Of a DNA stretch of 58,690 nucleotides, positions 1-58,690 are shown piece after piece (within the stretch, counting starts at the first letter, position 1; every line of letters begins with the position of its first letter). This DNA comes from Deltaproteobacteria bacterium (GTDB lineage: Bacteria > Lernaellota > Lernaellaia > JACKCT01). The position numbers and the translations under genes are program-made. The stretch spans positions 1-58,690 of the forward strand of contig JADLEX010000066.1 in assembly GCA_020845895.1 (NCBI GenBank), read 5' to 3'. Below the pieces are notes generated by a model. That model saw only the letters and a list, made by a program, of their open reading frames with translations, had not been told where the DNA came from and did no database searches.

Positions 1-402
1 CTTGTACTCCCCCGTCACGAGCAGGATGTGCCGAAACCCCTGCTCGTACAGGTGCATCGCCTCGCGCACGGCCTGATCGGTCGTGAGCGACACGCGCGGA
101 ATCGCCACGTCGTTCGAGAATCCACAGTACGTGCAGATGTTGGCGCATTCGTTGGACAGGTACATCGGCGCATAGAGCTGAATGACGCGGCCGAATCGCC
201 GTTCGGTGATCGCCGCCGCGCGTCGCGCCATTTCCTCGATCCGTCCGAACGCCGCCGGCGAAAACAGCGCGAGCGCGTCCGCGTCGTCCGGTCGATCGCG
301 ACGCAGGACCGCGTCCACGTCGTCCGCCGAGATGCCGCGAACCGCCCGGCCCAGCGCGTCGTGATCGACACTCGCGATGCGCTCGTAAAACGACGTCGTC
401 AT
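1..402 (-). CDS. thiH: ThiH, 2-iminoacetate synthase (N-terminal part; cut by window edge)
   Basis: Radical SAM enzyme that cleaves tyrosine to dehydroglycine (2-iminoacetate), the C2-N3 donor for the thiamin thiazole ring made by ThiG. The 134 visible codons begin [10 protein letters not shown] and contain the radical-SAM CxxxCxxC cluster motif in [13 protein letters not shown], about residues 86-98, which binds the 4Fe-4S cluster. The family is about 370 residues, so roughly two thirds lie beyond base 1. The ATG (402-400) overlaps the thiG stop as ATGA, so translational coupling is likely. It is the last visible gene of the thiC-thiS-thiG-thiH operon. The start is clear because the 4-nt overlap and the conserved N-terminus agree. 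Confidence 0.9.
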
Positions 403-1193
403 GATTCGCCCGTGCGCAGGAACCCGGTGAGCGGACTGCTGGCGCGTGCCACGCGACTTTCGCCCCCCGCGCCGGCGAGCCACGCCATGCGGCCCGCCTG
501 CACGCCCACGGCGAACGCGCGCGCCATGGCGACGGGGTCGTCGGCAATCGCGATCGCCGTGTTAACGAGCACCGCGTCAGCGCCCATCTCCATGGCCTCG
601 GCGGCGTGCGAAGGCATGCCGAGCCCCGCATCCACGACGACCGGCACGTTCGCCTGCTCGATGATGATCGCGATTTGATCGCGAGTTTGCATGCCGCGAT
701 TGCTGCCGATGGGTGCGGCGAGCGGCATCACCGTGGCGCAGCCCGCGTCTTCGAGGTGACGCGCCAACACCGGATCGGCGTTCATGTACGGGAGCACCGT
801 GAACCCGAGCTTCACGAGATCTCGCGCCGCGCGCAGCGTCTCCACGGGATCGGGCAGCAGGTAGTTGGGCTCCGGCGTCACCTCGAGCTTGATCCACTCG
901 AAACCGCCCGCGGCACGTGCGAGTTTCGCGAGGCGCACCGCCTCGTCCGCGTCGCGTGCGCCCGAGGTATTCGGCAGTAAAAGATATTTCGACGCGTCGA
1001 GGTGCGTCATCATCGAATCGTCGGGCGAGTTCAGATCGACGCGGCGAAGCGCCATCGTCACGAGGCCGGAACCCGATGCGTCGATCGCCTCGGCCATGAT
1101 CGACGGGCTGCGGAACTTGCCCGTACCGACGAGCAATCGAGACGAAAAGCGCCGTCCGGCGATGATCAGATCGTCGTTGACGTCGGGCGACAT
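399..1193 (-). CDS. thiG: ThiG, thiazole synthase
   Basis: Forms the thiazole phosphate ring of thiamin from deoxyxylulose phosphate, dehydroglycine (from ThiH) and ThiS thiocarboxylate. The protein is 264 residues with the family opening [20 protein letters not shown], the lysine of FEWIKLEV expected to form the Schiff base, and the C-terminal phosphate-binding region around [12 protein letters not shown]. The reading frame is open another 36 codons upstream, but that part overlaps thiS and has no family similarity. The ATG at 1193 lies 1 nt after the thiS stop, so I use it. Cytoplasmic, operonic with thiS and thiH. Confidence 0.95.
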
Positions 1194-1194
1194 C

Positions 1195-3103
<1,909 letters not shown>

Positions 3104-3118
3104 GACAACCAACGAATT

Positions 3119-3147
3119 ACCGTACACGCCGCCCCCCGGTGCGTCAA
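3119..3147 (-). promoter_or_regulatory. sigma-70-type promoter of the thi operon
   Basis: Minus strand TTGACG (3147-3142), a 17-nt spacer, then TACGGT (3124-3119). Transcription would start near 3112, just ahead of the TPP aptamer, which is the expected place. The match is 5/6 at -35 and 3/6 at -10. Confidence 0.55.
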
Positions 3148-3252
3148 CGAAGTCGCGCTTGAACGTATGTCCGACGACGTTTTCGGGGGACGCGGCGCGA
3201 GGGAGGAGAAGGACACACCGCCCGGATCGCCCCGGATCGGGCGGAATCGGCC

Positions 3253-3281
3253 TTGTCAACCGGAGGGCCCGTGGCTAAGAT
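3253..3281 (+). promoter_or_regulatory. sigma-70-type promoter of the EF-G-like gene
   Basis: TTGTCA (3253-3258), a 17-nt spacer and TAAGAT (3276-3281), 5/6 and 4/6 matches. The start would be near 3288, giving a leader of about 128 nt. The gene-free gap 3104-3415 contains this promoter, the divergent thi promoter and a GC-rich imperfect inverted repeat at about 3297-3323 (AAAAGG...GGGCTTTT). I see no gene or recognisable riboswitch in the leader. Confidence 0.55.
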
Positions 3282-3415
3282 TTCGACCTTCGTGCAAAAG
3301 GACCGGCCCGGCCGGGCTTTTCGCGCAAATATGTTGTTTCCAACGCGGGTCGCCGGATCGGGTTTCGCAGAATTCTTGCGGGCAACGTGCCCCGGCCATC
3401 GGAAGGAGTTCGGGC

Positions 3416-5500
3416 ATGAATGTGGTGGAATCGGGCAAACTTCGCAACGTCGCTGTCGTCGGTCACGGTCACACGGGCAAGACCTCGCTGATCGAGGCGA
3501 TCCTGTTCGACACCGGCGTGACGAACCGCCTCGGTCGCGTCGAGGACGGCAACACCGTGACCGACTTCGAGCCCGAGGAGAAATCGAAGCTGTACTCGAT
3601 CGCGACGACCCCTGTGTCGTGCAATTGGAACAAACACCGGTTCAACCTGCTGGACACGCCCGGCGGCGCGAATTTCTCCACCGAGGCGCTCCACGCGCTG
3701 GACGTGGCGGATGCGGCGCTGCTGACCGTGTGCGCGGCCAGCGGCGTCGAAGTGCAGACCGAAAAGCTTTGGGATGCGGCCGAAAAGCGCGGAGTGCCGC
3801 GCGCGTTCTTCATCAACAAGCTCGACCGCGAGCGTGCGAATTTCGATCAGGTGCTGCGCGACATTCACGACTCGTTCAAGATCAACGTCGTCGTGATGCA
3901 ACTCCCGATCGGACAGGAGGACAAGTTCCAGGGCATCATCGACGTCATCACCGGCGCGGCGTACCGATTCGACGCCTCGGGCAAGGCCGTCCAAATGGAC
4001 GTCCCGGCCGACATGTCGGCGAAGCTCGCCGAGATCCGCACGCAGACCCTCGAAGCCATCGCGGAGAACGACGAATCCCTGATGGAGAAATACCTCGGGG
4101 GCGAAGAATTGCCGCAGGCGGACATCCTGCAGGTCCTTCGCAAGGCGTTCGTCGCGGGCGACGCGTACCCCGTTCTGTGCGGCTCGTCCACGAAAAACAT
4201 GGGGATCGCGAACCTGCTCGACTTCATCGTCGACGTGTTCCCCACGCCGCTCGAGCGATCCGCATCGGTCGGCAAACACCCCGACAAGGACGAGGAGATC
4301 CGCCGGCCCTGCGCGCCCGATGCGCCGTTCTCCGCCATTGTGTTCAAGACGAGTTCCGCCTTCGCCGGGACGGCGTCGATGTTCCGCGTGCTCTCGGGTA
4401 CGGTCAAAGCCGACTCGGCGTGTTACAACCCGCGCCATCGCTCGACCGAGCGCCTCGGCCACATCCTCAAAATCAACGGCAAAACCACCGAGGACGTCGG
4501 AGAAGCCGTATGCGGCGACATCGTCGCGGTCGCGAAGCTCAAGGACACCAAGACCGGCGACACGCTCTGTGACGAAAAGAATCCGGTAGTCTACGACCTC
4601 GTCGCGATCCCCACGCCGAGCATCAGCTATTCGGTGCACGTCAAAGGCACGGGCGACGAAGACAAGGTGATCGACGGCCTGCTGCGTCTCGCCGACGACG
4701 ATCCGACGATTCACGTGCGCAAGGATCCGCAGACGCGCGAGGTCATCCTGTCCGGCATGGGCGCGGGGCACATCGAAGTCACGATGGAAAAGCTCATGCG
4801 CCGCTTCAAGCTCGAGGCCGAACTCGGTCTTCCCAAGGTGCCGTACCGCGAAACGATTCAGGGCAAGGCGACGAGCCGCTACCGCCACAAGAAGCAGACC
4901 GGCGGGCGCGGGCAATTCGGCGAGTGCGAGATCGTTCTGGCGCCGCTTCCGCGCGGCGGCGGCTACGAATTCCACGACAAGATCGTCGGCGGCGTCATCC
5001 CCAAGACGTTCATTCCCGCGGTGGACAAGGGCATCCGCGAGTCTTTCGACCGGGGTCCGCTCGCCGGATTCCCGTGCGTCGATTTCCAGGTCGATCTCGT
5101 GGACGGCAAATTCCACGACGTCGACAGCTCGGAACAGGCGTTCAAAATGGCCGGCGCAATGGCGTTCAAGCAGGGCATCTCGCAGGCGAAGCCCGTGCTC
5201 CTCGAGCCGATTCAGAAACTGGAGATCGTCGTACCCGAGGAATGCACCGGCGACATCATGGGCGACCTGTCCCGACGGCGCGGACATGTGCAAGGGTACG
5301 AGACGAAGGGCAAGAACACCGTCGTCCGATCGCTCGTCCCGCTTTCCGAAATCCTGCGCTACGAGCCCGATCTGCGTTCCATGACGAGCGGGCGCGGATC
5401 GTTCACGTCGGAATTCGACCACTACCCGGAAGTGCCGCACGAGGCCGCCACGAAAGTGATCGAGGCGAACAAGCGCGAGCACGAAGAAGAGGTCGAGTAG
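3416..5500 (+). CDS. Elongation factor G-like GTPase (EF-G2 type paralogue)
   Basis: Translational GTPase of 694 residues. The P-loop GHGHTGKTS (about residues 14-22), the G3 motif DTPG in LLDTPGGANF and the G4 motif NKLD are present, followed by EF-G domains II-V (e.g. KQTGGRGQFGECEIVL and SRRRGHVQGYE). The P-loop form and the overall pattern resemble the EF-G-like/EF-G2 paralogues (as in Thermus EF-G-2) rather than the str-operon fusA. No rpsL, rpsG or tuf lies beside it. A translocation or ribosome-release role is therefore family inference. The ATG at 3416 follows a strong GGAAGGAG; the frame is open for 136 codons upstream without similarity. A terminator follows at 5519. Confidence 0.88.
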   Translation: MNVVESGKLRNVAVVGHGHTGKTSLIEAILFDTGVTNRLGRVEDGNTVTDFEPEEKSKLYSIATTPVSCNWNKHRFNLLDTPGGANFSTEALHALDVADAALLTVCAASGVEVQTEKLWDAAEKRGVPRAFFINKLDRERANFDQVLRDIHDSFKINVVVMQLPIGQEDKFQGIIDVITGAAYRFDASGKAVQMDVPADMSAKLAEIRTQTLEAIAENDESLMEKYLGGEELPQADILQVLRKAFVAGDAYPVLCGSSTKNMGIANLLDFIVDVFPTPLERSASVGKHPDKDEEIRRPCAPDAPFSAIVFKTSSAFAGTASMFRVLSGTVKADSACYNPRHRSTERLGHILKINGKTTEDVGEAVCGDIVAVAKLKDTKTGDTLCDEKNPVVYDLVAIPTPSISYSVHVKGTGDEDKVIDGLLRLADDDPTIHVRKDPQTREVILSGMGAGHIEVTMEKLMRRFKLEAELGLPKVPYRETIQGKATSRYRHKKQTGGRGQFGECEIVLAPLPRGGGYEFHDKIVGGVIPKTFIPAVDKGIRESFDRGPLAGFPCVDFQVDLVDGKFHDVDSSEQAFKMAGAMAFKQGISQAKPVLLEPIQKLEIVVPEECTGDIMGDLSRRRGHVQGYETKGKNTVVRSLVPLSEILRYEPDLRSMTSGRGSFTSEFDHYPEVPHEAATKVIEANKREHEEEVE

Positions 5501-5518
5501 ATCGAGGCACGCGACAAA

Positions 5519-5551
5519 TACGGGCGGCTCTCGGGCCGCCCGTTCGATTTT
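5519..5551 (+). terminator. Rho-independent-like terminator after the EF-G-like gene
   Basis: Perfect 8-bp GC stem CGGGCGGC / GCCGCCCG with a 6-nt loop (5521-5542), followed by TTCGATTTT, an interrupted T tract. It lies 20 bp after the EF-G-like stop and just before the nth ribosome binding site. Confidence 0.65.
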
Positions 5552-5562
5552 GGAGGCCGAGG

Positions 5563-6210
5563 GTGCCGGGGAAAAAGAGGGCCGTCCTCGATCGGGCGAA
5601 GAAAATCTGGGCGATCCTCCATGAGGACTATCCCGCCGCCGAGTGCGCCCTGCATTTCCGCCAGCCGCTCGATCTGCTCGTCGCGACGATTCTCTCGGCC
5701 CAGTGCACCGACGAGCGCGTCAATCAGGTGACGAAGTCGCTTTTCAAGACGTATCGATCCGCACGGGATTACGCGAACGCGGACATCGGCGAACTCGAGG
5801 ACGCCGTTCGCTCCACCGGGTTCTTTCGCAACAAGGCGAAGAACATTCAGGCCATGGCGCAAGTGCTCTTGGCGAACTTCAACGGCGAAGTCCCGAAGAC
5901 GCTGGACGAACTCGTCACGCTGCCCGGGGTCGGGCGCAAGACGGCCAACGTCGTGCTCGGCAATGCCTTCGGCGTGCCGGGCATCACGGTCGATACGCAC
6001 CTGGGCCGTCTGTCGCGACGAATGGGGTTCACGGAGCACGACGACCCGGTCAAGGTCGAGTTCGACCTGATGGACCTCATCCCCCGCGAGGACTGGACGC
6101 ATTTTTCGCACGCGATGATCTGGCACGGCCGCCGGGTTTGCGCGTCGCGCAAGCCGAATTGCGCGGCATGCCGGATCGGGTCGCTCTGCCCATCGTACTT
6201 GGTCGCGTAG
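5563..6210 (+). CDS. nth: Endonuclease III (DNA glycosylase/AP lyase)
   Basis: Base-excision repair enzyme removing oxidised pyrimidines and cleaving the AP site. It is 215 residues. The helix-hairpin-helix LPGVGRKTANVVL carries the catalytic lysine, VDTHLGRL the catalytic aspartate, and the C-terminal 4Fe-4S ligands have exact spacing C-x6-C-x2-C-x5-C (CASRKPNCAACRIGSLC). The GTG start at 5563 is preceded by GGAGG with 6-nt spacing and matches the family N-terminus; the longer open frame overlaps the EF-G-like gene. It converges on the MATE gene with a 13-bp gap. Confidence 0.93.
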   Translation: MPGKKRAVLDRAKKIWAILHEDYPAAECALHFRQPLDLLVATILSAQCTDERVNQVTKSLFKTYRSARDYANADIGELEDAVRSTGFFRNKAKNIQAMAQVLLANFNGEVPKTLDELVTLPGVGRKTANVVLGNAFGVPGITVDTHLGRLSRRMGFTEHDDPVKVEFDLMDLIPREDWTHFSHAMIWHGRRVCASRKPNCAACRIGSLCPSYLVA

Positions 6211-6223
6211 CCTTCGGATTTCT

Positions 6224-7633
6224 TCAGCGGACTTCGGGTTCCGTCGGCCCCATCGTGAGCCAAACGCCGCGTCGGTATCTGGCGAATTGAAAACCGGCGT
6301 ACGTGATCACATGCACGAGCGCGGCGATCCATGCGCCGACCACGCCCATCCCCATTTTCTCGCCGAATAGCCAGATCCCCGGCATGAAGACGAACGCCCC
6401 CGAGATCGCCATGACGATCATGGGATAGCGCGTGTCGCCCGCGCCGCGCAGCACGCCGGCGACCATGAGGCCGAGCGCGTCGAAGGGCTGGAACAACGCG
6501 GCGATCACGACGAGGCGCACGCCGATGTCCGCGACGCGCAGGTCCGGGTTGAATGCGCTCATCAGCGGATGCCGCGCGAGGCCGAAAATCAGACCCACCG
6601 CCGCCATGTAGCCCACGCCGACGAGGACCGTGATCCGCGCGGATCGCCTCGCGAGGTCCTTTCGCCGCGCGCCGAGGTACTGACCGACGAGTGTGGTGCC
6701 GACGATGCTGACCGCCGCCGCCGGCAGGAAACTGAACTGGATGATTTGGAATACGATCATGTTCGCCGCGAGGGCGAACGGATCCTGCGTGGAGGCGTAC
6801 ACGCAGAACAGCAGCCACGCGAGGTTCTCAAAGCCCCACGCGAAGCCGATCGGCAAGCCGACCGCCGCGAACCGGTAGAGTTGTGTGCGCGTCGGCGCTT
6901 CGATCAAGCGCGTTTGGTAGAGGCGATGGTGCCGCGCGCCGAAATAGACGGCGAAGTAGATGAGCGACTCGGTCAGCCCGCCGATCAGGGTGCCGATCGC
7001 CGCGCCGCGCACGCCGAGCGGCGGAATCACGCCCCACCCGAAGACGAGCACGATCGCGGCGGCGGCGTTGACGACGTTGGCAGCGATGGTGGCGACCATC
7101 GGTGTCCACATGTCGCCCTGCCCGCGCAGGTAGCTCGTCATCGTAAAGACGATGAAGATGAAGGGCACTCCGATGAGGCGGATGCGCACGTAGGTCAGCA
7201 CGTGCGGCGAGACCTCCGCGTCGCTACCCATCGCGCCGATCAGCCACGGCAGCGCGGGGATCGTGGCCCAAACCGCGAGCGCGAAAACCGGAATGACGGC
7301 GAACGCCGTGTTGACGTGAACGCGCAGGCGGTGTGTGAGACCCGCGCCGAAGTCCTGCGCGACGAAGGTGTTGACGACCGTGAGCGTGGCGGTGAATACG
7401 ACGGCGAGCACCCACGCGAGAAAGCTGCCGAACGACACGGCGCCCTGCTCCACCGTGCCCACGCGACCCATGATGATCGTATCCACAACGCCCATCATCG
7501 AGAATGAGATGAACGCCATGACCATCGGCGCCGAGAGTGAGAGCACCTCGCGCGCCGTGCCCGAGCGTGCGGTGACGACGCCGCCGACGTCCGCGTCGCC
7601 CGTTGATCCCTGGAGTTTGGAGTGATCGCTCAT
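6224..7633 (-). CDS. MATE family multidrug/toxin exporter
   Basis: Cation-coupled efflux protein of the inner membrane. It is 469 residues with about 12 hydrophobic segments arranged as two homologous halves. The N-terminal LSLSAPMVMAFISFSMMGVVD and the repeat-two equivalent LPIGFAWGFENLAWLLF are typical of the MATE fold. The ATG at 7633 is the first start that does not run into cysS. Its ribosome binding site is weak. The substrate cannot be read from sequence. It is divergent from cysS, with a 133-bp shared promoter gap. Confidence 0.87.
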   Translation of the reverse strand: MSDHSKLQGSTGDADVGGVVTARSGTAREVLSLSAPMVMAFISFSMMGVVDTIIMGRVGTVEQGAVSFGSFLAWVLAVVFTATLTVVNTFVAQDFGAGLTHRLRVHVNTAFAVIPVFALAVWATIPALPWLIGAMGSDAEVSPHVLTYVRIRLIGVPFIFIVFTMTSYLRGQGDMWTPMVATIAANVVNAAAAIVLVFGWGVIPPLGVRGAAIGTLIGGLTESLIYFAVYFGARHHRLYQTRLIEAPTRTQLYRFAAVGLPIGFAWGFENLAWLLFCVYASTQDPFALAANMIVFQIIQFSFLPAAAVSIVGTTLVGQYLGARRKDLARRSARITVLVGVGYMAAVGLIFGLARHPLMSAFNPDLRVADIGVRLVVIAALFQPFDALGLMVAGVLRGAGDTRYPMIVMAISGAFVFMPGIWLFGEKMGMGVVGAWIAALVHVITYAGFQFARYRRGVWLTMGPTEPEVR

Positions 7634-7695
7634 GTGATTTTTCGCGCGGGAGCCGTTCGCCGTCGCGCGGCGCAGACTAGCGGCGACGCGCTCGA

Positions 7696-7723
7696 TTGAC
7701 AACACGCACCCGCTCGGCAAGAT
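7696..7723 (+). promoter_or_regulatory. sigma-70-type promoter of cysS
   Basis: Perfect TTGACA (7696-7701), a 16-nt spacer and CAAGAT (7718-7723). The -10 is weak (3/6), but the position about 40 bp before the cysS ATG is right. Confidence 0.45.
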
Positions 7724-7766
7724 TGCGCGCGGACGCCTTGTTTTCGCTCGGATTTGGAGCCTCGGA

Positions 7767-9236
7767 ATGACCCTGCGCGTATACAACACGATGACCCGCC
7801 AAAAGGAAGAGTTCACGCCGATCAACCCCGGACGCGTCGGCATGTACGTATGCGGGGTCACAGTGTACGACCGCTGCCACATCGGCCACGCGCGAAGCCA
7901 GATCGTCTTCGACACCGTCGTGCGCCATCTAAGTCACCTGGGTTTTCAGGTCAACTACGTCCGCAATTTTACCGACGTCGACGACAAGATCATCAACCGC
8001 GCCGCCGAGCGGAAGACCGACTGGAAGAGCGTGGTCGCGGAGAACATCGACGCGTTCTACGAGGACATGGATGCATTGGCCATCGCGCGGCCGAGCGTGG
8101 AGCCGCGCGCGACCGACCACATCGCTCAGATCGTCGAGACCATTTCGTTGCTCGTGAAAAAGGGTTTCGCCTACGCGAAAAATGGAAACGTGTACTACTC
8201 GACGCGCCGCTTCGCCGGATACGCGAAACTCTCGAAACGAAACATCGACGACCTGCTCGTCGGCGCGCGCGTGGACAAGGACGAGCTCAAGAAAGATCCG
8301 CTCGATTTCGCGCTCTGGAAGGCCGCGAAGCCGGGCGAGCCGTCGTGGCCGTCGCCATGGGGCGAAGGCCGCCCAGGTTGGCACATCGAGTGCTCGGCAA
8401 TGAGCATGGCGCATCTGGGCATGCCCTTCGACATCCACGGCGGCGGAAAGGATCTCGTCTTTCCGCACCACGAAAACGAAATCGCGCAGTCCGAGGCCGC
8501 TTACGACCGCGAGTTCGCTCGTTACTGGATGCACAACGGTTTCGTTCAGGTCAACCACGAAAAAATGGCGAAATCGACGGGCAACTTCTTCACAATCCGC
8601 GACATCCTGAAGAGCTACTCCGCCGAGGCGCTGCGTCTGTTCTTGCTCTCGGCGCACTATCGGAGCCCGATCGACTATTCGGAGCAGAGTCTCGCCGACG
8701 CGCAGGCCGCCGTGGACCGGCTCTACGATCTGCTCGACGCCCTGCGGAAACGCCCCTACGAAGACGCGGCGCTGGACGAGTCGCAACTCGACGAAACGCA
8801 GCGCGCGGCCGTCACCGACGCGCGGCGCGCCCACGACGATTTTGTCGCCGCCATGAACGACGACTTCAACACCGCCAAGGCGCAGGGTCATCTCTTCGAG
8901 GTGGCGAACCTGATCTCGGCCGCCATCGCCCCCGGGGCGGGCGCCGTCGGCGGGCGCAACATGGTCGTCACCGAACTCGTGCGGATCTTCGAGATCATGC
9001 GCGGCGTACTCGGGTTGCTCGCCGCCGAGCCCGAGGCCTACTTCGCCGGAAAGCGCTCGCGCACGCTGTGCCGCGCCGGTCTTGCCGAGCAACAGATTCA
9101 GGAATTGATCGACCGGCGCTCCGCCGCGCGCAAGGCGAAGGACTGGGCGACCTCCGACGCGATCCGCGACGAACTCGCTGCGAAGGGAATCGTGCTCATG
9201 GATTCGCCGCAGGGCACGACCTGGGCGCCGAAGTAA
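7767..9236 (+). CDS. cysS: Cysteinyl-tRNA synthetase
   Basis: Class I aminoacyl-tRNA synthetase charging tRNA-Cys. It is 489 residues. CGVTVYDRCHIGHARS contains the first zinc cysteine and the HIGH motif. ECSAMS and FPHHENEIAQSEA supply the other zinc ligands. KMAKSTGNF is the KMSKS loop (Ala in place of Ser at position 3, common in CysRS). A helical DALR-like domain follows. The ATG is preceded by TTGGAG. The gene ends 4 bp before the convergent rtcB stop. Confidence 0.96.
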   Translation: MTLRVYNTMTRQKEEFTPINPGRVGMYVCGVTVYDRCHIGHARSQIVFDTVVRHLSHLGFQVNYVRNFTDVDDKIINRAAERKTDWKSVVAENIDAFYEDMDALAIARPSVEPRATDHIAQIVETISLLVKKGFAYAKNGNVYYSTRRFAGYAKLSKRNIDDLLVGARVDKDELKKDPLDFALWKAAKPGEPSWPSPWGEGRPGWHIECSAMSMAHLGMPFDIHGGGKDLVFPHHENEIAQSEAAYDREFARYWMHNGFVQVNHEKMAKSTGNFFTIRDILKSYSAEALRLFLLSAHYRSPIDYSEQSLADAQAAVDRLYDLLDALRKRPYEDAALDESQLDETQRAAVTDARRAHDDFVAAMNDDFNTAKAQGHLFEVANLISAAIAPGAGAVGGRNMVVTELVRIFEIMRGVLGLLAAEPEAYFAGKRSRTLCRAGLAEQQIQELIDRRSAARKAKDWATSDAIRDELAAKGIVLMDSPQGTTWAPK

Positions 9237-9240
9237 ACCG

Positions 9241-10674
9241 TCAGCCCTTTACAACCGCCAGCGGCACGAGCCGCGCGACCTTTCGCGCGAGCCCGGCACG
9301 TTCCACGACGTCCACGACCTGCGACACGTCCTTGTACGCCTCGGGGATTTCCTCATCCACGGTCGTCCGACTTGCGCTTTCGACGTGGATTCCGCGCCCG
9401 GCGAGCTCCTCGACCACCCCCCGTCCGCGAGCCGCCTTTTTCGCCGCCGCGCGAGACAGCACCCGTCCCGCGCCGTGGCAGCACGAGCCGAAGGTCTCGG
9501 CCATCGCCGCCTCCTGCCCGACCAGTACGTAGCTGCACCGCCCCATGTCGCCGGGCACCAGCACCGGCTGGCCCACCGCACGGTACGCCGCGGGCACATC
9601 GGGATGCCCCGCCGGATACGCCCGCGTCGCGCCCTTTCGGTGCACGCACACCCGCGTTTCACGCCCATCCACCGAATGCGTCTCCCACTTCGCGATGTTG
9701 TGGCACACGTCGTAGACGAGGCTCATTCCGAGCCGCTCCCAGGACGAACCGAAGACGCGCTCAAACGCTTCGCGTGCCGCGTGCGTCATGAGTTGTCGAT
9801 TCGCGAAGGCATAATTGACGGCGCACGCCATCGCCGAGAGGTATTGCCGCGCGGGAGCGCTGCGAAGCGGCGCGGCGCACAGTTGACGGTCGGGTAGCGA
9901 GATTCCGTGATCGACCGACGCCCGGAGCATCACGCGCAAAAAGTCGTCGCAGACCTGATAACCGAATCCCCGGCTGCCCGAGTGGATCATCACCGTCAGA
10001 TGACCTTCGACCAACCCAAACGAGCGCGCCGCGACGTCGTCGAACACGCGCTCCACATAGCCGACCTCGCAGAAATGATTGCCGGAGCCCAGCGTGCCGA
10101 GCTGCGCGCGGCCGCGCTCCATCGCCCGCTCCGACACCGCCTCCGGATCGGCGCCGTCGAACGATCCCCCTTCCTCCATGTGCGCGAGATCATCCGCCGT
10201 GGCGAAGCCTTCGGCCAGCGCCCATTGCGCGCCGCGCGTGAGCACAATTCTCAGGCTACGTTCGTCGAGGCCGCGTCGTGACTTCGATCCGACCCCGGAA
10301 GGGATCGCGGCAAACAGCGCGCGGGCGAGATCCGCGATCGCACGCTTCGCGTCGATCTTTGGGATGTCGGTTCGGATCAGTCGGACGCCGCAGTTGATGT
10401 CGTAACCGACGCCTCCGGGCGAAATCACGCCCTCGTCCGCGTCGAACGCCGCGACGCCGCCGATGGGAAACCCATAACCCCAGTGGATGTCGGGCATGGC
10501 GAGGGACCGGCCGACAATGCCCGGCAAGTGCGCGACGTTCGCCACCTGCGCGAGGGCCTGATCCTTGCGAATGTCGACGAGAAGCTCCCTCGACGCGTAC
10601 ACCAAGCCCGGCACGCGCATCGCGCCCTCGCGCGGGATCTCGTATCGGACCTCGTCGAGTTGCTCGATACGCAT
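9241..10674 (-). CDS. rtcB: RtcB, RNA-splicing/repair ligase
   Basis: GTP- and Mn-dependent ligase joining 2',3'-cyclic phosphate (3'-phosphate) to 5'-OH RNA ends. It is about 477 residues. Metal/GMP-site residues are visible: the Cys of GYDINCGVR, the His of LGSGNHFCEV, the His of MIHSGSRG, and the guanylylated His of CCHGAGR. I chose the ATG at 10674, which has GTGAGG six nt before it. A GTG at 10686 overlapping the archease stop (GTGA) would add four residues (MRHA). It lies directly downstream of archease, its activating partner. No rtcR or rtcA is in the window. Confidence 0.93.
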   Translation of the reverse strand: MRIEQLDEVRYEIPREGAMRVPGLVYASRELLVDIRKDQALAQVANVAHLPGIVGRSLAMPDIHWGYGFPIGGVAAFDADEGVISPGGVGYDINCGVRLIRTDIPKIDAKRAIADLARALFAAIPSGVGSKSRRGLDERSLRIVLTRGAQWALAEGFATADDLAHMEEGGSFDGADPEAVSERAMERGRAQLGTLGSGNHFCEVGYVERVFDDVAARSFGLVEGHLTVMIHSGSRGFGYQVCDDFLRVMLRASVDHGISLPDRQLCAAPLRSAPARQYLSAMACAVNYAFANRQLMTHAAREAFERVFGSSWERLGMSLVYDVCHNIAKWETHSVDGRETRVCVHRKGATRAYPAGHPDVPAAYRAVGQPVLVPGDMGRCSYVLVGQEAAMAETFGSCCHGAGRVLSRAAAKKAARGRGVVEELAGRGIHVESASRTTVDEEIPEAYKDVSQVVDVVERAGLARKVARLVPLAVVKG

Positions 10675-10682
10675 CGCGTGCC

Positions 10683-11099
10683 TCACACGTCGATGACGAC
10701 CTGTGCCATGAAGCCTTCTTTGTTTTCCACGATCTTCAGGCCGTGGTAGGTCACGCTCTTCAGCTCCGAATGGATCTTGTCGTACGACTTGCTCTCGCCG
10801 ATCAGGATGGCCTCGAGTCCGCCTTCATACAGGCGGATCTCGTCGATGTCGGCCAGCAGGAATCCGTCGATCAACGCGAACGCGATCATCTCGTTCGCCC
10901 ACTGGACCAGACGGTCTTCGCGGTCGAGGCAGTCGATGCGCAGCGAGCGCGCCTGATCGGGCTCCAGATCCGCGTTGCCCGACATGATGCCGACGAGCGC
11001 GAACGCGATCTCCGCGAGCAAGTCCTCCTCGGACTCCGCCCAAATTTCGAGGGCGAGATCCGCCGTATGCTCCAGATGTCGATAACCGCGCTGCGTCAC
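10683..11099 (-). CDS. Archease, RtcB cofactor
   Basis: Small protein that speeds guanylylation of RtcB and multiple turnover of ligation. It is 138 residues. Family hallmarks are the N-terminal HLEHTADLALEIWAES, with the metal-binding Asp, and the C-terminal VVIDV. The GTG start at 11099 has GGACG upstream. The stop codon lies 8 nt before the RtcB ATG and inside its possible GTG start, so the pair is translationally coupled. Together with rtcB it forms a complete RNA repair module. Confidence 0.9.
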   Translation of the reverse strand: MTQRGYRHLEHTADLALEIWAESEEDLLAEIAFALVGIMSGNADLEPDQARSLRIDCLDREDRLVQWANEMIAFALIDGFLLADIDEIRLYEGGLEAILIGESKSYDKIHSELKSVTYHGLKIVENKEGFMAQVVIDV

Positions 11100-11165
11100 G
11101 CCGCGTCCTTCGAAGCTTGTCGTTTGAAAAAACGGTCCAATTCCTATCCGGTCCCGTGCCTGAAT

Positions 11166-11879
11166 TCAAGCGCCCGCGGGCGCGTCCGGCTCGAATCGCC
11201 CCTCGGTCTCAAAATCACCCGACAACCGCGTCGCGCTCGCGAACCAATGCGGGTAGTGCTCGCGCATCGCGGCGACGAAATCGTCAAACGGAAAATCGTC
11301 GTGCTCACCGCGGTCGCGCAGGTACTCCATGTGCCGTCGACCGCTCAGGTCGTACGGATGCAGGAGGGCGTCTGAGCCCCCGTCGAACTCCTGCGGACGC
11401 ACGCCGAACTTTTCGCAGAGCGAGCGGTTGAACGCGCTCGTCACCTTAAACCACCGCCCGGCGACCAGCAGGCTCGTGTAGCCGTGGAACGCGAAGACAT
11501 CCGTGCGCATCGCCTCGAAGAGACGTTTCGAGGTGAGGTGGTTTCGCACGTCGGCGAAACCGAGGTGCGCTCCGATTCCCACGGCACGGGCCGCCGCCGC
11601 GAGCAGAATCGACTTGGGCACGCAAAACGCGCGGCCCCTCGCGAGCACGGCGCTGGCCCGATAATCGGCGGGGTCGAGCGTGAGCGAATAGGGATCATAC
11701 AGGATGCCATCACGCACCGCGTAGAATAGGCGGACGGCCTTTTCGCGCTCGTCCCGGACGTCGCCGATCGACTGCCGCGCAAAGTCTCGGACGTGCACGT
11801 CATTACTGTCCACGAAATACTTCGGCGCGAGATCCGCGCCCGGCGTTTCGCCGTATTTCGAAACCATTCCGATATCCAT
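11166..11879 (-). CDS. Transglutaminase-like cysteine protease-fold protein
   Basis: 237 residues with a transglutaminase core. The nucleophile Cys is in GRAFCVPKSILLAAAARAVGI (about residue 86), the His in AFHGYTSLLVAGRWFKV, and an acidic or polar third residue should follow (KVTSAFN). No signal peptide, so it is cytoplasmic. Substrate unknown; the family includes peptidases and amidases. The ATG is 1 nt after the OsmC stop, and the gene lies 66 bp upstream of archease in the same direction. This suggests one operon with the RNA repair genes. No similar protein of known function comes to mind, so no specific reaction is proposed. Confidence 0.75.
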   Translation of the reverse strand: MDIGMVSKYGETPGADLAPKYFVDSNDVHVRDFARQSIGDVRDEREKAVRLFYAVRDGILYDPYSLTLDPADYRASAVLARGRAFCVPKSILLAAAARAVGIGAHLGFADVRNHLTSKRLFEAMRTDVFAFHGYTSLLVAGRWFKVTSAFNRSLCEKFGVRPQEFDGGSDALLHPYDLSGRRHMEYLRDRGEHDDFPFDDFVAAMREHYPHWFASATRLSGDFETEGRFEPDAPAGA

Positions 11880-11880
11880 C

Positions 11881-12333
11881 CTATTCGGCGTTCGTTTCCC
11901 GGGTCCGGATCATCGACGCGTGCTGCAGAGTCCGGTGTACCGGGCACTTGTTCGCGATCTCGATGATGCGCGCGCGCTGTTCGTCCGTCAAATCGCCGAC
12001 CAGTTCGATGTCGCGATCGATGACGTCCATGAGCCCCGTCGGCGACGACGCACCGGGAATGTCGCCCGCGGGGACCTTGCGATGGCGAAGCGTCACCTTC
12101 ACGCGCTCCACGGGCCACTCCTTGCGGTCGGCGTACATGCGAATCGTCATCGATGTGCAGGCGCCGAGCGCCGACAGAAGCAACTCATAAGGATTCGGTC
12201 CGCGATCGTCACCGCCGGCGTCCGGGACCTCATCCGAATGCCAGTGGTGACGCCCGTCCGTGGCGGTTTGCGAGAATCGGCCCTCGCGTGTCTCCGATAC
12301 CTTGACCGTGACCTCGTGTCCCGAGGTGCTCAT
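11881..12333 (-). CDS. OsmC/Ohr family thiol peroxidase-like protein
   Basis: 150 residues. OsmC-fold proteins reduce organic hydroperoxides with two cysteines. Both are visible, in ALGACTSMT and NKCPVHRTL. The ATG at 12333 is preceded by AGGAGG at good spacing. The frame remains open 18 codons upstream without similarity. It is the first gene of a minus-strand run OsmC - transglutaminase-like - archease - rtcB with 1-nt and 66-nt gaps. Cytoplasmic antioxidant role by family; the link to RNA repair is inferred from position only. Confidence 0.85.
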
Positions 12334-12463
12334 CGAAAACCTCCTGCGTTCGAGTCGCCCGAATCGATCCGACCCGATCTGTGTCATTTTCCACGCGGTG
12401 CGATATGCTCTATCCCTTCACTGTGTACGTTTCGCGATCAACGCCGCCAACGAAGGGGGTCCC

Positions 12464-12769
12464 ATGCCCGCGCGTTACGACAACTTTCGGGATTTCTACC
12501 CGTTCTACCTGTCAGAGCACAGCAACCTCACGTGCCGCCGTCTGCATTTTGTCGGCGCGTGGCTCGTTCTCGCGACGCTCGCCTTTGCGGTGTTCACCGC
12601 CACTTGGTGGGCTCTGTTTCTCCTGCCGATCTTCGGATATGGACTCGCGTGGATCGGTCACTTCGTCTTCGAAAAGAACAGGCCCGCCTCGTTCAAGCAG
12701 CCGTTCTACAGCTTCCTTGGCGACTGGACCATGTTCAAGGACATTCTGATCGGCAAAGTGAAAATCTGA
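12464..12769 (+). CDS. Mpo1-like (DUF962) small membrane protein
   Basis: 101 residues. The family opening NFRDFYPFYLSEHSN and CRRLHFVGAWLV is clear, followed by two or three hydrophobic helices and GHFVFEKNRPASFKQP. Members of this family include yeast Mpo1, a dioxygenase of 2-hydroxy fatty acids whose His residues bind iron; the His residues of SEHSN, LHFVG and GHFVFEKN are retained. Bacterial roles are not established. The ATG has AGGGGG upstream. The frame upstream of 12464 is not conserved. Confidence 0.82.
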   Translation: MPARYDNFRDFYPFYLSEHSNLTCRRLHFVGAWLVLATLAFAVFTATWWALFLLPIFGYGLAWIGHFVFEKNRPASFKQPFYSFLGDWTMFKDILIGKVKI

Positions 12770-12825
12770 ACGCGGACGCGCGGATTCCACGACGCAGAGG
12801 TCGATCAAATGTGTCGGCGAATTGC

Positions 12826-14871
12826 CTAAACCGTCAACTCGCCGAACGGCGCGAGTCCGTTCGCCTCGCGCACGACATCCACGAGCCGCGCCATGATGCG
12901 GTTGAGATCGATGTCCTTCGGCGTATAGACCGCGCGCACGCCCATCTCGCGCAGTCGCACGGCGTCGGACTCCGGAATGATGCCTCCAACCACTACGGGA
13001 ACGTCGTCGATCTCCTGCTCGCGCATCTTCTCGATCACGCTGCCCACGAGTTCCATGTGGCTGCCCGAGAGGATCGAGAGTCCGACGAGATGGACCCCCT
13101 CTTCGAGCGCTCCGGCGACGATCTGGTCCGGGGTCAGGCGGATTCCGTCGTAGATCACCTCGAATCCGACATCGCGCGCCTTCACCGCGACCTGCTCCGC
13201 GCCGTTGCTGTGTCCGTCGAGCCCGGGCTTGCCGATCAGCACGCGCGGCGGCGAACCGATGGCGGCCGCCGTACTTTGCGTGCGTCGGCGCAGTTCGTCG
13301 ATGGCCACCTGCCGTCCCGGCACCACGGCCTTGATGTCGATGCCCGTGTGCGGTCGGAATTCGCCAAAAACGTTGCGCAACGCGTCGGTCCACTCGCCCG
13401 TCGTCACGCCCGCGTGCGCACAGCGAATCGACGCGGGCATGATGTTCGCGCCGCTCTTCGCCGCATCCACGAGCCCGACCAGCGCGGCATCGACATCCGC
13501 GGCGCTTCGCTTGGACCGAAACACGCGCAAGGCGTCGATCTGTTCGCGCGCGACCAGGGGATCGACCTTCATGATCTGATCGCCGCCTCCGCCGGTCAGC
13601 GGCGAATCCGCGGTTTCCTTCCAGTGCGTGACGCCGACGAGAACGGTCTTCTCCAGTTCGATTCCGCGCCAGCGCCGTGTGTGGCTTTGCACGAGTTCGC
13701 GCTTCATGTAGCCGCTTTCCACGGCGGCCACCGCGCCGCCCATGGCGAGCACCCTGTCGATTTCCGTCTGAGCGCCCTCGACGAGTTCCTTGACCTTTCG
13801 CTCGATCACCGGCGATCCGTCGAAGAGGTCCCCGTACTCGAGCAAGTCCGTTTCGTATGCCGCGACCTGCTGAATGCGCAGCGACCACTGCTGGTCCCAC
13901 GGACGCGGCAGGCCGAGCGCCTCGTTCCACGCGGGAAGCTGCACCGCGCGGGCGCGCGCGTTCTTCGACAGAATCACCGCGAGCATCTCGAACACGATGC
14001 GCTGGATGTTGTTCTCGGGCTGCGGCTCGGTGAGGCACAGCGAATTGACCTGAACTCCATAACGGAAGCGGCGCAATTTTGCGTCGGTGACGCCGTAGCG
14101 TTCGCGCGTGATTCGATCCCAGAACTCCACGAACGCACGCATCTTGCACATTTCTTCGATAAACCGGATACCCGCGTTGACGAAGAACGAGATGCGTCCG
14201 ACGACCTCCGGCATGTCGGCTTCGGCGACCTGCCCGCTGGCCTTCACCGCGTCGAGCACGGCCATCGACGTGCACAGGGCGTAGGCGAGTTCCTGTACCG
14301 GCGTCGCGCCCGCCTCCTGCAGGTGGTAGCTGCAAACGTTGGTGGGGTTCCACTTCGGAGACTCGCGCACCGTGTACGCAATGGTGTCCACAATGAGCCG
14401 CATCGACGGCGCGGGCGGAAAGATATAGGTGCCCCGCGAAAGGTATTCCTTGATGATGTCGTTTTGCGTGGTGCCCGACAGCGCCTTCCGGTCGATCCCT
14501 CGCCGTTCCGCGAGCGCGATGTAGAGCGAGAGCAGCCACGCCGCCGTCGCGTTGATCGTCATCGAGGTGTTCATGCGGTCGAGCGGAATCTGGTCGAAAA
14601 GCGCGTCCATGTCGTCGATGTGACCGATCGGCACGCCGACCTTGCCGACCTCGCCGTACGCGAGCGGGTGATCTGAGTCGTATCCCGTCTGCGTCGGCAG
14701 ATCGAACGCCACCGAAAGACCCGTCTGACCCTTCGCGAGATTGGATCGGAACAGCTCGTTCGACGCGCGCGCCGTGCTGTGACCGGCGTACGTGCGGAAA
14801 ACCCAGGGTTGTTCGCGTTTGCGTTCAACCGTCGCGGACGCGGTTTCGGTCGTCTTCTCAACGGAGGTCAT
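12826..14871 (-). CDS. meaA: Methylmalonyl-CoA mutase family protein, ethylmalonyl-CoA mutase (MeaA/Ecm) type
   Basis: Adenosylcobalamin-dependent carbon-skeleton mutase of 681 residues, with the substrate domain and the C-terminal B12-binding domain in one chain. Features: RTYAGHSTARASNELFRSNL at the start, the TIM-barrel motif AFDLPTQTGYDSDHP, and the B12 motif GKPGLDGHSNGAEQ (DxHxxG, His as lower cobalt ligand). The length and the wording QPWVFRTYAGHST match ethylmalonyl-CoA mutases of the ethylmalonyl-CoA pathway better than the two-subunit methylmalonyl-CoA mutases. No crotonyl-CoA carboxylase/reductase is in the window, so the pathway is unproven. The ATG has GGGAG upstream. Confidence 0.88.
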   Translation of the reverse strand: MTSVEKTTETASATVERKREQPWVFRTYAGHSTARASNELFRSNLAKGQTGLSVAFDLPTQTGYDSDHPLAYGEVGKVGVPIGHIDDMDALFDQIPLDRMNTSMTINATAAWLLSLYIALAERRGIDRKALSGTTQNDIIKEYLSRGTYIFPPAPSMRLIVDTIAYTVRESPKWNPTNVCSYHLQEAGATPVQELAYALCTSMAVLDAVKASGQVAEADMPEVVGRISFFVNAGIRFIEEMCKMRAFVEFWDRITRERYGVTDAKLRRFRYGVQVNSLCLTEPQPENNIQRIVFEMLAVILSKNARARAVQLPAWNEALGLPRPWDQQWSLRIQQVAAYETDLLEYGDLFDGSPVIERKVKELVEGAQTEIDRVLAMGGAVAAVESGYMKRELVQSHTRRWRGIELEKTVLVGVTHWKETADSPLTGGGGDQIMKVDPLVAREQIDALRVFRSKRSAADVDAALVGLVDAAKSGANIMPASIRCAHAGVTTGEWTDALRNVFGEFRPHTGIDIKAVVPGRQVAIDELRRRTQSTAAAIGSPPRVLIGKPGLDGHSNGAEQVAVKARDVGFEVIYDGIRLTPDQIVAGALEEGVHLVGLSILSGSHMELVGSVIEKMREQEIDDVPVVVGGIIPESDAVRLREMGVRAVYTPKDIDLNRIMARLVDVVREANGLAPFGELTV

Positions 14872-14900
14872 GACATCGCTCCCGGATAATTCGAGGCGGG

Positions 14901-14930
14901 TTTATCCCCCAACCCATGCGTGATCGTCAA
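14901..14930 (-). promoter_or_regulatory. candidate sigma-70 promoter of the mutase gene
   Basis: Minus strand TTGACG (14930-14925), an 18-nt spacer and GATAAA (14906-14901), ending 30 bp before the mutase ATG. The gap between the mutase and the upstream GH94-like gene is only 84 bp, so the mutase may alternatively be read through. Confidence 0.35.
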
Positions 14931-14955
14931 TCCGAATTCGTGCGCCGTCAACGCA

Positions 14956-17706
14956 CTATCGCCCGGCGGTAAGCTCCCACTCCACGCGCTCGCCGGATTC
15001 CGCCGCAAAGGAGAACACGGCGAAGTCGCCCTCGCGCTCAAACCCCTGCGCGGCGTCGCGCACGCGAAGTTGATACTCGTCGCCCGGTGCGGGCGTTCGG
15101 ACCTGAAGCGTAAACGTCGCGCCGGCGGTCGCGGTCAGATATCCCCGCACGGCGTCCGGGGCGTAACTCGCGCCGATGAAACCGCTGCGCCAGGTAAATC
15201 GACCGCCGGGGATTTTCGGATCTATGACGATGCGATCCCCGCGCGTCTCGAAACCCGCAAATCGAATTGCCGACAGAAGCGGTCCCGCGTGACGGTTCAT
15301 GTTCATCACGGGAAAGTCGGTCATGGGCGTTACGGTGGAGTTGAAGGTTTCGCCGGGCCGGTCGTGATCGTCCGCGTTGAACGAATCAGGACCCGACCAA
15401 ATCCCGTACCAGATTTCGGGATACGCCTCGGCGTGCGCGGCGAGCGTCGTCGATAGAAAGAATTCCCATGCCGCGTCGGGGTCGTGCGTCGCCCACGCCC
15501 ACGCGAGCAGACCGTCGATCGCCGACCACGTGCCGCCGTTGGTGTCGGAACCGGGCTCAAGCAGCGGCCCCGTCATCGGCGGCCACAGCGAGCGCGCCCC
15601 CGCGACTTGCGGATCAACGAGATGACGCCGAACCGCTGAGAAGAGATTCGATGTCTGCGCCGACGTCCACAACCCGCCGAGCACGGCGAATGCCTGTGCA
15701 TCGAGAAACAGATGATCCGCGCCGAGCACTTCATCGCCGTGACCCAGATAACCGCGCGCCAGCCACGCGTCGCGCCACAGTTCGCGAACGGCCGCAGCTT
15801 GGCCGTCGGCGAACGCACGCAGCTCGGCGGCGAATTCCGCGTCGGCGTTTTCGACGGCGTCGGCCAGCGCGGGCAGCGCCACGGTCGCGAGCGCGCCATT
15901 CAGCGCGGATTCCCCATGTTCCTTCGTCTCGTTCGGCCACGGCGAAAACGCGATGAGCACGTCGTTCCAGTCGCCGGTCCCCGCGCGGATCAATCCGTGC
16001 GGACCGACGCCGATTTCGTCGCGCAGATGTTTGAAGGCGTGTCGAAGATGATTCAGGACCGAACCGGACTCTCCGTCCGACGTCGGATAATACGGCAGCG
16101 ATTCTTCGAGAAACGCGAAATCGCGCGTTGCATTCAGATATTCGGCGGCGGCCCACATGAGGAAGAGATCGAGATCGCTCGATTCTGTATGGATGAACGC
16201 GCCGGTTTGCAGGCCGTGACCGATGTGCGCGTACGGAAGCGCGCCATCCGTCGCCGATTGCGCGCGCAGCGAAAAACGCAGCATCTCCTTCGCGAGGTCC
16301 GGCCGCAGCCATACCATCGGCAATGTGAACAGCGCGAAATCGCGGTGCGCGCCCGAAAGACCCTGCAGATAGGAGTATGCCGATCCCTGATCGACGAAGT
16401 GCGCATTGGAATATTCGCTGTAGAACGAACCGGCGAAGAGCGATTCGGCGTGCCAAGCCACTTCGCGCCACAGCCACGGCGCACCGTCCACGACGAAATC
16501 CGTAAATGGTCGCGGCGCGTCGGGAACCTCGCGGTATCTCTCCGCCAAGTGCGCGATGTCCGCCTCGTCGGCGTAACCCACAAGATAGCGCAACTCGCGC
16601 GACTCGCCGGGCTGAAGACGTACGGTGCGTGACATCGCCAGCACGGCGTCACCGCCGTAGAGCGACCGCCCTTCGGGAGGCTCGGTTGAATAGGCCGAAT
16701 CGTCCGGCCACCGGGAAAACGCCGCACGATCGAGCGAGCGGCGTAGCGAGCCGTCCGCATCCAACGCCGTCAGAAACATCGTGCGCGGATACTCGTCGAT
16801 TTCCGACGGTTCATCGGGCATCGGTGGGTCGTCGTTACGCGTCCGCGCTCCCGCGCCGATGATGCCGTTTGTCGCATCATCCACGAAGGTCATCGTAAAT
16901 CGCTCGCTGATGCGTCGCCGCTGTTCCCAGAAGACCTCGCCAAGCCCGTAGGTCATGACCGGGGCGAACGTGAGCTGCGTCGGATTCGGGTCCCAGAACT
17001 CGACGACCTCAACCTCAATCGTCAATGCGGTTTCGTTGGTCACCAACGTTGTGCTCAGCAGGACGGGATCGTCGCCCGCTGGCGCGGAGACGCGCTCGCG
17101 CACACGCAGACCGTTCCAATCGGTCGTCTTCTCCGCGTAACCCATTCCGAAGACCATCGACTGCCCGGCATTGGACGGCAGCAGGTCGCGGCGCGTGACG
17201 AGCGTCTTTTCTCCCGTGCGTAGATACTTGTAGCCACCCGCGTCGTTGCGCGTCGCGGCATCTCGTCGGTTCAGGTTCTTCGGACCTCGCGCCAGATCGT
17301 AGATCTCGACGCGACCGTTGTTGTGCGCCGTAGCGCCCCACCGGTCGTTGCCGAAAAAGTGCCACTGGTCGCGCGACGCGCCGCCCGTGACGAACGAATC
17401 CGGAAATTCCGGCGACGCGGGGTCCGCCGAGTACGCATACGCGGGCCGACCGTCGGCATCTGCGATCCATTCGCCGAACGCGCCTGAGCCGGTCGGATCG
17501 ACGCACGGATTGATCCCTTCCGGGTCGAAGAAGTGCACGAAAGAATCGCGTTGAGCGGATGCGCAACGCGTCAGTTCGATATCCAACGCGGGTCCGCCAT
17601 CCCCAGCCTCACCGGTCGATGAATCGTGCGAACCGCCATCCGCGCAGGAAACGACGCACGCGATCAGCACGACCCCAATGAAGGCTCTGGGCACGCATCC
17701 CCGCAT
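14956..17706 (-). CDS. Secreted GH94-like glycoside phosphorylase/hydrolase lipoprotein
   Basis: About 916 residues. The N-terminus has a lipoprotein signal (FIGVVLIACVVSC, lipobox VVSC). The C-terminal half follows the (alpha/alpha)6 pattern of GH94: FIHTESSDLDLFLMWAAAEYL, then IRAGTGDWNDVL (the DWND aspartate is the general acid in cellobiose-type phosphorylases) and KEHGESALNGAL matching the family's GES(V/A)W segment. The N-terminal half resembles the GH94 beta-sandwich. Known GH94 enzymes are mostly cytoplasmic phosphorylases, so an exported version is unusual and could be a hydrolase. Start: ATG 17706 or GTG 17694 (GGGGA upstream). It lies 22 bp downstream of the MMPL gene on the same strand. 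Confidence 0.72.
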   Translation of the reverse strand: MRGCVPRAFIGVVLIACVVSCADGGSHDSSTGEAGDGGPALDIELTRCASAQRDSFVHFFDPEGINPCVDPTGSGAFGEWIADADGRPAYAYSADPASPEFPDSFVTGGASRDQWHFFGNDRWGATAHNNGRVEIYDLARGPKNLNRRDAATRNDAGGYKYLRTGEKTLVTRRDLLPSNAGQSMVFGMGYAEKTTDWNGLRVRERVSAPAGDDPVLLSTTLVTNETALTIEVEVVEFWDPNPTQLTFAPVMTYGLGEVFWEQRRRISERFTMTFVDDATNGIIGAGARTRNDDPPMPDEPSEIDEYPRTMFLTALDADGSLRRSLDRAAFSRWPDDSAYSTEPPEGRSLYGGDAVLAMSRTVRLQPGESRELRYLVGYADEADIAHLAERYREVPDAPRPFTDFVVDGAPWLWREVAWHAESLFAGSFYSEYSNAHFVDQGSAYSYLQGLSGAHRDFALFTLPMVWLRPDLAKEMLRFSLRAQSATDGALPYAHIGHGLQTGAFIHTESSDLDLFLMWAAAEYLNATRDFAFLEESLPYYPTSDGESGSVLNHLRHAFKHLRDEIGVGPHGLIRAGTGDWNDVLIAFSPWPNETKEHGESALNGALATVALPALADAVENADAEFAAELRAFADGQAAAVRELWRDAWLARGYLGHGDEVLGADHLFLDAQAFAVLGGLWTSAQTSNLFSAVRRHLVDPQVAGARSLWPPMTGPLLEPGSDTNGGTWSAIDGLLAWAWATHDPDAAWEFFLSTTLAAHAEAYPEIWYGIWSGPDSFNADDHDRPGETFNSTVTPMTDFPVMNMNRHAGPLLSAIRFAGFETRGDRIVIDPKIPGGRFTWRSGFIGASYAPDAVRGYLTATAGATFTLQVRTPAPGDEYQLRVRDAAQGFEREGDFAVFSFAAESGERVEWELTAGR

Positions 17707-17728
17707 GGCCGCATTATGTCGGGAGAGT

Positions 17729-20524
17729 TCAAACGCGCCAACCTTTGCGATCGAACCACGACAGCACGAGCGGCAGCACGTAGACCGACGAGAGGAAGCA
17801 GAAAAATACCCCGACGGCGAGAAGCTGGCCGAGCGTGCCGACCGCGACATACGACGCGAGGCCCAGAGTGCCGAAGCCCGTTATCGTCGTAAGCGCCGAA
17901 AGGAAAATCGCCTTGCCCGTGTGCTCGACGGCGCGGGCGACGCGGTGCTCGGTCTCACCGCGATACCGGTGAAGAATGTGAACACCGTTGTCGACGCCGA
18001 TGCCGAGGATGAGGGGGACGATCGCGACGTTGATGAGATTGAACTGCATGCCGATGAGCGGCATGATTCCGACCATCCACAGCCCGCCCGAGAGTAACGG
18101 CAGCATGGCCAGCAGCGTCGTCCGCAACCGCCGAAAATCGACGAGCACCAGCAGGAAGACCGCGAGTGCGGAATACCAGACGGAACTCTTGAAATCGACC
18201 TTGATGGCGGCGACCACGGCATCGAAAATGATCGGCACCGACACCGCCGTCTCGTCCACCGCGAGCAACTCGGCATTGTGCTTCTTCATGAAATGTTCGT
18301 TCCACACGTTCTGCGTCGGATACATGTAGACGACCATCCGTCCGTCGTTGCCGATGAAATGCTCGCGCACGATCGCGGGCAGCTTTTCGACCGTCAGTTC
18401 CTCGCCGCGTGCCGATAGGCGAAGGCTTTCGAGCAGGCGGGACAGTTCCCCCGACAGATAACGCTGGTATCGCGTGGCTCCCGTCGCGGCCTGCCCGTTG
18501 GGGTGTTCGTCGATGCTCTTTGCGAACGATTCGATGCGGGTCATCACCTCGCGCGCCTTGTCCTCGACCTCGAACTGCCCGCCGAGAATTGCCAGTTGCA
18601 GCACCGCCCGGACCACGCGCACGCTCCCGCGCACCGCGCCGGCGTAATCGGCCAAGGTTTCCCTCCCGAAGGCATCCCCCGCCTCGGGCATTTGCCGGAT
18701 CGCAATCGCGTCGAACACGGGCGCGAGCGTTCGCAACTTCGCGTTTTTTGCCGGCTGATTTTCCGGAATATAGTCGGTGATCGACTCCACCTCGCGAACC
18801 GTCGAGAGCATCTTCGCCTTCGCGGTCAGATCACGAATGCGCGTGAGGTCGTCCGCGACGAACAAACCGTAGTCGAGGCCGCGATCGAGCCGCTCTTCCA
18901 AAATCGCGACGTGTTTCATTGAAATGGCGCCGCGCGGCTCCAGACTCCGGTAGTCGTAGTTGAATGACGTCTGCAGCGCGCCCCATCCCGCCAACAACAG
19001 GCTGACGATGATGGCGAGCGAGTTGAACTTCGGCCGCCGGATGGCATATTCCGCAAGACGCCCGAGCGAGAACGCGTCGTCAATCGCGCGTGTCGGACCC
19101 GCGCGTTTTCGATATCGTTCGCGTAGCGCCATCATGGCGGGCAGCAGCGTGAGCATGAGCGCCAGCATGATGAGAATCCCCGCGCCCGAGACGAAGCCAA
19201 GCTGCGAAAGCCCCTTGAATCGCGCGATCATGAGCGCGAGAAACGCCACCGCGGTCGTCGTCGCACCCGTCACGATTCCCGGCCCGGCTCCGGTGAATGC
19301 GGCAATGCACGCGTCGCGCGAATCCAAACCATTCTGAAGATTCTCGCGGTATCGACTCATGTAGTGGATCGCGAAGTCGATCCCGAGACCGATCATCATC
19401 GCACCGAAGAACGCCGTGAGCAGGCTGAGAAATCCGATGGCGAAATGCGTGAGTCCATAGGTGATGGCAAGTCCCGCGCCGAGGCAGATGCCGATCAGGG
19501 CGAGGTCCGTAACGCGGCGAAAGACCGCGATAAAAATGATGAGGACCAATGCGAGAGACAGCCACGTTGAGAGTTTGATGTCGTGCACGAGCGCCCGATA
19601 TTCGTCGCGCATCACCACCATCGCGCCGCCGTAAAGCATCTCGATGCCGGGCGCTTGGCTCGCGACGTCGGCGTAGGTTTTCTCGACGAGATCCAACACC
19701 TGCGTACAAAAGATGTAGTCGTCCGGAGGCTTCGTCGCCATCACACGCAGCATGAGCGCGCGATCGTGGTCGAAGAAAAAGTAGTCGTCCTTCAGCACCT
19801 CGGCTTCGTCCGTTTCGGGGACGAATAGATTTCGCACCGAGCGCTTTACCGGCCCGTCGCCCGGGTCCTCGACGGCCGAAAGATACCGGTCCGCCGTCTC
19901 GTAAAATTCGCCAAGCGCGTCGAGTTGGCTCACGGCGTCTTCGGGGTCGGCGATTTCGTCCGCGACGATGATGTCGCTTTCGAGGGTGGCGTTCAGCTGG
20001 GTCAGAAACGGCACAAGCCGCGTGTCTGTGAACAATCGCGCGAGGTCGTCCTTTTGCTCCGTCATTTCTCGAACGAAGTCGTCGAGGTCGTCTCCCTCCA
20101 GAAACAGCGGCGCCCAACGCACCATGTCGTCCAGATCGACCCGATCGACGACGCGCCGAATGAGATCGGAATTTTCCCGCAGGCGCGGACCGAGCCGGTT
20201 CGCGAACCGGATGAGGCGTTCCTTGTCCGCGGGCTCCTCGTGCGGCGTCGTCAGGACGAGGACGAGGTAGTCCATGCCGCCGAAGCTGTCGTTGGCGCTG
20301 TTGGCGCGCGCGATCAGGGGATCTTCTTTGTCGAGCAGGGCGATAAACCCAAGGTCGAGTTTGATGCCCATCGCGAAGTAGCCGAAGAACGCCGTTATAG
20401 CGAGACAAACGCCGACGACCATCCACGCGTGGTCGTGGCAGAGCGCACCCCACGCCGCAAACGCGCGCCGGCGAACCGAGGGACGGGGCGGGCTTGGACT
20501 CGGCGGACCTGAAATTCGTGTCAT
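17729..20524 (-). CDS. MMPL/RND family exporter
   Basis: 931-residue inner-membrane transporter of the resistance-nodulation-division superfamily (MMPL/HpnN-like). It has two halves. Each has one transmembrane helix, a large periplasmic domain (about residues 65-335 and 505-740) and a bundle of about five helices. The proton-relay GxD motifs sit in IGLGIDFAIHYMSRYRE and LGIGVDNGVHILHRYR. Related proteins export lipids such as hopanoids or mycolates; the cargo here is unknown. The ATG lacks a clear ribosome binding site. It is followed 22 bp later by the GH94-like lipoprotein and is divergent from sppA. Confidence 0.88.
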   Translation of the reverse strand: MTRISGPPSPSPPRPSVRRRAFAAWGALCHDHAWMVVGVCLAITAFFGYFAMGIKLDLGFIALLDKEDPLIARANSANDSFGGMDYLVLVLTTPHEEPADKERLIRFANRLGPRLRENSDLIRRVVDRVDLDDMVRWAPLFLEGDDLDDFVREMTEQKDDLARLFTDTRLVPFLTQLNATLESDIIVADEIADPEDAVSQLDALGEFYETADRYLSAVEDPGDGPVKRSVRNLFVPETDEAEVLKDDYFFFDHDRALMLRVMATKPPDDYIFCTQVLDLVEKTYADVASQAPGIEMLYGGAMVVMRDEYRALVHDIKLSTWLSLALVLIIFIAVFRRVTDLALIGICLGAGLAITYGLTHFAIGFLSLLTAFFGAMMIGLGIDFAIHYMSRYRENLQNGLDSRDACIAAFTGAGPGIVTGATTTAVAFLALMIARFKGLSQLGFVSGAGILIMLALMLTLLPAMMALRERYRKRAGPTRAIDDAFSLGRLAEYAIRRPKFNSLAIIVSLLLAGWGALQTSFNYDYRSLEPRGAISMKHVAILEERLDRGLDYGLFVADDLTRIRDLTAKAKMLSTVREVESITDYIPENQPAKNAKLRTLAPVFDAIAIRQMPEAGDAFGRETLADYAGAVRGSVRVVRAVLQLAILGGQFEVEDKAREVMTRIESFAKSIDEHPNGQAATGATRYQRYLSGELSRLLESLRLSARGEELTVEKLPAIVREHFIGNDGRMVVYMYPTQNVWNEHFMKKHNAELLAVDETAVSVPIIFDAVVAAIKVDFKSSVWYSALAVFLLVLVDFRRLRTTLLAMLPLLSGGLWMVGIMPLIGMQFNLINVAIVPLILGIGVDNGVHILHRYRGETEHRVARAVEHTGKAIFLSALTTITGFGTLGLASYVAVGTLGQLLAVGVFFCFLSSVYVLPLVLSWFDRKGWRV

Positions 20525-20632
20525 AATGGGAGCACACGTTACGCACTGTTGGTAAGCGAATCAACATCGAACCCGCGAAGCCGCGGAACGCGCGCCGACC
20601 ATCGTTCGACGCGGTTGTGGAGCGTGGCGACG

Positions 20633-20662
20633 TTGACAATCCGCGCGGGTTTCCAAGACAAT
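20633..20662 (+). promoter_or_regulatory. sigma-70-type promoter of sppA
   Basis: Perfect TTGACA (20633-20638), an 18-nt spacer and GACAAT (20657-20662, 4/6). The start would be about 20 bp before the sppA ATG, with GGAG between. Confidence 0.45.
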
Positions 20663-20689
20663 CGCCTGAAATGAATTTCGGAGATTCCG

Positions 20690-21679
20690 ATGCGTAGTCC
20701 CTCGATCGGCGCGGCCATCCTCCTGATGTCGGCGTTGTTTTTTTCCGCCTGCTTCAACATCGCGGACGTCAATCTGTTTCCGATGCCCGACGATCAGCTC
20801 AGCTCGCAGGTTCTGCAGACCTACGGCGACAAGAACACCGAAAATCGCGTGCTGATGCTCGACATCGACGGTCCGATCACCGGTGAGGGCGAGTCCGTCC
20901 TGTGGTGGGAGCACGAAGCCACGACGGAAAACGTGAAGAAGAAACTGCGCAAGGCCGCCACGGATGACCGCATCAAGGCGGTCGTGCTACGGATCAACTC
21001 GCCCGGAGGGACGGTGACCGCGTCGGATGTCGTGTACCGCGAGATCCGCCAGTTCAAAGCCGCGCGAAACGTGCCGGTCGTGACGATGATGATGGATGTG
21101 AGCGCGTCGGGCGGCTACTACATCGCCTGCGCGTCCGACCACATCGTCGCGCACAAGTCCACGATCACCGGTTCGATCGGCGTGATCGTCTTCGGACTGG
21201 GTTTCGATGGCCTCTTTCACAAGATCGGCATGGAATCGCGCGTCGTGAAAAGCGGTGAGCTCAAGGACATGGGCAATCCCTTCGACCAGTTCTCCGAACA
21301 GGAGCGCGCCGTATTTCAGGCGATGGTCGACCGCATGTACGACCAGTTCCTCGGCGTCGTTTCGGAGTCGCGGAAGATGGATCGGGACACGCTCCGACCG
21401 ATCGCGGACGGCCGCGTGTATCTGGGTTCGGAGGCGAAGGATCTCGGGCTCATCGACGAGGTCGGCTACATCGACGACGCGGTGCGCGCGGCGATGGACA
21501 AGGCCGACATTCGCGACGCGAAGGTGCTGTTCTACACCGACAGCCGCCGCAAGGAACTCAACATGTATTCGAACAACACCATGAAGGCGCCGGACGTCAA
21601 CCTGTCCGTTGCGCCCGATATGGCGACCATGATGGAACTGGCGCGGCCGAGGCTCATGTTCATGTGGATGGGACAGTAA
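20690..21679 (+). CDS. sppA: Signal peptide peptidase SppA (short form, lipoprotein)
   Basis: S49-family protease that degrades cleaved signal peptides. It is 329 residues, the single-domain form. The N-terminus MRSPSIGAAILLMSALFFSACFN looks like a lipoprotein signal (lipobox FSAC) rather than a plain membrane anchor. The catalytic serine is in DVSASGGYYIA and the general-base lysine in VKSGELKDMGNP. The oligomer-forming region RINSPGGTVTASD is conserved. GGAG precedes the ATG. It is followed by the phosphoesterase gene after 22 bp, probably in the same transcript. Confidence 0.9.
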   Translation: MRSPSIGAAILLMSALFFSACFNIADVNLFPMPDDQLSSQVLQTYGDKNTENRVLMLDIDGPITGEGESVLWWEHEATTENVKKKLRKAATDDRIKAVVLRINSPGGTVTASDVVYREIRQFKAARNVPVVTMMMDVSASGGYYIACASDHIVAHKSTITGSIGVIVFGLGFDGLFHKIGMESRVVKSGELKDMGNPFDQFSEQERAVFQAMVDRMYDQFLGVVSESRKMDRDTLRPIADGRVYLGSEAKDLGLIDEVGYIDDAVRAAMDKADIRDAKVLFYTDSRRKELNMYSNNTMKAPDVNLSVAPDMATMMELARPRLMFMWMGQ

Positions 21680-21701
21680 GGTCAAAAGCGAGGAGCGTGA
21701 G

Positions 21702-23066
21702 ATGAACGGACGTGGGAATCGAGTGGCGGTCGCAACGATCGCGTTGGGGCTCGGGTTCGCGGGTTTGGCGGACGCCGCGATTCTCAAGGGCCCTTATCTC
21801 CAGGACGTCACCACGAACGCGGCGACGATCTGCATCGAGGCCGATTCCGATGGCGTGGCCTCCGTTGAGTACGGACCCGACGAGAGCCTGGGCCAGTCGC
21901 TGGGCGCAAACGCGTGGCGCGAAAAGACGTTTCCCGACGGGGTGCGCTACATGTACCGCATCCGAATCACGGGGCTCGAACGCGGCACGAGCTACGTCTA
22001 CCGCGCGATTCACGGCGGCGACGCGAGCGACGACATCGTGTTCACAACGATGCCCGACAACATGACACCCTTTCGCTTCGTGTCCATCGGCGACACGCGC
22101 AACGGTTCTCCCGAAAGTCCGAACCTGATCCACGTGGACATCGCGGAAGCGGTCGCCGCGCAGACGCCGCTCTTCTACCTGAATACGGGCGACTTTGTGG
22201 CCGACGGCGGCCATTATGAAGACTGGGACTACCACTTTCTCGTGGAAAACGACCTGATGGGAATCTCGCCGATCGTACCGGTTTTCGGCAACCACGAGGA
22301 CGGATATGACGACGTCACGGGATTCACCGGCGACGAACTGTGGAAGTGGTACTACGACACGGGGACGGGCGAGGACGCGCGGACGTGGTTCAGTTTCGAC
22401 GTGGGGAACGTGCACGTTGCCGTTGTGGACCTGCAGAAGTGGTGGACGCTGTTGCCGGGGATGACGCAGATCGAATGGTTGCGCGACGATCTGGAGCAGG
22501 ATCAGCTCGACACGCGCACAAACTTCACGATCGTCTCGTATCACCAGCCCGCGTTCACTTACAAGGAAGGGCGCACCCCCGATATCGCGGCGCGCTTCAT
22601 GGTGGAGCCCGTCGTACGCGCCTTTGGCGTGGATCTGGTTTTGTCGGGCCATGATCACTTTTACGCGCGCCACGAACTCAATGGCATTCCGCACGTCATT
22701 ACGGCCGGCGGTGGCGCGGCGCTCTACGACGTGTATCCCGGGATTCAAAGCTGGCCGGGATTTCGCGCGCACGCCCGCGATCACCACTACATGATCGCGG
22801 AGGTCGCATCCGAACGCATCGATTTCGAGGTTTACAGCATCACGAACGGCGATCTGCTCGACGCGTTCTCGATCGAGGCTGACGCGCCGCCGACCGAGGA
22901 CGACGACACGGACGACGATGACGACGACGTCGCCGACGACGACACGGATGATGACGCGACCGACGACGATGCGACGGATGACGACACAGGAACACCCGAC
23001 CACGACACGCCATCGGCGGACGGGGATTCGTCGGGCGAAGATGACAACGACGGTTGCGGCTGCTAG
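21702..23066 (+). CDS. Secreted calcineurin-like phosphoesterase (purple acid phosphatase type) with Asp-rich tail
   Basis: 454 residues. Signal peptide ending near GLADA, a fibronectin-III-like N-terminal domain as in purple acid phosphatases (KGPYLQDVTTNAATICIE, about 28-115), then the metallophosphoesterase motifs in order: SIGDTRN, NTGDFVADGG, GNHED, SYHQPAF and SGHDHFYARH, which bind two metals. From about residue 398 the chain becomes almost pure Asp/Thr/Ala (DDDVADDDTDDDATDDD), and it ends DDNDGCGC. The tail is lineage-style low complexity and the Cys-ending terminus may be an anchoring or sorting signal (inference). Natural substrate unknown. GGAG before the ATG; converges on the flagellar operon with a 6-bp gap. 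Confidence 0.85.
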   Translation: MNGRGNRVAVATIALGLGFAGLADAAILKGPYLQDVTTNAATICIEADSDGVASVEYGPDESLGQSLGANAWREKTFPDGVRYMYRIRITGLERGTSYVYRAIHGGDASDDIVFTTMPDNMTPFRFVSIGDTRNGSPESPNLIHVDIAEAVAAQTPLFYLNTGDFVADGGHYEDWDYHFLVENDLMGISPIVPVFGNHEDGYDDVTGFTGDELWKWYYDTGTGEDARTWFSFDVGNVHVAVVDLQKWWTLLPGMTQIEWLRDDLEQDQLDTRTNFTIVSYHQPAFTYKEGRTPDIAARFMVEPVVRAFGVDLVLSGHDHFYARHELNGIPHVITAGGGAALYDVYPGIQSWPGFRAHARDHHYMIAEVASERIDFEVYSITNGDLLDAFSIEADAPPTEDDDTDDDDDDVADDDTDDDATDDDATDDDTGTPDHDTPSADGDSSGEDDNDGCGC

Positions 23067-23072
23067 TCGCGG

Positions 23073-23627
23073 CTAGTTCGTCTTTTTCAGCAGCTTCTCG
23101 GCAATGCGCGCCGCCTCCGCGGGCGGGAATAGCGCCAGGATCGCCGCCTGATCCTTGGGCTTCATGCCCGCGATCACGCGCAGCATCAACCCCTCTTCCA
23201 GGTTGACGAGCTGCGCCTTCGCCTCCTCGGGCGACATGGCGTTGTAGGTCTGCGTGAGCTTCTTGATCCTCTTGTCGTATTCGACATCGATCTCGGTCAT
23301 CCGCGCGTCAAGTTGCGTCTGAAGCGCCTGCAGGCGCTCGACCTCTTTCTTGACCTCGGCCCTCAGGGCGAAAAGCGCTTCGCGCTCGCGCGCGATCGCC
23401 GCTTTCTGCGCCTCGAGATACGATCGGAATTCCTCGGGCGTCGCGAGTTTGACTTCCGCCTCGACCGCTTCGCCGGCCGCCTCGCTTTCGGCGGGGGTCG
23501 GGCTCGGCGACGGCGCGGGAGTAGTGGTCGTGGTCGTCTCCTGTGCGCCCGGCGCCGAAATCATCGCGAGCACGATCGCGCATGCCAGCGTCGCGACGAT
23601 CCATCGCCCGCCGCTTCGCCGATTCAT
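23073..23627 (-). CDS. MotE-like flagellar protein (MgtE-N-like domain)
   Basis: 184 residues. N-terminal signal/transmembrane segment (WIVATLACAIVLAMISAP), a Thr/Pro-rich linker, a long coiled coil (about 60-120) and a C-terminal MgtE-N-like domain (NAMSPEEAKAQLVNLEE...AAILALFPPAEAARIAEKL). This architecture is that of MotE, the periplasmic chaperone of the stator component MotC in alphaproteobacteria, and similar proteins often follow fliJ. I chose the ATG at 23627, which has GGAGG 5 nt upstream; the ATG at 23642, overlapping the fliJ stop (ATGA), would add five residues. Last gene of the flagellar operon. Confidence 0.78.
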   Translation of the reverse strand: MNRRSGGRWIVATLACAIVLAMISAPGAQETTTTTTPAPSPSPTPAESEAAGEAVEAEVKLATPEEFRSYLEAQKAAIAREREALFALRAEVKKEVERLQALQTQLDARMTEIDVEYDKRIKKLTQTYNAMSPEEAKAQLVNLEEGLMLRVIAGMKPKDQAAILALFPPAEAARIAEKLLKKTN

Positions 23628-23638
23628 CGCCGCCTCCG

Positions 23639-24082
23639 TCATTCTTCGTCCATGCGCCCGTGGCGCTGAATGGTGATCTCGCCGATCAGTTCGATCTCCG
23701 CTTTTTCCTCAGCGGCCCGCTCGTGCTCGCGAAAACGCTCGAAGAGCTTGTCGAGCATTCGCCGGTCACGCATCGCGGCAAGCATGTGCTCGCGCTGTTC
23801 ATTCATCGCTTGTTGTCGTCGGACTGATTCGGCCTCGGCTTCGGCGCGCGTTCGCGCGAGTCGCCCGAGGTGATGCAGATAGACCTGATCGGAGCGGGCA
23901 TCGAAATCGCGGCGACGCCCGGCATCCATGTTCGCGATGGTCCGCTCGTGATCGTCGTCGATCGCTTCGATGTGTTTTTGCGCATCGTTCCACGATCGCT
24001 GCCGCTCCGCGAATACTCGTTGATGTTGCTGTTCGCGCAGCGCGCGCACGCGATGAACCGTCGCGTAACGAAATCGTTTCAC
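23639..24082 (-). CDS. fliJ: FliJ, flagellar export chaperone/ATPase stalk
   Basis: 147 residues, almost entirely coiled coil and rich in Arg, Glu and Gln, typical of FliJ (KRFRYATVHRVRALREQQHQR at the N-terminus). FliJ inserts into the FliI hexamer and links it to FlhA. The GTG start overlaps the fliI stop (GTGA). The assignment rests on length, coiled-coil nature and its exact place after fliI, because FliJ sequences diverge strongly. Confidence 0.85.
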   Translation of the reverse strand: MKRFRYATVHRVRALREQQHQRVFAERQRSWNDAQKHIEAIDDDHERTIANMDAGRRRDFDARSDQVYLHHLGRLARTRAEAEAESVRRQQAMNEQREHMLAAMRDRRMLDKLFERFREHERAAEEKAEIELIGEITIQRHGRMDEE

Positions 24083-25437
24083 GACGCGCCTCCCGCCGCC
24101 GGACGCTCGCGGAAGATGCGTGCGAGTTGCGCGATCCCCTTGCCGAACTGTGCGCGATCGTCCACGTCCTGCCTCAAAAACGTCGTCAGCGCGTCGTTGA
24201 CGGCGATCGCGTGATCGATCTTCGGATTCGATCCCTTCGCATATGCGCCGATGTTGATGAGGTCCTCGGCTTCGCCGAAGACCGCGAGCGACTCGCGAAG
24301 CTGTCCGGCCAGCGAGCGGTGTTCGCGCGTGACGACGTCGTTCATGCACCGGCTCGCGCTCTGCAAAATGTCCACCGCCGGGAAGTGGTTTCGCGCCGCG
24401 AGACGTCGGGAGAGCACGATGTGCCCGTCGAGGATCGAGCGCGCGGCGTCGGCGATGGGCTCGTTCATGTCGTCGCCCTCGACCAGCACCGTGAAGATGC
24501 CCGTCACGCCGCCCTTGCCGTCCGCGTTTCCCACGCGTTCCAGCAGCGACGGCAGCAGGGCGAAGACCGACGGTGTATAGCCCTTCGCCGTCGGGGGTTC
24601 GCCGATGGCGAGGCCGATCTCGCGCCGGGCCATGGCGAATCGCGTCAGCGAATCCATCATCACCAGCACTTTGCGGCCGTGATCGCGGAAGTACTCGGCG
24701 ACCGTGATGGCGAGAAACGCCGCGCGTACGCGCTGAAGCGGCGAACGGTCCGACGTCGCCGCGATGACGACGCTGCGCCGCAAACCTTCCTCGCCCAGAT
24801 CCCGTTGGAGGAACTCCAGCACCTCGCGGCCCCGCTCGCCGATGAGGGCGATGACGTTGACGTCGGCGGTCGTGTTGCGCGCGATCATCCCCAGCAGCAC
24901 CGATTTGCCGACGCCCGAACCCGCGAAGATGCCGACTTTCTGTCCGAGCCCCAACGTCAGTGCGGCGTCGATGGAGCGCACGCCCACTTCCAGCATTTCG
25001 CTGATGCGCTTGCGTTTCATGGGGTTGCCGGGAAGACCGTAGAGATAGCGCTCGTCGTCGCCGATGGGAGCCGGGAGCCCATCGAGCGGTTCGCCGAGCC
25101 CCGAGAGCACGCGCCCGAGCATGTCGCGCCCGACCCGCACGACGGGCCGCGAACGCACCCGCTCCACGCGCGCGCCCGGCAACACGCCTCGGGCATCCTC
25201 GAGCGGCATGAGCATGACGCCGCGTTCGTCGAATCCGACGACCTCGGTCTTGACGATCTCCGCTTCACGTCCGCCGATGGCCGGCTTGAAGATGTGACAC
25301 AGGCTTCCCACGGCGCTGCGGGGACCCGTCGCCTCGATGACGGTGCCGGCGATCTTCCGCACGCGCCCCGACACCTTCACGCACTCGATGTCGTCGAGCC
25401 GGGCGCGATAGGGCGTGAGGTCGATGAGTTCGTGCAT
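24079..25437 (-). CDS. fliI: FliI, flagellum-specific export ATPase
   Basis: 452-residue ATPase of the flagellar type III export apparatus. The Walker A motif is AGSGVGKSV (about 172-180), with VLVMMDSLTRFAMARREIGLA (Walker B region) and the family signature LIGERGREV. The C-terminal EAEDLINIGAYAKGSNPKID is typical of FliI/YscN enzymes. Works with FliH (upstream neighbour) and FliJ (downstream, 4-nt overlap). Confidence 0.97.
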   Translation of the reverse strand: MHELIDLTPYRARLDDIECVKVSGRVRKIAGTVIEATGPRSAVGSLCHIFKPAIGGREAEIVKTEVVGFDERGVMLMPLEDARGVLPGARVERVRSRPVVRVGRDMLGRVLSGLGEPLDGLPAPIGDDERYLYGLPGNPMKRKRISEMLEVGVRSIDAALTLGLGQKVGIFAGSGVGKSVLLGMIARNTTADVNVIALIGERGREVLEFLQRDLGEEGLRRSVVIAATSDRSPLQRVRAAFLAITVAEYFRDHGRKVLVMMDSLTRFAMARREIGLAIGEPPTAKGYTPSVFALLPSLLERVGNADGKGGVTGIFTVLVEGDDMNEPIADAARSILDGHIVLSRRLAARNHFPAVDILQSASRCMNDVVTREHRSLAGQLRESLAVFGEAEDLINIGAYAKGSNPKIDHAIAVNDALTTFLRQDVDDRAQFGKGIAQLARIFRERPAAGGAS

Positions 25438-25440
25438 CGG

Positions 25441-26058
25441 CTAGTCCAGCAGACCGCGGATTTCACGGAAAGCCCGACCGAGCGTCGCGTCGATGTCTCC
25501 CGACGACGTCTCGATGAAGCATCCGCCGCTGTCCACGTTGGGGTCGGCGACCACGTGCACGCTGTCCACGCCCTCCATCCGCAGCACCTCGGAGCGCATC
25601 TGCTCGATCGCCTCGAAGTCGTCCGGCGACACATGCACCACCAACTCACCGCGGTCGACCGATTCGTTGATGGCCGTGCGAACCGCGTCGCGCACGATCA
25701 CGGAGTCCTCGGCCACGGTCCGCTGCACGACCTTTTCGGCGATGTGCACCGCGAGCGCGACGATGTCGCGCTCCATACGCAGCAACAGATCGCGGCGCGC
25801 GTGGGTGAGATCCTCGACAAGGCGCTGGATCTGGTCGAAGAGCGGCGCCATCTGCTGCTGGCCGAGCCGTATGCCCGCCTGTTCGCCCTGCCGAAACCCC
25901 GCTTCGTAGGCTTCGCGCTCGATGCGCGCGCCTTTTTCGATGGCGTCGTCGAGCACCGAGCGCGCCTCTTTGGCGAAATCCGTCGCGTGGAAATCGCGCA
26001 TGCGCGTCGAGCCGATCTGGGGCGCCGCCGCGCCGGGCTTGGATTTGACGAATCCCAC
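25441..26058 (-). CDS. fliH: FliH, flagellar assembly protein/regulator of FliI
   Basis: 205 residues. The N-terminal about 20 residues are basic, followed by a coiled coil with the GxxxG-type stretch of FliH (EAGFRQGEQAGIRLGQQQ) and the globular C-terminal domain (VAEDSVIVRDAVRTAINES...GGCFIETSSGDIDATL). It binds FliI and tethers it to the export gate and C-ring. It sits 3 bp before fliI and 15 bp after fliG. Confidence 0.93.
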   Translation of the reverse strand: MGFVKSKPGAAAPQIGSTRMRDFHATDFAKEARSVLDDAIEKGARIEREAYEAGFRQGEQAGIRLGQQQMAPLFDQIQRLVEDLTHARRDLLLRMERDIVALAVHIAEKVVQRTVAEDSVIVRDAVRTAINESVDRGELVVHVSPDDFEAIEQMRSEVLRMEGVDSVHVVADPNVDSGGCFIETSSGDIDATLGRAFREIRGLLD

Positions 26059-26073
26059 GCGGTCCCCCGACCG

Positions 26074-27075
26074 TTAGACGAAGACCTCGTCGCCCCCGCG
26101 ACCGGTCACGAAAATCTTGCCCTCGGTCTCGAGCTTGCGCGCGACGCGGATGATGACCTGCTGCGACTTCTCGACGTCGGTCAGGCGCATCGGTCCGCGG
26201 GCTTCCATGTCTTCCTGGATCATCGACGCGGCCCGCGCGCTGATATTGCGGAAGATCTTTTGCTTGACCTCCTCGCTCGCCATCTTGAGCGCGATCACGA
26301 GGTCGTCGTTGCTGACTTCCTTCAAGATGGTCTGGATTCCCCGGTCGTCGACATTGATGAGGTCCTCGAAGACGAACATGTGCTGGCCGATTTCCTCGGC
26401 GAGCTCGGGGTCTTCCTCCTCGATTTTGCGCATGATCTCGTTGCTGTCGTTCTTTTTCATCGAGTTCAGGATTTCGGCGGCGGGCTTGATGCCGCCGGTC
26501 AGCTCGGAGGTGCCGACGCGGTAGGTGGATATGTCGCGCATGAGCGAATCGACCACTTCCTCCATCGTGCCGGGAATGACTTGGTCCATCCGCGCGATGC
26601 GCGTCAGCACTTCGAACTGCAATTCCTCGGGCAATCGCGCGATGATGTCCGTCGCCTGCGTGACGGCCAGATGCGAGCAGATGAACGCGATGACCTGCGG
26701 ATGCTCCTTGCTGATGAGGTTGAAGATCGTTCGCGCGTCGTACTTCTTCAAATCCTCGATCTTCTCGATGTACGAAACCTTGCGCAGCACCTCCTCGGCG
26801 CGGTGCGTCGGCAGGGCGCGATGCACGACGCGCTCGACAAATTCCTTGCCGACGACCGACATGTAGCCCTCCGAGATGATGCGCGTGTTGAACTCCGCCA
26901 TCACCTTTTCGATCATCTCCGGCGTGATGTCCTCGACTGTCGCGATGGTCTGCACGAGGTCGTGAATCTCGTCGTCGTCGAGGTTCTTCATCACCTCGGC
27001 GCTGATGTCCTCGCCGAGAAACAGCAATAGGATCGCCGCTTTCTGCGGACCCGTGAGTTTGTGGTCGTCAGCCAT
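26074..27075 (-). CDS. fliG: FliG, flagellar motor switch protein
   Basis: 333 residues. The N-terminal domain KLTGPQKAAILLLFLGED binds FliF, the middle domain contains the EHPQVIAFICSHL motif that meets FliM, and the C-terminal domain carries the charged torque helix (MIQEDMEARGPMRLTDVEKSQQ) that interacts with the stator. All domains are complete. It sits in the conserved order fliF-fliG-fliH. Confidence 0.97.
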   Translation of the reverse strand: MADDHKLTGPQKAAILLLFLGEDISAEVMKNLDDDEIHDLVQTIATVEDITPEMIEKVMAEFNTRIISEGYMSVVGKEFVERVVHRALPTHRAEEVLRKVSYIEKIEDLKKYDARTIFNLISKEHPQVIAFICSHLAVTQATDIIARLPEELQFEVLTRIARMDQVIPGTMEEVVDSLMRDISTYRVGTSELTGGIKPAAEILNSMKKNDSNEIMRKIEEEDPELAEEIGQHMFVFEDLINVDDRGIQTILKEVSNDDLVIALKMASEEVKQKIFRNISARAASMIQEDMEARGPMRLTDVEKSQQVIIRVARKLETEGKIFVTGRGGDEVFV

Positions 27076-27111
27076 CGAGTTGGGCTCCGCGCGCCTGTTC
27101 GCCGCCGGTCA

Positions 27112-28761
27112 TCAATTCTGTTCCTTCAGCCAGCGACGAACCATGAGCGCCACGGCCTTTTTGTCCTTCTGGACGTTTTCGATCAAACTTTTGCGGCTCT
27201 CGTCCATCTTCTTGCGGCGCGTCTCTTCCTCACCTTGAACCACGGGCGCGGCCTCTTCCGCCTGACCGAGCAGGCGCGCCTGCGGGCCCGCCGCGAGCCG
27301 GTTTTCGACGTCCTCGACGCCCGCCGGCAGCAGACCCGTCATTTCACCCAGCCGATCGTACGACGGCTCGGTGGTGAGGAAACGCAGCAGCCGGAAGCCC
27401 ATGAACGCGAGCAGAAGGAAAAGAACTCCGTAAAAGACGTAATTGGCGATCATGCCGATGAAGCCGACGTCGAAGCGGCCGGCGGTCTCGGCGGGCGCGT
27501 CGATGGCCGGGTTGAATTGGACGTTTTCGAGGACGAGCTGATCGCCGCGCGTCTCGGTGAACCCCACCGCGTTCCGGACCAGCGATGTCAGCTTCGCCAT
27601 CTCCTCCTCGGTGCGCGGCGTGTACGTCTTTTCGCCGCCCTCGGCGGGCGCTTCGTACGTGCCGTCCACCATCACCGCGATGGAGAGCTTCTTGATCTCG
27701 CCGACCGGCTCGTTGACCTCGCTCACGGTCTTGCTGATTTCGTAGTTGATCGTCTCCTGCTTGCGGTCGCTGTTGTTCGAGTTCGACGTGCCCTCGCCGC
27801 CCGCGGCCTCGGGCAGATTCGCATCCACCCCGGGCGCTCCCGAGGTCGACTGTTCGGTGCCCGTGGACTTTTCCTCGACGACCTGCTCCGAGCGCGCGAC
27901 CTGCGTCTCCGGGTCGTAGGTCTCCTGCACCTTTTTCACCTGCCGGAAATCCAGGCTCGCGGTCACCTTGGCGGAAACCTTGTCGGCGCCGACGACGCGG
28001 CCGAGCAACTCGACGATCCTCTCCTCCATGCCGGTTTCCATCCTGTGCTGGTAGTCGATCATGGCGGAGTTCACTGGACCGGCCAGGTCGTCTTTCTTGC
28101 GTTTCGACATCATCTTGCCGCGACTGTCCATGATCGTGACCGCGTCCGGGTCCATGCCCTCGACGCTCCCGGCGACCAAAAACGTGATGCCCTCGATCTC
28201 GTCGTCGGAGAGCTTTGCGTTGTTCTTGAGATCGATGACGACGGACGCCGTCGCGCGGCGCTGGTCTTCCTTGAACAGGCTCTCCTTGGGCAGCGCGAGA
28301 TGCACCCGGCATTTTTCGACGGCGGCGAGCTGCGAAATCGAGCGCTCGATTTCGCCCTGCATCGCACGCAGAAACGCGATGCGCTGCTGGAACTCGGTCA
28401 TGCCCGTGGTTTTGCGGTCGAAGATCTCGAATCCGAGCGAACTGCCGCGCGGCAGGCCCTGTGTCGCGAGGGCCATCTTGACCTCGTAGTATTCCTGGTC
28501 GGGGACGGAGACCGAGTCGCCCGCGTCGCCGATGCGATACGGGATCTTTTTCGACTTCAGTTCGGATGTGATGGCCGAGACGTCATCCGCGGTGAGGTCG
28601 GAATACAGAACGCGGAACTGTGGCCGCCCGGCGAACGCGACAACGCCCGCCACGACCGCCACGCCCAGCGCGAGAAAGATCACGAAGCTGACCTTCCGGC
28701 CGGTCGAGAGTCCCGAATAGAGTCGTTGGAGTTGCCCCAGAACCTGCTTGGATTCCGCCAT
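27112..28761 (-). CDS. fliF: FliF, MS-ring protein
   Basis: 549 residues. An N-terminal transmembrane helix (VSFVIFLALGVAVVAGVVAFA) is followed by ring-building domains with the family motif YEVKMALATQGLPRGSSLGFE, an Asn/Ser-rich loop near residue 330, a second transmembrane helix (FIGMIANYVFYGVLFLLLAF) and a C-terminal cytoplasmic tail that contacts FliG. Forms the inner-membrane ring that houses the export gate. Operonic with fliE and fliG. Confidence 0.97.
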   Translation of the reverse strand: MAESKQVLGQLQRLYSGLSTGRKVSFVIFLALGVAVVAGVVAFAGRPQFRVLYSDLTADDVSAITSELKSKKIPYRIGDAGDSVSVPDQEYYEVKMALATQGLPRGSSLGFEIFDRKTTGMTEFQQRIAFLRAMQGEIERSISQLAAVEKCRVHLALPKESLFKEDQRRATASVVIDLKNNAKLSDDEIEGITFLVAGSVEGMDPDAVTIMDSRGKMMSKRKKDDLAGPVNSAMIDYQHRMETGMEERIVELLGRVVGADKVSAKVTASLDFRQVKKVQETYDPETQVARSEQVVEEKSTGTEQSTSGAPGVDANLPEAAGGEGTSNSNNSDRKQETINYEISKTVSEVNEPVGEIKKLSIAVMVDGTYEAPAEGGEKTYTPRTEEEMAKLTSLVRNAVGFTETRGDQLVLENVQFNPAIDAPAETAGRFDVGFIGMIANYVFYGVLFLLLAFMGFRLLRFLTTEPSYDRLGEMTGLLPAGVEDVENRLAAGPQARLLGQAEEAAPVVQGEEETRRKKMDESRKSLIENVQKDKKAVALMVRRWLKEQN

Positions 28762-28783
28762 GCCGCCCCCGAGCGCGTCGCGC

Positions 28784-29101
28784 CTACACGGTCATGCGCA
28801 TGATCTCTTGGTACGCGCTGATCAGTTTGTCGCGGATCTCCATCATCGCCTTGAAGGAGAGATCCGCCTTTTGCAGCGCAATCATGGCTTCGTGCAGGTT
28901 GTCGTGACGGCCCTGGGCCAGTTGTTGGAGAGCGGCGTCGGCGTCTTTCTCGAGTCCCGACACGTCCTCGATCGCCTTTTTCAGGACGTCGGAGAACGTG
29001 GGCCCCGAAGTCGGAGCTGCATCGCCCACCGGAATCCGCTGACGTTGCGGATCCATCGACTGGAGCGATTGCAACCGGCTTTGGAGCGTGATGTCCTTCA
29101 T
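28784..29101 (-). CDS. fliE: FliE, hook-basal body complex protein
   Basis: 105 residues, the usual size. The conserved C-terminal part HEAMIALQKADLSFKAMMEIRDKLISAYQEIMRM is clear. FliE joins the MS ring to the rod and is an early export substrate. It lies between flgC and fliF as in many bacteria. Confidence 0.94.
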   Translation of the reverse strand: MKDITLQSRLQSLQSMDPQRQRIPVGDAAPTSGPTFSDVLKKAIEDVSGLEKDADAALQQLAQGRHDNLHEAMIALQKADLSFKAMMEIRDKLISAYQEIMRMTV

Positions 29102-29108
29102 CGTGGGA

Positions 29109-29540
29109 TCACCGTCCGAGTTCCAGTGCCTTCTTCGCCGCTTCCTTCGCCGCCGTGATCGCCGAGAGATTCGCCTCGTAGCTGCGCGAGGCGCCCATGA
29201 GCCCGACCATCTCTTCCATCACGTTGATGTTCGGGTAGAGCACGTATCCCTCGTCATCGGCATCGGGATGTCCCGGCTCGTACACCCGGACCGGATCCCG
29301 ACCGTCCTTCACGACCTTGTCCACACGAACCTCATAGAGTTTCCGCTGCTGGTCCAGGACGGAAGCAAATTCAGTGCCGTTGGGTGCCGCGCGAAACAGC
29401 GGCGTCATCCGCTCGTATGGCTTGCCGTTCACGCCGCGCGTGGTGTTCACGTTCGACAGGTTCGAACTGAGCACCTCCATGCGAAGCCGCTGCGCGGCCA
29501 GCCCCGACGAACCGATTTTCAGGACATTCATCAAACCCAT
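29109..29540 (-). CDS. flgC: FlgC, proximal rod protein
   Basis: 143 residues. The N-terminal rod motif SSGLAAQRLRMEVLSSNLSNVNTT and the C-terminal NINVMEEMVGLMGASRSYEANL are those of FlgC. The ATG at 29540 has ACGGAG upstream. A longer reading frame to 29600 would run through the sigma-54 promoter, so it is rejected. It is the first gene of the operon; flgB, its usual upstream neighbour, is absent. The predicted transcript starts at about 29573, giving a 33-nt leader. Confidence 0.95.
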   Translation of the reverse strand: MGLMNVLKIGSSGLAAQRLRMEVLSSNLSNVNTTRGVNGKPYERMTPLFRAAPNGTEFASVLDQQRKLYEVRVDKVVKDGRDPVRVYEPGHPDADDEGYVLYPNINVMEEMVGLMGASRSYEANLSAITAAKEAAKKALELGR

Positions 29541-29584
29541 CGCCCGTTCTCCGTGAGGGGTTCCGGATGCCACCACTTCACAAA

Positions 29585-29599
29585 GCAAGCACGGTGCCA
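29585..29599 (-). promoter_or_regulatory. sigma-54 (-24/-12) promoter of the flgC-fliEFGHIJ operon
   Basis: Minus strand TGGCACCGTGCTTGC: TGGCAC at 29599-29594, five spacer bases, TTGC at 29588-29585, exact GG-N10-GC spacing and matching the consensus TGGCAC-N5-TTGC. The start would be near 29573. The gap 29541-29683 also holds an AT-rich stretch (29611-29645) upstream of the promoter that could bend DNA. Its activator is probably the NtrC-type gene ending at 29684. Confidence 0.85.
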
Positions 29600-29683
29600 T
29601 TCCGAAACATCACGTATCTATTTGATTTATAAGATGATTTACCTCATCCGGACCGAGAGCGACCGGGAACTTTTTTACACTGG

Positions 29684-31102
29684 TCAGGCAGTTTCGTCCT
29701 CGCCGTCGTCCGCCTCGTCTCCGCCAAGGGCATCCTCCGCGTCCGACGCACCGTATTCGTGCAGCTTGTTGCGGAGCGTGCGAATCGAAATCCCAAGCAA
29801 TTTCGCAGCCTTGGTGCGATTTTGCCCGACATCCCGCAGCGTGACTTCGATCAGACGGCGTTCCATGTCGCGCAGGCTCGTTCCCGCCGACAAGCGCATC
29901 CCGGTCCCGTCGTTCGGTTGGGCAACCGAGGCAACCGTCCGATTTTCCACGATAAAAAGCGACGCCGGTCCGACGACCGGGCCCTCGGTCAGCAGCACGG
30001 CACGTTCGATCGTGTTCGCCAGTTCGCGGACGTTGCCCCGCCACTCGTATTTGTCGAGCAGGTCCGCAGTTTCGGAGGCCAGCGCCAACTGGGGCCGTCC
30101 ATGCTTATTCGCCGCCAACTCCACGAAGTGATTCGCCAGAATTTTGACGTCACCTTTCCGTTCGCGCAGGGGCGGTAACGTCAACGGAATGACGTTCAGG
30201 CGATAGAAAAGGTCTTCGCGGAACTTTCCCTGCGCGACGAGCTTGGGCAGATTTGCGTTTGTCGTGCAGATGACGCGAACGTCCACCGGTTTCGGCGCAG
30301 TCCCGCCCACGCGATCGATTTCGCGCTCCTGCAGGACGCGCAGCAGCTTGGCCTGAAGCACGGGTTCCATTTCGCCAATTTCGTCGAGCAGGATCGTCCC
30401 GCCTTCCGCGAGTTCGAACTTGCCCTTTTTCGACTGGATCGCACCTGTGAACGCGCCCTTTTCGTGACCGAAGAGTTCGGTTTCGAGCAACGTCGCCGGA
30501 ACGGCCGCGCAATTGACCGCCACGAAGGGCCGATCGGCGCGTCCGCTGTGCTGATGAATGAACCGGGCCAGGACCTCCTTGCCCGTCCCGCTCTCCCCTT
30601 CGATCAGCACTGTCGCGTCGCTCTTTGCGATGCTCTGCGCGATCGACAGCACGCGTGACGTTTTCGGGTCTTTGGTGATGAACGGCCGCTCCTCGGCCTT
30701 CGCCGCTGCGACCATCGGCGCGGCGACCTGATCGAGATGCTTCGCCACGGCGGCCTCGAGCGCCTCCGCCGTGAAGGGTTTGACGATGTAATCCGCGGCG
30801 CCGAGCTTCATCGCCTCGACCGCGTTCGAGATCGTCCCGAACCCCGTGATCACGACGACCGGCATCGTCGGGCGGATGCGCTGCGCCTCGCGGAGCACCT
30901 CCATACCGTCAATGCGCGGCATGTTCACGTCGGTGACGAGAAGCCGATACGGGTCGGAGGAGTGCAGCCGGGCCAGCGCCTCCTGCCCGTCCGTGGCGAG
31001 CGTCACGTCGAATCCCATGCGCGCGAGGGTCAGCTCCAGCGCCTCGCGCATGTTGGGCTCGTCGTCGGCCACGAGAATCGGTCCGCGAAATTCGAGATTC
31101 AC
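29684..31102 (-). CDS. NtrC-family sigma-54 response regulator, FlrC/FleR-like
   Basis: 472 residues. Receiver domain with acidic pocket ADDE and phosphoacceptor Asp58 (LLVTDVNMPRIDG), AAA+ domain with Walker A GESGTGKE and the sigma-54-contacting loop GAFTGA, and a Fis-type helix-turn-helix (NRTKAAKLLGISIRTLRNKL) near the C-terminus. It activates sigma-54 promoters after phosphorylation, presumably by the kinase encoded 3 bp upstream. Position just before the sigma-54 promoter of flgC, and the RTLRNKL recognition helix, point to a FlrC/FleR role in flagellar gene control. The GTG start has GGGAG upstream. The acidic C-terminal tail (DEADDGEDE) is extra. Confidence 0.9.
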   Translation of the reverse strand: MNLEFRGPILVADDEPNMREALELTLARMGFDVTLATDGQEALARLHSSDPYRLLVTDVNMPRIDGMEVLREAQRIRPTMPVVVITGFGTISNAVEAMKLGAADYIVKPFTAEALEAAVAKHLDQVAAPMVAAAKAEERPFITKDPKTSRVLSIAQSIAKSDATVLIEGESGTGKEVLARFIHQHSGRADRPFVAVNCAAVPATLLETELFGHEKGAFTGAIQSKKGKFELAEGGTILLDEIGEMEPVLQAKLLRVLQEREIDRVGGTAPKPVDVRVICTTNANLPKLVAQGKFREDLFYRLNVIPLTLPPLRERKGDVKILANHFVELAANKHGRPQLALASETADLLDKYEWRGNVRELANTIERAVLLTEGPVVGPASLFIVENRTVASVAQPNDGTGMRLSAGTSLRDMERRLIEVTLRDVGQNRTKAAKLLGISIRTLRNKLHEYGASDAEDALGGDEADDGEDETA

Positions 31103-31105
31103 CGG

Positions 31106-32398
31106 TCACACTCCCGACTGGATCGGCGTGATCGCCGACGCCGGCAGACAAACCGTGAAGCAGGATCCCTTGCCGGGTTCCGACTCCACGTCGATCGTCC
31201 CCCGATGTGCCTGGATGATGTTGTGCGCCAACGCCAACCCCAGACCGGTGCCGCGTTCCTTGGTCGTGAAGAACGGGTGAAACACGCGGGCGCTCACCTC
31301 CGGCGACATCCCGCAACCCGTGTCGGCGATACGCACAAGGACCGTGGGCGTCTCGACGCCCGACGCGTCCCGGCGGTGCTCGTCGGCGATTTCGACGCGA
31401 AGGACCCCGCCGCCCGGCATGGCCTGAGCGGCGTTCAGGAACAGGTTCATGAAAACCTGTTTCAGCAGTTCGGAATCGCCGAGCACGTCGCTCCCGTTCC
31501 GGTAGTTTCGTTCGAGCGCCACATGCTGCGTTTCGAGCAGATGCGTGTTGTAGGACAGGCAGTCCTCCACCACCGCCTCGATCTCCACGGGCCGGACCTC
31601 GGGCTGCGTGTTTCGGGCGAAGGACAGCAGGTTGTTGATGGTGTGATTCATGCTGCGAATGCCGTTGCGCACGCGCTCCACCATCTGGCGCTGCTCGGGC
31701 TGATCGGAAAGATCTCGCGATAGCAGCGACGCAATCAGCTCGATCGAGCCCATGGGATTGCGCACCTCATGGACAATCTTCACCGCCATCTCGCCCATGG
31801 CCGCGAGGCGATCCGTGCGCTGCGCCGTCTCGCGATCGCGAATCTCCCGCGTCACGTCGTCGATCACCAGCACCCGCCCCGGCTGCTCCTCGCCCGCCTT
31901 CGTCATGGGATGCAGCGCGACGCGCAGCGTGCGCACGGCGCCGCCCGGCACACGATGCTCCATCTCGCGCTCGCGAAAGTCCGCGCGGCCGGCGACCATC
32001 GTTTCCCAGTCGCCGCGTGTGAAGTGCGCGCTGGCGATCACTTCGACGAATCGCGTTCCGACCAACTCCTTGCGCGAGCGCCCCAACAGGTTCGCCGCGG
32101 CCTCGTTGACGGTGTCGATCGCGCCGCCTCCGTCGAGTACTACAACGCCGCTACGCAGGCTGCCGAGGATATTCGACAGGTGCATCGAAAGGCGTTCTTT
32201 TTCATCGAGATTGCGCGCGAGCTCGATGTTCTTCTCCTCGAGCTGCAGGTTGAGTTCGTCGATGCGGGCGCGCAGTTCGTCGTACGCGCGCGTGACCGTC
32301 TCGCCCGCGCCCATGAAGCGCTCGAACGCCTCCTGCAACAGACGCAGTTCGGCAACCTGGTGGGCGGTCTTGTCGGGTTCGAGCGCGGGTTCGGTCAC
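31106..32398 (-). CDS. PAS-domain sensor histidine kinase, FlrB/FleS-like
   Basis: About 430 residues, without transmembrane segments, so cytoplasmic. Coiled coil (about 15-75), PAS domain (LGSLRSGVVVLDGGGAIDTVNEAA onward), HisKA with the phospho-accepting His in VHEVRNPMGS, and HATPase_c with N box NLFLNAAQAM, G1 DTGCGM and G2 GTGLGLA. The start is uncertain: GTG 32398, 1 nt after the TPR stop with GAGG 8 nt upstream, is preferred. ATG 32437 or 32449 would overlap the TPR gene. Cognate regulator is the adjacent NtrC protein. This arrangement equals flrBC/fleSR. Confidence 0.88.
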   Translation of the reverse strand: MTEPALEPDKTAHQVAELRLLQEAFERFMGAGETVTRAYDELRARIDELNLQLEEKNIELARNLDEKERLSMHLSNILGSLRSGVVVLDGGGAIDTVNEAAANLLGRSRKELVGTRFVEVIASAHFTRGDWETMVAGRADFREREMEHRVPGGAVRTLRVALHPMTKAGEEQPGRVLVIDDVTREIRDRETAQRTDRLAAMGEMAVKIVHEVRNPMGSIELIASLLSRDLSDQPEQRQMVERVRNGIRSMNHTINNLLSFARNTQPEVRPVEIEAVVEDCLSYNTHLLETQHVALERNYRNGSDVLGDSELLKQVFMNLFLNAAQAMPGGGVLRVEIADEHRRDASGVETPTVLVRIADTGCGMSPEVSARVFHPFFTTKERGTGLGLALAHNIIQAHRGTIDVESEPGKGSCFTVCLPASAITPIQSGV

Positions 32399-32399
32399 G

Positions 32400-34502
32400 T
32401 CATGCGCCTCGGGTACGCAGCCGTTCGGCGTTGGCATTTCGCCAATCATCCACTCGTTTGAGCAGTTCGAGCAAGCCCTTCCAATACGAGTCGAGCTTCG
32501 CGGGCGGGATCGGTCCCGAGCCGGTCTGCGTCAGGTAGTAAACGGCCAGACCCGCGCGGCCGTCTTCGGGAAACGCGCTGAGCGCCGCTCCCAGAACCGG
32601 TTTGGCCCGGTCTTTTTGTCCCGCCTGAAAAAACGCACGGCCGAGCCCGAAGAGGGCATCGGCGAGCAGGGCTCGCTCCCGATCGGTCGACGCGGGAAGC
32701 AGCAGGTCGATCGACTGCCGGAATCCTTCGGCCGATGCGACCGTCTCGCCCGTTTCCAGGCGCGAGAGCGACCGCGCAATGAGCAGTTCCGCGCGGTCGA
32801 CGGAGGCCTGTGCCATCTCGAGGCCCTTCTCCGCGGACTCCACGGCCGCCACGAAACGCCGCTCGCGAAAATGCAGGCGCGTGCGCTCCAGCGCGGCCTC
32901 GCGACCGATAGACCCCGCGTCCGTCGCCATCAGATCGGCGAGCAGAAGTTCCGCCTCGTCCGAACGCCCGCGATCCATCTGAGCCTGCGCGCGTGCGAGT
33001 TTTGCGTGCGCCGGGAACAGCTTCACCGCCGCGACCGAGGAGCCGATCGTCCAAAGACTGTCGTAAAGCGAATTCTCCCGATACGCGCGCAGGATGCGTT
33101 CGAACGTCACGGGCTTCATGCGTCGATCGAAGACAAGTTCCACGTATTGATAGAACGACCGGCACAACGCGGTGTATTCGCGGGAGCGTTCGGTCCGCTC
33201 CGCAAAGCGTTCGAACGCGACCGCGAAGACGTCACGAACCTCGGATTGCCGCCTCTCGTCGATCGGGCGTGACGCAAGGTCGTCGAGCAAGGCCATTGCC
33301 TCGACGTATCTTCCGCCGGAGGTGTACATGCGGGCGAGCCCGAACAACGCGTTTTCGGCCGGCCGGGGGAAAACGGCGGACCCAATGACCCGCCGATACC
33401 GCTGCTCGGCCTCGTCGCTCCACGGCGCAGGTTCACCCGCGGTCAGCACATCGCCGAGACGCAGGTCCGCCGCGTAGCCCCACTCGTCCTCGGGAAATTG
33501 CTCCGTCAGGCGACGCAGAAACGCGAAAGCGTCGTCCGCGCGTTTCTGCGCGAAGAGAATCTCGGCCGCGCGATACATCGCAAACGGGACGTGCTCGGAG
33601 TTGGGGAAACGGACGAGGAACTCTTCGAAAACAGCAAGCGCCTCGCTCGAACGTTCTGAGTGGCCGAGCAGCTTCGCATAGGCGAAAAGGACCGACTCGT
33701 CGAGGCGCATGCGATCATTCGGGGTGCGAATGACCTGATCGAAATATTTCTGTGCGTCGGTCGCGGAGTTCAGGTCCATCATGGCGACGCCGAGGCCCGT
33801 GAGCGCGTCAAAGTGTTCGTCCGCCGTGCCGTCGGCATCGTCCTTCACGTTTAGGAACAACCATGCAGCCGATTTGGGCTGCCCCATGTGCAGATAGGCG
33901 TGACCGAGCAGGAGTTTCGCGGGGCGGATGAAGTCGCTCTCGGGGTAGTTCTCGATCAGGAACGCGAACACGCCGATCGTTTCGGGGTCGTAACCCTGGG
34001 CGACGTGGATCGCTCCGATCCGAAAGTACTTGAGATCGTTTCGATCCGATCGGGGGTAGAGCGCGATGAGATCGCGATAGATGCGCTTCGCGAAACGCAC
34101 CCGCAGATCGAGATTTGCGCCCGCCCCGTTGAAGTAAAAGCCCTCGGCTTCGAGCAGGCGCGGCAGTTCTTCATCGCGCCAGTCGGGGTGCGCGACAAAT
34201 ACCCCCGTGACGGCATCCTGAAGTCGGATCCAGTCACCCTTTCGATGGGCGTCGAGCGCGGCGTCGAGGGCGTCGCCGAATTTTGTTCGTTCTTCGTCCG
34301 TGAGAAACAGCTTGCCCGAAGTGCGAAACAACGACGATTCCGCAACTTCCGCGCCGGCAACGCGCTCGTCGTCGCCGGCTTGGGGTGCAATTTCGCCCTG
34401 CGGAGTTTCCGGATTTGGATTCGACCACGCGACATCCGCCGCGACCATGGCCGCCGCCAGAAAGAAAAGGCGCACGTATCTATGCAGGGGAGAGTCGCCC
34501 AT
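32400..34502 (-). CDS. Exported TPR-repeat protein upstream of the flagellar two-component pair
   Basis: About 700 residues. Signal peptide VRLFFLAAAMVAADVAWS, then helical tetratricopeptide-type repeats over most of the length (e.g. LLLGHAYLHMGQPKSAAWLFLNV, LFAYAKLLGHSERSSEALAVFEEF, ALFGLGRAFFQAGQKDRAKPVLGAAL). Probably periplasmic scaffold or adaptor; no enzymatic motif. It is the first gene of the operon TPR - kinase - NtrC. The start is doubtful: ATG 34502 lies only about 4 nt after the predicted sigma-54 start site and lacks a ribosome binding site; GTG 34475 would keep the signal peptide. Confidence 0.72.
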   Translation of the reverse strand: MGDSPLHRYVRLFFLAAAMVAADVAWSNPNPETPQGEIAPQAGDDERVAGAEVAESSLFRTSGKLFLTDEERTKFGDALDAALDAHRKGDWIRLQDAVTGVFVAHPDWRDEELPRLLEAEGFYFNGAGANLDLRVRFAKRIYRDLIALYPRSDRNDLKYFRIGAIHVAQGYDPETIGVFAFLIENYPESDFIRPAKLLLGHAYLHMGQPKSAAWLFLNVKDDADGTADEHFDALTGLGVAMMDLNSATDAQKYFDQVIRTPNDRMRLDESVLFAYAKLLGHSERSSEALAVFEEFLVRFPNSEHVPFAMYRAAEILFAQKRADDAFAFLRRLTEQFPEDEWGYAADLRLGDVLTAGEPAPWSDEAEQRYRRVIGSAVFPRPAENALFGLARMYTSGGRYVEAMALLDDLASRPIDERRQSEVRDVFAVAFERFAERTERSREYTALCRSFYQYVELVFDRRMKPVTFERILRAYRENSLYDSLWTIGSSVAAVKLFPAHAKLARAQAQMDRGRSDEAELLLADLMATDAGSIGREAALERTRLHFRERRFVAAVESAEKGLEMAQASVDRAELLIARSLSRLETGETVASAEGFRQSIDLLLPASTDRERALLADALFGLGRAFFQAGQKDRAKPVLGAALSAFPEDGRAGLAVYYLTQTGSGPIPPAKLDSYWKGLLELLKRVDDWRNANAERLRTRGA

Positions 34503-34517
34503 TGGCCCAAAGAAAAA

Positions 34518-34532
34518 GCAAGGACAATGCCA
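34518..34532 (-). promoter_or_regulatory. sigma-54 (-24/-12) promoter of the TPR-kinase-NtrC operon
   Basis: Minus strand TGGCATTGTCCTTGC: TGGCAT at 34532-34527, five spacer bases, TTGC at 34521-34518, with GG-N10-GC spacing; one mismatch to TGGCAC-N5-TTGC. The start would be about 34506. Two dyads lie 120 and 156 bp upstream (separate entry), the usual distance for enhancer sites. Confidence 0.72.
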
Positions 34533-34617
34533 AGACGTCCGGCAAAACGCGAGCAAAAAGCCGCCAATAACCTCTAATTATTCTGATACCTATATGACTC
34601 TCGGGTCGAAACGCTTC

Positions 34618-34670
34618 GGCAACTCGAAACTTGCCAATATTTTGGCTTTTCGATGGCGAGTGACTCGCCA
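34618..34670. promoter_or_regulatory. pair of dyad sites, candidate enhancer (UAS) for an NtrC-type activator
   Basis: Site 1 at 34654-34670 is a perfect palindrome around one base, TGGCGAGTGACTCGCCA. Site 2 at 34618-34635 is GGCAACTCGAAACTTGCC, an imperfect dyad. The right half-sites (ACTCGCCA and ACTTGCCA) match at 7 of 8 bases. The centres are about 36 bp apart, and about 156 and 120 bp upstream of the predicted sigma-54 start. The sites lie between the stop of the FlrA/FleQ-like gene and the TPR operon. No T run follows, so a terminator role is less likely. Confidence 0.5.
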
Positions 34671-34718
34671 AATTCCCGACAAAAACGCGGTCTAGTGGGC
34701 GGTGTCGGCGGCGTATTT

Positions 34719-36101
34719 TTACGAAATCGTCGCTTCGAGACCCTTTTTCTTGATCTTTTCGACGAGTGTCGTTCGCTTGATGCGCAGAAGCTGGGCGGCC
34801 TGGTTCTTGTTACCTCGCGTTCGCTCCAACGCCGACATGATGATCCGATTCTCGAAGTCGTCCACGACGTTGTTGAAGTCGATCCCATCATCGGGGATCA
34901 GAACCGCATCCGGAAGACGCACCCCCGTGCGTTTGCGAATCTTGTCGGGAAGATCGTTCAGGCGGATCTGGCCGTTGTCGGACAGAATGACCAGCCGCTC
35001 GATGAGGTTTTCCAGTTCCCGGACATTGCCCGGCCAATCGTAGTCGAGAAACGTCTGCATGACGTCGTCGCCGAGAGGCGCCACCTCGCGGCCCTTCTCC
35101 TCGCGGAAGTGATTGAGAAAGTGCGTGACGAGGAGCGGAATGTCGCTGCGCCGCTCGCGCAGGGGCGGAATTTTGATGGGGATGACGTTGAGTCGATAGA
35201 ACAGGTCCGCGCGGAACGACCGGTCTTCCACGGCCCGATCGAGGTCCTTGTGCGTCGCGGCGATGACGCGCACATCGACCTTGCGCGGCTTGTTGGAACC
35301 GATCGGTTCGATCTCGTGTTCCTGCAAAACGCGGAGCACCTTGACCTGCAGGGCCGGGCTCATTTCGCCGACTTCGTCCAGAAAGATCGACCCGCCGTCC
35401 GCGGCTTCGAATCTGCCGACTCGGTTCGCCGTGGCGCCGGTGAACGACCCCTTCATGTAGCCGAACAATTCGCTTTCGAGCAGGGTTTCGGGGATCGCCC
35501 CGCAGTTGACCGGGACGAGGTATTTGTTTCGCCGATCGCTGTTGTAGTGAATGGCGCGGGCGACGAGTTCCTTGCCCGTTCCGGATTCGCCGATGACGAG
35601 CACCGTGGATTCCGACGCCGCAACCCGCTCGATCCGGCGGAACAGCTCCTGCATCAAGGCGTGATCGCCGACGATGTTTTCGAAACGATATTTCTTCTTG
35701 AGCTGCTGCTTGAGCGTCAGGTTTTCGGTCTGAAGCCGTTGGTATTCCAGCGCGCGGCGGACGATCATCCGCATTTCGTCGATCTGAAACGGCTTGCTGA
35801 TGTAGTCGTGCGCGCCGAGTTTCATCGCCTCGACCGCGGACGCCACGCTGGCGAAACCGGTCACGACGATCGACGCCGTCGCGGGCGACGCGCTCTTCAT
35901 CTCCTTGAGCAGCGTGATGCCGTCCATGCGCGGCATTTGCAGGTCAGTGACCATCAGGTCGAAGCTCTGTTCGCGCGCCAGCGAAAGAGCGGTGTGCCCG
36001 TCGGAAACGCCCGCGACGACGTAGCCCTCCATTTCGAAGAGCCGCGTCAGAAGCTGGACGGTCTCGCGATCGTCATCGACGATGAGGATCGATCCCGACA
36101 T
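34719..36101 (-). CDS. NtrC-family sigma-54 response regulator, FlrA/FleQ-like C-terminus
   Basis: 460 residues. Receiver with acidic residues VDDD (9-11) and phosphoacceptor Asp53 (VTDLQMPRMDG), AAA+ domain with GESGTGKE and the loop written GSFTGA rather than GAFTGA, and a Fis-type helix-turn-helix (NKNQAAQLLRIKRTTLVEKIKKKG). The RTTLVEK recognition helix is that of flagellar master activators FlrA/FleQ, while the intact receiver is unlike FleQ. It lies 2 bp after the PilZ gene and upstream of the sigma-54 promoter of the TPR-kinase-NtrC operon, so it is the likely top of the cascade (inference). Confidence 0.88.
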   Translation of the reverse strand: MSGSILIVDDDRETVQLLTRLFEMEGYVVAGVSDGHTALSLAREQSFDLMVTDLQMPRMDGITLLKEMKSASPATASIVVTGFASVASAVEAMKLGAHDYISKPFQIDEMRMIVRRALEYQRLQTENLTLKQQLKKKYRFENIVGDHALMQELFRRIERVAASESTVLVIGESGTGKELVARAIHYNSDRRNKYLVPVNCGAIPETLLESELFGYMKGSFTGATANRVGRFEAADGGSIFLDEVGEMSPALQVKVLRVLQEHEIEPIGSNKPRKVDVRVIAATHKDLDRAVEDRSFRADLFYRLNVIPIKIPPLRERRSDIPLLVTHFLNHFREEKGREVAPLGDDVMQTFLDYDWPGNVRELENLIERLVILSDNGQIRLNDLPDKIRKRTGVRLPDAVLIPDDGIDFNNVVDDFENRIIMSALERTRGNKNQAAQLLRIKRTTLVEKIKKKGLEATIS

Positions 36102-36103
36102 CC

Positions 36104-36715
36104 CTATTCTCCGGCGGTCTTGTCGTCCGCCCACTGGCTGGCGCGAATCATGGAACGCTGAACGTCCACGACGTGCTGGATGATCCGCTCGCGGTCGTCG
36201 TTCGCCAAATCCGTGAAATGCACGGCCACCAGATACCGCTCCCCGCCGTAGCCCAGCTTCGATTCTTCGACGCGCACCACCTCGGCGATCAGATGAATCG
36301 GCTTCGTCACCAGGTAGCCCAGGTACATGCTCATGAGCAGACGCTGACCGACCTCGAAGGTTTCGTCGCAGGAAAACAGCATCCCGGAGCCCGAGATGTT
36401 GCAGTGCACCTCGCGTCGCCCGGCCCGCGCGCCGATCGCCGAGGCAGGCCGTTCGAGCAGCTCGATCATCAGATCGACCTTGCGCTCGAGCGCCTTGATC
36501 GCGTCCACCACGGCGGCCATGGATTGATCCGCGGGCGACTCCGAAGCGATGGCGACTCCCCGCTTGGTGGCGGACGCCTTCGCTTCCCGCGCACGCAGAA
36601 AGACCAGCTCGTCCTTGGCCCGTGAATAGTTGGTCTCTTCGACCGACCGGTACTCCAGCCGTACGATGTCCTTGACCCGAACGTAGTCGCGCGCGTCGTG
36701 GGGGGCGATTGTCAC
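36104..36715 (-). CDS. PilZ-domain protein, likely c-di-GMP receptor
   Basis: 203 residues. The c-di-GMP motif halves are split: RLEYR (RxxxR, residues 19-23) and NISGSG (NxSxxG, residues 106-111), separated by an about 80-residue helical insert with a coiled-coil segment (AVVDAIKALERKVDLMIELLE). The beta-barrel then continues (GQRLLMSMYL, IAEVVRVEE, YLVAVHF). I chose the GTG at 36715, which has GGAG 6 nt before it; the GTG at 36754 lacks one. It is co-transcribed with the FlrA/FleQ-like regulator 2 bp downstream, tying c-di-GMP to flagellar control. Confidence 0.8.
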   Translation of the reverse strand: MTIAPHDARDYVRVKDIVRLEYRSVEETNYSRAKDELVFLRAREAKASATKRGVAIASESPADQSMAAVVDAIKALERKVDLMIELLERPASAIGARAGRREVHCNISGSGMLFSCDETFEVGQRLLMSMYLGYLVTKPIHLIAEVVRVEESKLGYGGERYLVAVHFTDLANDDRERIIQHVVDVQRSMIRASQWADDKTAGE

Positions 36716-36857
36716 GGAGTGCTCCGCTAAATGGAGGATGACTGTTTCTTGCACGGTTTTCGGCTTGCGTCAATGAATTGACGGTAAATTGTCGATTTTT
36801 TTCGTCGTAACGACGGAACGCCGACCTTTCTCGCCCCGAGCGTGTTCTTTCGTTCGC

Positions 36858-36886
36858 TTGACACCTCAAACACCGTTTTCTAGTTT
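36858..36886 (+). promoter_or_regulatory. sigma-70-type promoter of tyrS
   Basis: Perfect TTGACA (36858-36863), a 17-nt spacer and TAGTTT (36881-36886, 3/6). The start near 36893 would give a leader of about 57 nt. The 234-bp gap between the PilZ and tyrS starts has no other clear element. Confidence 0.5.
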
Positions 36887-36949
36887 GAATGATCGTTCGA
36901 ATCCGCTGGGAATTCGGCACTCACGGCTTGAGGGACCTTGGGAGATTTC

Positions 36950-38218
36950 GTGACCGGCTCGGTGATGGCCGACCTGAAGCTGCGCGATGTGATCGCCGAT
37001 CAGACGCATCCGGGTCTGGACGAGGTCCTCGCGTCGCGTTCCATGACGGTTTACGCCGGATTCGACCCCACGGCGGATTCGCTGCACGTCGGAAATCTCT
37101 CGATCATCATGCTGCTGCGCCGGTTCCAGCGATTCGGCCACAAGCCCATCGCGCTCGTCGGCGGCGGAACCGGGATGATCGGCGACCCGTCGGGCAAGGA
37201 GCACGAGCGGCAGCTCCAGACCCGGGAAGAAGTCGAAAGAAAATCGCAGGGGCTTCGAGCCGTTCTGGATCGGTTTCTGACCTTCGGTGAAGGCCCGTCC
37301 GACGCGGCGTTGCTCGACAACTTCGACTGGCTGGGCTCGTTAAACCTCATTGAATTTCTGCGCGACATCGGCAAGCACTTTCGGGTGCAGGACATGGTGG
37401 CGCGCGAGTCGGTGAAACGCCGCCTCGAAAAGCAGGACGGCATCAGCTTCACGGAGTTCACGTACCAGCTCCTCCAGTCCTATGACTTCTGGTATCTGTT
37501 CAGGCACCACCGCTGCGAGTTGCAGGTCGGGGGATCGGACCAGTGGGGCACCATCACGGCCGGAACGGATCTCATCCGCGAACTCGACGGCAAAGCCGCC
37601 TACGGAATTACCGGGCATCTGGTCACGCGGGCGGACGGCAGCAAGTTCGGCAAGAGTGACGACGGAAAGACTGTCATCTGGCTGTCGGCCGAGAAGACGA
37701 GCCCCTTCGACTACTACCAGTTCTGGCTGCGTTCCGATGATCGCGACGTGATGCGCTACGTGAAGATCTTCACCGACCTGGACGCGACCGAGTGGCCCGA
37801 TCTCGAACGGACGCTGCGCGAAGAGCCGGAAAAGCGACTGGCGCACCACCGACTCGCATTTGAGGCGACGGCGCTCGCACACGGGCCCAAGGAGGCCGAG
37901 CGAGCGCGCGAAGCCGCAAGCGCGGCGTACTCGGGCAACCGCTCCGCCGCGGCGTTCGATGCCGCGCCGACGACGCCGGTCGACCGATCTCGCATCGAGG
38001 CGGGACTCACGGCGGCGGAAGCGTTCGAGATGTGCGGGTTGGTGCCGAGCCGGGGCGAGGCGCGGCGAAAGGCGCAGGCCGGCGCGCTGCGGATCAACGA
38101 TCGCCGCGTCGACGACGCCATGGCAAAATTGACCGCTGGCGATTTCGACGACCACGGTCGGTGCGTGCTCCAGTTCGGCAAGCAGAAACTGCACATCTTG
38201 CGGATCGACCCCTCGTAG
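36950..38218 (+). CDS. tyrS: Tyrosyl-tRNA synthetase
   Basis: 422 residues, class I enzyme charging tRNA-Tyr. YAGFDPTADSLHVGN contains the HIGH-type motif HVGN, with LVGGGTGMIGDPSGK and QVGGSDQWGTI following. SKFGKS is the KMSKS loop. The C-terminal S4-like RNA-binding region (GLVPSRGEARRKAQAGALRIN) is present. I chose the GTG at 36950, five nt after GGGAG. TTG 36938 and ATG 36965 are alternatives. The stop codon is 10 bp before the Asp-rich lipoprotein gene, which therefore probably shares its transcript. Confidence 0.95.
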   Translation: MTGSVMADLKLRDVIADQTHPGLDEVLASRSMTVYAGFDPTADSLHVGNLSIIMLLRRFQRFGHKPIALVGGGTGMIGDPSGKEHERQLQTREEVERKSQGLRAVLDRFLTFGEGPSDAALLDNFDWLGSLNLIEFLRDIGKHFRVQDMVARESVKRRLEKQDGISFTEFTYQLLQSYDFWYLFRHHRCELQVGGSDQWGTITAGTDLIRELDGKAAYGITGHLVTRADGSKFGKSDDGKTVIWLSAEKTSPFDYYQFWLRSDDRDVMRYVKIFTDLDATEWPDLERTLREEPEKRLAHHRLAFEATALAHGPKEAERAREAASAAYSGNRSAAAFDAAPTTPVDRSRIEAGLTAAEAFEMCGLVPSRGEARRKAQAGALRINDRRVDDAMAKLTAGDFDDHGRCVLQFGKQKLHILRIDPS

Positions 38219-38228
38219 AGGACCGGTT

Positions 38229-40763
38229 ATGTCGCGCGTGTGGAGATTGGCGGTGAAGCGAAGCGCGTTCCTCGCACTCCTCGCGTGCGCGTTGCTCGTC
38301 GCGTGCGGAAGCGGCGACAACGATGACGGCGACGCTAACGCGGACGATGACGTCGCCGACGACGACACCGACGACGATTCCGATGACGACGCCGATGACG
38401 ACACGTTTCCGCCGCTCGATGACGACGACGCGAGCGACATCGAATATTGGCCGGTCGATCCCGCGCCCCAGACCGACATGGCCGCGTGGTTCGACGCGCG
38501 TACCGCCCTGCTCGAACGCAGTCTGTACTTCTCGTATTTCAATGCGCTCGAAGGCTATCCCGGCCGCGGCGCGCTCGGCGATTTCGGGATCGGCAACGGG
38601 CGTATCTTCGCTCTCCAGGGCATGAACCGCGACATCAACGCCCTTACGGAATACACCGGACCGTACTATCAAAACGACGGAGGCCGATTCGGCGACACCC
38701 CCGCGCGCCTGTTTGTCGGTAACGAAGCCGCAACGCCCGGCCACCAATGGATCTGGCGCGTACGCGGAGCGGCGATCAACGTGACGAAGACGATGAGCGC
38801 AGACGAGACGCTGGAACTGTACACGGTCGATTTCGCGCCGCCCGACCTCGACGCCGTCGCGCGCATGCTCATCGTGCGCAACGCGCACGAGACGCTCACG
38901 TTCGAGCAAGTCGCCGTCCGGCAAGCCCCGGTCCGCGATGGCGATGACGCGATCGAGACGTCCGAGGGATGCGTGATCCAGCGTCGTGGCGAAAAAGCGC
39001 TGCACATGTGCGGCGCGCAGGACGATGCCGACATCGCGCCTGAGGTTGGCGACCTCGTGGTGTCGTGGCCGTCCCTCGCGCCGGGCGAAGAAGCTACCGC
39101 GCTCATCGCCTTCGTTTTCGTTACCGAGGACAACGAGGCCGCCGCGTCGATGATTCGCGAAGAGATCCGTGATCGCGGGATCGACGCATTGCTCGACGAC
39201 ACCCTCGCTTGGTGGCGCGATTACCTCGACGTCGCCGCGAAGATCGACGTGCCCGACCCCAAGGTCGCCGATCTTTACGAGGGCATGCAGGTGACGATCG
39301 GCGCGCTCACGGACCAGTCCGGCGCGGTCACGCCGATGAGCCGCTATTCGAGCGCGTGGCTGCGCGACACCGACGGCCCGACGCGTTTCTACGATCGCAT
39401 CGGCCGCTTTGACGACTCGGCGCGGATGATGGACTACGTTTATCGCGTTGGCGTGCTCCATCACGAGATCGCCAACTCGATGCCGCTCGATCTCGACGTT
39501 TCGGGTGTGGCGGACCCCGCAGACGGTCGCACGTTTTGGGAGTCGTGCAGTTTCATGCCGGGCCGCTACAAGGCCGAGGCGCCGAGCTTCGTACCGGTCA
39601 TGTACCACCGTCACTGGCTCGCCACGGGCAGCACCGAGCTGATCGACGCGCGATACGAATACCTGCGCGCGGCGCTGACGCTTCAGGAGCGCACGCCGGA
39701 CGATCTCATGGGCTTCAGCGGCGACGAGACATTTCGCTATCCGCTCATGGTCGCGATGCTGGAGATCCAGGAAGTCCAGGAGAACTACTATTCGCTCTAC
39801 TCGAATCTGCTGATGGTCGTCGCATCGGAGATGATGAGCCGCATCGCGGACGCGACCGACCGCGATGAAGACGTCGATCCGTTCGCCGAAACCGCCGATG
39901 ACGTGCGTGCCGCGACCGAGGCGAATTACCGGTTCGGCGACCGATACGCGCCGGTGCTCGCCATCGACGACCTCGAACCCTGGAATTTTCCGTTCGAAGA
40001 CGTTTCGACGCAGCCCGTGTGGCTCGAATATCTCGATCCCACGTCGGACGACGCGGCGGAGACGGTGCAGGATTACGTCGATTTCCTCCAGCGCGACGAC
40101 GGCACGCTGCTCTTCCCCGAGGCGCTGTTCGGCTTCGCGTCAACACCGTTTTACACAGGGATGGTGCCGGGATTTCACCTGTACAACGTCGCGCGCGTCG
40201 ATCACCCGAATGGCGATCTCGTCTTCAACGCCATCGACCGGACCGCGAGCGACTCGGGCAACTACTCCGAGATGCAGACGCGAAATCACAACATGTTCAC
40301 CGTCACGCACGCGAAATCGGGGCGCGGACTCGAGGAGATCACGTCGCGCTATCGCCCGTGGGAGGGCGGCATCAATCTCGACGCCGTGCTCGAATTCCTG
40401 TTCGGCACGCACGTCGATGTCCCCGCCAAGACAATGCGCTTCTTCCCGCATTTGCCGAATCGCTGGACGTCGTCCGGCATGCGCGACCTGCCGGCGGGCA
40501 CGGATGGCGCCTACGATCTTCGCGTCGAACGCAGCGGTGACACGTGGTCGCTCACGATCGAAAGCCGATCGCCGCACGACTTCGTCGCTGAGGTCACGTT
40601 CGCCGACGACGGCGCACACGCGGTGACGGCGACCGTCAACGACGCCGCGCACGCGAACGTGGACACGATTGAACGATGGGGACGCACCCGCGCGATCCTG
40701 CGCAACGTTGCCGTTTCCGCAAACTCGACGACACGTGTGGTCGCGACGTTTTCTCCCAACTGA
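38229..40763 (+). CDS. Asp-rich-linker lipoprotein with six-hairpin glycosidase-like domain
   Basis: 844 residues. Lipoprotein signal (FLALLACALLVACGSG), then an Asp-dominated tether (DDDVADDDTDDDSDDDADDD, about 37-60), which would hold the enzyme away from the membrane. The rest resembles (alpha/alpha)6-barrel glycosidases: SAWLRDTDGPTRFYDRIGRFDD, FSGDETFRYPLMVAM, and a C-terminal beta-sandwich following the barrel (MRFFPHLPNRWTSSGMRDLPAG). The exact CAZy family cannot be named from sequence alone. It precedes a GH4 glycosidase (13-bp gap) and a sugar kinase, so a role in extracellular glycan breakdown is inferred. GAGG lies before the ATG. Confidence 0.75.
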   Translation: MSRVWRLAVKRSAFLALLACALLVACGSGDNDDGDANADDDVADDDTDDDSDDDADDDTFPPLDDDDASDIEYWPVDPAPQTDMAAWFDARTALLERSLYFSYFNALEGYPGRGALGDFGIGNGRIFALQGMNRDINALTEYTGPYYQNDGGRFGDTPARLFVGNEAATPGHQWIWRVRGAAINVTKTMSADETLELYTVDFAPPDLDAVARMLIVRNAHETLTFEQVAVRQAPVRDGDDAIETSEGCVIQRRGEKALHMCGAQDDADIAPEVGDLVVSWPSLAPGEEATALIAFVFVTEDNEAAASMIREEIRDRGIDALLDDTLAWWRDYLDVAAKIDVPDPKVADLYEGMQVTIGALTDQSGAVTPMSRYSSAWLRDTDGPTRFYDRIGRFDDSARMMDYVYRVGVLHHEIANSMPLDLDVSGVADPADGRTFWESCSFMPGRYKAEAPSFVPVMYHRHWLATGSTELIDARYEYLRAALTLQERTPDDLMGFSGDETFRYPLMVAMLEIQEVQENYYSLYSNLLMVVASEMMSRIADATDRDEDVDPFAETADDVRAATEANYRFGDRYAPVLAIDDLEPWNFPFEDVSTQPVWLEYLDPTSDDAAETVQDYVDFLQRDDGTLLFPEALFGFASTPFYTGMVPGFHLYNVARVDHPNGDLVFNAIDRTASDSGNYSEMQTRNHNMFTVTHAKSGRGLEEITSRYRPWEGGINLDAVLEFLFGTHVDVPAKTMRFFPHLPNRWTSSGMRDLPAGTDGAYDLRVERSGDTWSLTIESRSPHDFVAEVTFADDGAHAVTATVNDAAHANVDTIERWGRTRAILRNVAVSANSTTRVVATFSPN

Positions 40764-40776
40764 AAGGACTACGTCC

Positions 40777-42144
40777 GTGAAACTCGCACTCATCGGCGGC
40801 GGCGGAATCCGCGGACCGCTTTTTGTCGAGTCGCTGCTCGGCCGTCAGAAACGCTCGGGGCGCGAACTGATCACCGAACTGTGCCTGCACGACGTGCAGC
40901 CGCGACGGCTCGACGTGATCGGACCCTTTGCGAAAAGACTCGCCGAGGAAGCGGGATCGCCGCTTCGCATCACGACGACGACCGACCTCGTGGCGGCGCT
41001 CGACGGGGCGTCGCACGTCGTCACGACGATCCGCGCGGGTTTCGAACAAGGCCGCATCCACGACGAAAAGGTCTCGCTGGCCTGCGGATGCATTGGGCAG
41101 GAGACCGTCGGGCCGGGTGGTTTCGCCATGGCGATCCGTGCGATCCCCGAGGTACTTCACATCGCGCAAACTGCGGCGCGCGTCGCACCCGGCGCGTGGA
41201 TCATCAACTTCACGAATCCGGCAGGGCTGCTCGCCCAGGCCATGCAGGACTTCGGCTTTCGCAACAGCATCGGCATCTGCGACTCGTCGGACACCATCGC
41301 GCGGGACACGGCGTTCCACTTCGGAGTGGATCACCCGCGCGTCACGCAGCGCGTGTTCGGTCTCAACCATTGCAGTTTCACGTACGAAGCGGCCGTGGAC
41401 AGCGCGGACCGGCTGGGTGAAATGCTCGCGAACGATGACTACATGGATGCCTTCATGGGTATCTACGAAAAGTCGATGCTGCGCGAGTTCGGGCTTCTGC
41501 CGAACGAATACCTCTACTATTACTTCTACCCGGAAGCCGCTTACGAGGCGATGCGCGCCGAAACGCAAACGCGCGGCGAGCAGATCCTCGCCCTCAACAC
41601 CCGTTTCTTCTCCGGCGCGTGGGACGACGACCACTTGCGCGACATCGACGAGATCCGTCGCCTGCACGACGAGTTGCTCGGCGAACGCAGCCGCACCTAC
41701 ATGCAATACGCCTGGGAAGAAACCGCGGCGGGTGAACGCCCGAAAGTCAAAACGGATCACGGCGGCGAAGGCTACGCCGGTGTGGCGCTCGATTTCATCG
41801 AGGCGCGCTCATCGGACGCACCCCGGCGCATCGTGCTCAACTACCTGAACGGCGACGCCATCCCCTTCTTCAGCGCGCACGATACGGCGGAACTGACGTA
41901 CGAGGTGAGCCGCGATGCGATCAAACCGCTTGGCCCGTCGAGCGTGCCGCCCCGCGTCGAGGAACTCCTGCGCACGGTGAAATACTACGAGAATCTCACG
42001 AGCCTGTGCGCGCGTTTTCCCACGCGCAAGGCCGCGCTTTGGGCGCTGGAATCGAACCCGCTCGTCCATCATGCCCACAAGGCCGAGCGGCTGCTCGACG
42101 GTTTCATCAAGTCGCACGGAGGGGTGTTTGAGCGCTTCGCGTAA
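40777..42144 (+). CDS. GH4 family NAD-dependent glycosidase (6-phospho-glucosidase/galacturonidase group)
   Basis: 455 residues. GH4 enzymes use NAD and a divalent metal to cleave alpha or beta glycosides by oxidation-elimination. Visible are the Rossmann motif IGGGGIRGPLFVESLL, NFTNPAGLLAQA, the metal-ligand cysteine in IGICDSSD and the metal-ligand histidine in GLNHCSF. These match the 6-phospho-beta-glucosidase branch, although the phosphate-site residues should be checked. GTG start with AAAGGA upstream. Cytoplasmic; lies between the secreted glycosidase-like lipoprotein and a PfkB kinase, which overlaps its last 17 nt. Confidence 0.85.
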   Translation: MKLALIGGGGIRGPLFVESLLGRQKRSGRELITELCLHDVQPRRLDVIGPFAKRLAEEAGSPLRITTTTDLVAALDGASHVVTTIRAGFEQGRIHDEKVSLACGCIGQETVGPGGFAMAIRAIPEVLHIAQTAARVAPGAWIINFTNPAGLLAQAMQDFGFRNSIGICDSSDTIARDTAFHFGVDHPRVTQRVFGLNHCSFTYEAAVDSADRLGEMLANDDYMDAFMGIYEKSMLREFGLLPNEYLYYYFYPEAAYEAMRAETQTRGEQILALNTRFFSGAWDDDHLRDIDEIRRLHDELLGERSRTYMQYAWEETAAGERPKVKTDHGGEGYAGVALDFIEARSSDAPRRIVLNYLNGDAIPFFSAHDTAELTYEVSRDAIKPLGPSSVPPRVEELLRTVKYYENLTSLCARFPTRKAALWALESNPLVHHAHKAERLLDGFIKSHGGVFERFA

Positions 42145-43072
42145 CGGCGTCGACGTATTCCTCCCCGCGACCGGCCGCATCTTTCTCGACTTCATCTTCA
42201 CCGGGGCCGAGCGCGTGCCGATGCCCGGCGAAGAGATCTACGCGAGCGGCTTTTCCGCGATGATCGGCGGCGCGTACAACGCGGCGCGCGCGCTTCACCG
42301 GCTGGGCGTCGGGGTGCACATCGCCGCCGACCTCGGTCCCGACGTGCCGTCGCAAATCGTGCGCACGTTGTGGGACCGCGACCGGCTGCCCGCCACGTTT
42401 CGGCGCGACGTTTCGCACGCCACCGCCGCAATCACCTGCTCCTACAGCCTCGAACACGACCGCGCGTTCCTGAGCTACGTCGATCGCCAACCGTCGCCGA
42501 TCTGCGATCCGGAGGTGCTCTCCGAACACCGCGTCGGCCACGTGCTGTTCACGGGGATTCCGCCCGACGATTCGTTCTTGCCGATGATGCGCGAGGCCCG
42601 CCGTCTTGGCATTCCCATCTACATGGACAGCCAGTACGTCGAGCGATCGGTGAATGACGAGGACTTTCGCGCGATGCTCGATCTCGTGGACGTTTACTTC
42701 TGCAACGAACTCGAAGCGACGATGTTCACGGGCGAGGCTGAAATCGACGCGGCGTGCGAGGTTCTGAGCCGGTTGACGCGAATAGCCGTCATCAAGCTCG
42801 GCCCGAAGGGCGCGCGGATGTACGGCGACGGCATGCGCATCACGCAACAGGCGCCCGACGTTGCGATCGTCGACACCACCGGGGCGGGCGACTGCTTCGT
42901 CGGCGGTTTCGTCTGGGCGCGCGTGTGCGGCGAGGACCCGATCGGCGCGCTGCGCGCGGGGGTCGCTGTCGGCACGCTGACCTGCATGGGCTACGGCGGA
43001 GACGCGGCGCCGAACCGCGAGCGCGCGCTCACGTTGATCGGGGAATTGCCGCCCGCGATGGCTTTGACTTGA
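42128..43072 (+). CDS. PfkB/ribokinase-family carbohydrate kinase
   Basis: About 314 residues. Ribokinase-fold sugar or nucleoside kinase. The C-terminal PfkB signature DTTGAGDCFVGGFVWA holds the catalytic Asp and the anion hole. The N-terminal ASGFSAMIGGAYNAARALHRLG is the substrate-binding region typical of the family. The start is a TTG at 42128 with GGAGGGG upstream, inside the last codons of the GH4 gene. No in-frame ATG is suitable. Substrate unknown; being coupled to GH4, it may phosphorylate the sugar released by that enzyme or by the lipoprotein. It ends 9 bp before convergent corC. Confidence 0.82.
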   Translation: MSASRNGVDVFLPATGRIFLDFIFTGAERVPMPGEEIYASGFSAMIGGAYNAARALHRLGVGVHIAADLGPDVPSQIVRTLWDRDRLPATFRRDVSHATAAITCSYSLEHDRAFLSYVDRQPSPICDPEVLSEHRVGHVLFTGIPPDDSFLPMMREARRLGIPIYMDSQYVERSVNDEDFRAMLDLVDVYFCNELEATMFTGEAEIDAACEVLSRLTRIAVIKLGPKGARMYGDGMRITQQAPDVAIVDTTGAGDCFVGGFVWARVCGEDPIGALRAGVAVGTLTCMGYGGDAAPNRERALTLIGELPPAMALT

Positions 43073-43081
43073 AGCGGCGAA

Positions 43082-43975
43082 TCACGTCGGCGCGAGCGGC
43101 AAGTCACCGACGTACGAGACCGAGACGGTCGTGATCTGACGCGGGTCGGCGGTCTCGACGCGCACCTGAAATCCGTCGAACTCGAACTCCTCGCCCACTT
43201 CGGGGACGCGTCCGATCCGATCGAAGATCCATCCGCCCACGGTGGTGAATCCGCCCTCGGGCGCTTCGGTGTCGAAGTGGTCCGCGAGATCCGAGATCCC
43301 GAGCCGTCCGGATGCGACGACGTGACCGTCTTCAACACGAAGCATCTCGGTGTCCTCCTCCGTGTCGTATTCGTCGGCGATGTCGCCCACGATCATTTCG
43401 AGGATGTCCTCCATCGACACCAGTCCGCTGGTTCCGCCGTATTCGTCCACGACAATGGCGAGCTGAATCTTTCGCGCCTTGAACTCGGTGAGCAGATCGG
43501 AGAGCGGCTTGCTCTCGGGAATGAAGTATGGCTCGCGCATCACGTCGGCAAGCCGAATCTCGGAATCGCGGCCCCAGAACCGGAACAGGTCCTTGACGTA
43601 GAGAATCCCCACGATGCGATCGATGCTGCCGCTGTACACGGGGATTCTCGAGTGGCCGAATTCGACGATCGACGCGAGCAGGTCATCGACCACGATCGTC
43701 TCGGGCACGGCCGACAGACTGATGCGCGGGACCATCACCTCGGCGGCCGAGGTGTTCGCGAGGTCCAAAATGCCCTGCACCATCTCGGAGGCTTCGTCGT
43801 CGATCAGGCCCTCGCGTTCGGCCTCGTCGATGATCTCTTCCAGGCGCTCCTCGGGCGATTCGGCCCCGTTGCGCGGATCGGAAAATAGTTCCCTGATTCG
43901 TTCGAGTACGCTTCGAGTTGACAATATCGGCGCCTCCCCCGCGCCCGCCGCATTCGCGGCTACCACAATTCCCAC
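43082..43975 (-). CDS. corC: CorC/HlyC-family CBS-domain protein (YbeX)
   Basis: 297 residues without transmembrane helices, as in the short CorC form. It has an acidic N-terminal region, two CBS domains (AAEVMVPRISLSAVPETIVVDDLLASIVEFGHSRIPVYSG onwards and LADVMREPYFIPESKPLSDLL) and the C-terminal CorC_HlyC domain (HVVASGRLGISDLADHF...VETADPRQITTV). Family members affect Mg/Co efflux. The GTG start is not strongly supported. It closes the phoH-pgpH-ybeY-corC cluster, as in E. coli ybeZ-ybeY-ybeX. Confidence 0.87.
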   Translation of the reverse strand: MGIVVAANAAGAGEAPILSTRSVLERIRELFSDPRNGAESPEERLEEIIDEAEREGLIDDEASEMVQGILDLANTSAAEVMVPRISLSAVPETIVVDDLLASIVEFGHSRIPVYSGSIDRIVGILYVKDLFRFWGRDSEIRLADVMREPYFIPESKPLSDLLTEFKARKIQLAIVVDEYGGTSGLVSMEDILEMIVGDIADEYDTEEDTEMLRVEDGHVVASGRLGISDLADHFDTEAPEGGFTTVGGWIFDRIGRVPEVGEEFEFDGFQVRVETADPRQITTVSVSYVGDLPLAPT

Positions 43976-44022
43976 AGACCGATATCTTGAATCAGCCGGA
44001 CGAAAGAAATCAAGAAGACGTG

Positions 44023-44523
44023 TCAGGACGAAAAAATGTCACGCCCAAAACGGTGAAAAAGGTCCTGCTCCACGGCGGACATCTCGGCGGCGCGGCGGGT
44101 TTCCACGCCCTCGTGATCGTATCCTAGCAGGTGGCAGATTCCGTGGATGAGGCAATAAGCGATCTCGTCGATCGGCGCCATACCGACTTTGGCGGCGTTG
44201 CGGGCGCAGGTCTCGACCGAAACCACCACGTCGCCCAGCACGCGGTGCTCCGTCCCCGGCGCGTCCGGGTCGGCACTCTCCTGCTGGCTCATCGAGAGCA
44301 CGTTTGTCGCGCGATTCTTCCCGAGCCACTGCCGGTTCCACTCGCGAATCCGCGCGTCGTCGACGAACACGACCGACAGTTCCCATCCCGATTTTCCGCA
44401 AGCCTTCAGCACATTCGCGGTCATGCGGCGGATCTTGGGAATCGGCAGGTCGATCAGGTTCTGCTCGTCAAGAATTTGAACCCGGGTGGCCCTGGACGAC
44501 CTGGAGGGGGCGCTTTTTGGCAT
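44023..44523 (-). CDS. ybeY: YbeY, endoribonuclease/16S rRNA maturation factor
   Basis: 166 residues. The zinc motif HGICHLLGYDHE (HGxxHLxGYDH) and RVLGDVVVSVET are diagnostic. YbeY acts in 16S rRNA 3'-end maturation and 70S quality control. The ATG at 44523 has GGAAG 8 nt upstream and overlaps the end of pgpH by 56 nt. The N-terminal about 15 residues are basic and not conserved, so a slightly later start is possible. Confidence 0.92.
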   Translation of the reverse strand: MPKSAPSRSSRATRVQILDEQNLIDLPIPKIRRMTANVLKACGKSGWELSVVFVDDARIREWNRQWLGKNRATNVLSMSQQESADPDAPGTEHRVLGDVVVSVETCARNAAKVGMAPIDEIAYCLIHGICHLLGYDHEGVETRRAAEMSAVEQDLFHRFGRDIFSS

Positions 44524-46846
44524 TGGCGTCTTCCGGATACTCGATGCGGCTGTGATAGAAACCCGCGAGAACTTTGAGGAAGGCTTTGGAGACCCGCCCC
44601 AGATCGCGCAGCGTCAGGTCGCTTTCGGAGAGTTGCCCATCGAGGAAAAATTCGTTGATGGTGTCCGAAATGCACTCCTCGAGGCGGGCCGGCGTCGGAT
44701 TGGGCAGTTGCCCCGCCCGGACCTCGACCGCGTTCGCGAGCATGACAAGCGCCGCTTCGCGGGTCTGCGGCCTCGGTCCCGGATAGCGAAAATCTTCTTC
44801 GTTCAGGGAGGTGCGTCCATCGGCGCTCTGCTTCGCCCGCTCGAAATGCTTGCGAATCAGGCTCGTTCCGTGATGCTGCCGGATCACATCGACGATCTGA
44901 TCGCCGAGCCGATGCCGCCGCGCGAGTTCGACGCCCTCACGCACGTGCGACGTCAGAATCAGCACCGACATCGACGGATAGAGCTTGTCGTGCGGATTCT
45001 CGTCGGGCGGGTAGTTCTCGGAAAAGTACTCGGGTTTATTCAGTTTGCCGACATCGTGATAGATCGCCGCCACCTTCGCGAGCAACGGATTGGCGGCGAT
45101 CGACTCGGCGCCCGCCTCGGCGAGCGAACCCACGATCGTCGAGTGGTTGTAGGTTCCCGGCGCGCGCAGCACCATGTCCTTGAGCAGCGGGTGGTTCAGG
45201 CTCGCGAGTTCGAGCAGCGAGATGTTGCTCGTGTAGCCGAACAGACTCTCCACCACCGGCAAAGCGGCGAGCACCATGACGCCGCACAGCGCTCCACCGA
45301 CCGCGCCGCCCACGACATCGAACAGCGTGGACCAGGACGCGAAGTCGGACCACGAGCCCGGCAACGCCTCGAGTCCGACAAGTGTCGCGGCGTTCACAAG
45401 ACCGACGAACAGTCCGGCCCGAAGCAGCATGAGTCGCCGCGACTGGCGTCCCACGAAGTGCGCGCCGGCCACCGATCCGATGAGAACGTAAACCGTGAAC
45501 GCATGGTCGCCGCCGAGCAGCAGCCCCGCGATGACCGAGACGATCAGTGCGGCAAAGATCGCGACCTCGGAGTTGAGGACGATGCGCACGAGCATGGCGG
45601 TGGCGGCGACCGGCATCGCGTAATGCATGGCGGTGTCGGGCATGAACTCGAAGGTTTCGGTCACGACTCCCGAGACGAGAGTGCCCAGCCGCGCGAGAAG
45701 CGCCGTCCCCACGACGACCAGTCCGAGCAACGCCAGATCGCGCGTCGCCACGCGAAATTTTCGGATGTTGCGCTGCCCGAACACGATGACGATGTATTGC
45801 AGAAGGAAGACGAGAGAAGCCGTCGCGGCGAAGGCGAACCAGCGGCTCGCGCCCGGTGCGCCGAGATGGATCTGGTTCAGGATCGCGAGCTTTTCGGCCG
45901 TGATCTTTTCGCCCTCGCCCACGATCACCTGATTCTTCGCGTATTTCACGAGAGACGGCAGAACGGCTTCGCGCGCGTCTTGCCGGCGTTTGGCCGTCTG
46001 CGCCGGGTTGAAAGTCGTGTTGACCCCGGAGAGGGCGACGCCGATCTTCGCCGCGATCTGCGCCGCGCGTTTGTCCGTCGCCGCCAAACGCACGCGCCGT
46101 TCGGCGTCTTTCTCGAACGCGGACGCGTCCACGACCTTCTCCGTTCCGCTCTCACTGGATTCCTTGCCGGTCGCCACGTCGCGGACGACATAGACGCGCT
46201 TGCCTTTCGGCATTTCGTCCAGTCTCGTCCTGAATTCGTCGAGGTCGGTGACGACGTAGCGGTCCGTCGACAGCTCGAGGATTTGCCGGGCCAATCCCCG
46301 CACCTCGGCGGCGACCGACGGATTCGCCAGCGTCTGGAATTCCTGCGGCCCGAGGGCCTCCGTGCCCAGCGTTTCGAGAAAGCGCGATCGCGCGTCGGCA
46401 AGTTCGTCGCGCGAGGTCAGGCGCACCTCGCCCGACGCGGAATTCGACTCGAAACCGAGCGCATCTCCGAGACGGTCGAACGCGTCGTCTAGCCGCCGCG
46501 CCTGCTCGGATGCCGTTTCGGAATTGATGTCATAAACCGGCGGCGTCTCGCCCGCGGCCTGCTCCCGGCGGGCGCGCGTGCTTTCGACATCCTCGACGGT
46601 CATCGAATGCCGCGCCTTCACCGCGCGCTGAACGTACTCGCCTTCCTGATAATCGGGGGTGAAGACGATGAGCTCCGGCGAAACGAACAACGCGACGAGC
46701 AGGGACGTCACAAGGGTGAGCGGCCAACGACGGTCGATGAAGCGCTTCAAACGCCCGCCCGCCATGGCCTTCAGCAGTCGATTGGGCCATTCGGTGATCG
46801 CGTCGGTCGCGCCGGCGCTCTTCTTACGAAACCGGCTCGTCCCCAC
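44468..46846 (-). CDS. pgpH: PgpH-type 7TM-HD phosphohydrolase (c-di-AMP phosphodiesterase family)
   Basis: About 792 residues. N-terminal transmembrane helix (LTLVTSLLVALFVSPELIVF), a large extracytoplasmic 7TMR-HDED region (about 60-310), about seven transmembrane helices (320-540), and a C-terminal HD domain with AIYHDVGKLNKPEYFSEN, LILTSHVREG and IRQHHGTSLI. In Firmicutes such proteins hydrolyse c-di-AMP to pApA. No diadenylate cyclase is in the window, so the nucleotide is inferred from family. I chose the GTG at 46846 (GGGAG upstream, overlapping phoH by 23 nt). ATG 46765 is an alternative. Operonic with phoH and ybeY. Confidence 0.87.
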   Translation of the reverse strand: MGTSRFRKKSAGATDAITEWPNRLLKAMAGGRLKRFIDRRWPLTLVTSLLVALFVSPELIVFTPDYQEGEYVQRAVKARHSMTVEDVESTRARREQAAGETPPVYDINSETASEQARRLDDAFDRLGDALGFESNSASGEVRLTSRDELADARSRFLETLGTEALGPQEFQTLANPSVAAEVRGLARQILELSTDRYVVTDLDEFRTRLDEMPKGKRVYVVRDVATGKESSESGTEKVVDASAFEKDAERRVRLAATDKRAAQIAAKIGVALSGVNTTFNPAQTAKRRQDAREAVLPSLVKYAKNQVIVGEGEKITAEKLAILNQIHLGAPGASRWFAFAATASLVFLLQYIVIVFGQRNIRKFRVATRDLALLGLVVVGTALLARLGTLVSGVVTETFEFMPDTAMHYAMPVAATAMLVRIVLNSEVAIFAALIVSVIAGLLLGGDHAFTVYVLIGSVAGAHFVGRQSRRLMLLRAGLFVGLVNAATLVGLEALPGSWSDFASWSTLFDVVGGAVGGALCGVMVLAALPVVESLFGYTSNISLLELASLNHPLLKDMVLRAPGTYNHSTIVGSLAEAGAESIAANPLLAKVAAIYHDVGKLNKPEYFSENYPPDENPHDKLYPSMSVLILTSHVREGVELARRHRLGDQIVDVIRQHHGTSLIRKHFERAKQSADGRTSLNEEDFRYPGPRPQTREAALVMLANAVEVRAGQLPNPTPARLEECISDTINEFFLDGQLSESDLTLRDLGRVSKAFLKVLAGFYHSRIEYPEDANAKKRPLQVVQGHPGSNS

Positions 46847-47903
46847 CGTTGACTCTCCCGCGCTCCCGAGCCGGACGCTCCGGACGGTTCTCGCGCGACG
46901 ACTCGAAATTCTCGTAGGCGCGGATGATGTCCTGCACCAGGGGATGCCGCACCACATCGGTCCGGTCGAACTCGACAAATGCGATCCGGCGCACGTCGCG
47001 CAGGATCTCGCGGATGACCACCAGCCCCGACATCGCGCCCGGGCCAAGGTCGATCTGCGTCACGTCGCCGGTCACCACCGCCTTGCTGTGGAAGCCCAGG
47101 CGCGTGAGAAACATTTTCATCTGCTCCGGCGTCGTGTTCTGCGCCTCGTCGAGGATCACGAACGAGTCGTTGAGCGTGCGCCCGCGCATGAACGCGAGCG
47201 GCGCGATTTCGATGACGCCGCGCTCGATATAGCGTTTCACCTTTTCGAAGGGAATCATGTCGTGCAGGGCGTCGTAAAGTGGACGCAGATACGGATTGAC
47301 CTTTTCCATCAGGTCGCCGGGAAGAAAGCCGAGCTTTTCTCCCGCCTCAACCGCCGGGCGACACAAAATGATGCGCTCGACCTCTCCCGCGGTCAGCGAC
47401 GCCACCGCCATCGCCATGGCGAGGTAGGTCTTTCCCGTTCCCGCCGGTCCGATACCGAAGACGATGTCGCACGTGCGGATGGAGTCGATGTACGCCTTCT
47501 GATTGACGCTCTTCGGCGCCACCGCCCGGCGTTTGGGATTGACGAGGATCTTGTCGAGAAAAACCTCCTTGAGGTTTTTGACACGGCCCGACGCGAGGAT
47601 GTTCGTGGCGTGTTCGATGTCGTCGGCGTTGACGACGTAACCCTCTTCCAGCAGGCCACGGACCTGCTCGATCAGCTTGCGAACCATGACGACGTCGTGC
47701 GGCGCGCCTTCGACGAAGAGCTTGGTGCCGCGCGCCGACAAACGCACGCCGAGCACCCGCTCGATGGCGCGCAGGTTCTCGTCCTGCTCGCCGCAAACGG
47801 TCCGCGCGATCTCGCCGATTTCGAACTCGATCGGCGCTGCGGTGTCGGCGGAATGCCGCGCTCCGCGGTTCTGGCGATCGTTGGCAAATCGGTCGGAGGG
47901 CAT
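46824..47903 (-). CDS. phoH: PhoH-family ATPase (YbeZ type)
   Basis: 359 residues. An N-terminal KH-like region (about 40-95) is followed by the PhoH ATPase with Walker A GPAGTGKTYLA and Walker B FVILDEAQNTTPEQMKMFLTR. YbeZ works with YbeY in rRNA processing in several bacteria, which fits the neighbouring ybeY. The ATG at 47903 follows CCGACCGATTTGCC without a textbook ribosome binding site, but the N-terminus is variable. First gene of the phoH-pgpH-ybeY-corC cluster. Confidence 0.92.
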   Translation of the reverse strand: MPSDRFANDRQNRGARHSADTAAPIEFEIGEIARTVCGEQDENLRAIERVLGVRLSARGTKLFVEGAPHDVVMVRKLIEQVRGLLEEGYVVNADDIEHATNILASGRVKNLKEVFLDKILVNPKRRAVAPKSVNQKAYIDSIRTCDIVFGIGPAGTGKTYLAMAMAVASLTAGEVERIILCRPAVEAGEKLGFLPGDLMEKVNPYLRPLYDALHDMIPFEKVKRYIERGVIEIAPLAFMRGRTLNDSFVILDEAQNTTPEQMKMFLTRLGFHSKAVVTGDVTQIDLGPGAMSGLVVIREILRDVRRIAFVEFDRTDVVRHPLVQDIIRAYENFESSRENRPERPARERGRVNGGDEPVS

Positions 47904-47912
47904 TTTCGGCAG

Positions 47913-47950
47913 GCCCGTTACGGGCGACGGCCCGGAGCGAACTCCGGGCC
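47913..47950 (-). terminator. tandem hairpins after the Cys-repeat gene
   Basis: On the minus strand a perfect 9-bp stem GGCCCGGAG-TTCG-CTCCGGGCC (47950-47929) is followed by a smaller stem GCCCG-TAA-CGGGC (47925-47913). There is no T run, so this may be a factor-dependent terminator or an mRNA 3'-end stabiliser between the Cys-repeat gene and phoH. The 103-bp gap holds no other element that I recognise. Confidence 0.4.
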
Positions 47951-48006
47951 GAGGGTTGGTGAATTCGAATTCCGGTTCATGGCGTTCGGCAGGAGCAACA
48001 GGCGCC

Positions 48007-49164
48007 TCAGCAGGAACAACATCCGCCCGTGATTTCGCCCTCGGGCCATCCCGCCGCGGGCGTGGGGGGTTCCTCGGTCACGCAGCGCGCGTTGTCCTCG
48101 TCGCACACCTCGTCGTTGTCGCAGGGATTTCCCGCGGAGATGCACGCGGACTCGTCGTTGGAACAGATCTCGGGACCGTTGCAGAATTCGCCGTCGTTGG
48201 GACAGACCGGCGGGTCGCCCGTCAGGCACGAATCCGACTCCTCGTCGCAATAATCCGCGCCGTTGCAGTACACGCCGTCGTCGGGGCACATCGGGACGTC
48301 GGAGTGTCCGCAGTCGTCGATTTCTTCGTCGCAGAGTTCCGCGCCGTTGCAGTACTGCCCGTCGTCGGGACACTCGGGCGGTTCCTGCTCGTCGCAGGCG
48401 TCGGCGTCTTCGTCGCAGAACGCGCCGCCGTTGCAGTACACGCCGTCGCCGCCGCAGTCGGGCGCGTTCCGGTGGCCGCAGTCGGCGATGCTCTCGTCGC
48501 AGAATTCCTCGCCGTTGCACCACAACTCGTCGTCGGCGCACTCGACCGGCTCACCCGGTTCGCACTTGAGGTCGACGCACTTCTCTTCGCCGTTGCAGAA
48601 TACGTCGTCCTGGCAATCGGCGTCTTCATCGCACAGCGGCTCGAAATCGGTTTCCAGGTTGTCGATGATCCAATGGTTGCCGAGGCTTTCGATGCGGATG
48701 TACGAGATGCTGCCCTCGACGGTGAGAACGTCGAGCGCGCCGGTGTTGGAGTTGATGCCGCCCGAATCGGTATCGACGAGGACGTTGAACTGGTTGTAGG
48801 CGTTGATGGTCATTCCGTATGAGGAGGAATAACCCACGGTCACGGACGAGACGCCGTCCGGGAATGTGATCAGACCCTCGTCGCGATCCGCGCCCATCCA
48901 CGCAAAGAAGTCTCCCTCGGACCAGAGCGCCCCGTCGGGATGGGGTCCGTTGTACTTGGGTTCCCCGGGCACCGGACCGTTCGCGGTCCAATCGCCGTAA
49001 ACCCAATTGAATCCGCCTGCCGGCGAAAACACGATCGAGGGGTCCGGCGAAACGACGTTCGCGCCGTCGTTGCCGCCTTCGAAATCGACGAGGATCGCCC
49101 CCGCCGTCGCTGCCGTCATCACACCGCAAATCAGGGCGATCACGCCCAACCGATATCGATTCAT
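48007..49164 (-). CDS. Secreted Cys-rich repeat protein with CCSC C-terminus
   Basis: 385 residues. Signal peptide (RLGVIALICGVMTAATAGA). The N-terminal domain, about residues 25-175, looks like a beta-sandwich (FEGGNDGANVV...WIIDNLETDF). Then come six Cys-rich repeats of 26-28 residues with consensus C-x-D-(D/E)-x3-CNG-x-E/D-x-C, centred on CNG at residues 190, 216, 244, 272, 300 and 328, and a partial seventh. The chain ends GEITGGCCSC. Most cysteines are paired in number, suggesting disulfide-bonded surface or adhesion modules. Function unknown. It follows the YfaP-like gene by 30 bp, probably in one transcript. Confidence 0.78.
   Translation of the reverse strand: MNRYRLGVIALICGVMTAATAGAILVDFEGGNDGANVVSPDPSIVFSPAGGFNWVYGDWTANGPVPGEPKYNGPHPDGALWSEGDFFAWMGADRDEGLITFPDGVSSVTVGYSSSYGMTINAYNQFNVLVDTDSGGINSNTGALDVLTVEGSISYIRIESLGNHWIIDNLETDFEPLCDEDADCQDDVFCNGEEKCVDLKCEPGEPVECADDELWCNGEEFCDESIADCGHRNAPDCGGDGVYCNGGAFCDEDADACDEQEPPECPDDGQYCNGAELCDEEIDDCGHSDVPMCPDDGVYCNGADYCDEESDSCLTGDPPVCPNDGEFCNGPEICSNDESACISAGNPCDNDEVCDEDNARCVTEEPPTPAAGWPEGEITGGCCSC
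48082..48633 (-). repeat. tandem protein-coding repeats (six, about 84 bp each)
   Basis: The DNA encoding the Cys-rich modules repeats at about 84-bp steps, with near-identical cores such as TGCAACGGCG preceded by GACGACGGCGTGTAC on the minus strand. Divergence between units is mostly synonymous or at linker residues, so the repeats are expanded by duplication and then selected. Not CRISPR: no spacers and an open reading frame throughout. Confidence 0.7.
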
Positions 49165-49194
49165 TTCAGCCGTCCGATCCCTTCACTACCACGG

Positions 49195-50460
49195 TTACGG
49201 ACACGTCGGACCGACCAGACTCGGGCTGCTTTGGAAGCAGAACGCGTCCTCGGGCGGAATCGGGTTGATGGTCCAGTAAACACCATCCCAGACCGCCGTG
49301 AACACATGCCAGACCGTGGCGGGCGTATTCGGCGGCATCGTGAACGTCGTTTGCAGGCACTCGGCCGCGCCGCCGGACGAATAGACGTTAACCTCGAGTC
49401 CCTGCGAGTTCGACATCGCCTGCGAACCGCCGGAACTGAGGTTGGTGAAGTCGTGAACCAGGAAACTGTAGGTCTCTCCGATCACCGGGTCCTGGCTCAA
49501 GCCGATCGTCGTGGTTTCCGGACCATACGACAATGTGTCGTCCACGTCGAGGTTCACGATGACCCCGCATCCCAGTGCCGCGTAATACAGGTGGTACGGG
49601 TTCTGCGAATCACATCCCCGGTGGGGCGCCCACAGGTGCGAGTCGAGGTCGCTCGGAGTTGCGCCCCACGTGAGCACGACGCGCATCTGGCCTTCGAGCA
49701 ACGCCTGGCTGAGCGCGGCGTTTTGGTTGTCGATCGTCATCGCGCCCTGCGTCCAGACGATGATGTTCGACTCGCACATGTTCGTCGTTGCCGCGGCCCG
49801 CGCCGTGTAAACACCGGCGCGCATGTTGTTGACGATGTACCGACCCGTGAAGGTGGTTCGCGCGGTGTAGAGCACCGGCTCGGTGGTCGGGGCGTTGATA
49901 CCGCGACGAAATTCCAGATCGACACCGTTGAGCGGGCCGCCGGTGAGCGCGTTGCGGATGAACCCGGCCGCGGTCCCGTGCACGACCACCGGCTCGCGCA
50001 CCATCTTGCCTTCGGGGAGCTGCGTCACGGCGTCGGCGGGCGCCCGCGTCCAGATCTTCGTCTCCATGAAGCCGGGCGTGTTGAGCGTGATGTAGTAGTC
50101 GAGATCCTGCAGCGCCGGAAACACGTAGGTGCCGTCGGCGGCGGTCGTCGTGGAATCCACCGGCGTTCCGTCGTCCTCGAATAACTCGACATCCACCCCG
50201 GACAGCGCCTGACCGCCTTCCGCGTTAACCGCGATCCCCTGAATGTCGCCGAGCGCCAATGCCAAGTCGATCTCGGGGGTGAACACGTCCTGCCGGGCCT
50301 CGATCAGGCTCGGGAACATGACGTAGTCCCCCGTTGTCTGTGCGTTCGACGAGTCGCCGAATTCGGTCACGATCGGCGTGTCGTCTCCGACACCGGCGCC
50401 GGCGGCGATCATCGCCAGTCCGCCGGCGATCGCCATCACCGCGAATAACCTGAGTTTCAT
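49195..50460 (-). CDS. Secreted protein with carboxypeptidase-regulatory-like and YfaP (DUF2135)-like domains
   Basis: 421 residues. Signal peptide MKLRLFAVMAIAGGLAMIAAGA. Residues about 72-130 form a carboxypeptidase-D-regulatory-like beta-sandwich (ALSGVDVELFEDDGTPVDSTTT...DGTYVFPAL). A second such module spans about 145-225. The C-terminal part has the YfaP/DUF2135 pattern (LTWGATPSDLDSHLWAPH, NLDVDDTLSYGPETTTI). No catalytic motif. Likely a surface or periplasmic binding/structural protein. ATG with GAAGGTGG upstream; its sigma-70 promoter is at 50541-50568. Confidence 0.78.
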   Translation of the reverse strand: MKLRLFAVMAIAGGLAMIAAGAGVGDDTPIVTEFGDSSNAQTTGDYVMFPSLIEARQDVFTPEIDLALALGDIQGIAVNAEGGQALSGVDVELFEDDGTPVDSTTTAADGTYVFPALQDLDYYITLNTPGFMETKIWTRAPADAVTQLPEGKMVREPVVVHGTAAGFIRNALTGGPLNGVDLEFRRGINAPTTEPVLYTARTTFTGRYIVNNMRAGVYTARAAATTNMCESNIIVWTQGAMTIDNQNAALSQALLEGQMRVVLTWGATPSDLDSHLWAPHRGCDSQNPYHLYYAALGCGVIVNLDVDDTLSYGPETTTIGLSQDPVIGETYSFLVHDFTNLSSGGSQAMSNSQGLEVNVYSSGGAAECLQTTFTMPPNTPATVWHVFTAVWDGVYWTINPIPPEDAFCFQSSPSLVGPTCP

Positions 50461-50540
50461 GCCACACCACCTTCGCCGCGCATCGGCGGGTCACACGCAG
50501 GCCGCAAGAAAAGTCCGGTCAATTGCGCCCTTATGGTTCG

Positions 50541-50568
50541 ATTGTAATTTGAGGCGCGGTGAAGTCAA
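50541..50568 (-). promoter_or_regulatory. sigma-70-type promoter of the YfaP-like/Cys-repeat operon
   Basis: Minus strand TTGACT (50568-50563), a 16-nt spacer and TACAAT (50546-50541), 5/6 at each box. The start near 50534 gives a 74-nt leader. It lies in the 187-bp gap after rnpB, in which I see no other gene. Confidence 0.62.
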
Positions 50569-50647
50569 TGCGAAATCGGCCGCCGCCGCGAATTTGAAGC
50601 CGGTCAAGAGTGCGTGAAAACGCGGCTCGCGGGCTTGAAAATGGGGG

Positions 50648-51034
50648 TCGAAGCGGCCTGGTAAGCCGGGTTCTGTCCGGACGGGGCGCTCCCCACGAAC
50701 GCGTCCGCCCGCGACGACCATTCCTCTAGGACGACCGTTGCCGATCGCCTCCAGCAGCCGACCCGGGGTCTTGGACGAGCCGCCCGTAACACCCCGATTT
50801 GGCCTTGCACCGGGTGGGGTTTGCCTCGCCGCCGGTCTCCCGGCTGTCGCGGGTGCGCTCTTGCCGCACCATTTCACCCTTGCCGTCGGCGCTCGCGCGC
50901 CGCTTGGGCGGTGTAATTTCTGTGGCACTTTCCCTGGGGTCGCCCCCGCCGGCCGTTAGCCGGCACCCTGCCCTGCGGTGCCCGGACTTTCCTCCCGCGG
51001 CTCGCGCCGCCGGCGGTCGCCTCGGCCGCTTCGA
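50648..51034 (-). ncRNA. rnpB: RNase P RNA, bacterial type A
   Basis: Minus-strand RNA of about 387 nt that, with RnpA, matures tRNA 5' ends. Recognised by the universal core GAGGAAAGTCCGGGC near the 5' end, the middle P10-P12 region, AGAGGAATGGTCGTCG and the 3' conserved ACAGAACCCGGCTTA. The ends are set by a perfect 11-bp P1 helix: TCGAAGCGGCC (51034-51024) pairs with GGCCGCTTCGA (50658-50648). The complete type A architecture fits a Gram-negative bacterium. The reading frames through it are spurious. Confidence 0.96.
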
Positions 51035-51041
51035 CTTCGTC

Positions 51042-51070
51042 AGATTAGCCGGGATTCGCGATGCGCGAAA
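51042..51070 (-). promoter_or_regulatory. candidate rnpB promoter
   Basis: Minus strand TTTCGC (51070-51065), a 17-nt spacer and TAATCT (51047-51042). The -35 is weak, but the start expected 7 nt after the -10 (about 51035) coincides with the 5' end of the P1 helix, which supports it. It sits just past the RNase H-like stop. Confidence 0.45.
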
Positions 51071-51075
51071 GCGCG

Positions 51076-51717
51076 TCAGGCGCGCTCGTCGATCGCTTCG
51101 TTGCTGAGTCGATCGGCGATCACGTTCTGCTCGCGCGGCACATGGCGGTACAGCACGCGCCGAAAGCGCTTTTCCTTTGCCTTCACGATGCGGGCGAGAT
51201 CGGCGAGGGTGGGATCCTTGATCTTGTAGACGCCGGTCAACTGGCGCACGACGAGTTCCGAATCGGCGCGGAGTTCGATCTCCGTCGCGCCCGCCTTCGC
51301 CGCTTCTTCGAGACCCAGAATCACCGCCTGATACTCCGCGACGTTGTTGGTCGCGTGGCCCAGATATTTCTTGTAAGCGCCGACCAAACTGCCGTCCGGC
51401 ATGGCGAGGAACGCCCCGGCTCCCGCCGGACCTGGATTGCCGCGAGACGCGCCATCGGTATTCAGGATCATCTTCGACGCGGGTTTTGCTTCGAACGCGG
51501 GCTCCGGGACCGTTTCTTCGCGCCCGGGAGTGGGATTCCGGTCGGTGGACGACGCAACTCTCGGATCGAGCGACTGCGCCGTCGCATGCAGAATCTTGCG
51601 TGCCAAGGACTCGTCCACGCCGGCCTCGCGCGCGATCATGGGAAGATATGGGCTTGCGGCCGTTGCGTGCAGAAGGGATCCCAACCTCTTTCGACGCAGT
51701 TCCTCTCCGTCCTTCAC
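51076..51717 (-). CDS. RNase HI-family protein with N-terminal extension
   Basis: 213 residues. Residues about 83-213 have the RNase H fold with the catalytic acids in order: LNTDGASRGNPGPAG, NNVAEYQAVILGL, LRADSELVV and QNVIADRLSNEA (D-E-D-D). The first about 80 residues are an added helical region (LRRKRLGSLLHATA, EAGVDESLARKILHATAQSL) of unknown role. RNA-DNA hybrid cleavage is the family activity; close relatives of this type often lack a hybrid-binding domain. The GTG start overlaps the zinc-ribbon gene's stop (GTGA). Conserved order NIF3 - zinc ribbon - RNase H. Confidence 0.85.
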   Translation of the reverse strand: MKDGEELRRKRLGSLLHATAASPYLPMIAREAGVDESLARKILHATAQSLDPRVASSTDRNPTPGREETVPEPAFEAKPASKMILNTDGASRGNPGPAGAGAFLAMPDGSLVGAYKKYLGHATNNVAEYQAVILGLEEAAKAGATEIELRADSELVVRQLTGVYKIKDPTLADLARIVKAKEKRFRRVLYRHVPREQNVIADRLSNEAIDERA

Positions 51718-52469
51718 GCGTCACCCCCCGGCGCGGACGCCGTGTTCACGCGCGACGGACCGTCCCAATAGAGAATGCGGCGGCAGTTCGCGCACTGAAT
51801 GACTTCGCGATAGACCTGAAGCTTGTTCACGACCAACGGCGACACCGTGATGTGACAACCCTGGCAGGTGCCGCCGTTCGCCTTGGCGATCGCAATGCCG
51901 CCTTTTTGCGTGCGAAGCTGGTCGTACCTTTTGAGCAGCGGCGCATCCACGTCCTTCGAGAATTCCTTGCGCTCCGCGACGGCCTCGGCCAATTCATCCG
52001 GAACCTGCGCCAGGCGCGCCCGAAGTTTGGCGATCTCGACATCGGCCTTGGTCCGCGTCGTCTCGTGGACCAGTCGCGCCTTCTTCACCGCCAATTCGTC
52101 CTGCTCGATGCGTTCGAGCAGGATCAGGATCTCCTCCGACCGGGCGTCGTTGGCCGATTCGTGGTGCGCGATCTCCTTTTGAAGCGCCTGATACTCGGCG
52201 TCGTTGTGGACGTTCATGATCTTTTTTCGATCGGCCGCGAGCCGCGCTTCGCCGTCCTGCAACTCTCGCTCTTTGTCGCGGCGACGCTTCTGCAGTTCCT
52301 CGACTCCCGCCTGAGCGGCCTCGAGTTCCCGCTTCGCCTTCTCCACACGCGCCTCGTACTGGGCGATCTTCAGCGGAAGATTCGCATTCTCTTCGCTGAG
52401 CCGATCGATGCGGCTGTCGATTTCCTGCAGGTTCCCCAAGGCATGAATTTGATCTCTTAGTTCGACCAC
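51714..52469 (-). CDS. Coiled-coil protein with C-terminal C4 zinc ribbon
   Basis: 251 residues. A long helical hairpin with coiled-coil heptads over about residues 1-190 (RDQIHALGNLQEIDSRIDRL onward), followed by a C4 zinc ribbon, CQGCHITVS...CANCRRILYW. This is the CT398/HP0958-like family; HP0958 binds flagellar FliH, RpoN and flaA mRNA in Helicobacter, but orthologues elsewhere are uncharacterised. The GTG at 52469 has GAGGGAG upstream and the longer frame overlaps NIF3. Between NIF3 and RNase H genes, a common arrangement. Confidence 0.86.
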   Translation of the reverse strand: MVELRDQIHALGNLQEIDSRIDRLSEENANLPLKIAQYEARVEKAKRELEAAQAGVEELQKRRRDKERELQDGEARLAADRKKIMNVHNDAEYQALQKEIAHHESANDARSEEILILLERIEQDELAVKKARLVHETTRTKADVEIAKLRARLAQVPDELAEAVAERKEFSKDVDAPLLKRYDQLRTQKGGIAIAKANGGTCQGCHITVSPLVVNKLQVYREVIQCANCRRILYWDGPSRVNTASAPGGDA

Positions 52470-52491
52470 CAAATCTCCCTCACGTTTTGAT

Positions 52492-53607
52492 TCACAGCGA
52501 TTCCATCGGATCGCGCTCCACGCGCAGCGCGTGCACGGCCACATCGATCCCATCCCGCCTCAACGACTCGCCGAGCGCCGACTCGACCATGCGGGCGAAG
52601 TCGATTTCCGACGCGAAGTGTCCGATGTCGAGTACCGCAACACCCAAATCTTCGGCGTGCCTTGCATCGTGATACTTCAGGTCGCCGGTCACGAGCATCG
52701 CATCGCCGAGTCGCGCAGCCTTCTCGATGAGCGACGCCCCCGCGCCCGTGCAGATCACGGCCCTGCGAACGAGGCGATCGAGCGGGCCCGCGCCGACGAC
52801 GCGCCGTGCGCCGGTGACCTGTCGGAGCGTCGTCGCCAGTTCCCTCGGAACAACCGGCTCCGCAAATGTCCCCACGCGAGCCACGCCGTCGCGTCGCGGA
52901 TTCGAGCGCAGCGGATAGACATCGTATGCGACTTCTTCGTACGGATGCGCGGCAACCATCGCCGCGACGACCGCGCCCATCCGATGTTCGTCGATCAGCA
53001 CCTCGAGACGGGTCTCGTTCTCGCGCGCCAGTTCGCCGAGGGCTCCCGCGAACGGACTCGCCCCGGCCTCGGGAAAGAATGTCCCCGTGCCATCGAGCTG
53101 AAACGAGCAGCACGAGTAGTTGCCGATCACCCCCGCGCCGGCTGCGAACATCGCCATCGACACCTCGTGCACGCGGTCCGGCGGAACGAAGGTGACCAGC
53201 TTGAACTGCGTCGTGCGCGCCGTCGGCTCCAGCGGACGCACGTCGGTCAGTCCGAGCGAGTTCGCGAGACGATCGTTGAGTCCGCCCTCGGCCCAGTCGG
53301 CGTTGGTGTGAATGACAAAAATCGCAACGTCCCGACGCACGGCATCGGCGATGAGCGCTCCCACCGGGCGGTCGAAACGAATCGCGGAAAGCGGTTTGAA
53401 GAGCAACGGATGATGCGTGACGAGAAGGTTCGCGCCGATGCGCGCGGCTTCTCCGATCGTTTCCGCCGTCGCCTCGAGCGCCGCGGCGACACCCCGCGCC
53501 TCGGCGCCCGGCGATCCGACGAGCAGCCCCACGTTGTCCCATTCCTCGGCGAGCGTCGGCGGATAGAGAGAGTCGAGTCGCGAAATGATGTCGCCGATCG
53601 TCGTCAC
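52492..53607 (-). CDS. NIF3-family (YqfO-type) metal-binding protein
   Basis: 371 residues, the long form with an inserted PII-like domain (about 140-245: TTQFKLVTFVPPDRVHEVSMAMFAAG). Metal-binding residues are in VTHHPLLFKP, HTNADWAEGGLND and DIGHFASEID. Related enzymes are described as GTP cyclohydrolase 1 type 2 homologues, but the activity of this form is not settled. The GTG at 53607 has AGGGGGA upstream. A strong terminator lies 29 bp before it, so the transcript must start very close or read through. Confidence 0.87.
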   Translation of the reverse strand: MTTIGDIISRLDSLYPPTLAEEWDNVGLLVGSPGAEARGVAAALEATAETIGEAARIGANLLVTHHPLLFKPLSAIRFDRPVGALIADAVRRDVAIFVIHTNADWAEGGLNDRLANSLGLTDVRPLEPTARTTQFKLVTFVPPDRVHEVSMAMFAAGAGVIGNYSCCSFQLDGTGTFFPEAGASPFAGALGELARENETRLEVLIDEHRMGAVVAAMVAAHPYEEVAYDVYPLRSNPRRDGVARVGTFAEPVVPRELATTLRQVTGARRVVGAGPLDRLVRRAVICTGAGASLIEKAARLGDAMLVTGDLKYHDARHAEDLGVAVLDIGHFASEIDFARMVESALGESLRRDGIDVAVHALRVERDPMESL

Positions 53608-53635
53608 GACAGCATCCCCCTGGCGATGTGCGAAG

Positions 53636-53666
53636 AAAAAAAACGCATCGGAATCTTCCGATGCGT
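53636..53666 (-). terminator. strong Rho-independent terminator after the rpoD-tRNA unit
   Basis: Minus strand: perfect 10-bp stem ACGCATCGGA-AGAT-TCCGATGCGT (53666-53643) followed by a run of eight Ts (53643-53636). It lies between the tRNA and the NIF3-like gene. Confidence 0.9.
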
Positions 53667-53696
53667 CGCTTCGCGGAACAAAGCCATGCTCACATC

Positions 53697-53741
53697 CCTT
53701 GTCAAATCGAGCCGACTCATATCGAGCCAAGTCATATCGTG
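53697..53741. repeat. three imperfect 15-bp tandem repeats beside the tRNA
   Basis: Consecutive units CCTTGTCAAATCGAG, CCGACTCATATCGAG and CCAAGTCATATCGTG (plus strand). They fill the space from 2 bp after the tRNA 3' end to the terminator region. On the minus strand the unit farthest from the tRNA (53697-53711) contains TTGACA (53705-53700), a perfect -35 box, so the repeats may be part of a NIF3 promoter or operator. Confidence 0.6.
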
Positions 53742-53743
53742 CG

Positions 53744-53816
53744 TGGGCCCAGCAGGACTCGAACCTACGACCAACCGGTTATGAGCCGGCAGCTCTACCA
53801 ACTGAGCTATGGGCCC
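53744..53816 (-). tRNA. tRNA-Met (CAU anticodon); tRNA-Ile2 possible
   Basis: 73-nt cloverleaf. Acceptor stem GGGCCCA/TGGGCCC, D arm AGCTCAGTTGGTAGAGC, anticodon loop CTCATAA with CAT at 53783-53781, T arm GTAGGTTCGAGTCCTGC (one non-WC pair), discriminator A. CCA is not encoded. The body is elongator-like, not initiator (the first pair is G-C). With C4-G69 and C5-G68 in the acceptor stem, the features used by TilS, a lysidine-modified tRNA-Ile2 reading AUA cannot be excluded. It lies 68 bp after rpoD on the same strand and before a terminator. Confidence 0.93.
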
Positions 53817-53883
53817 GCTCGGCCTCGTGCTTCCAATCGGACGTCGGACCGCGCTCGGCTCGTCGGCCTCGCGAAGGTCCGTC

Positions 53884-55655
<1,772 letters not shown>

Positions 55656-55659
<4 letters not shown>

Positions 55660-57458
55660 GAGACCACCGACCCTTCCCGCGCCAGCTCGTCGATCTGCGC
55701 GCGCAGCCGCCGTTTTTCCACCATCAACTCCATTTCGCGCCCTTCATTCCCGTCGTGCCTCGCTCGATCGAGCTCGTCCGCGACCGCGTCGAATCGCCGC
55801 TTCGCGTGTTCGGTCGCCAGGCGCCGACGAAATTCGACGTACGCCAGATCGGCGCTCTTCTCCTCGATGCGATCCTCATCCATCGCCCAGCCCGCGATCT
55901 CGTCCTGCAGTTCCGAATCCTCGAGCGAACCGACGAGCTCGGCGATGCGCATCTCCCGGTCATCCTGACTTTCCAGGCAGCGTTCCACGACCAGGGAAGC
56001 CAGTTGTTTTAAATCAGGTCGGGTGAATAGATCAATCAGGCGGTCCTCGTCAAATGGGTACGCGAATCGCGGGTGGATGAGCATCAACTTCAGAATCCCT
56101 TTTTCCGCGTCGGCGCGCGGCGCCTCGCGCGCGTCGGGACGCGATGCCCCGGCCGCTTCGGGTCGTGGACGGCGCAGCGTCCGCATCTCGTGGCGGATTG
56201 CCGCCTCGGTCACCCGGGCGCGTTCCGCCACCTGCCGGATCCACGTGCTCTGCATCACGGCGTTGTGAATCTTAGCGAGCGCGGGCACGAGCGCGTTCAC
56301 CGCCCTGGCGCGACCGGTAGCGTCCGACGACTGCGCCGCAAAGGCGCGATTCACGACGAACTCGAGCATCGTCGGCGCGGCGGCCACCCGCGCGGCGAAT
56401 GCATCCGCGCCCTCCCGTCGCAGGAAGCTGTCGGGGTCGTCGCCCGCCGACAGAATCACGCAGCGCGGCTCGACGTCGGTGGTCGCGAACAGGTCCATCG
56501 CGCGCTCCATGGCTTTTTGGCCGGCCTCGTCGGCGTCGAAAACCAGAAACACGTTGTTCGTCGAACGAAGCAGCCGGCGGACGTGATCCTCGGTGAGCGC
56601 CGTGCCCAGCGCGGCGAGCGATTCGGAGAAACCGTATTGGTGCAGCATGATGACGTCGAGGTTGCCCTCGCAAAGAATCGCGCGGCCTGCGCGGCGAATG
56701 CCGTCAGTCGCCAGATCGAGGCCGTAGAAATTCTGGCCTTTCGTGAAGATCCGGCTTTCGCTCGAATTGATGTACTTGGCCTTGTCGTCGCCGACGAGCA
56801 CGCGACCGGAAAACGCGATCACCTTCCCGGCCGTGTTGCGGATCGGGAACATGAGCCGTCCGCGAAAGCGATCGTAAAATGTCCCCTTCTCGCTCTTCAC
56901 GAGAACGCCGGCGTCGGCGGCGCGCTCCGGCGTGAATCCCCGGGAACGCAACGCGCCGGACAGAGCGTCCCAGGAATCCGGCGCGAAACCGAGCCCGAAT
57001 CGGCGGCCCATCTCGGGGTCGATCCCTCGCCGATGCAGATAGTCGCGCGCGAGGACGCCCTCGTGCTCGGCGGTCAGGCAGCGCCGGAACCAGTCCGCGG
57101 CGAAATCGTTGATCGCGAAAAGCTGCTCACGCAGCCCTTTGGGTTCTTCGGACCCGCCGATCTCGAATTGGATCTGGATTCCGACCTGATCGGCGAGCAG
57201 GCGCAGCGCCTCGACGAACTCGACGCCGTGATACTCCATGACGAACTTCACGACGTCGCCGCCCTTGCCGCAACCGAAACACTTGAAAATCTGGCGGTCG
57301 GGATTGACGTGAAAGCTCGGCGTTTTCTCCTGATGGAACGGGCACAGTCCCACCTGCGCGCGGCCCGCGCGGCGAAGCGGCACGACGCGACCGACGACCT
57401 CGACGATATCCGCGCGACGGCGGATCTCCTCGATTTGATGTTCAGATACCCGCGCCAT
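55656..57458 (-). CDS. dnaG: DNA primase
   Basis: 600 residues. Makes RNA primers for replication. N-terminal CHC2 zinc finger [18 protein letters not shown]...FKCFGC (C-x2-H-x17-C-x2-C), TOPRIM domain with [10 protein letters not shown] and [11 protein letters not shown], and a C-terminal helicase-binding region (450-600). The ATG at 57458 has GGGAG upstream; a frame six codons longer exists. Overlaps rpoD by 4 nt and follows cvpA by 27 nt. Confidence 0.97.
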
Positions 57459-57485
57459 CGAACCAACTCCCGACACCGGAACGGG

Positions 57486-57959
57486 TTAGAGCTGGATCAC
57501 GTCCATCAGTTTCTGAAAGAACGCCGTTGCGAAGGGCGCGAGGAACGACCCTTTCACGCCCGCGGCGACCTTGGGCGACACCGCGCCCTTGACGATCACC
57601 GCCAGAATCACACCCACGCCCAGAAAACCCTTCGCGCCGCCGAACGCGGCGCCCAGCGCGCGGTTCGCGCCGGTCAGGTCGAGTTTCTTCGCACCCTTCG
57701 ACAGCATGACGCCGACCGACGCGAAGCCGAAGGTCGTCACCAGGAAGAGCAGCAGAAAGGCCGCGAAACGTCCCAGCCCCGCGTTCACGCCCAGCATCTT
57801 CGAGAACCACGATCCGATCGGACCGTACAGGTTGGTCGACAGAAAAATCGCGACGATGAAGCCGAGAAAGGTCAGGAACTCGTTGAAGAATCCCTTGACG
57901 TATCCCTTACCGGCAAAAATCGCGACGACGACCAGAATGACCAGGTCGATATACGGCAT
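57486..57959 (-). CDS. cvpA: CvpA-family inner membrane protein
   Basis: 157 residues with four hydrophobic helices (IDLVILVVVAIFAGKGYVKG, FLTFLGFIVAIFLSTNLYGP, FAAFLLLFLVTTFGFASVGVML, GFLGVGVILAVIVKGAV). CvpA was named for colicin V production; recent work links it to envelope homeostasis. Position between yqeY and dnaG is unusual compared with E. coli but fits other genomes. The ATG has no strong SD; start fixed by family length. Confidence 0.88.
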   Translation of the reverse strand: MPYIDLVILVVVAIFAGKGYVKGFFNEFLTFLGFIVAIFLSTNLYGPIGSWFSKMLGVNAGLGRFAAFLLLFLVTTFGFASVGVMLSKGAKKLDLTGANRALGAAFGGAKGFLGVGVILAVIVKGAVSPKVAAGVKGSFLAPFATAFFQKLMDVIQL

Positions 57960-58003
57960 GAATCGTTCGTGACCCGAGAAAAAGACGCTCGATTGAGGGG
58001 ACT

Positions 58004-58453
58004 CTACAGGCGGGCCAGAGCTTTTTCAACCTGCTCCTTGATCCGCTTCCCGTCCGCGGCTCCCGCCGCTTTCGCGATCACCGCCTTCATCACCTTGCCC
58101 ATGTCGCGCGGCGACGTCGCACCCGTCTCGCGAACCGCCTCGTCCACCAGCGACACCAGTTCTTCGTCCGTCAGTTCTTTCGGCATGTAGGCATCGAGCA
58201 CCGCGATCTCGGCGGCTTCGGTCGCGGCCAGATCCTCGCGACCCGCCTTGCGATACGCCTCGATCGAATCCCTGCGCTGGCTGACGGCCCGCTTCAAAAC
58301 GGAAAGGGCGTCCTGTTCGGACAGGTCGCCCTTTTCGATCTTCACCTTGTTCAGATCGGACTTGACCATGCGCAGAACCGAGACCCGAACGGTCTCGTGG
58401 CTTTTCATCGCGGCAATCAGATCCTGATTCACCCGTGCGAGCCAATCGGTCAC
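58004..58453 (-). CDS. yqeY: YqeY/GatB-tail domain protein
   Basis: 149 residues. The all-helical GatB/Yqey fold shared with the tail of the aspartyl/glutamyl-tRNA amidotransferase subunit: LNQ-like opening ARVNQDLIAAMKSHETVRVSVLRMVKSDL, EAYRKAGREDLAATEAAEIAVLDAYMPKEL, and GKVMKAVIAKAAGAADGKRI. Function in isolation unknown, but tRNA binding is suggested. GTG start after GGAGGGG. Commonly downstream of rpsU, as here. Confidence 0.92.
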   Translation of the reverse strand: MTDWLARVNQDLIAAMKSHETVRVSVLRMVKSDLNKVKIEKGDLSEQDALSVLKRAVSQRRDSIEAYRKAGREDLAATEAAEIAVLDAYMPKELTDEELVSLVDEAVRETGATSPRDMGKVMKAVIAKAAGAADGKRIKEQVEKALARL

Positions 58454-58472
58454 GGCCGTCCCCTCCGAAGGA

Positions 58473-58673
58473 TTACGTGCGCTCCAGCTTGCGGAGCTTC
58501 TTGAGCAGGCGCTTTCGGGCCGCGGCGGCCTTGCGCTTGCGACGCACGCTCGGCTTTTCGTAAAACTCCCGTTTGCGAACTTCCGACAGGATGCCGGCCT
58601 TTTCGCACTGACGCTTGAAGCGCTTCAAAGCGCTTTGAAGCGGCTCATTTTCACGAGCACGAACTCCAGCCAT
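58473..58673 (-). CDS. rpsU: 30S ribosomal protein bS21
   Basis: 66 residues, very basic. N-terminal [41 protein letters not shown] is the bS21 signature. It assists mRNA/anti-Shine-Dalgarno contact in the 30S subunit. A strong GGGAGGG lies before the ATG. It heads the rpsU-yqeY-cvpA-dnaG-rpoD operon; the promoter is beyond the window edge. Confidence 0.97.
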
Positions 58674-58690
58674 GCGTACGGATCCCTCCC

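Follow-up and report, generated by a model that had tools for sequence, protein, structure and literature searches.

A helix-less Gly/Cys C-terminal tag, very probably an anchor, on exported proteins of a Candidatus Lernaellota class

Exported proteins of the bacterium analysed here were found to end in an acidic linker and a short Gly/Cys cluster that no hydrophobic helix follows, and this ending is very probably a real, class-wide C-terminal anchoring tag. The combination of an Asp linker and a terminal G-C-G/S-C is probably a helix-less ('pre-cleaved') form of the MYXO-CTERM surface tag, whose Cys would be lipid-modified after export, possibly by an extra Lgt. As read from the sequences, the tag was widespread on many unrelated exported proteins and was equal to the signature part of MYXO-CTERM in the sister genomes; in the genome studied it came without a helix or a myxosortase match, at the end opposite to the lipobox of lipoproteins.

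Materials and methods

The window is the whole stretch of DNA that was analysed (58,690 nucleotides, G+C of 63–65%). Its genome (G000; 4,975,318 bases, 171 contigs, 99.5% complete) was compared with six sisters (G001 to G006), giving seven class genomes. In PMC11382960, FEN-1099 (Ca. Lernaellota or Podoxiota), to which the class very probably belongs, is given 7 genomes with G+C of 61.5–64.3%. Signal peptides and lipoboxes were called by our own rules, not by SignalP.

Results

Two tailed proteins in the window

A preliminary description of this DNA had reported that a phosphoesterase and an unrelated Cys-repeat protein, both exported, finish with DDNDGCGC and TGGCCSC. Both ends were confirmed from the ORFs (Table 1), and a signal peptide was present in each protein; a lipobox was looked for in both and was absent. 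In the phosphoesterase, the signal peptide was followed by a PF00149 domain (E = 1.6e-11) and then by the Asp-rich linker, with ...SGEDDNDGCGC as the terminus; a Pur_ac_phosph_N match in the profile search was below the cut-off. In the Cys-repeat protein, the signal peptide was accompanied by a Cys repeat region and the terminus was ...EGEITGGCCSC; BLAST placed this protein in family 5 with the proteins of L207, L208 and G004 L177, all of which end with GCGC or CCGC.

Table 1. Coordinates of the tailed proteins, their C-terminal elements and a lipoprotein of the window
Feature	Positions	Strand	Remarks
Exported calcineurin-like phosphoesterase with helix-less Gly/Cys C-terminus	21702..23066	+	454 aa; ORF and PF00149
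Asp-rich linker (DDDxDDDx) preceding the phosphoesterase tail	22896..23051	+	Sequence; the linker precedes tails genome-wide
Terminal Gly-Cys-Gly-Cys of the phosphoesterase	23052..23063	+	Stop codon TAG next, at 23064-23066
Exported Cys-repeat protein with helix-less tail	48007..49164	-	385 aa; ORF and BLAST grouping
Terminal Gly-Gly-Cys-Cys-Ser-Cys of the Cys-repeat protein	48010..48027	-	Sequence
N-terminal lipoprotein, for comparison	38229..40763	+	Asp-rich linker beside the lipobox Cys; without Gly/Cys tail

Homologues of the window phosphoesterase were present in all seven class genomes, and no relatives were found in the search of named genomes. The homologue in G002 (L237, G002:C12) appeared as two ORFs, reflecting a frameshift or an assembly error. 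In G001 (L240, L234; G001:C55) there were three tandem phosphoesterase copies, two of them with complete tails (GCGC and GCGCGC).

Frequency of the tail

The raw pattern C-G-C-stop matched 60 + 47 (107) places on the DNA of G000, compared with 67 + 72 (139) for the reversed-pattern control. No excess was seen, because most DNA matches were out of frame or TGG. From the first 100 C-G-C-stop matches listed, those with a true stop were considered; when 82 distinct ends were read in frame, an acidic linker was present in 61, of which one (L066) was judged false. In the G000 DNA examined, C-x-C ends were found in 67 ORFs with a length of 80 aa or more, and 64 of these were tailed proteins of the acidic-linker type, namely 63 acidic ones and L049, which has a Thr-rich linker and was added by eye; C-G-C had been used in part to choose the set. 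The ends of the 63 were GCGC (38), CCGC (14), ACGC (5), SCGC (3), VCGC (1), GCSC (1) and CCSC (1). When 59 tailed proteins were aligned, C452 and C454 (phosphoesterase numbering) were the sole invariant columns, C-x-C being part of the selection.

The distribution over gene classes was obtained from 20 stretches of 20 kb of G000 plus the window, a sample whose contigs were chosen with a C-G-C-stop match or from such listings and which was not blind as to contig: at least two Cys in the last five residues were found in 8/77 signal-peptide, 1/40 lipoprotein and 1/205 other genes. With the window left out, the counts were 6/68 signal-peptide genes versus 1/173 others (Fisher p = 0.002; ∼0.09 such ends expected from internal five-residue segments), so that Cys ends were indeed commoner in exported proteins, and the earlier suggestion of a minimal C-terminal sorting or anchoring signal is supported by this enrichment. 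In a sample of G004, picked by contig number, the corresponding counts were 4/64 signal-peptide, 0/27 lipoprotein and 2/148 other genes.

Selection by the linker led to the same kind of end. Cys was present in the last six residues of 12/14 Asp-rich C-termini of the G000 sample, the two without it being an ORF lacking a signal peptide and a lipoprotein, and the same was true of all 10 Asp-rich C-termini listed for the G004 sample. The G004 ends varied (GCGC, GCGCN, GGCG, GCGG, GGCS, CCGG, GCGSA and ACGC); therefore, the core of the tail is one Cys flanked by small residues, no more than a few residues from the end.

Among 61 tailed proteins with complete 5' ends, a plain signal peptide was called in 52 and a lipobox in 4, and 5 had neither. 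A Pfam search of 59 tailed proteins returned 51 families, including subtilases (5), calcineurin-like phosphoesterases (4), trypsin-like (4), FG-GAP (4) and PKD (4), as well as Kelch, Peptidase_C25 (2), carboxypeptidase M14 and beta-N-acetylglucosaminidase. Judging by sequence, the presence of the tail is not explained by protein fold.

Distribution in and beyond the class

The pattern D-G-C-G-C-stop matched 19, 8, 7, 1, 4, 1 and 0 places in G000 to G006, respectively, and its reversed control 0, 0, 0, 1, 0, 1 and 0. Although G006 gave no match, it encoded a phosphoesterase terminating in GGCGC. Over 84,980 named species, DDDGCGC-stop was found in 20 stretches. Five of them (six matches) belonged to the MAG JAOSJX01, where convincing tails were in frame; two tailed proteins were common to this MAG and the sister G002. 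The other 15 stretches, being short, out of context or with TGG ends, were rejected by eye, and so was a Kofleriaceae match (L115) among them, which had no long linker. The phylum of G034 (possibly Myxococcota) gave matches in 12 of 97 genomes, at 15 places, none of which read as a linker-plus-tail end. The helix-less form therefore seems to be class-specific within the genomes searched. A search of open-licence papers for helix-less Gly/Cys tails or for Ca. Lernaellota surface proteins found none.

Relation to MYXO-CTERM and myxosortase

For the MYXO-CTERM/myxosortase system (TIGR03901, NF040914), the legend of Figure 7 of Guo, Haft and Wall (2025) gives the signature as a generic GCGC motif (PMC11980579). 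The order proposed in that paper is lipidation of the Cys by an Lgt-like enzyme, removal of the helix by a myxosortase cut beyond the Cys, and then type II secretion, the Cys lipid being a prediction only; known GlyGly-CTERM and PEP-CTERM members are described there as tripartite, with a helix and a basic tail (PMC11980579).

No TIGR03901 (MYXO-CTERM) match above the cut-off was found in G000; G001 to G006 had 1, 4, 1, 1, 3 and 1. Several of the sister matches showed the linker, GCGC, a helix and an Arg end, for example DDDDDGCGCSVTSGKASGFALPVGMLAIGILAFGLGLRRSR. The resemblance to MYXO-CTERM that had been remarked on was thus close, in that the sisters carried the identical linker and GCGC (...DDDDDGCGC) ahead of the helix and the Arg tail. 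A MYXO-CTERM match near an Lgt of G005, which lay inside a protein of 1,209 aa, was disregarded. Mrt_core, the myxosortase core model, had no match in G000 (99.5% complete) and was above the cut-off in 5/6 sisters (in G001, 69 bits against a cut-off of 100); PF02517 (Rce1-like proteases) had none in G000 and 2–5 in each sister. The co-occurring processing enzyme envisaged by the preliminary description therefore did not materialize in the window's genome, both protease models being unmatched there and present in the sisters. Because the tail occurred in bulk in G000 without tripartite substrates or a myxosortase match, its dominant form appears to be 'pre-cleaved' and helix-less, with no need of myxosortase.

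The helix-less tail and MYXO-CTERM share the signal peptide, the acidic linker (in the tripartite members of the class) and the Gly/Cys signature, and both occur on presumed surface proteins of many folds. Unlike MYXO-CTERM, however, the tail has no transmembrane helix, no Arg tail and nothing to cleave, and unlike MYXO-CTERM systems, G000 has no myxosortase match. GlyGly-, PEP-, JDVT- and Synerg-CTERM likewise serve as C-terminal sorting tags on proteins exported by Gram-negative bacteria, but their known members differ from the tail by a helix and a basic tail; known JDVT-CTERM and Synerg-CTERM members are tripartite in this way. For 59 tailed proteins, 56 NCBIfam families were obtained, and the first 25 of them did not include GlyGly-CTERM, PEP-CTERM or similar tags.

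Tail versus lipobox

A lipobox was found in 4/56 exported tailed proteins, compared with 41/121 exported non-tailed ones (Fisher p = 8e-5). In many N-terminal lipoproteins of the class the Asp linker came directly after the lipobox Cys, whereas in tailed proteins it came directly before the tail. The 30 rows of the phosphoesterase tree, from which fragments and duplicates were excluded, comprised 19 with the tail only, 9 with the lipobox only (one, L277, assigned by eye), none with both and 2 with a C-terminal hydrophobic segment. Two anchor changes were needed on this tree, so that the contrast between tail and lipobox there rests on few independent events; the swap was also observed in BLAST families 3 and 15. 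By looser rules applied to all class loci, both marks were present in 11/102 tailed genes. Two neighbours, L165:13551-15962 and L165:16255-18687, had a credible lipobox together with a Gly/Cys tail (GGCCGC and GSGCSV) and are possibly double-anchored.

N-terminal lipoproteins (Lgt/LspA) thus resemble the tailed proteins in having Cys at the anchor end and an adjoining Asp-rich spacer, with homologous enzymes on either anchor; the tail differs by being at the opposite terminus and by having no lipobox or signal-peptide helix beside its Cys. In four lipoproteins of G000 (L166:2456-4753, L172:809-2668, L169:3493-5571 and L160:2606-3865) the mature N-terminus was C-x-C-G-D(5-7), which almost mirrors the D(n)-G-C-G-C ends. 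Such a C-x-C start was found in 4/38 lipoproteins of G000 and 0/31 of G004, and hence it is no class-wide rule.

Candidate machinery

Three Lgt loci were present in each of the seven class genomes (C33, C57 and C141 in G000). Among 53 other genomes, 52 had at most two Lgt matches, and three were found in G034, which has MYXO-CTERM matches. In a quick tree the class loci formed roughly three groups; lspA adjoined one of them and nothing telling lay beside the other two, the neighbours, including lspA, being named from our reading of sequence starts. G010 and G054 had MYXO-CTERM matches with one Lgt match each, which indicated that extra copies are unneeded for tripartite tags. The extra conserved Lgt paralogues are suggestive only as candidates for modifying the tail. 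A GspD match was obtained in 7/7 class genomes, six over the cut-off, and the search of the same genomes for the SprA translocon (TIGR04189) gave no match. Two tailed proteins matched Peptidase_C25/PorU-type models in this class without an SprA match.

Discussion

A lipid on a tail Cys is the best reading of the anchor and has somewhat better than even chances. The tailed protein would leave the cytoplasm by Sec export, and one tail Cys would then be lipid-modified in the periplasm, a step for which either of the two extra Lgt paralogues is a possible candidate. The lipidated tail would directly be the end product that myxosortase otherwise makes by removing the helix after lipidation; in genetic terms, a protein ending with GCGC corresponds to the myxosortase-cut product. 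Among the points against a lipid, the helix-less tail has no obvious route to a membrane-embedded acyltransferase, and lipobox and tail occurred together in some proteins (4/61 with complete 5' ends, and the 11/102 by looser rules). A more specific proposal, somewhat short of an even chance, is a C-terminal lipidation signal of four to six residues (acidic spacer and G-C-G/S-C), carried by dozens of exported proteins, that would need no helix or protease and would be served by a dedicated acyl- or diacylglyceryl-transferase, for example an extra Lgt.

Whether the tails are helix-less tags at all can be questioned on two grounds, and both readings are very improbable. Cys residues that are merely structural, or ends that arose by chance, in either case without a common function, would agree with the raw DNA counts, which did not exceed the reversed control, and with the second tailed protein of the window, which is Cys-rich anyway. 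Yet the enrichment appeared in frame, with the linker and in exported proteins, and the tail was conserved in homologues across the class; the in-frame counts refuted this reading. A hidden tripartite tag would make these proteins ordinary MYXO-CTERM proteins whose stop is read through or whose helix lies in another frame. In favour of this, TGA was the stop in 53/64 tailed genes, but sampled genes in general also ended most often with TGA (212/322). A hydrophobic 16-mer within 40 codons past the stop was found in 3, 3 and 5 (by frame) of the 62 tailed genes, out of 64, with enough DNA past the stop, and the top in-frame ones resembled, by look, the start of the next gene. The earlier remark that no hydrophobic helix follows the tail therefore held, helix-like stretches being rare in every frame, and this rarity together with the absent myxosortase match in G000 largely refuted a hidden tag.

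Two other explanations accept the tail as a signal but dispense with the lipid. The terminal Cys might be linked through a disulfide or thioether bond to a surface polymer or to another protein, or bind a metal, so that the protein is held in a matrix. In line with such a thiol anchor, the tails of the 64 proteins, selected for C-x-C, contained two Cys in 47 cases and three in 17, and 5/64 lacked any Cys from residue 28 up to the tail, whose own Cys would thus be available to an external partner. However, some sister homologues had single-Cys tails (GGCGG, GCGN), which also argue against a two-Cys redox motif, and a thiol anchor, which we regard as unlikely, predicts neither that tail and lipobox nearly exclude each other nor that the tail is identical with the MYXO-CTERM signature found ahead of a membrane helix. 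Alternatively, the tail might be a secretion or sorting signal only, recognized by the type II system or some other exporter; it would afterwards be cut off or stay unmodified, and the proteins would be soluble outside the cell. The GspD matches in all class genomes and the two tailed proteins of Peptidase_C25/PorU-type families would fit this, but SprA was unmatched, and the lipobox phosphoesterase homologues lacked the tail, which therefore behaves as an anchor and not as an export code. Known type II substrates, to our knowledge, need no such tail, and a purely secretory role is quite improbable.

The prenylated C-termini of eukaryotic Rab GTPases (-CC or -CXC) resemble the tail in that a Cys pair comes last and no helix is involved, but these proteins are cytosolic and use a prenyl transferase and an escort protein, so that the comparison is an analogy only. 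If the lipidation signal proposed above is true, it would do outside the cytoplasm what Rab-type CXC lipidation does within it, and would mirror the N-terminus of classical lipoproteins. A tag consisting of the Cys signature only separates the role of the Cys from that of the helix, the tags described in PMC11980579 having a membrane helix that a dedicated protease removes. Since the helix and, in G000, apparently also the protease are already absent, the MYXO-CTERM Cys modification becomes directly testable in this system. For a phylum of which we know of no cultured model, the tail offers an easy criterion by which its surface proteome can be identified.
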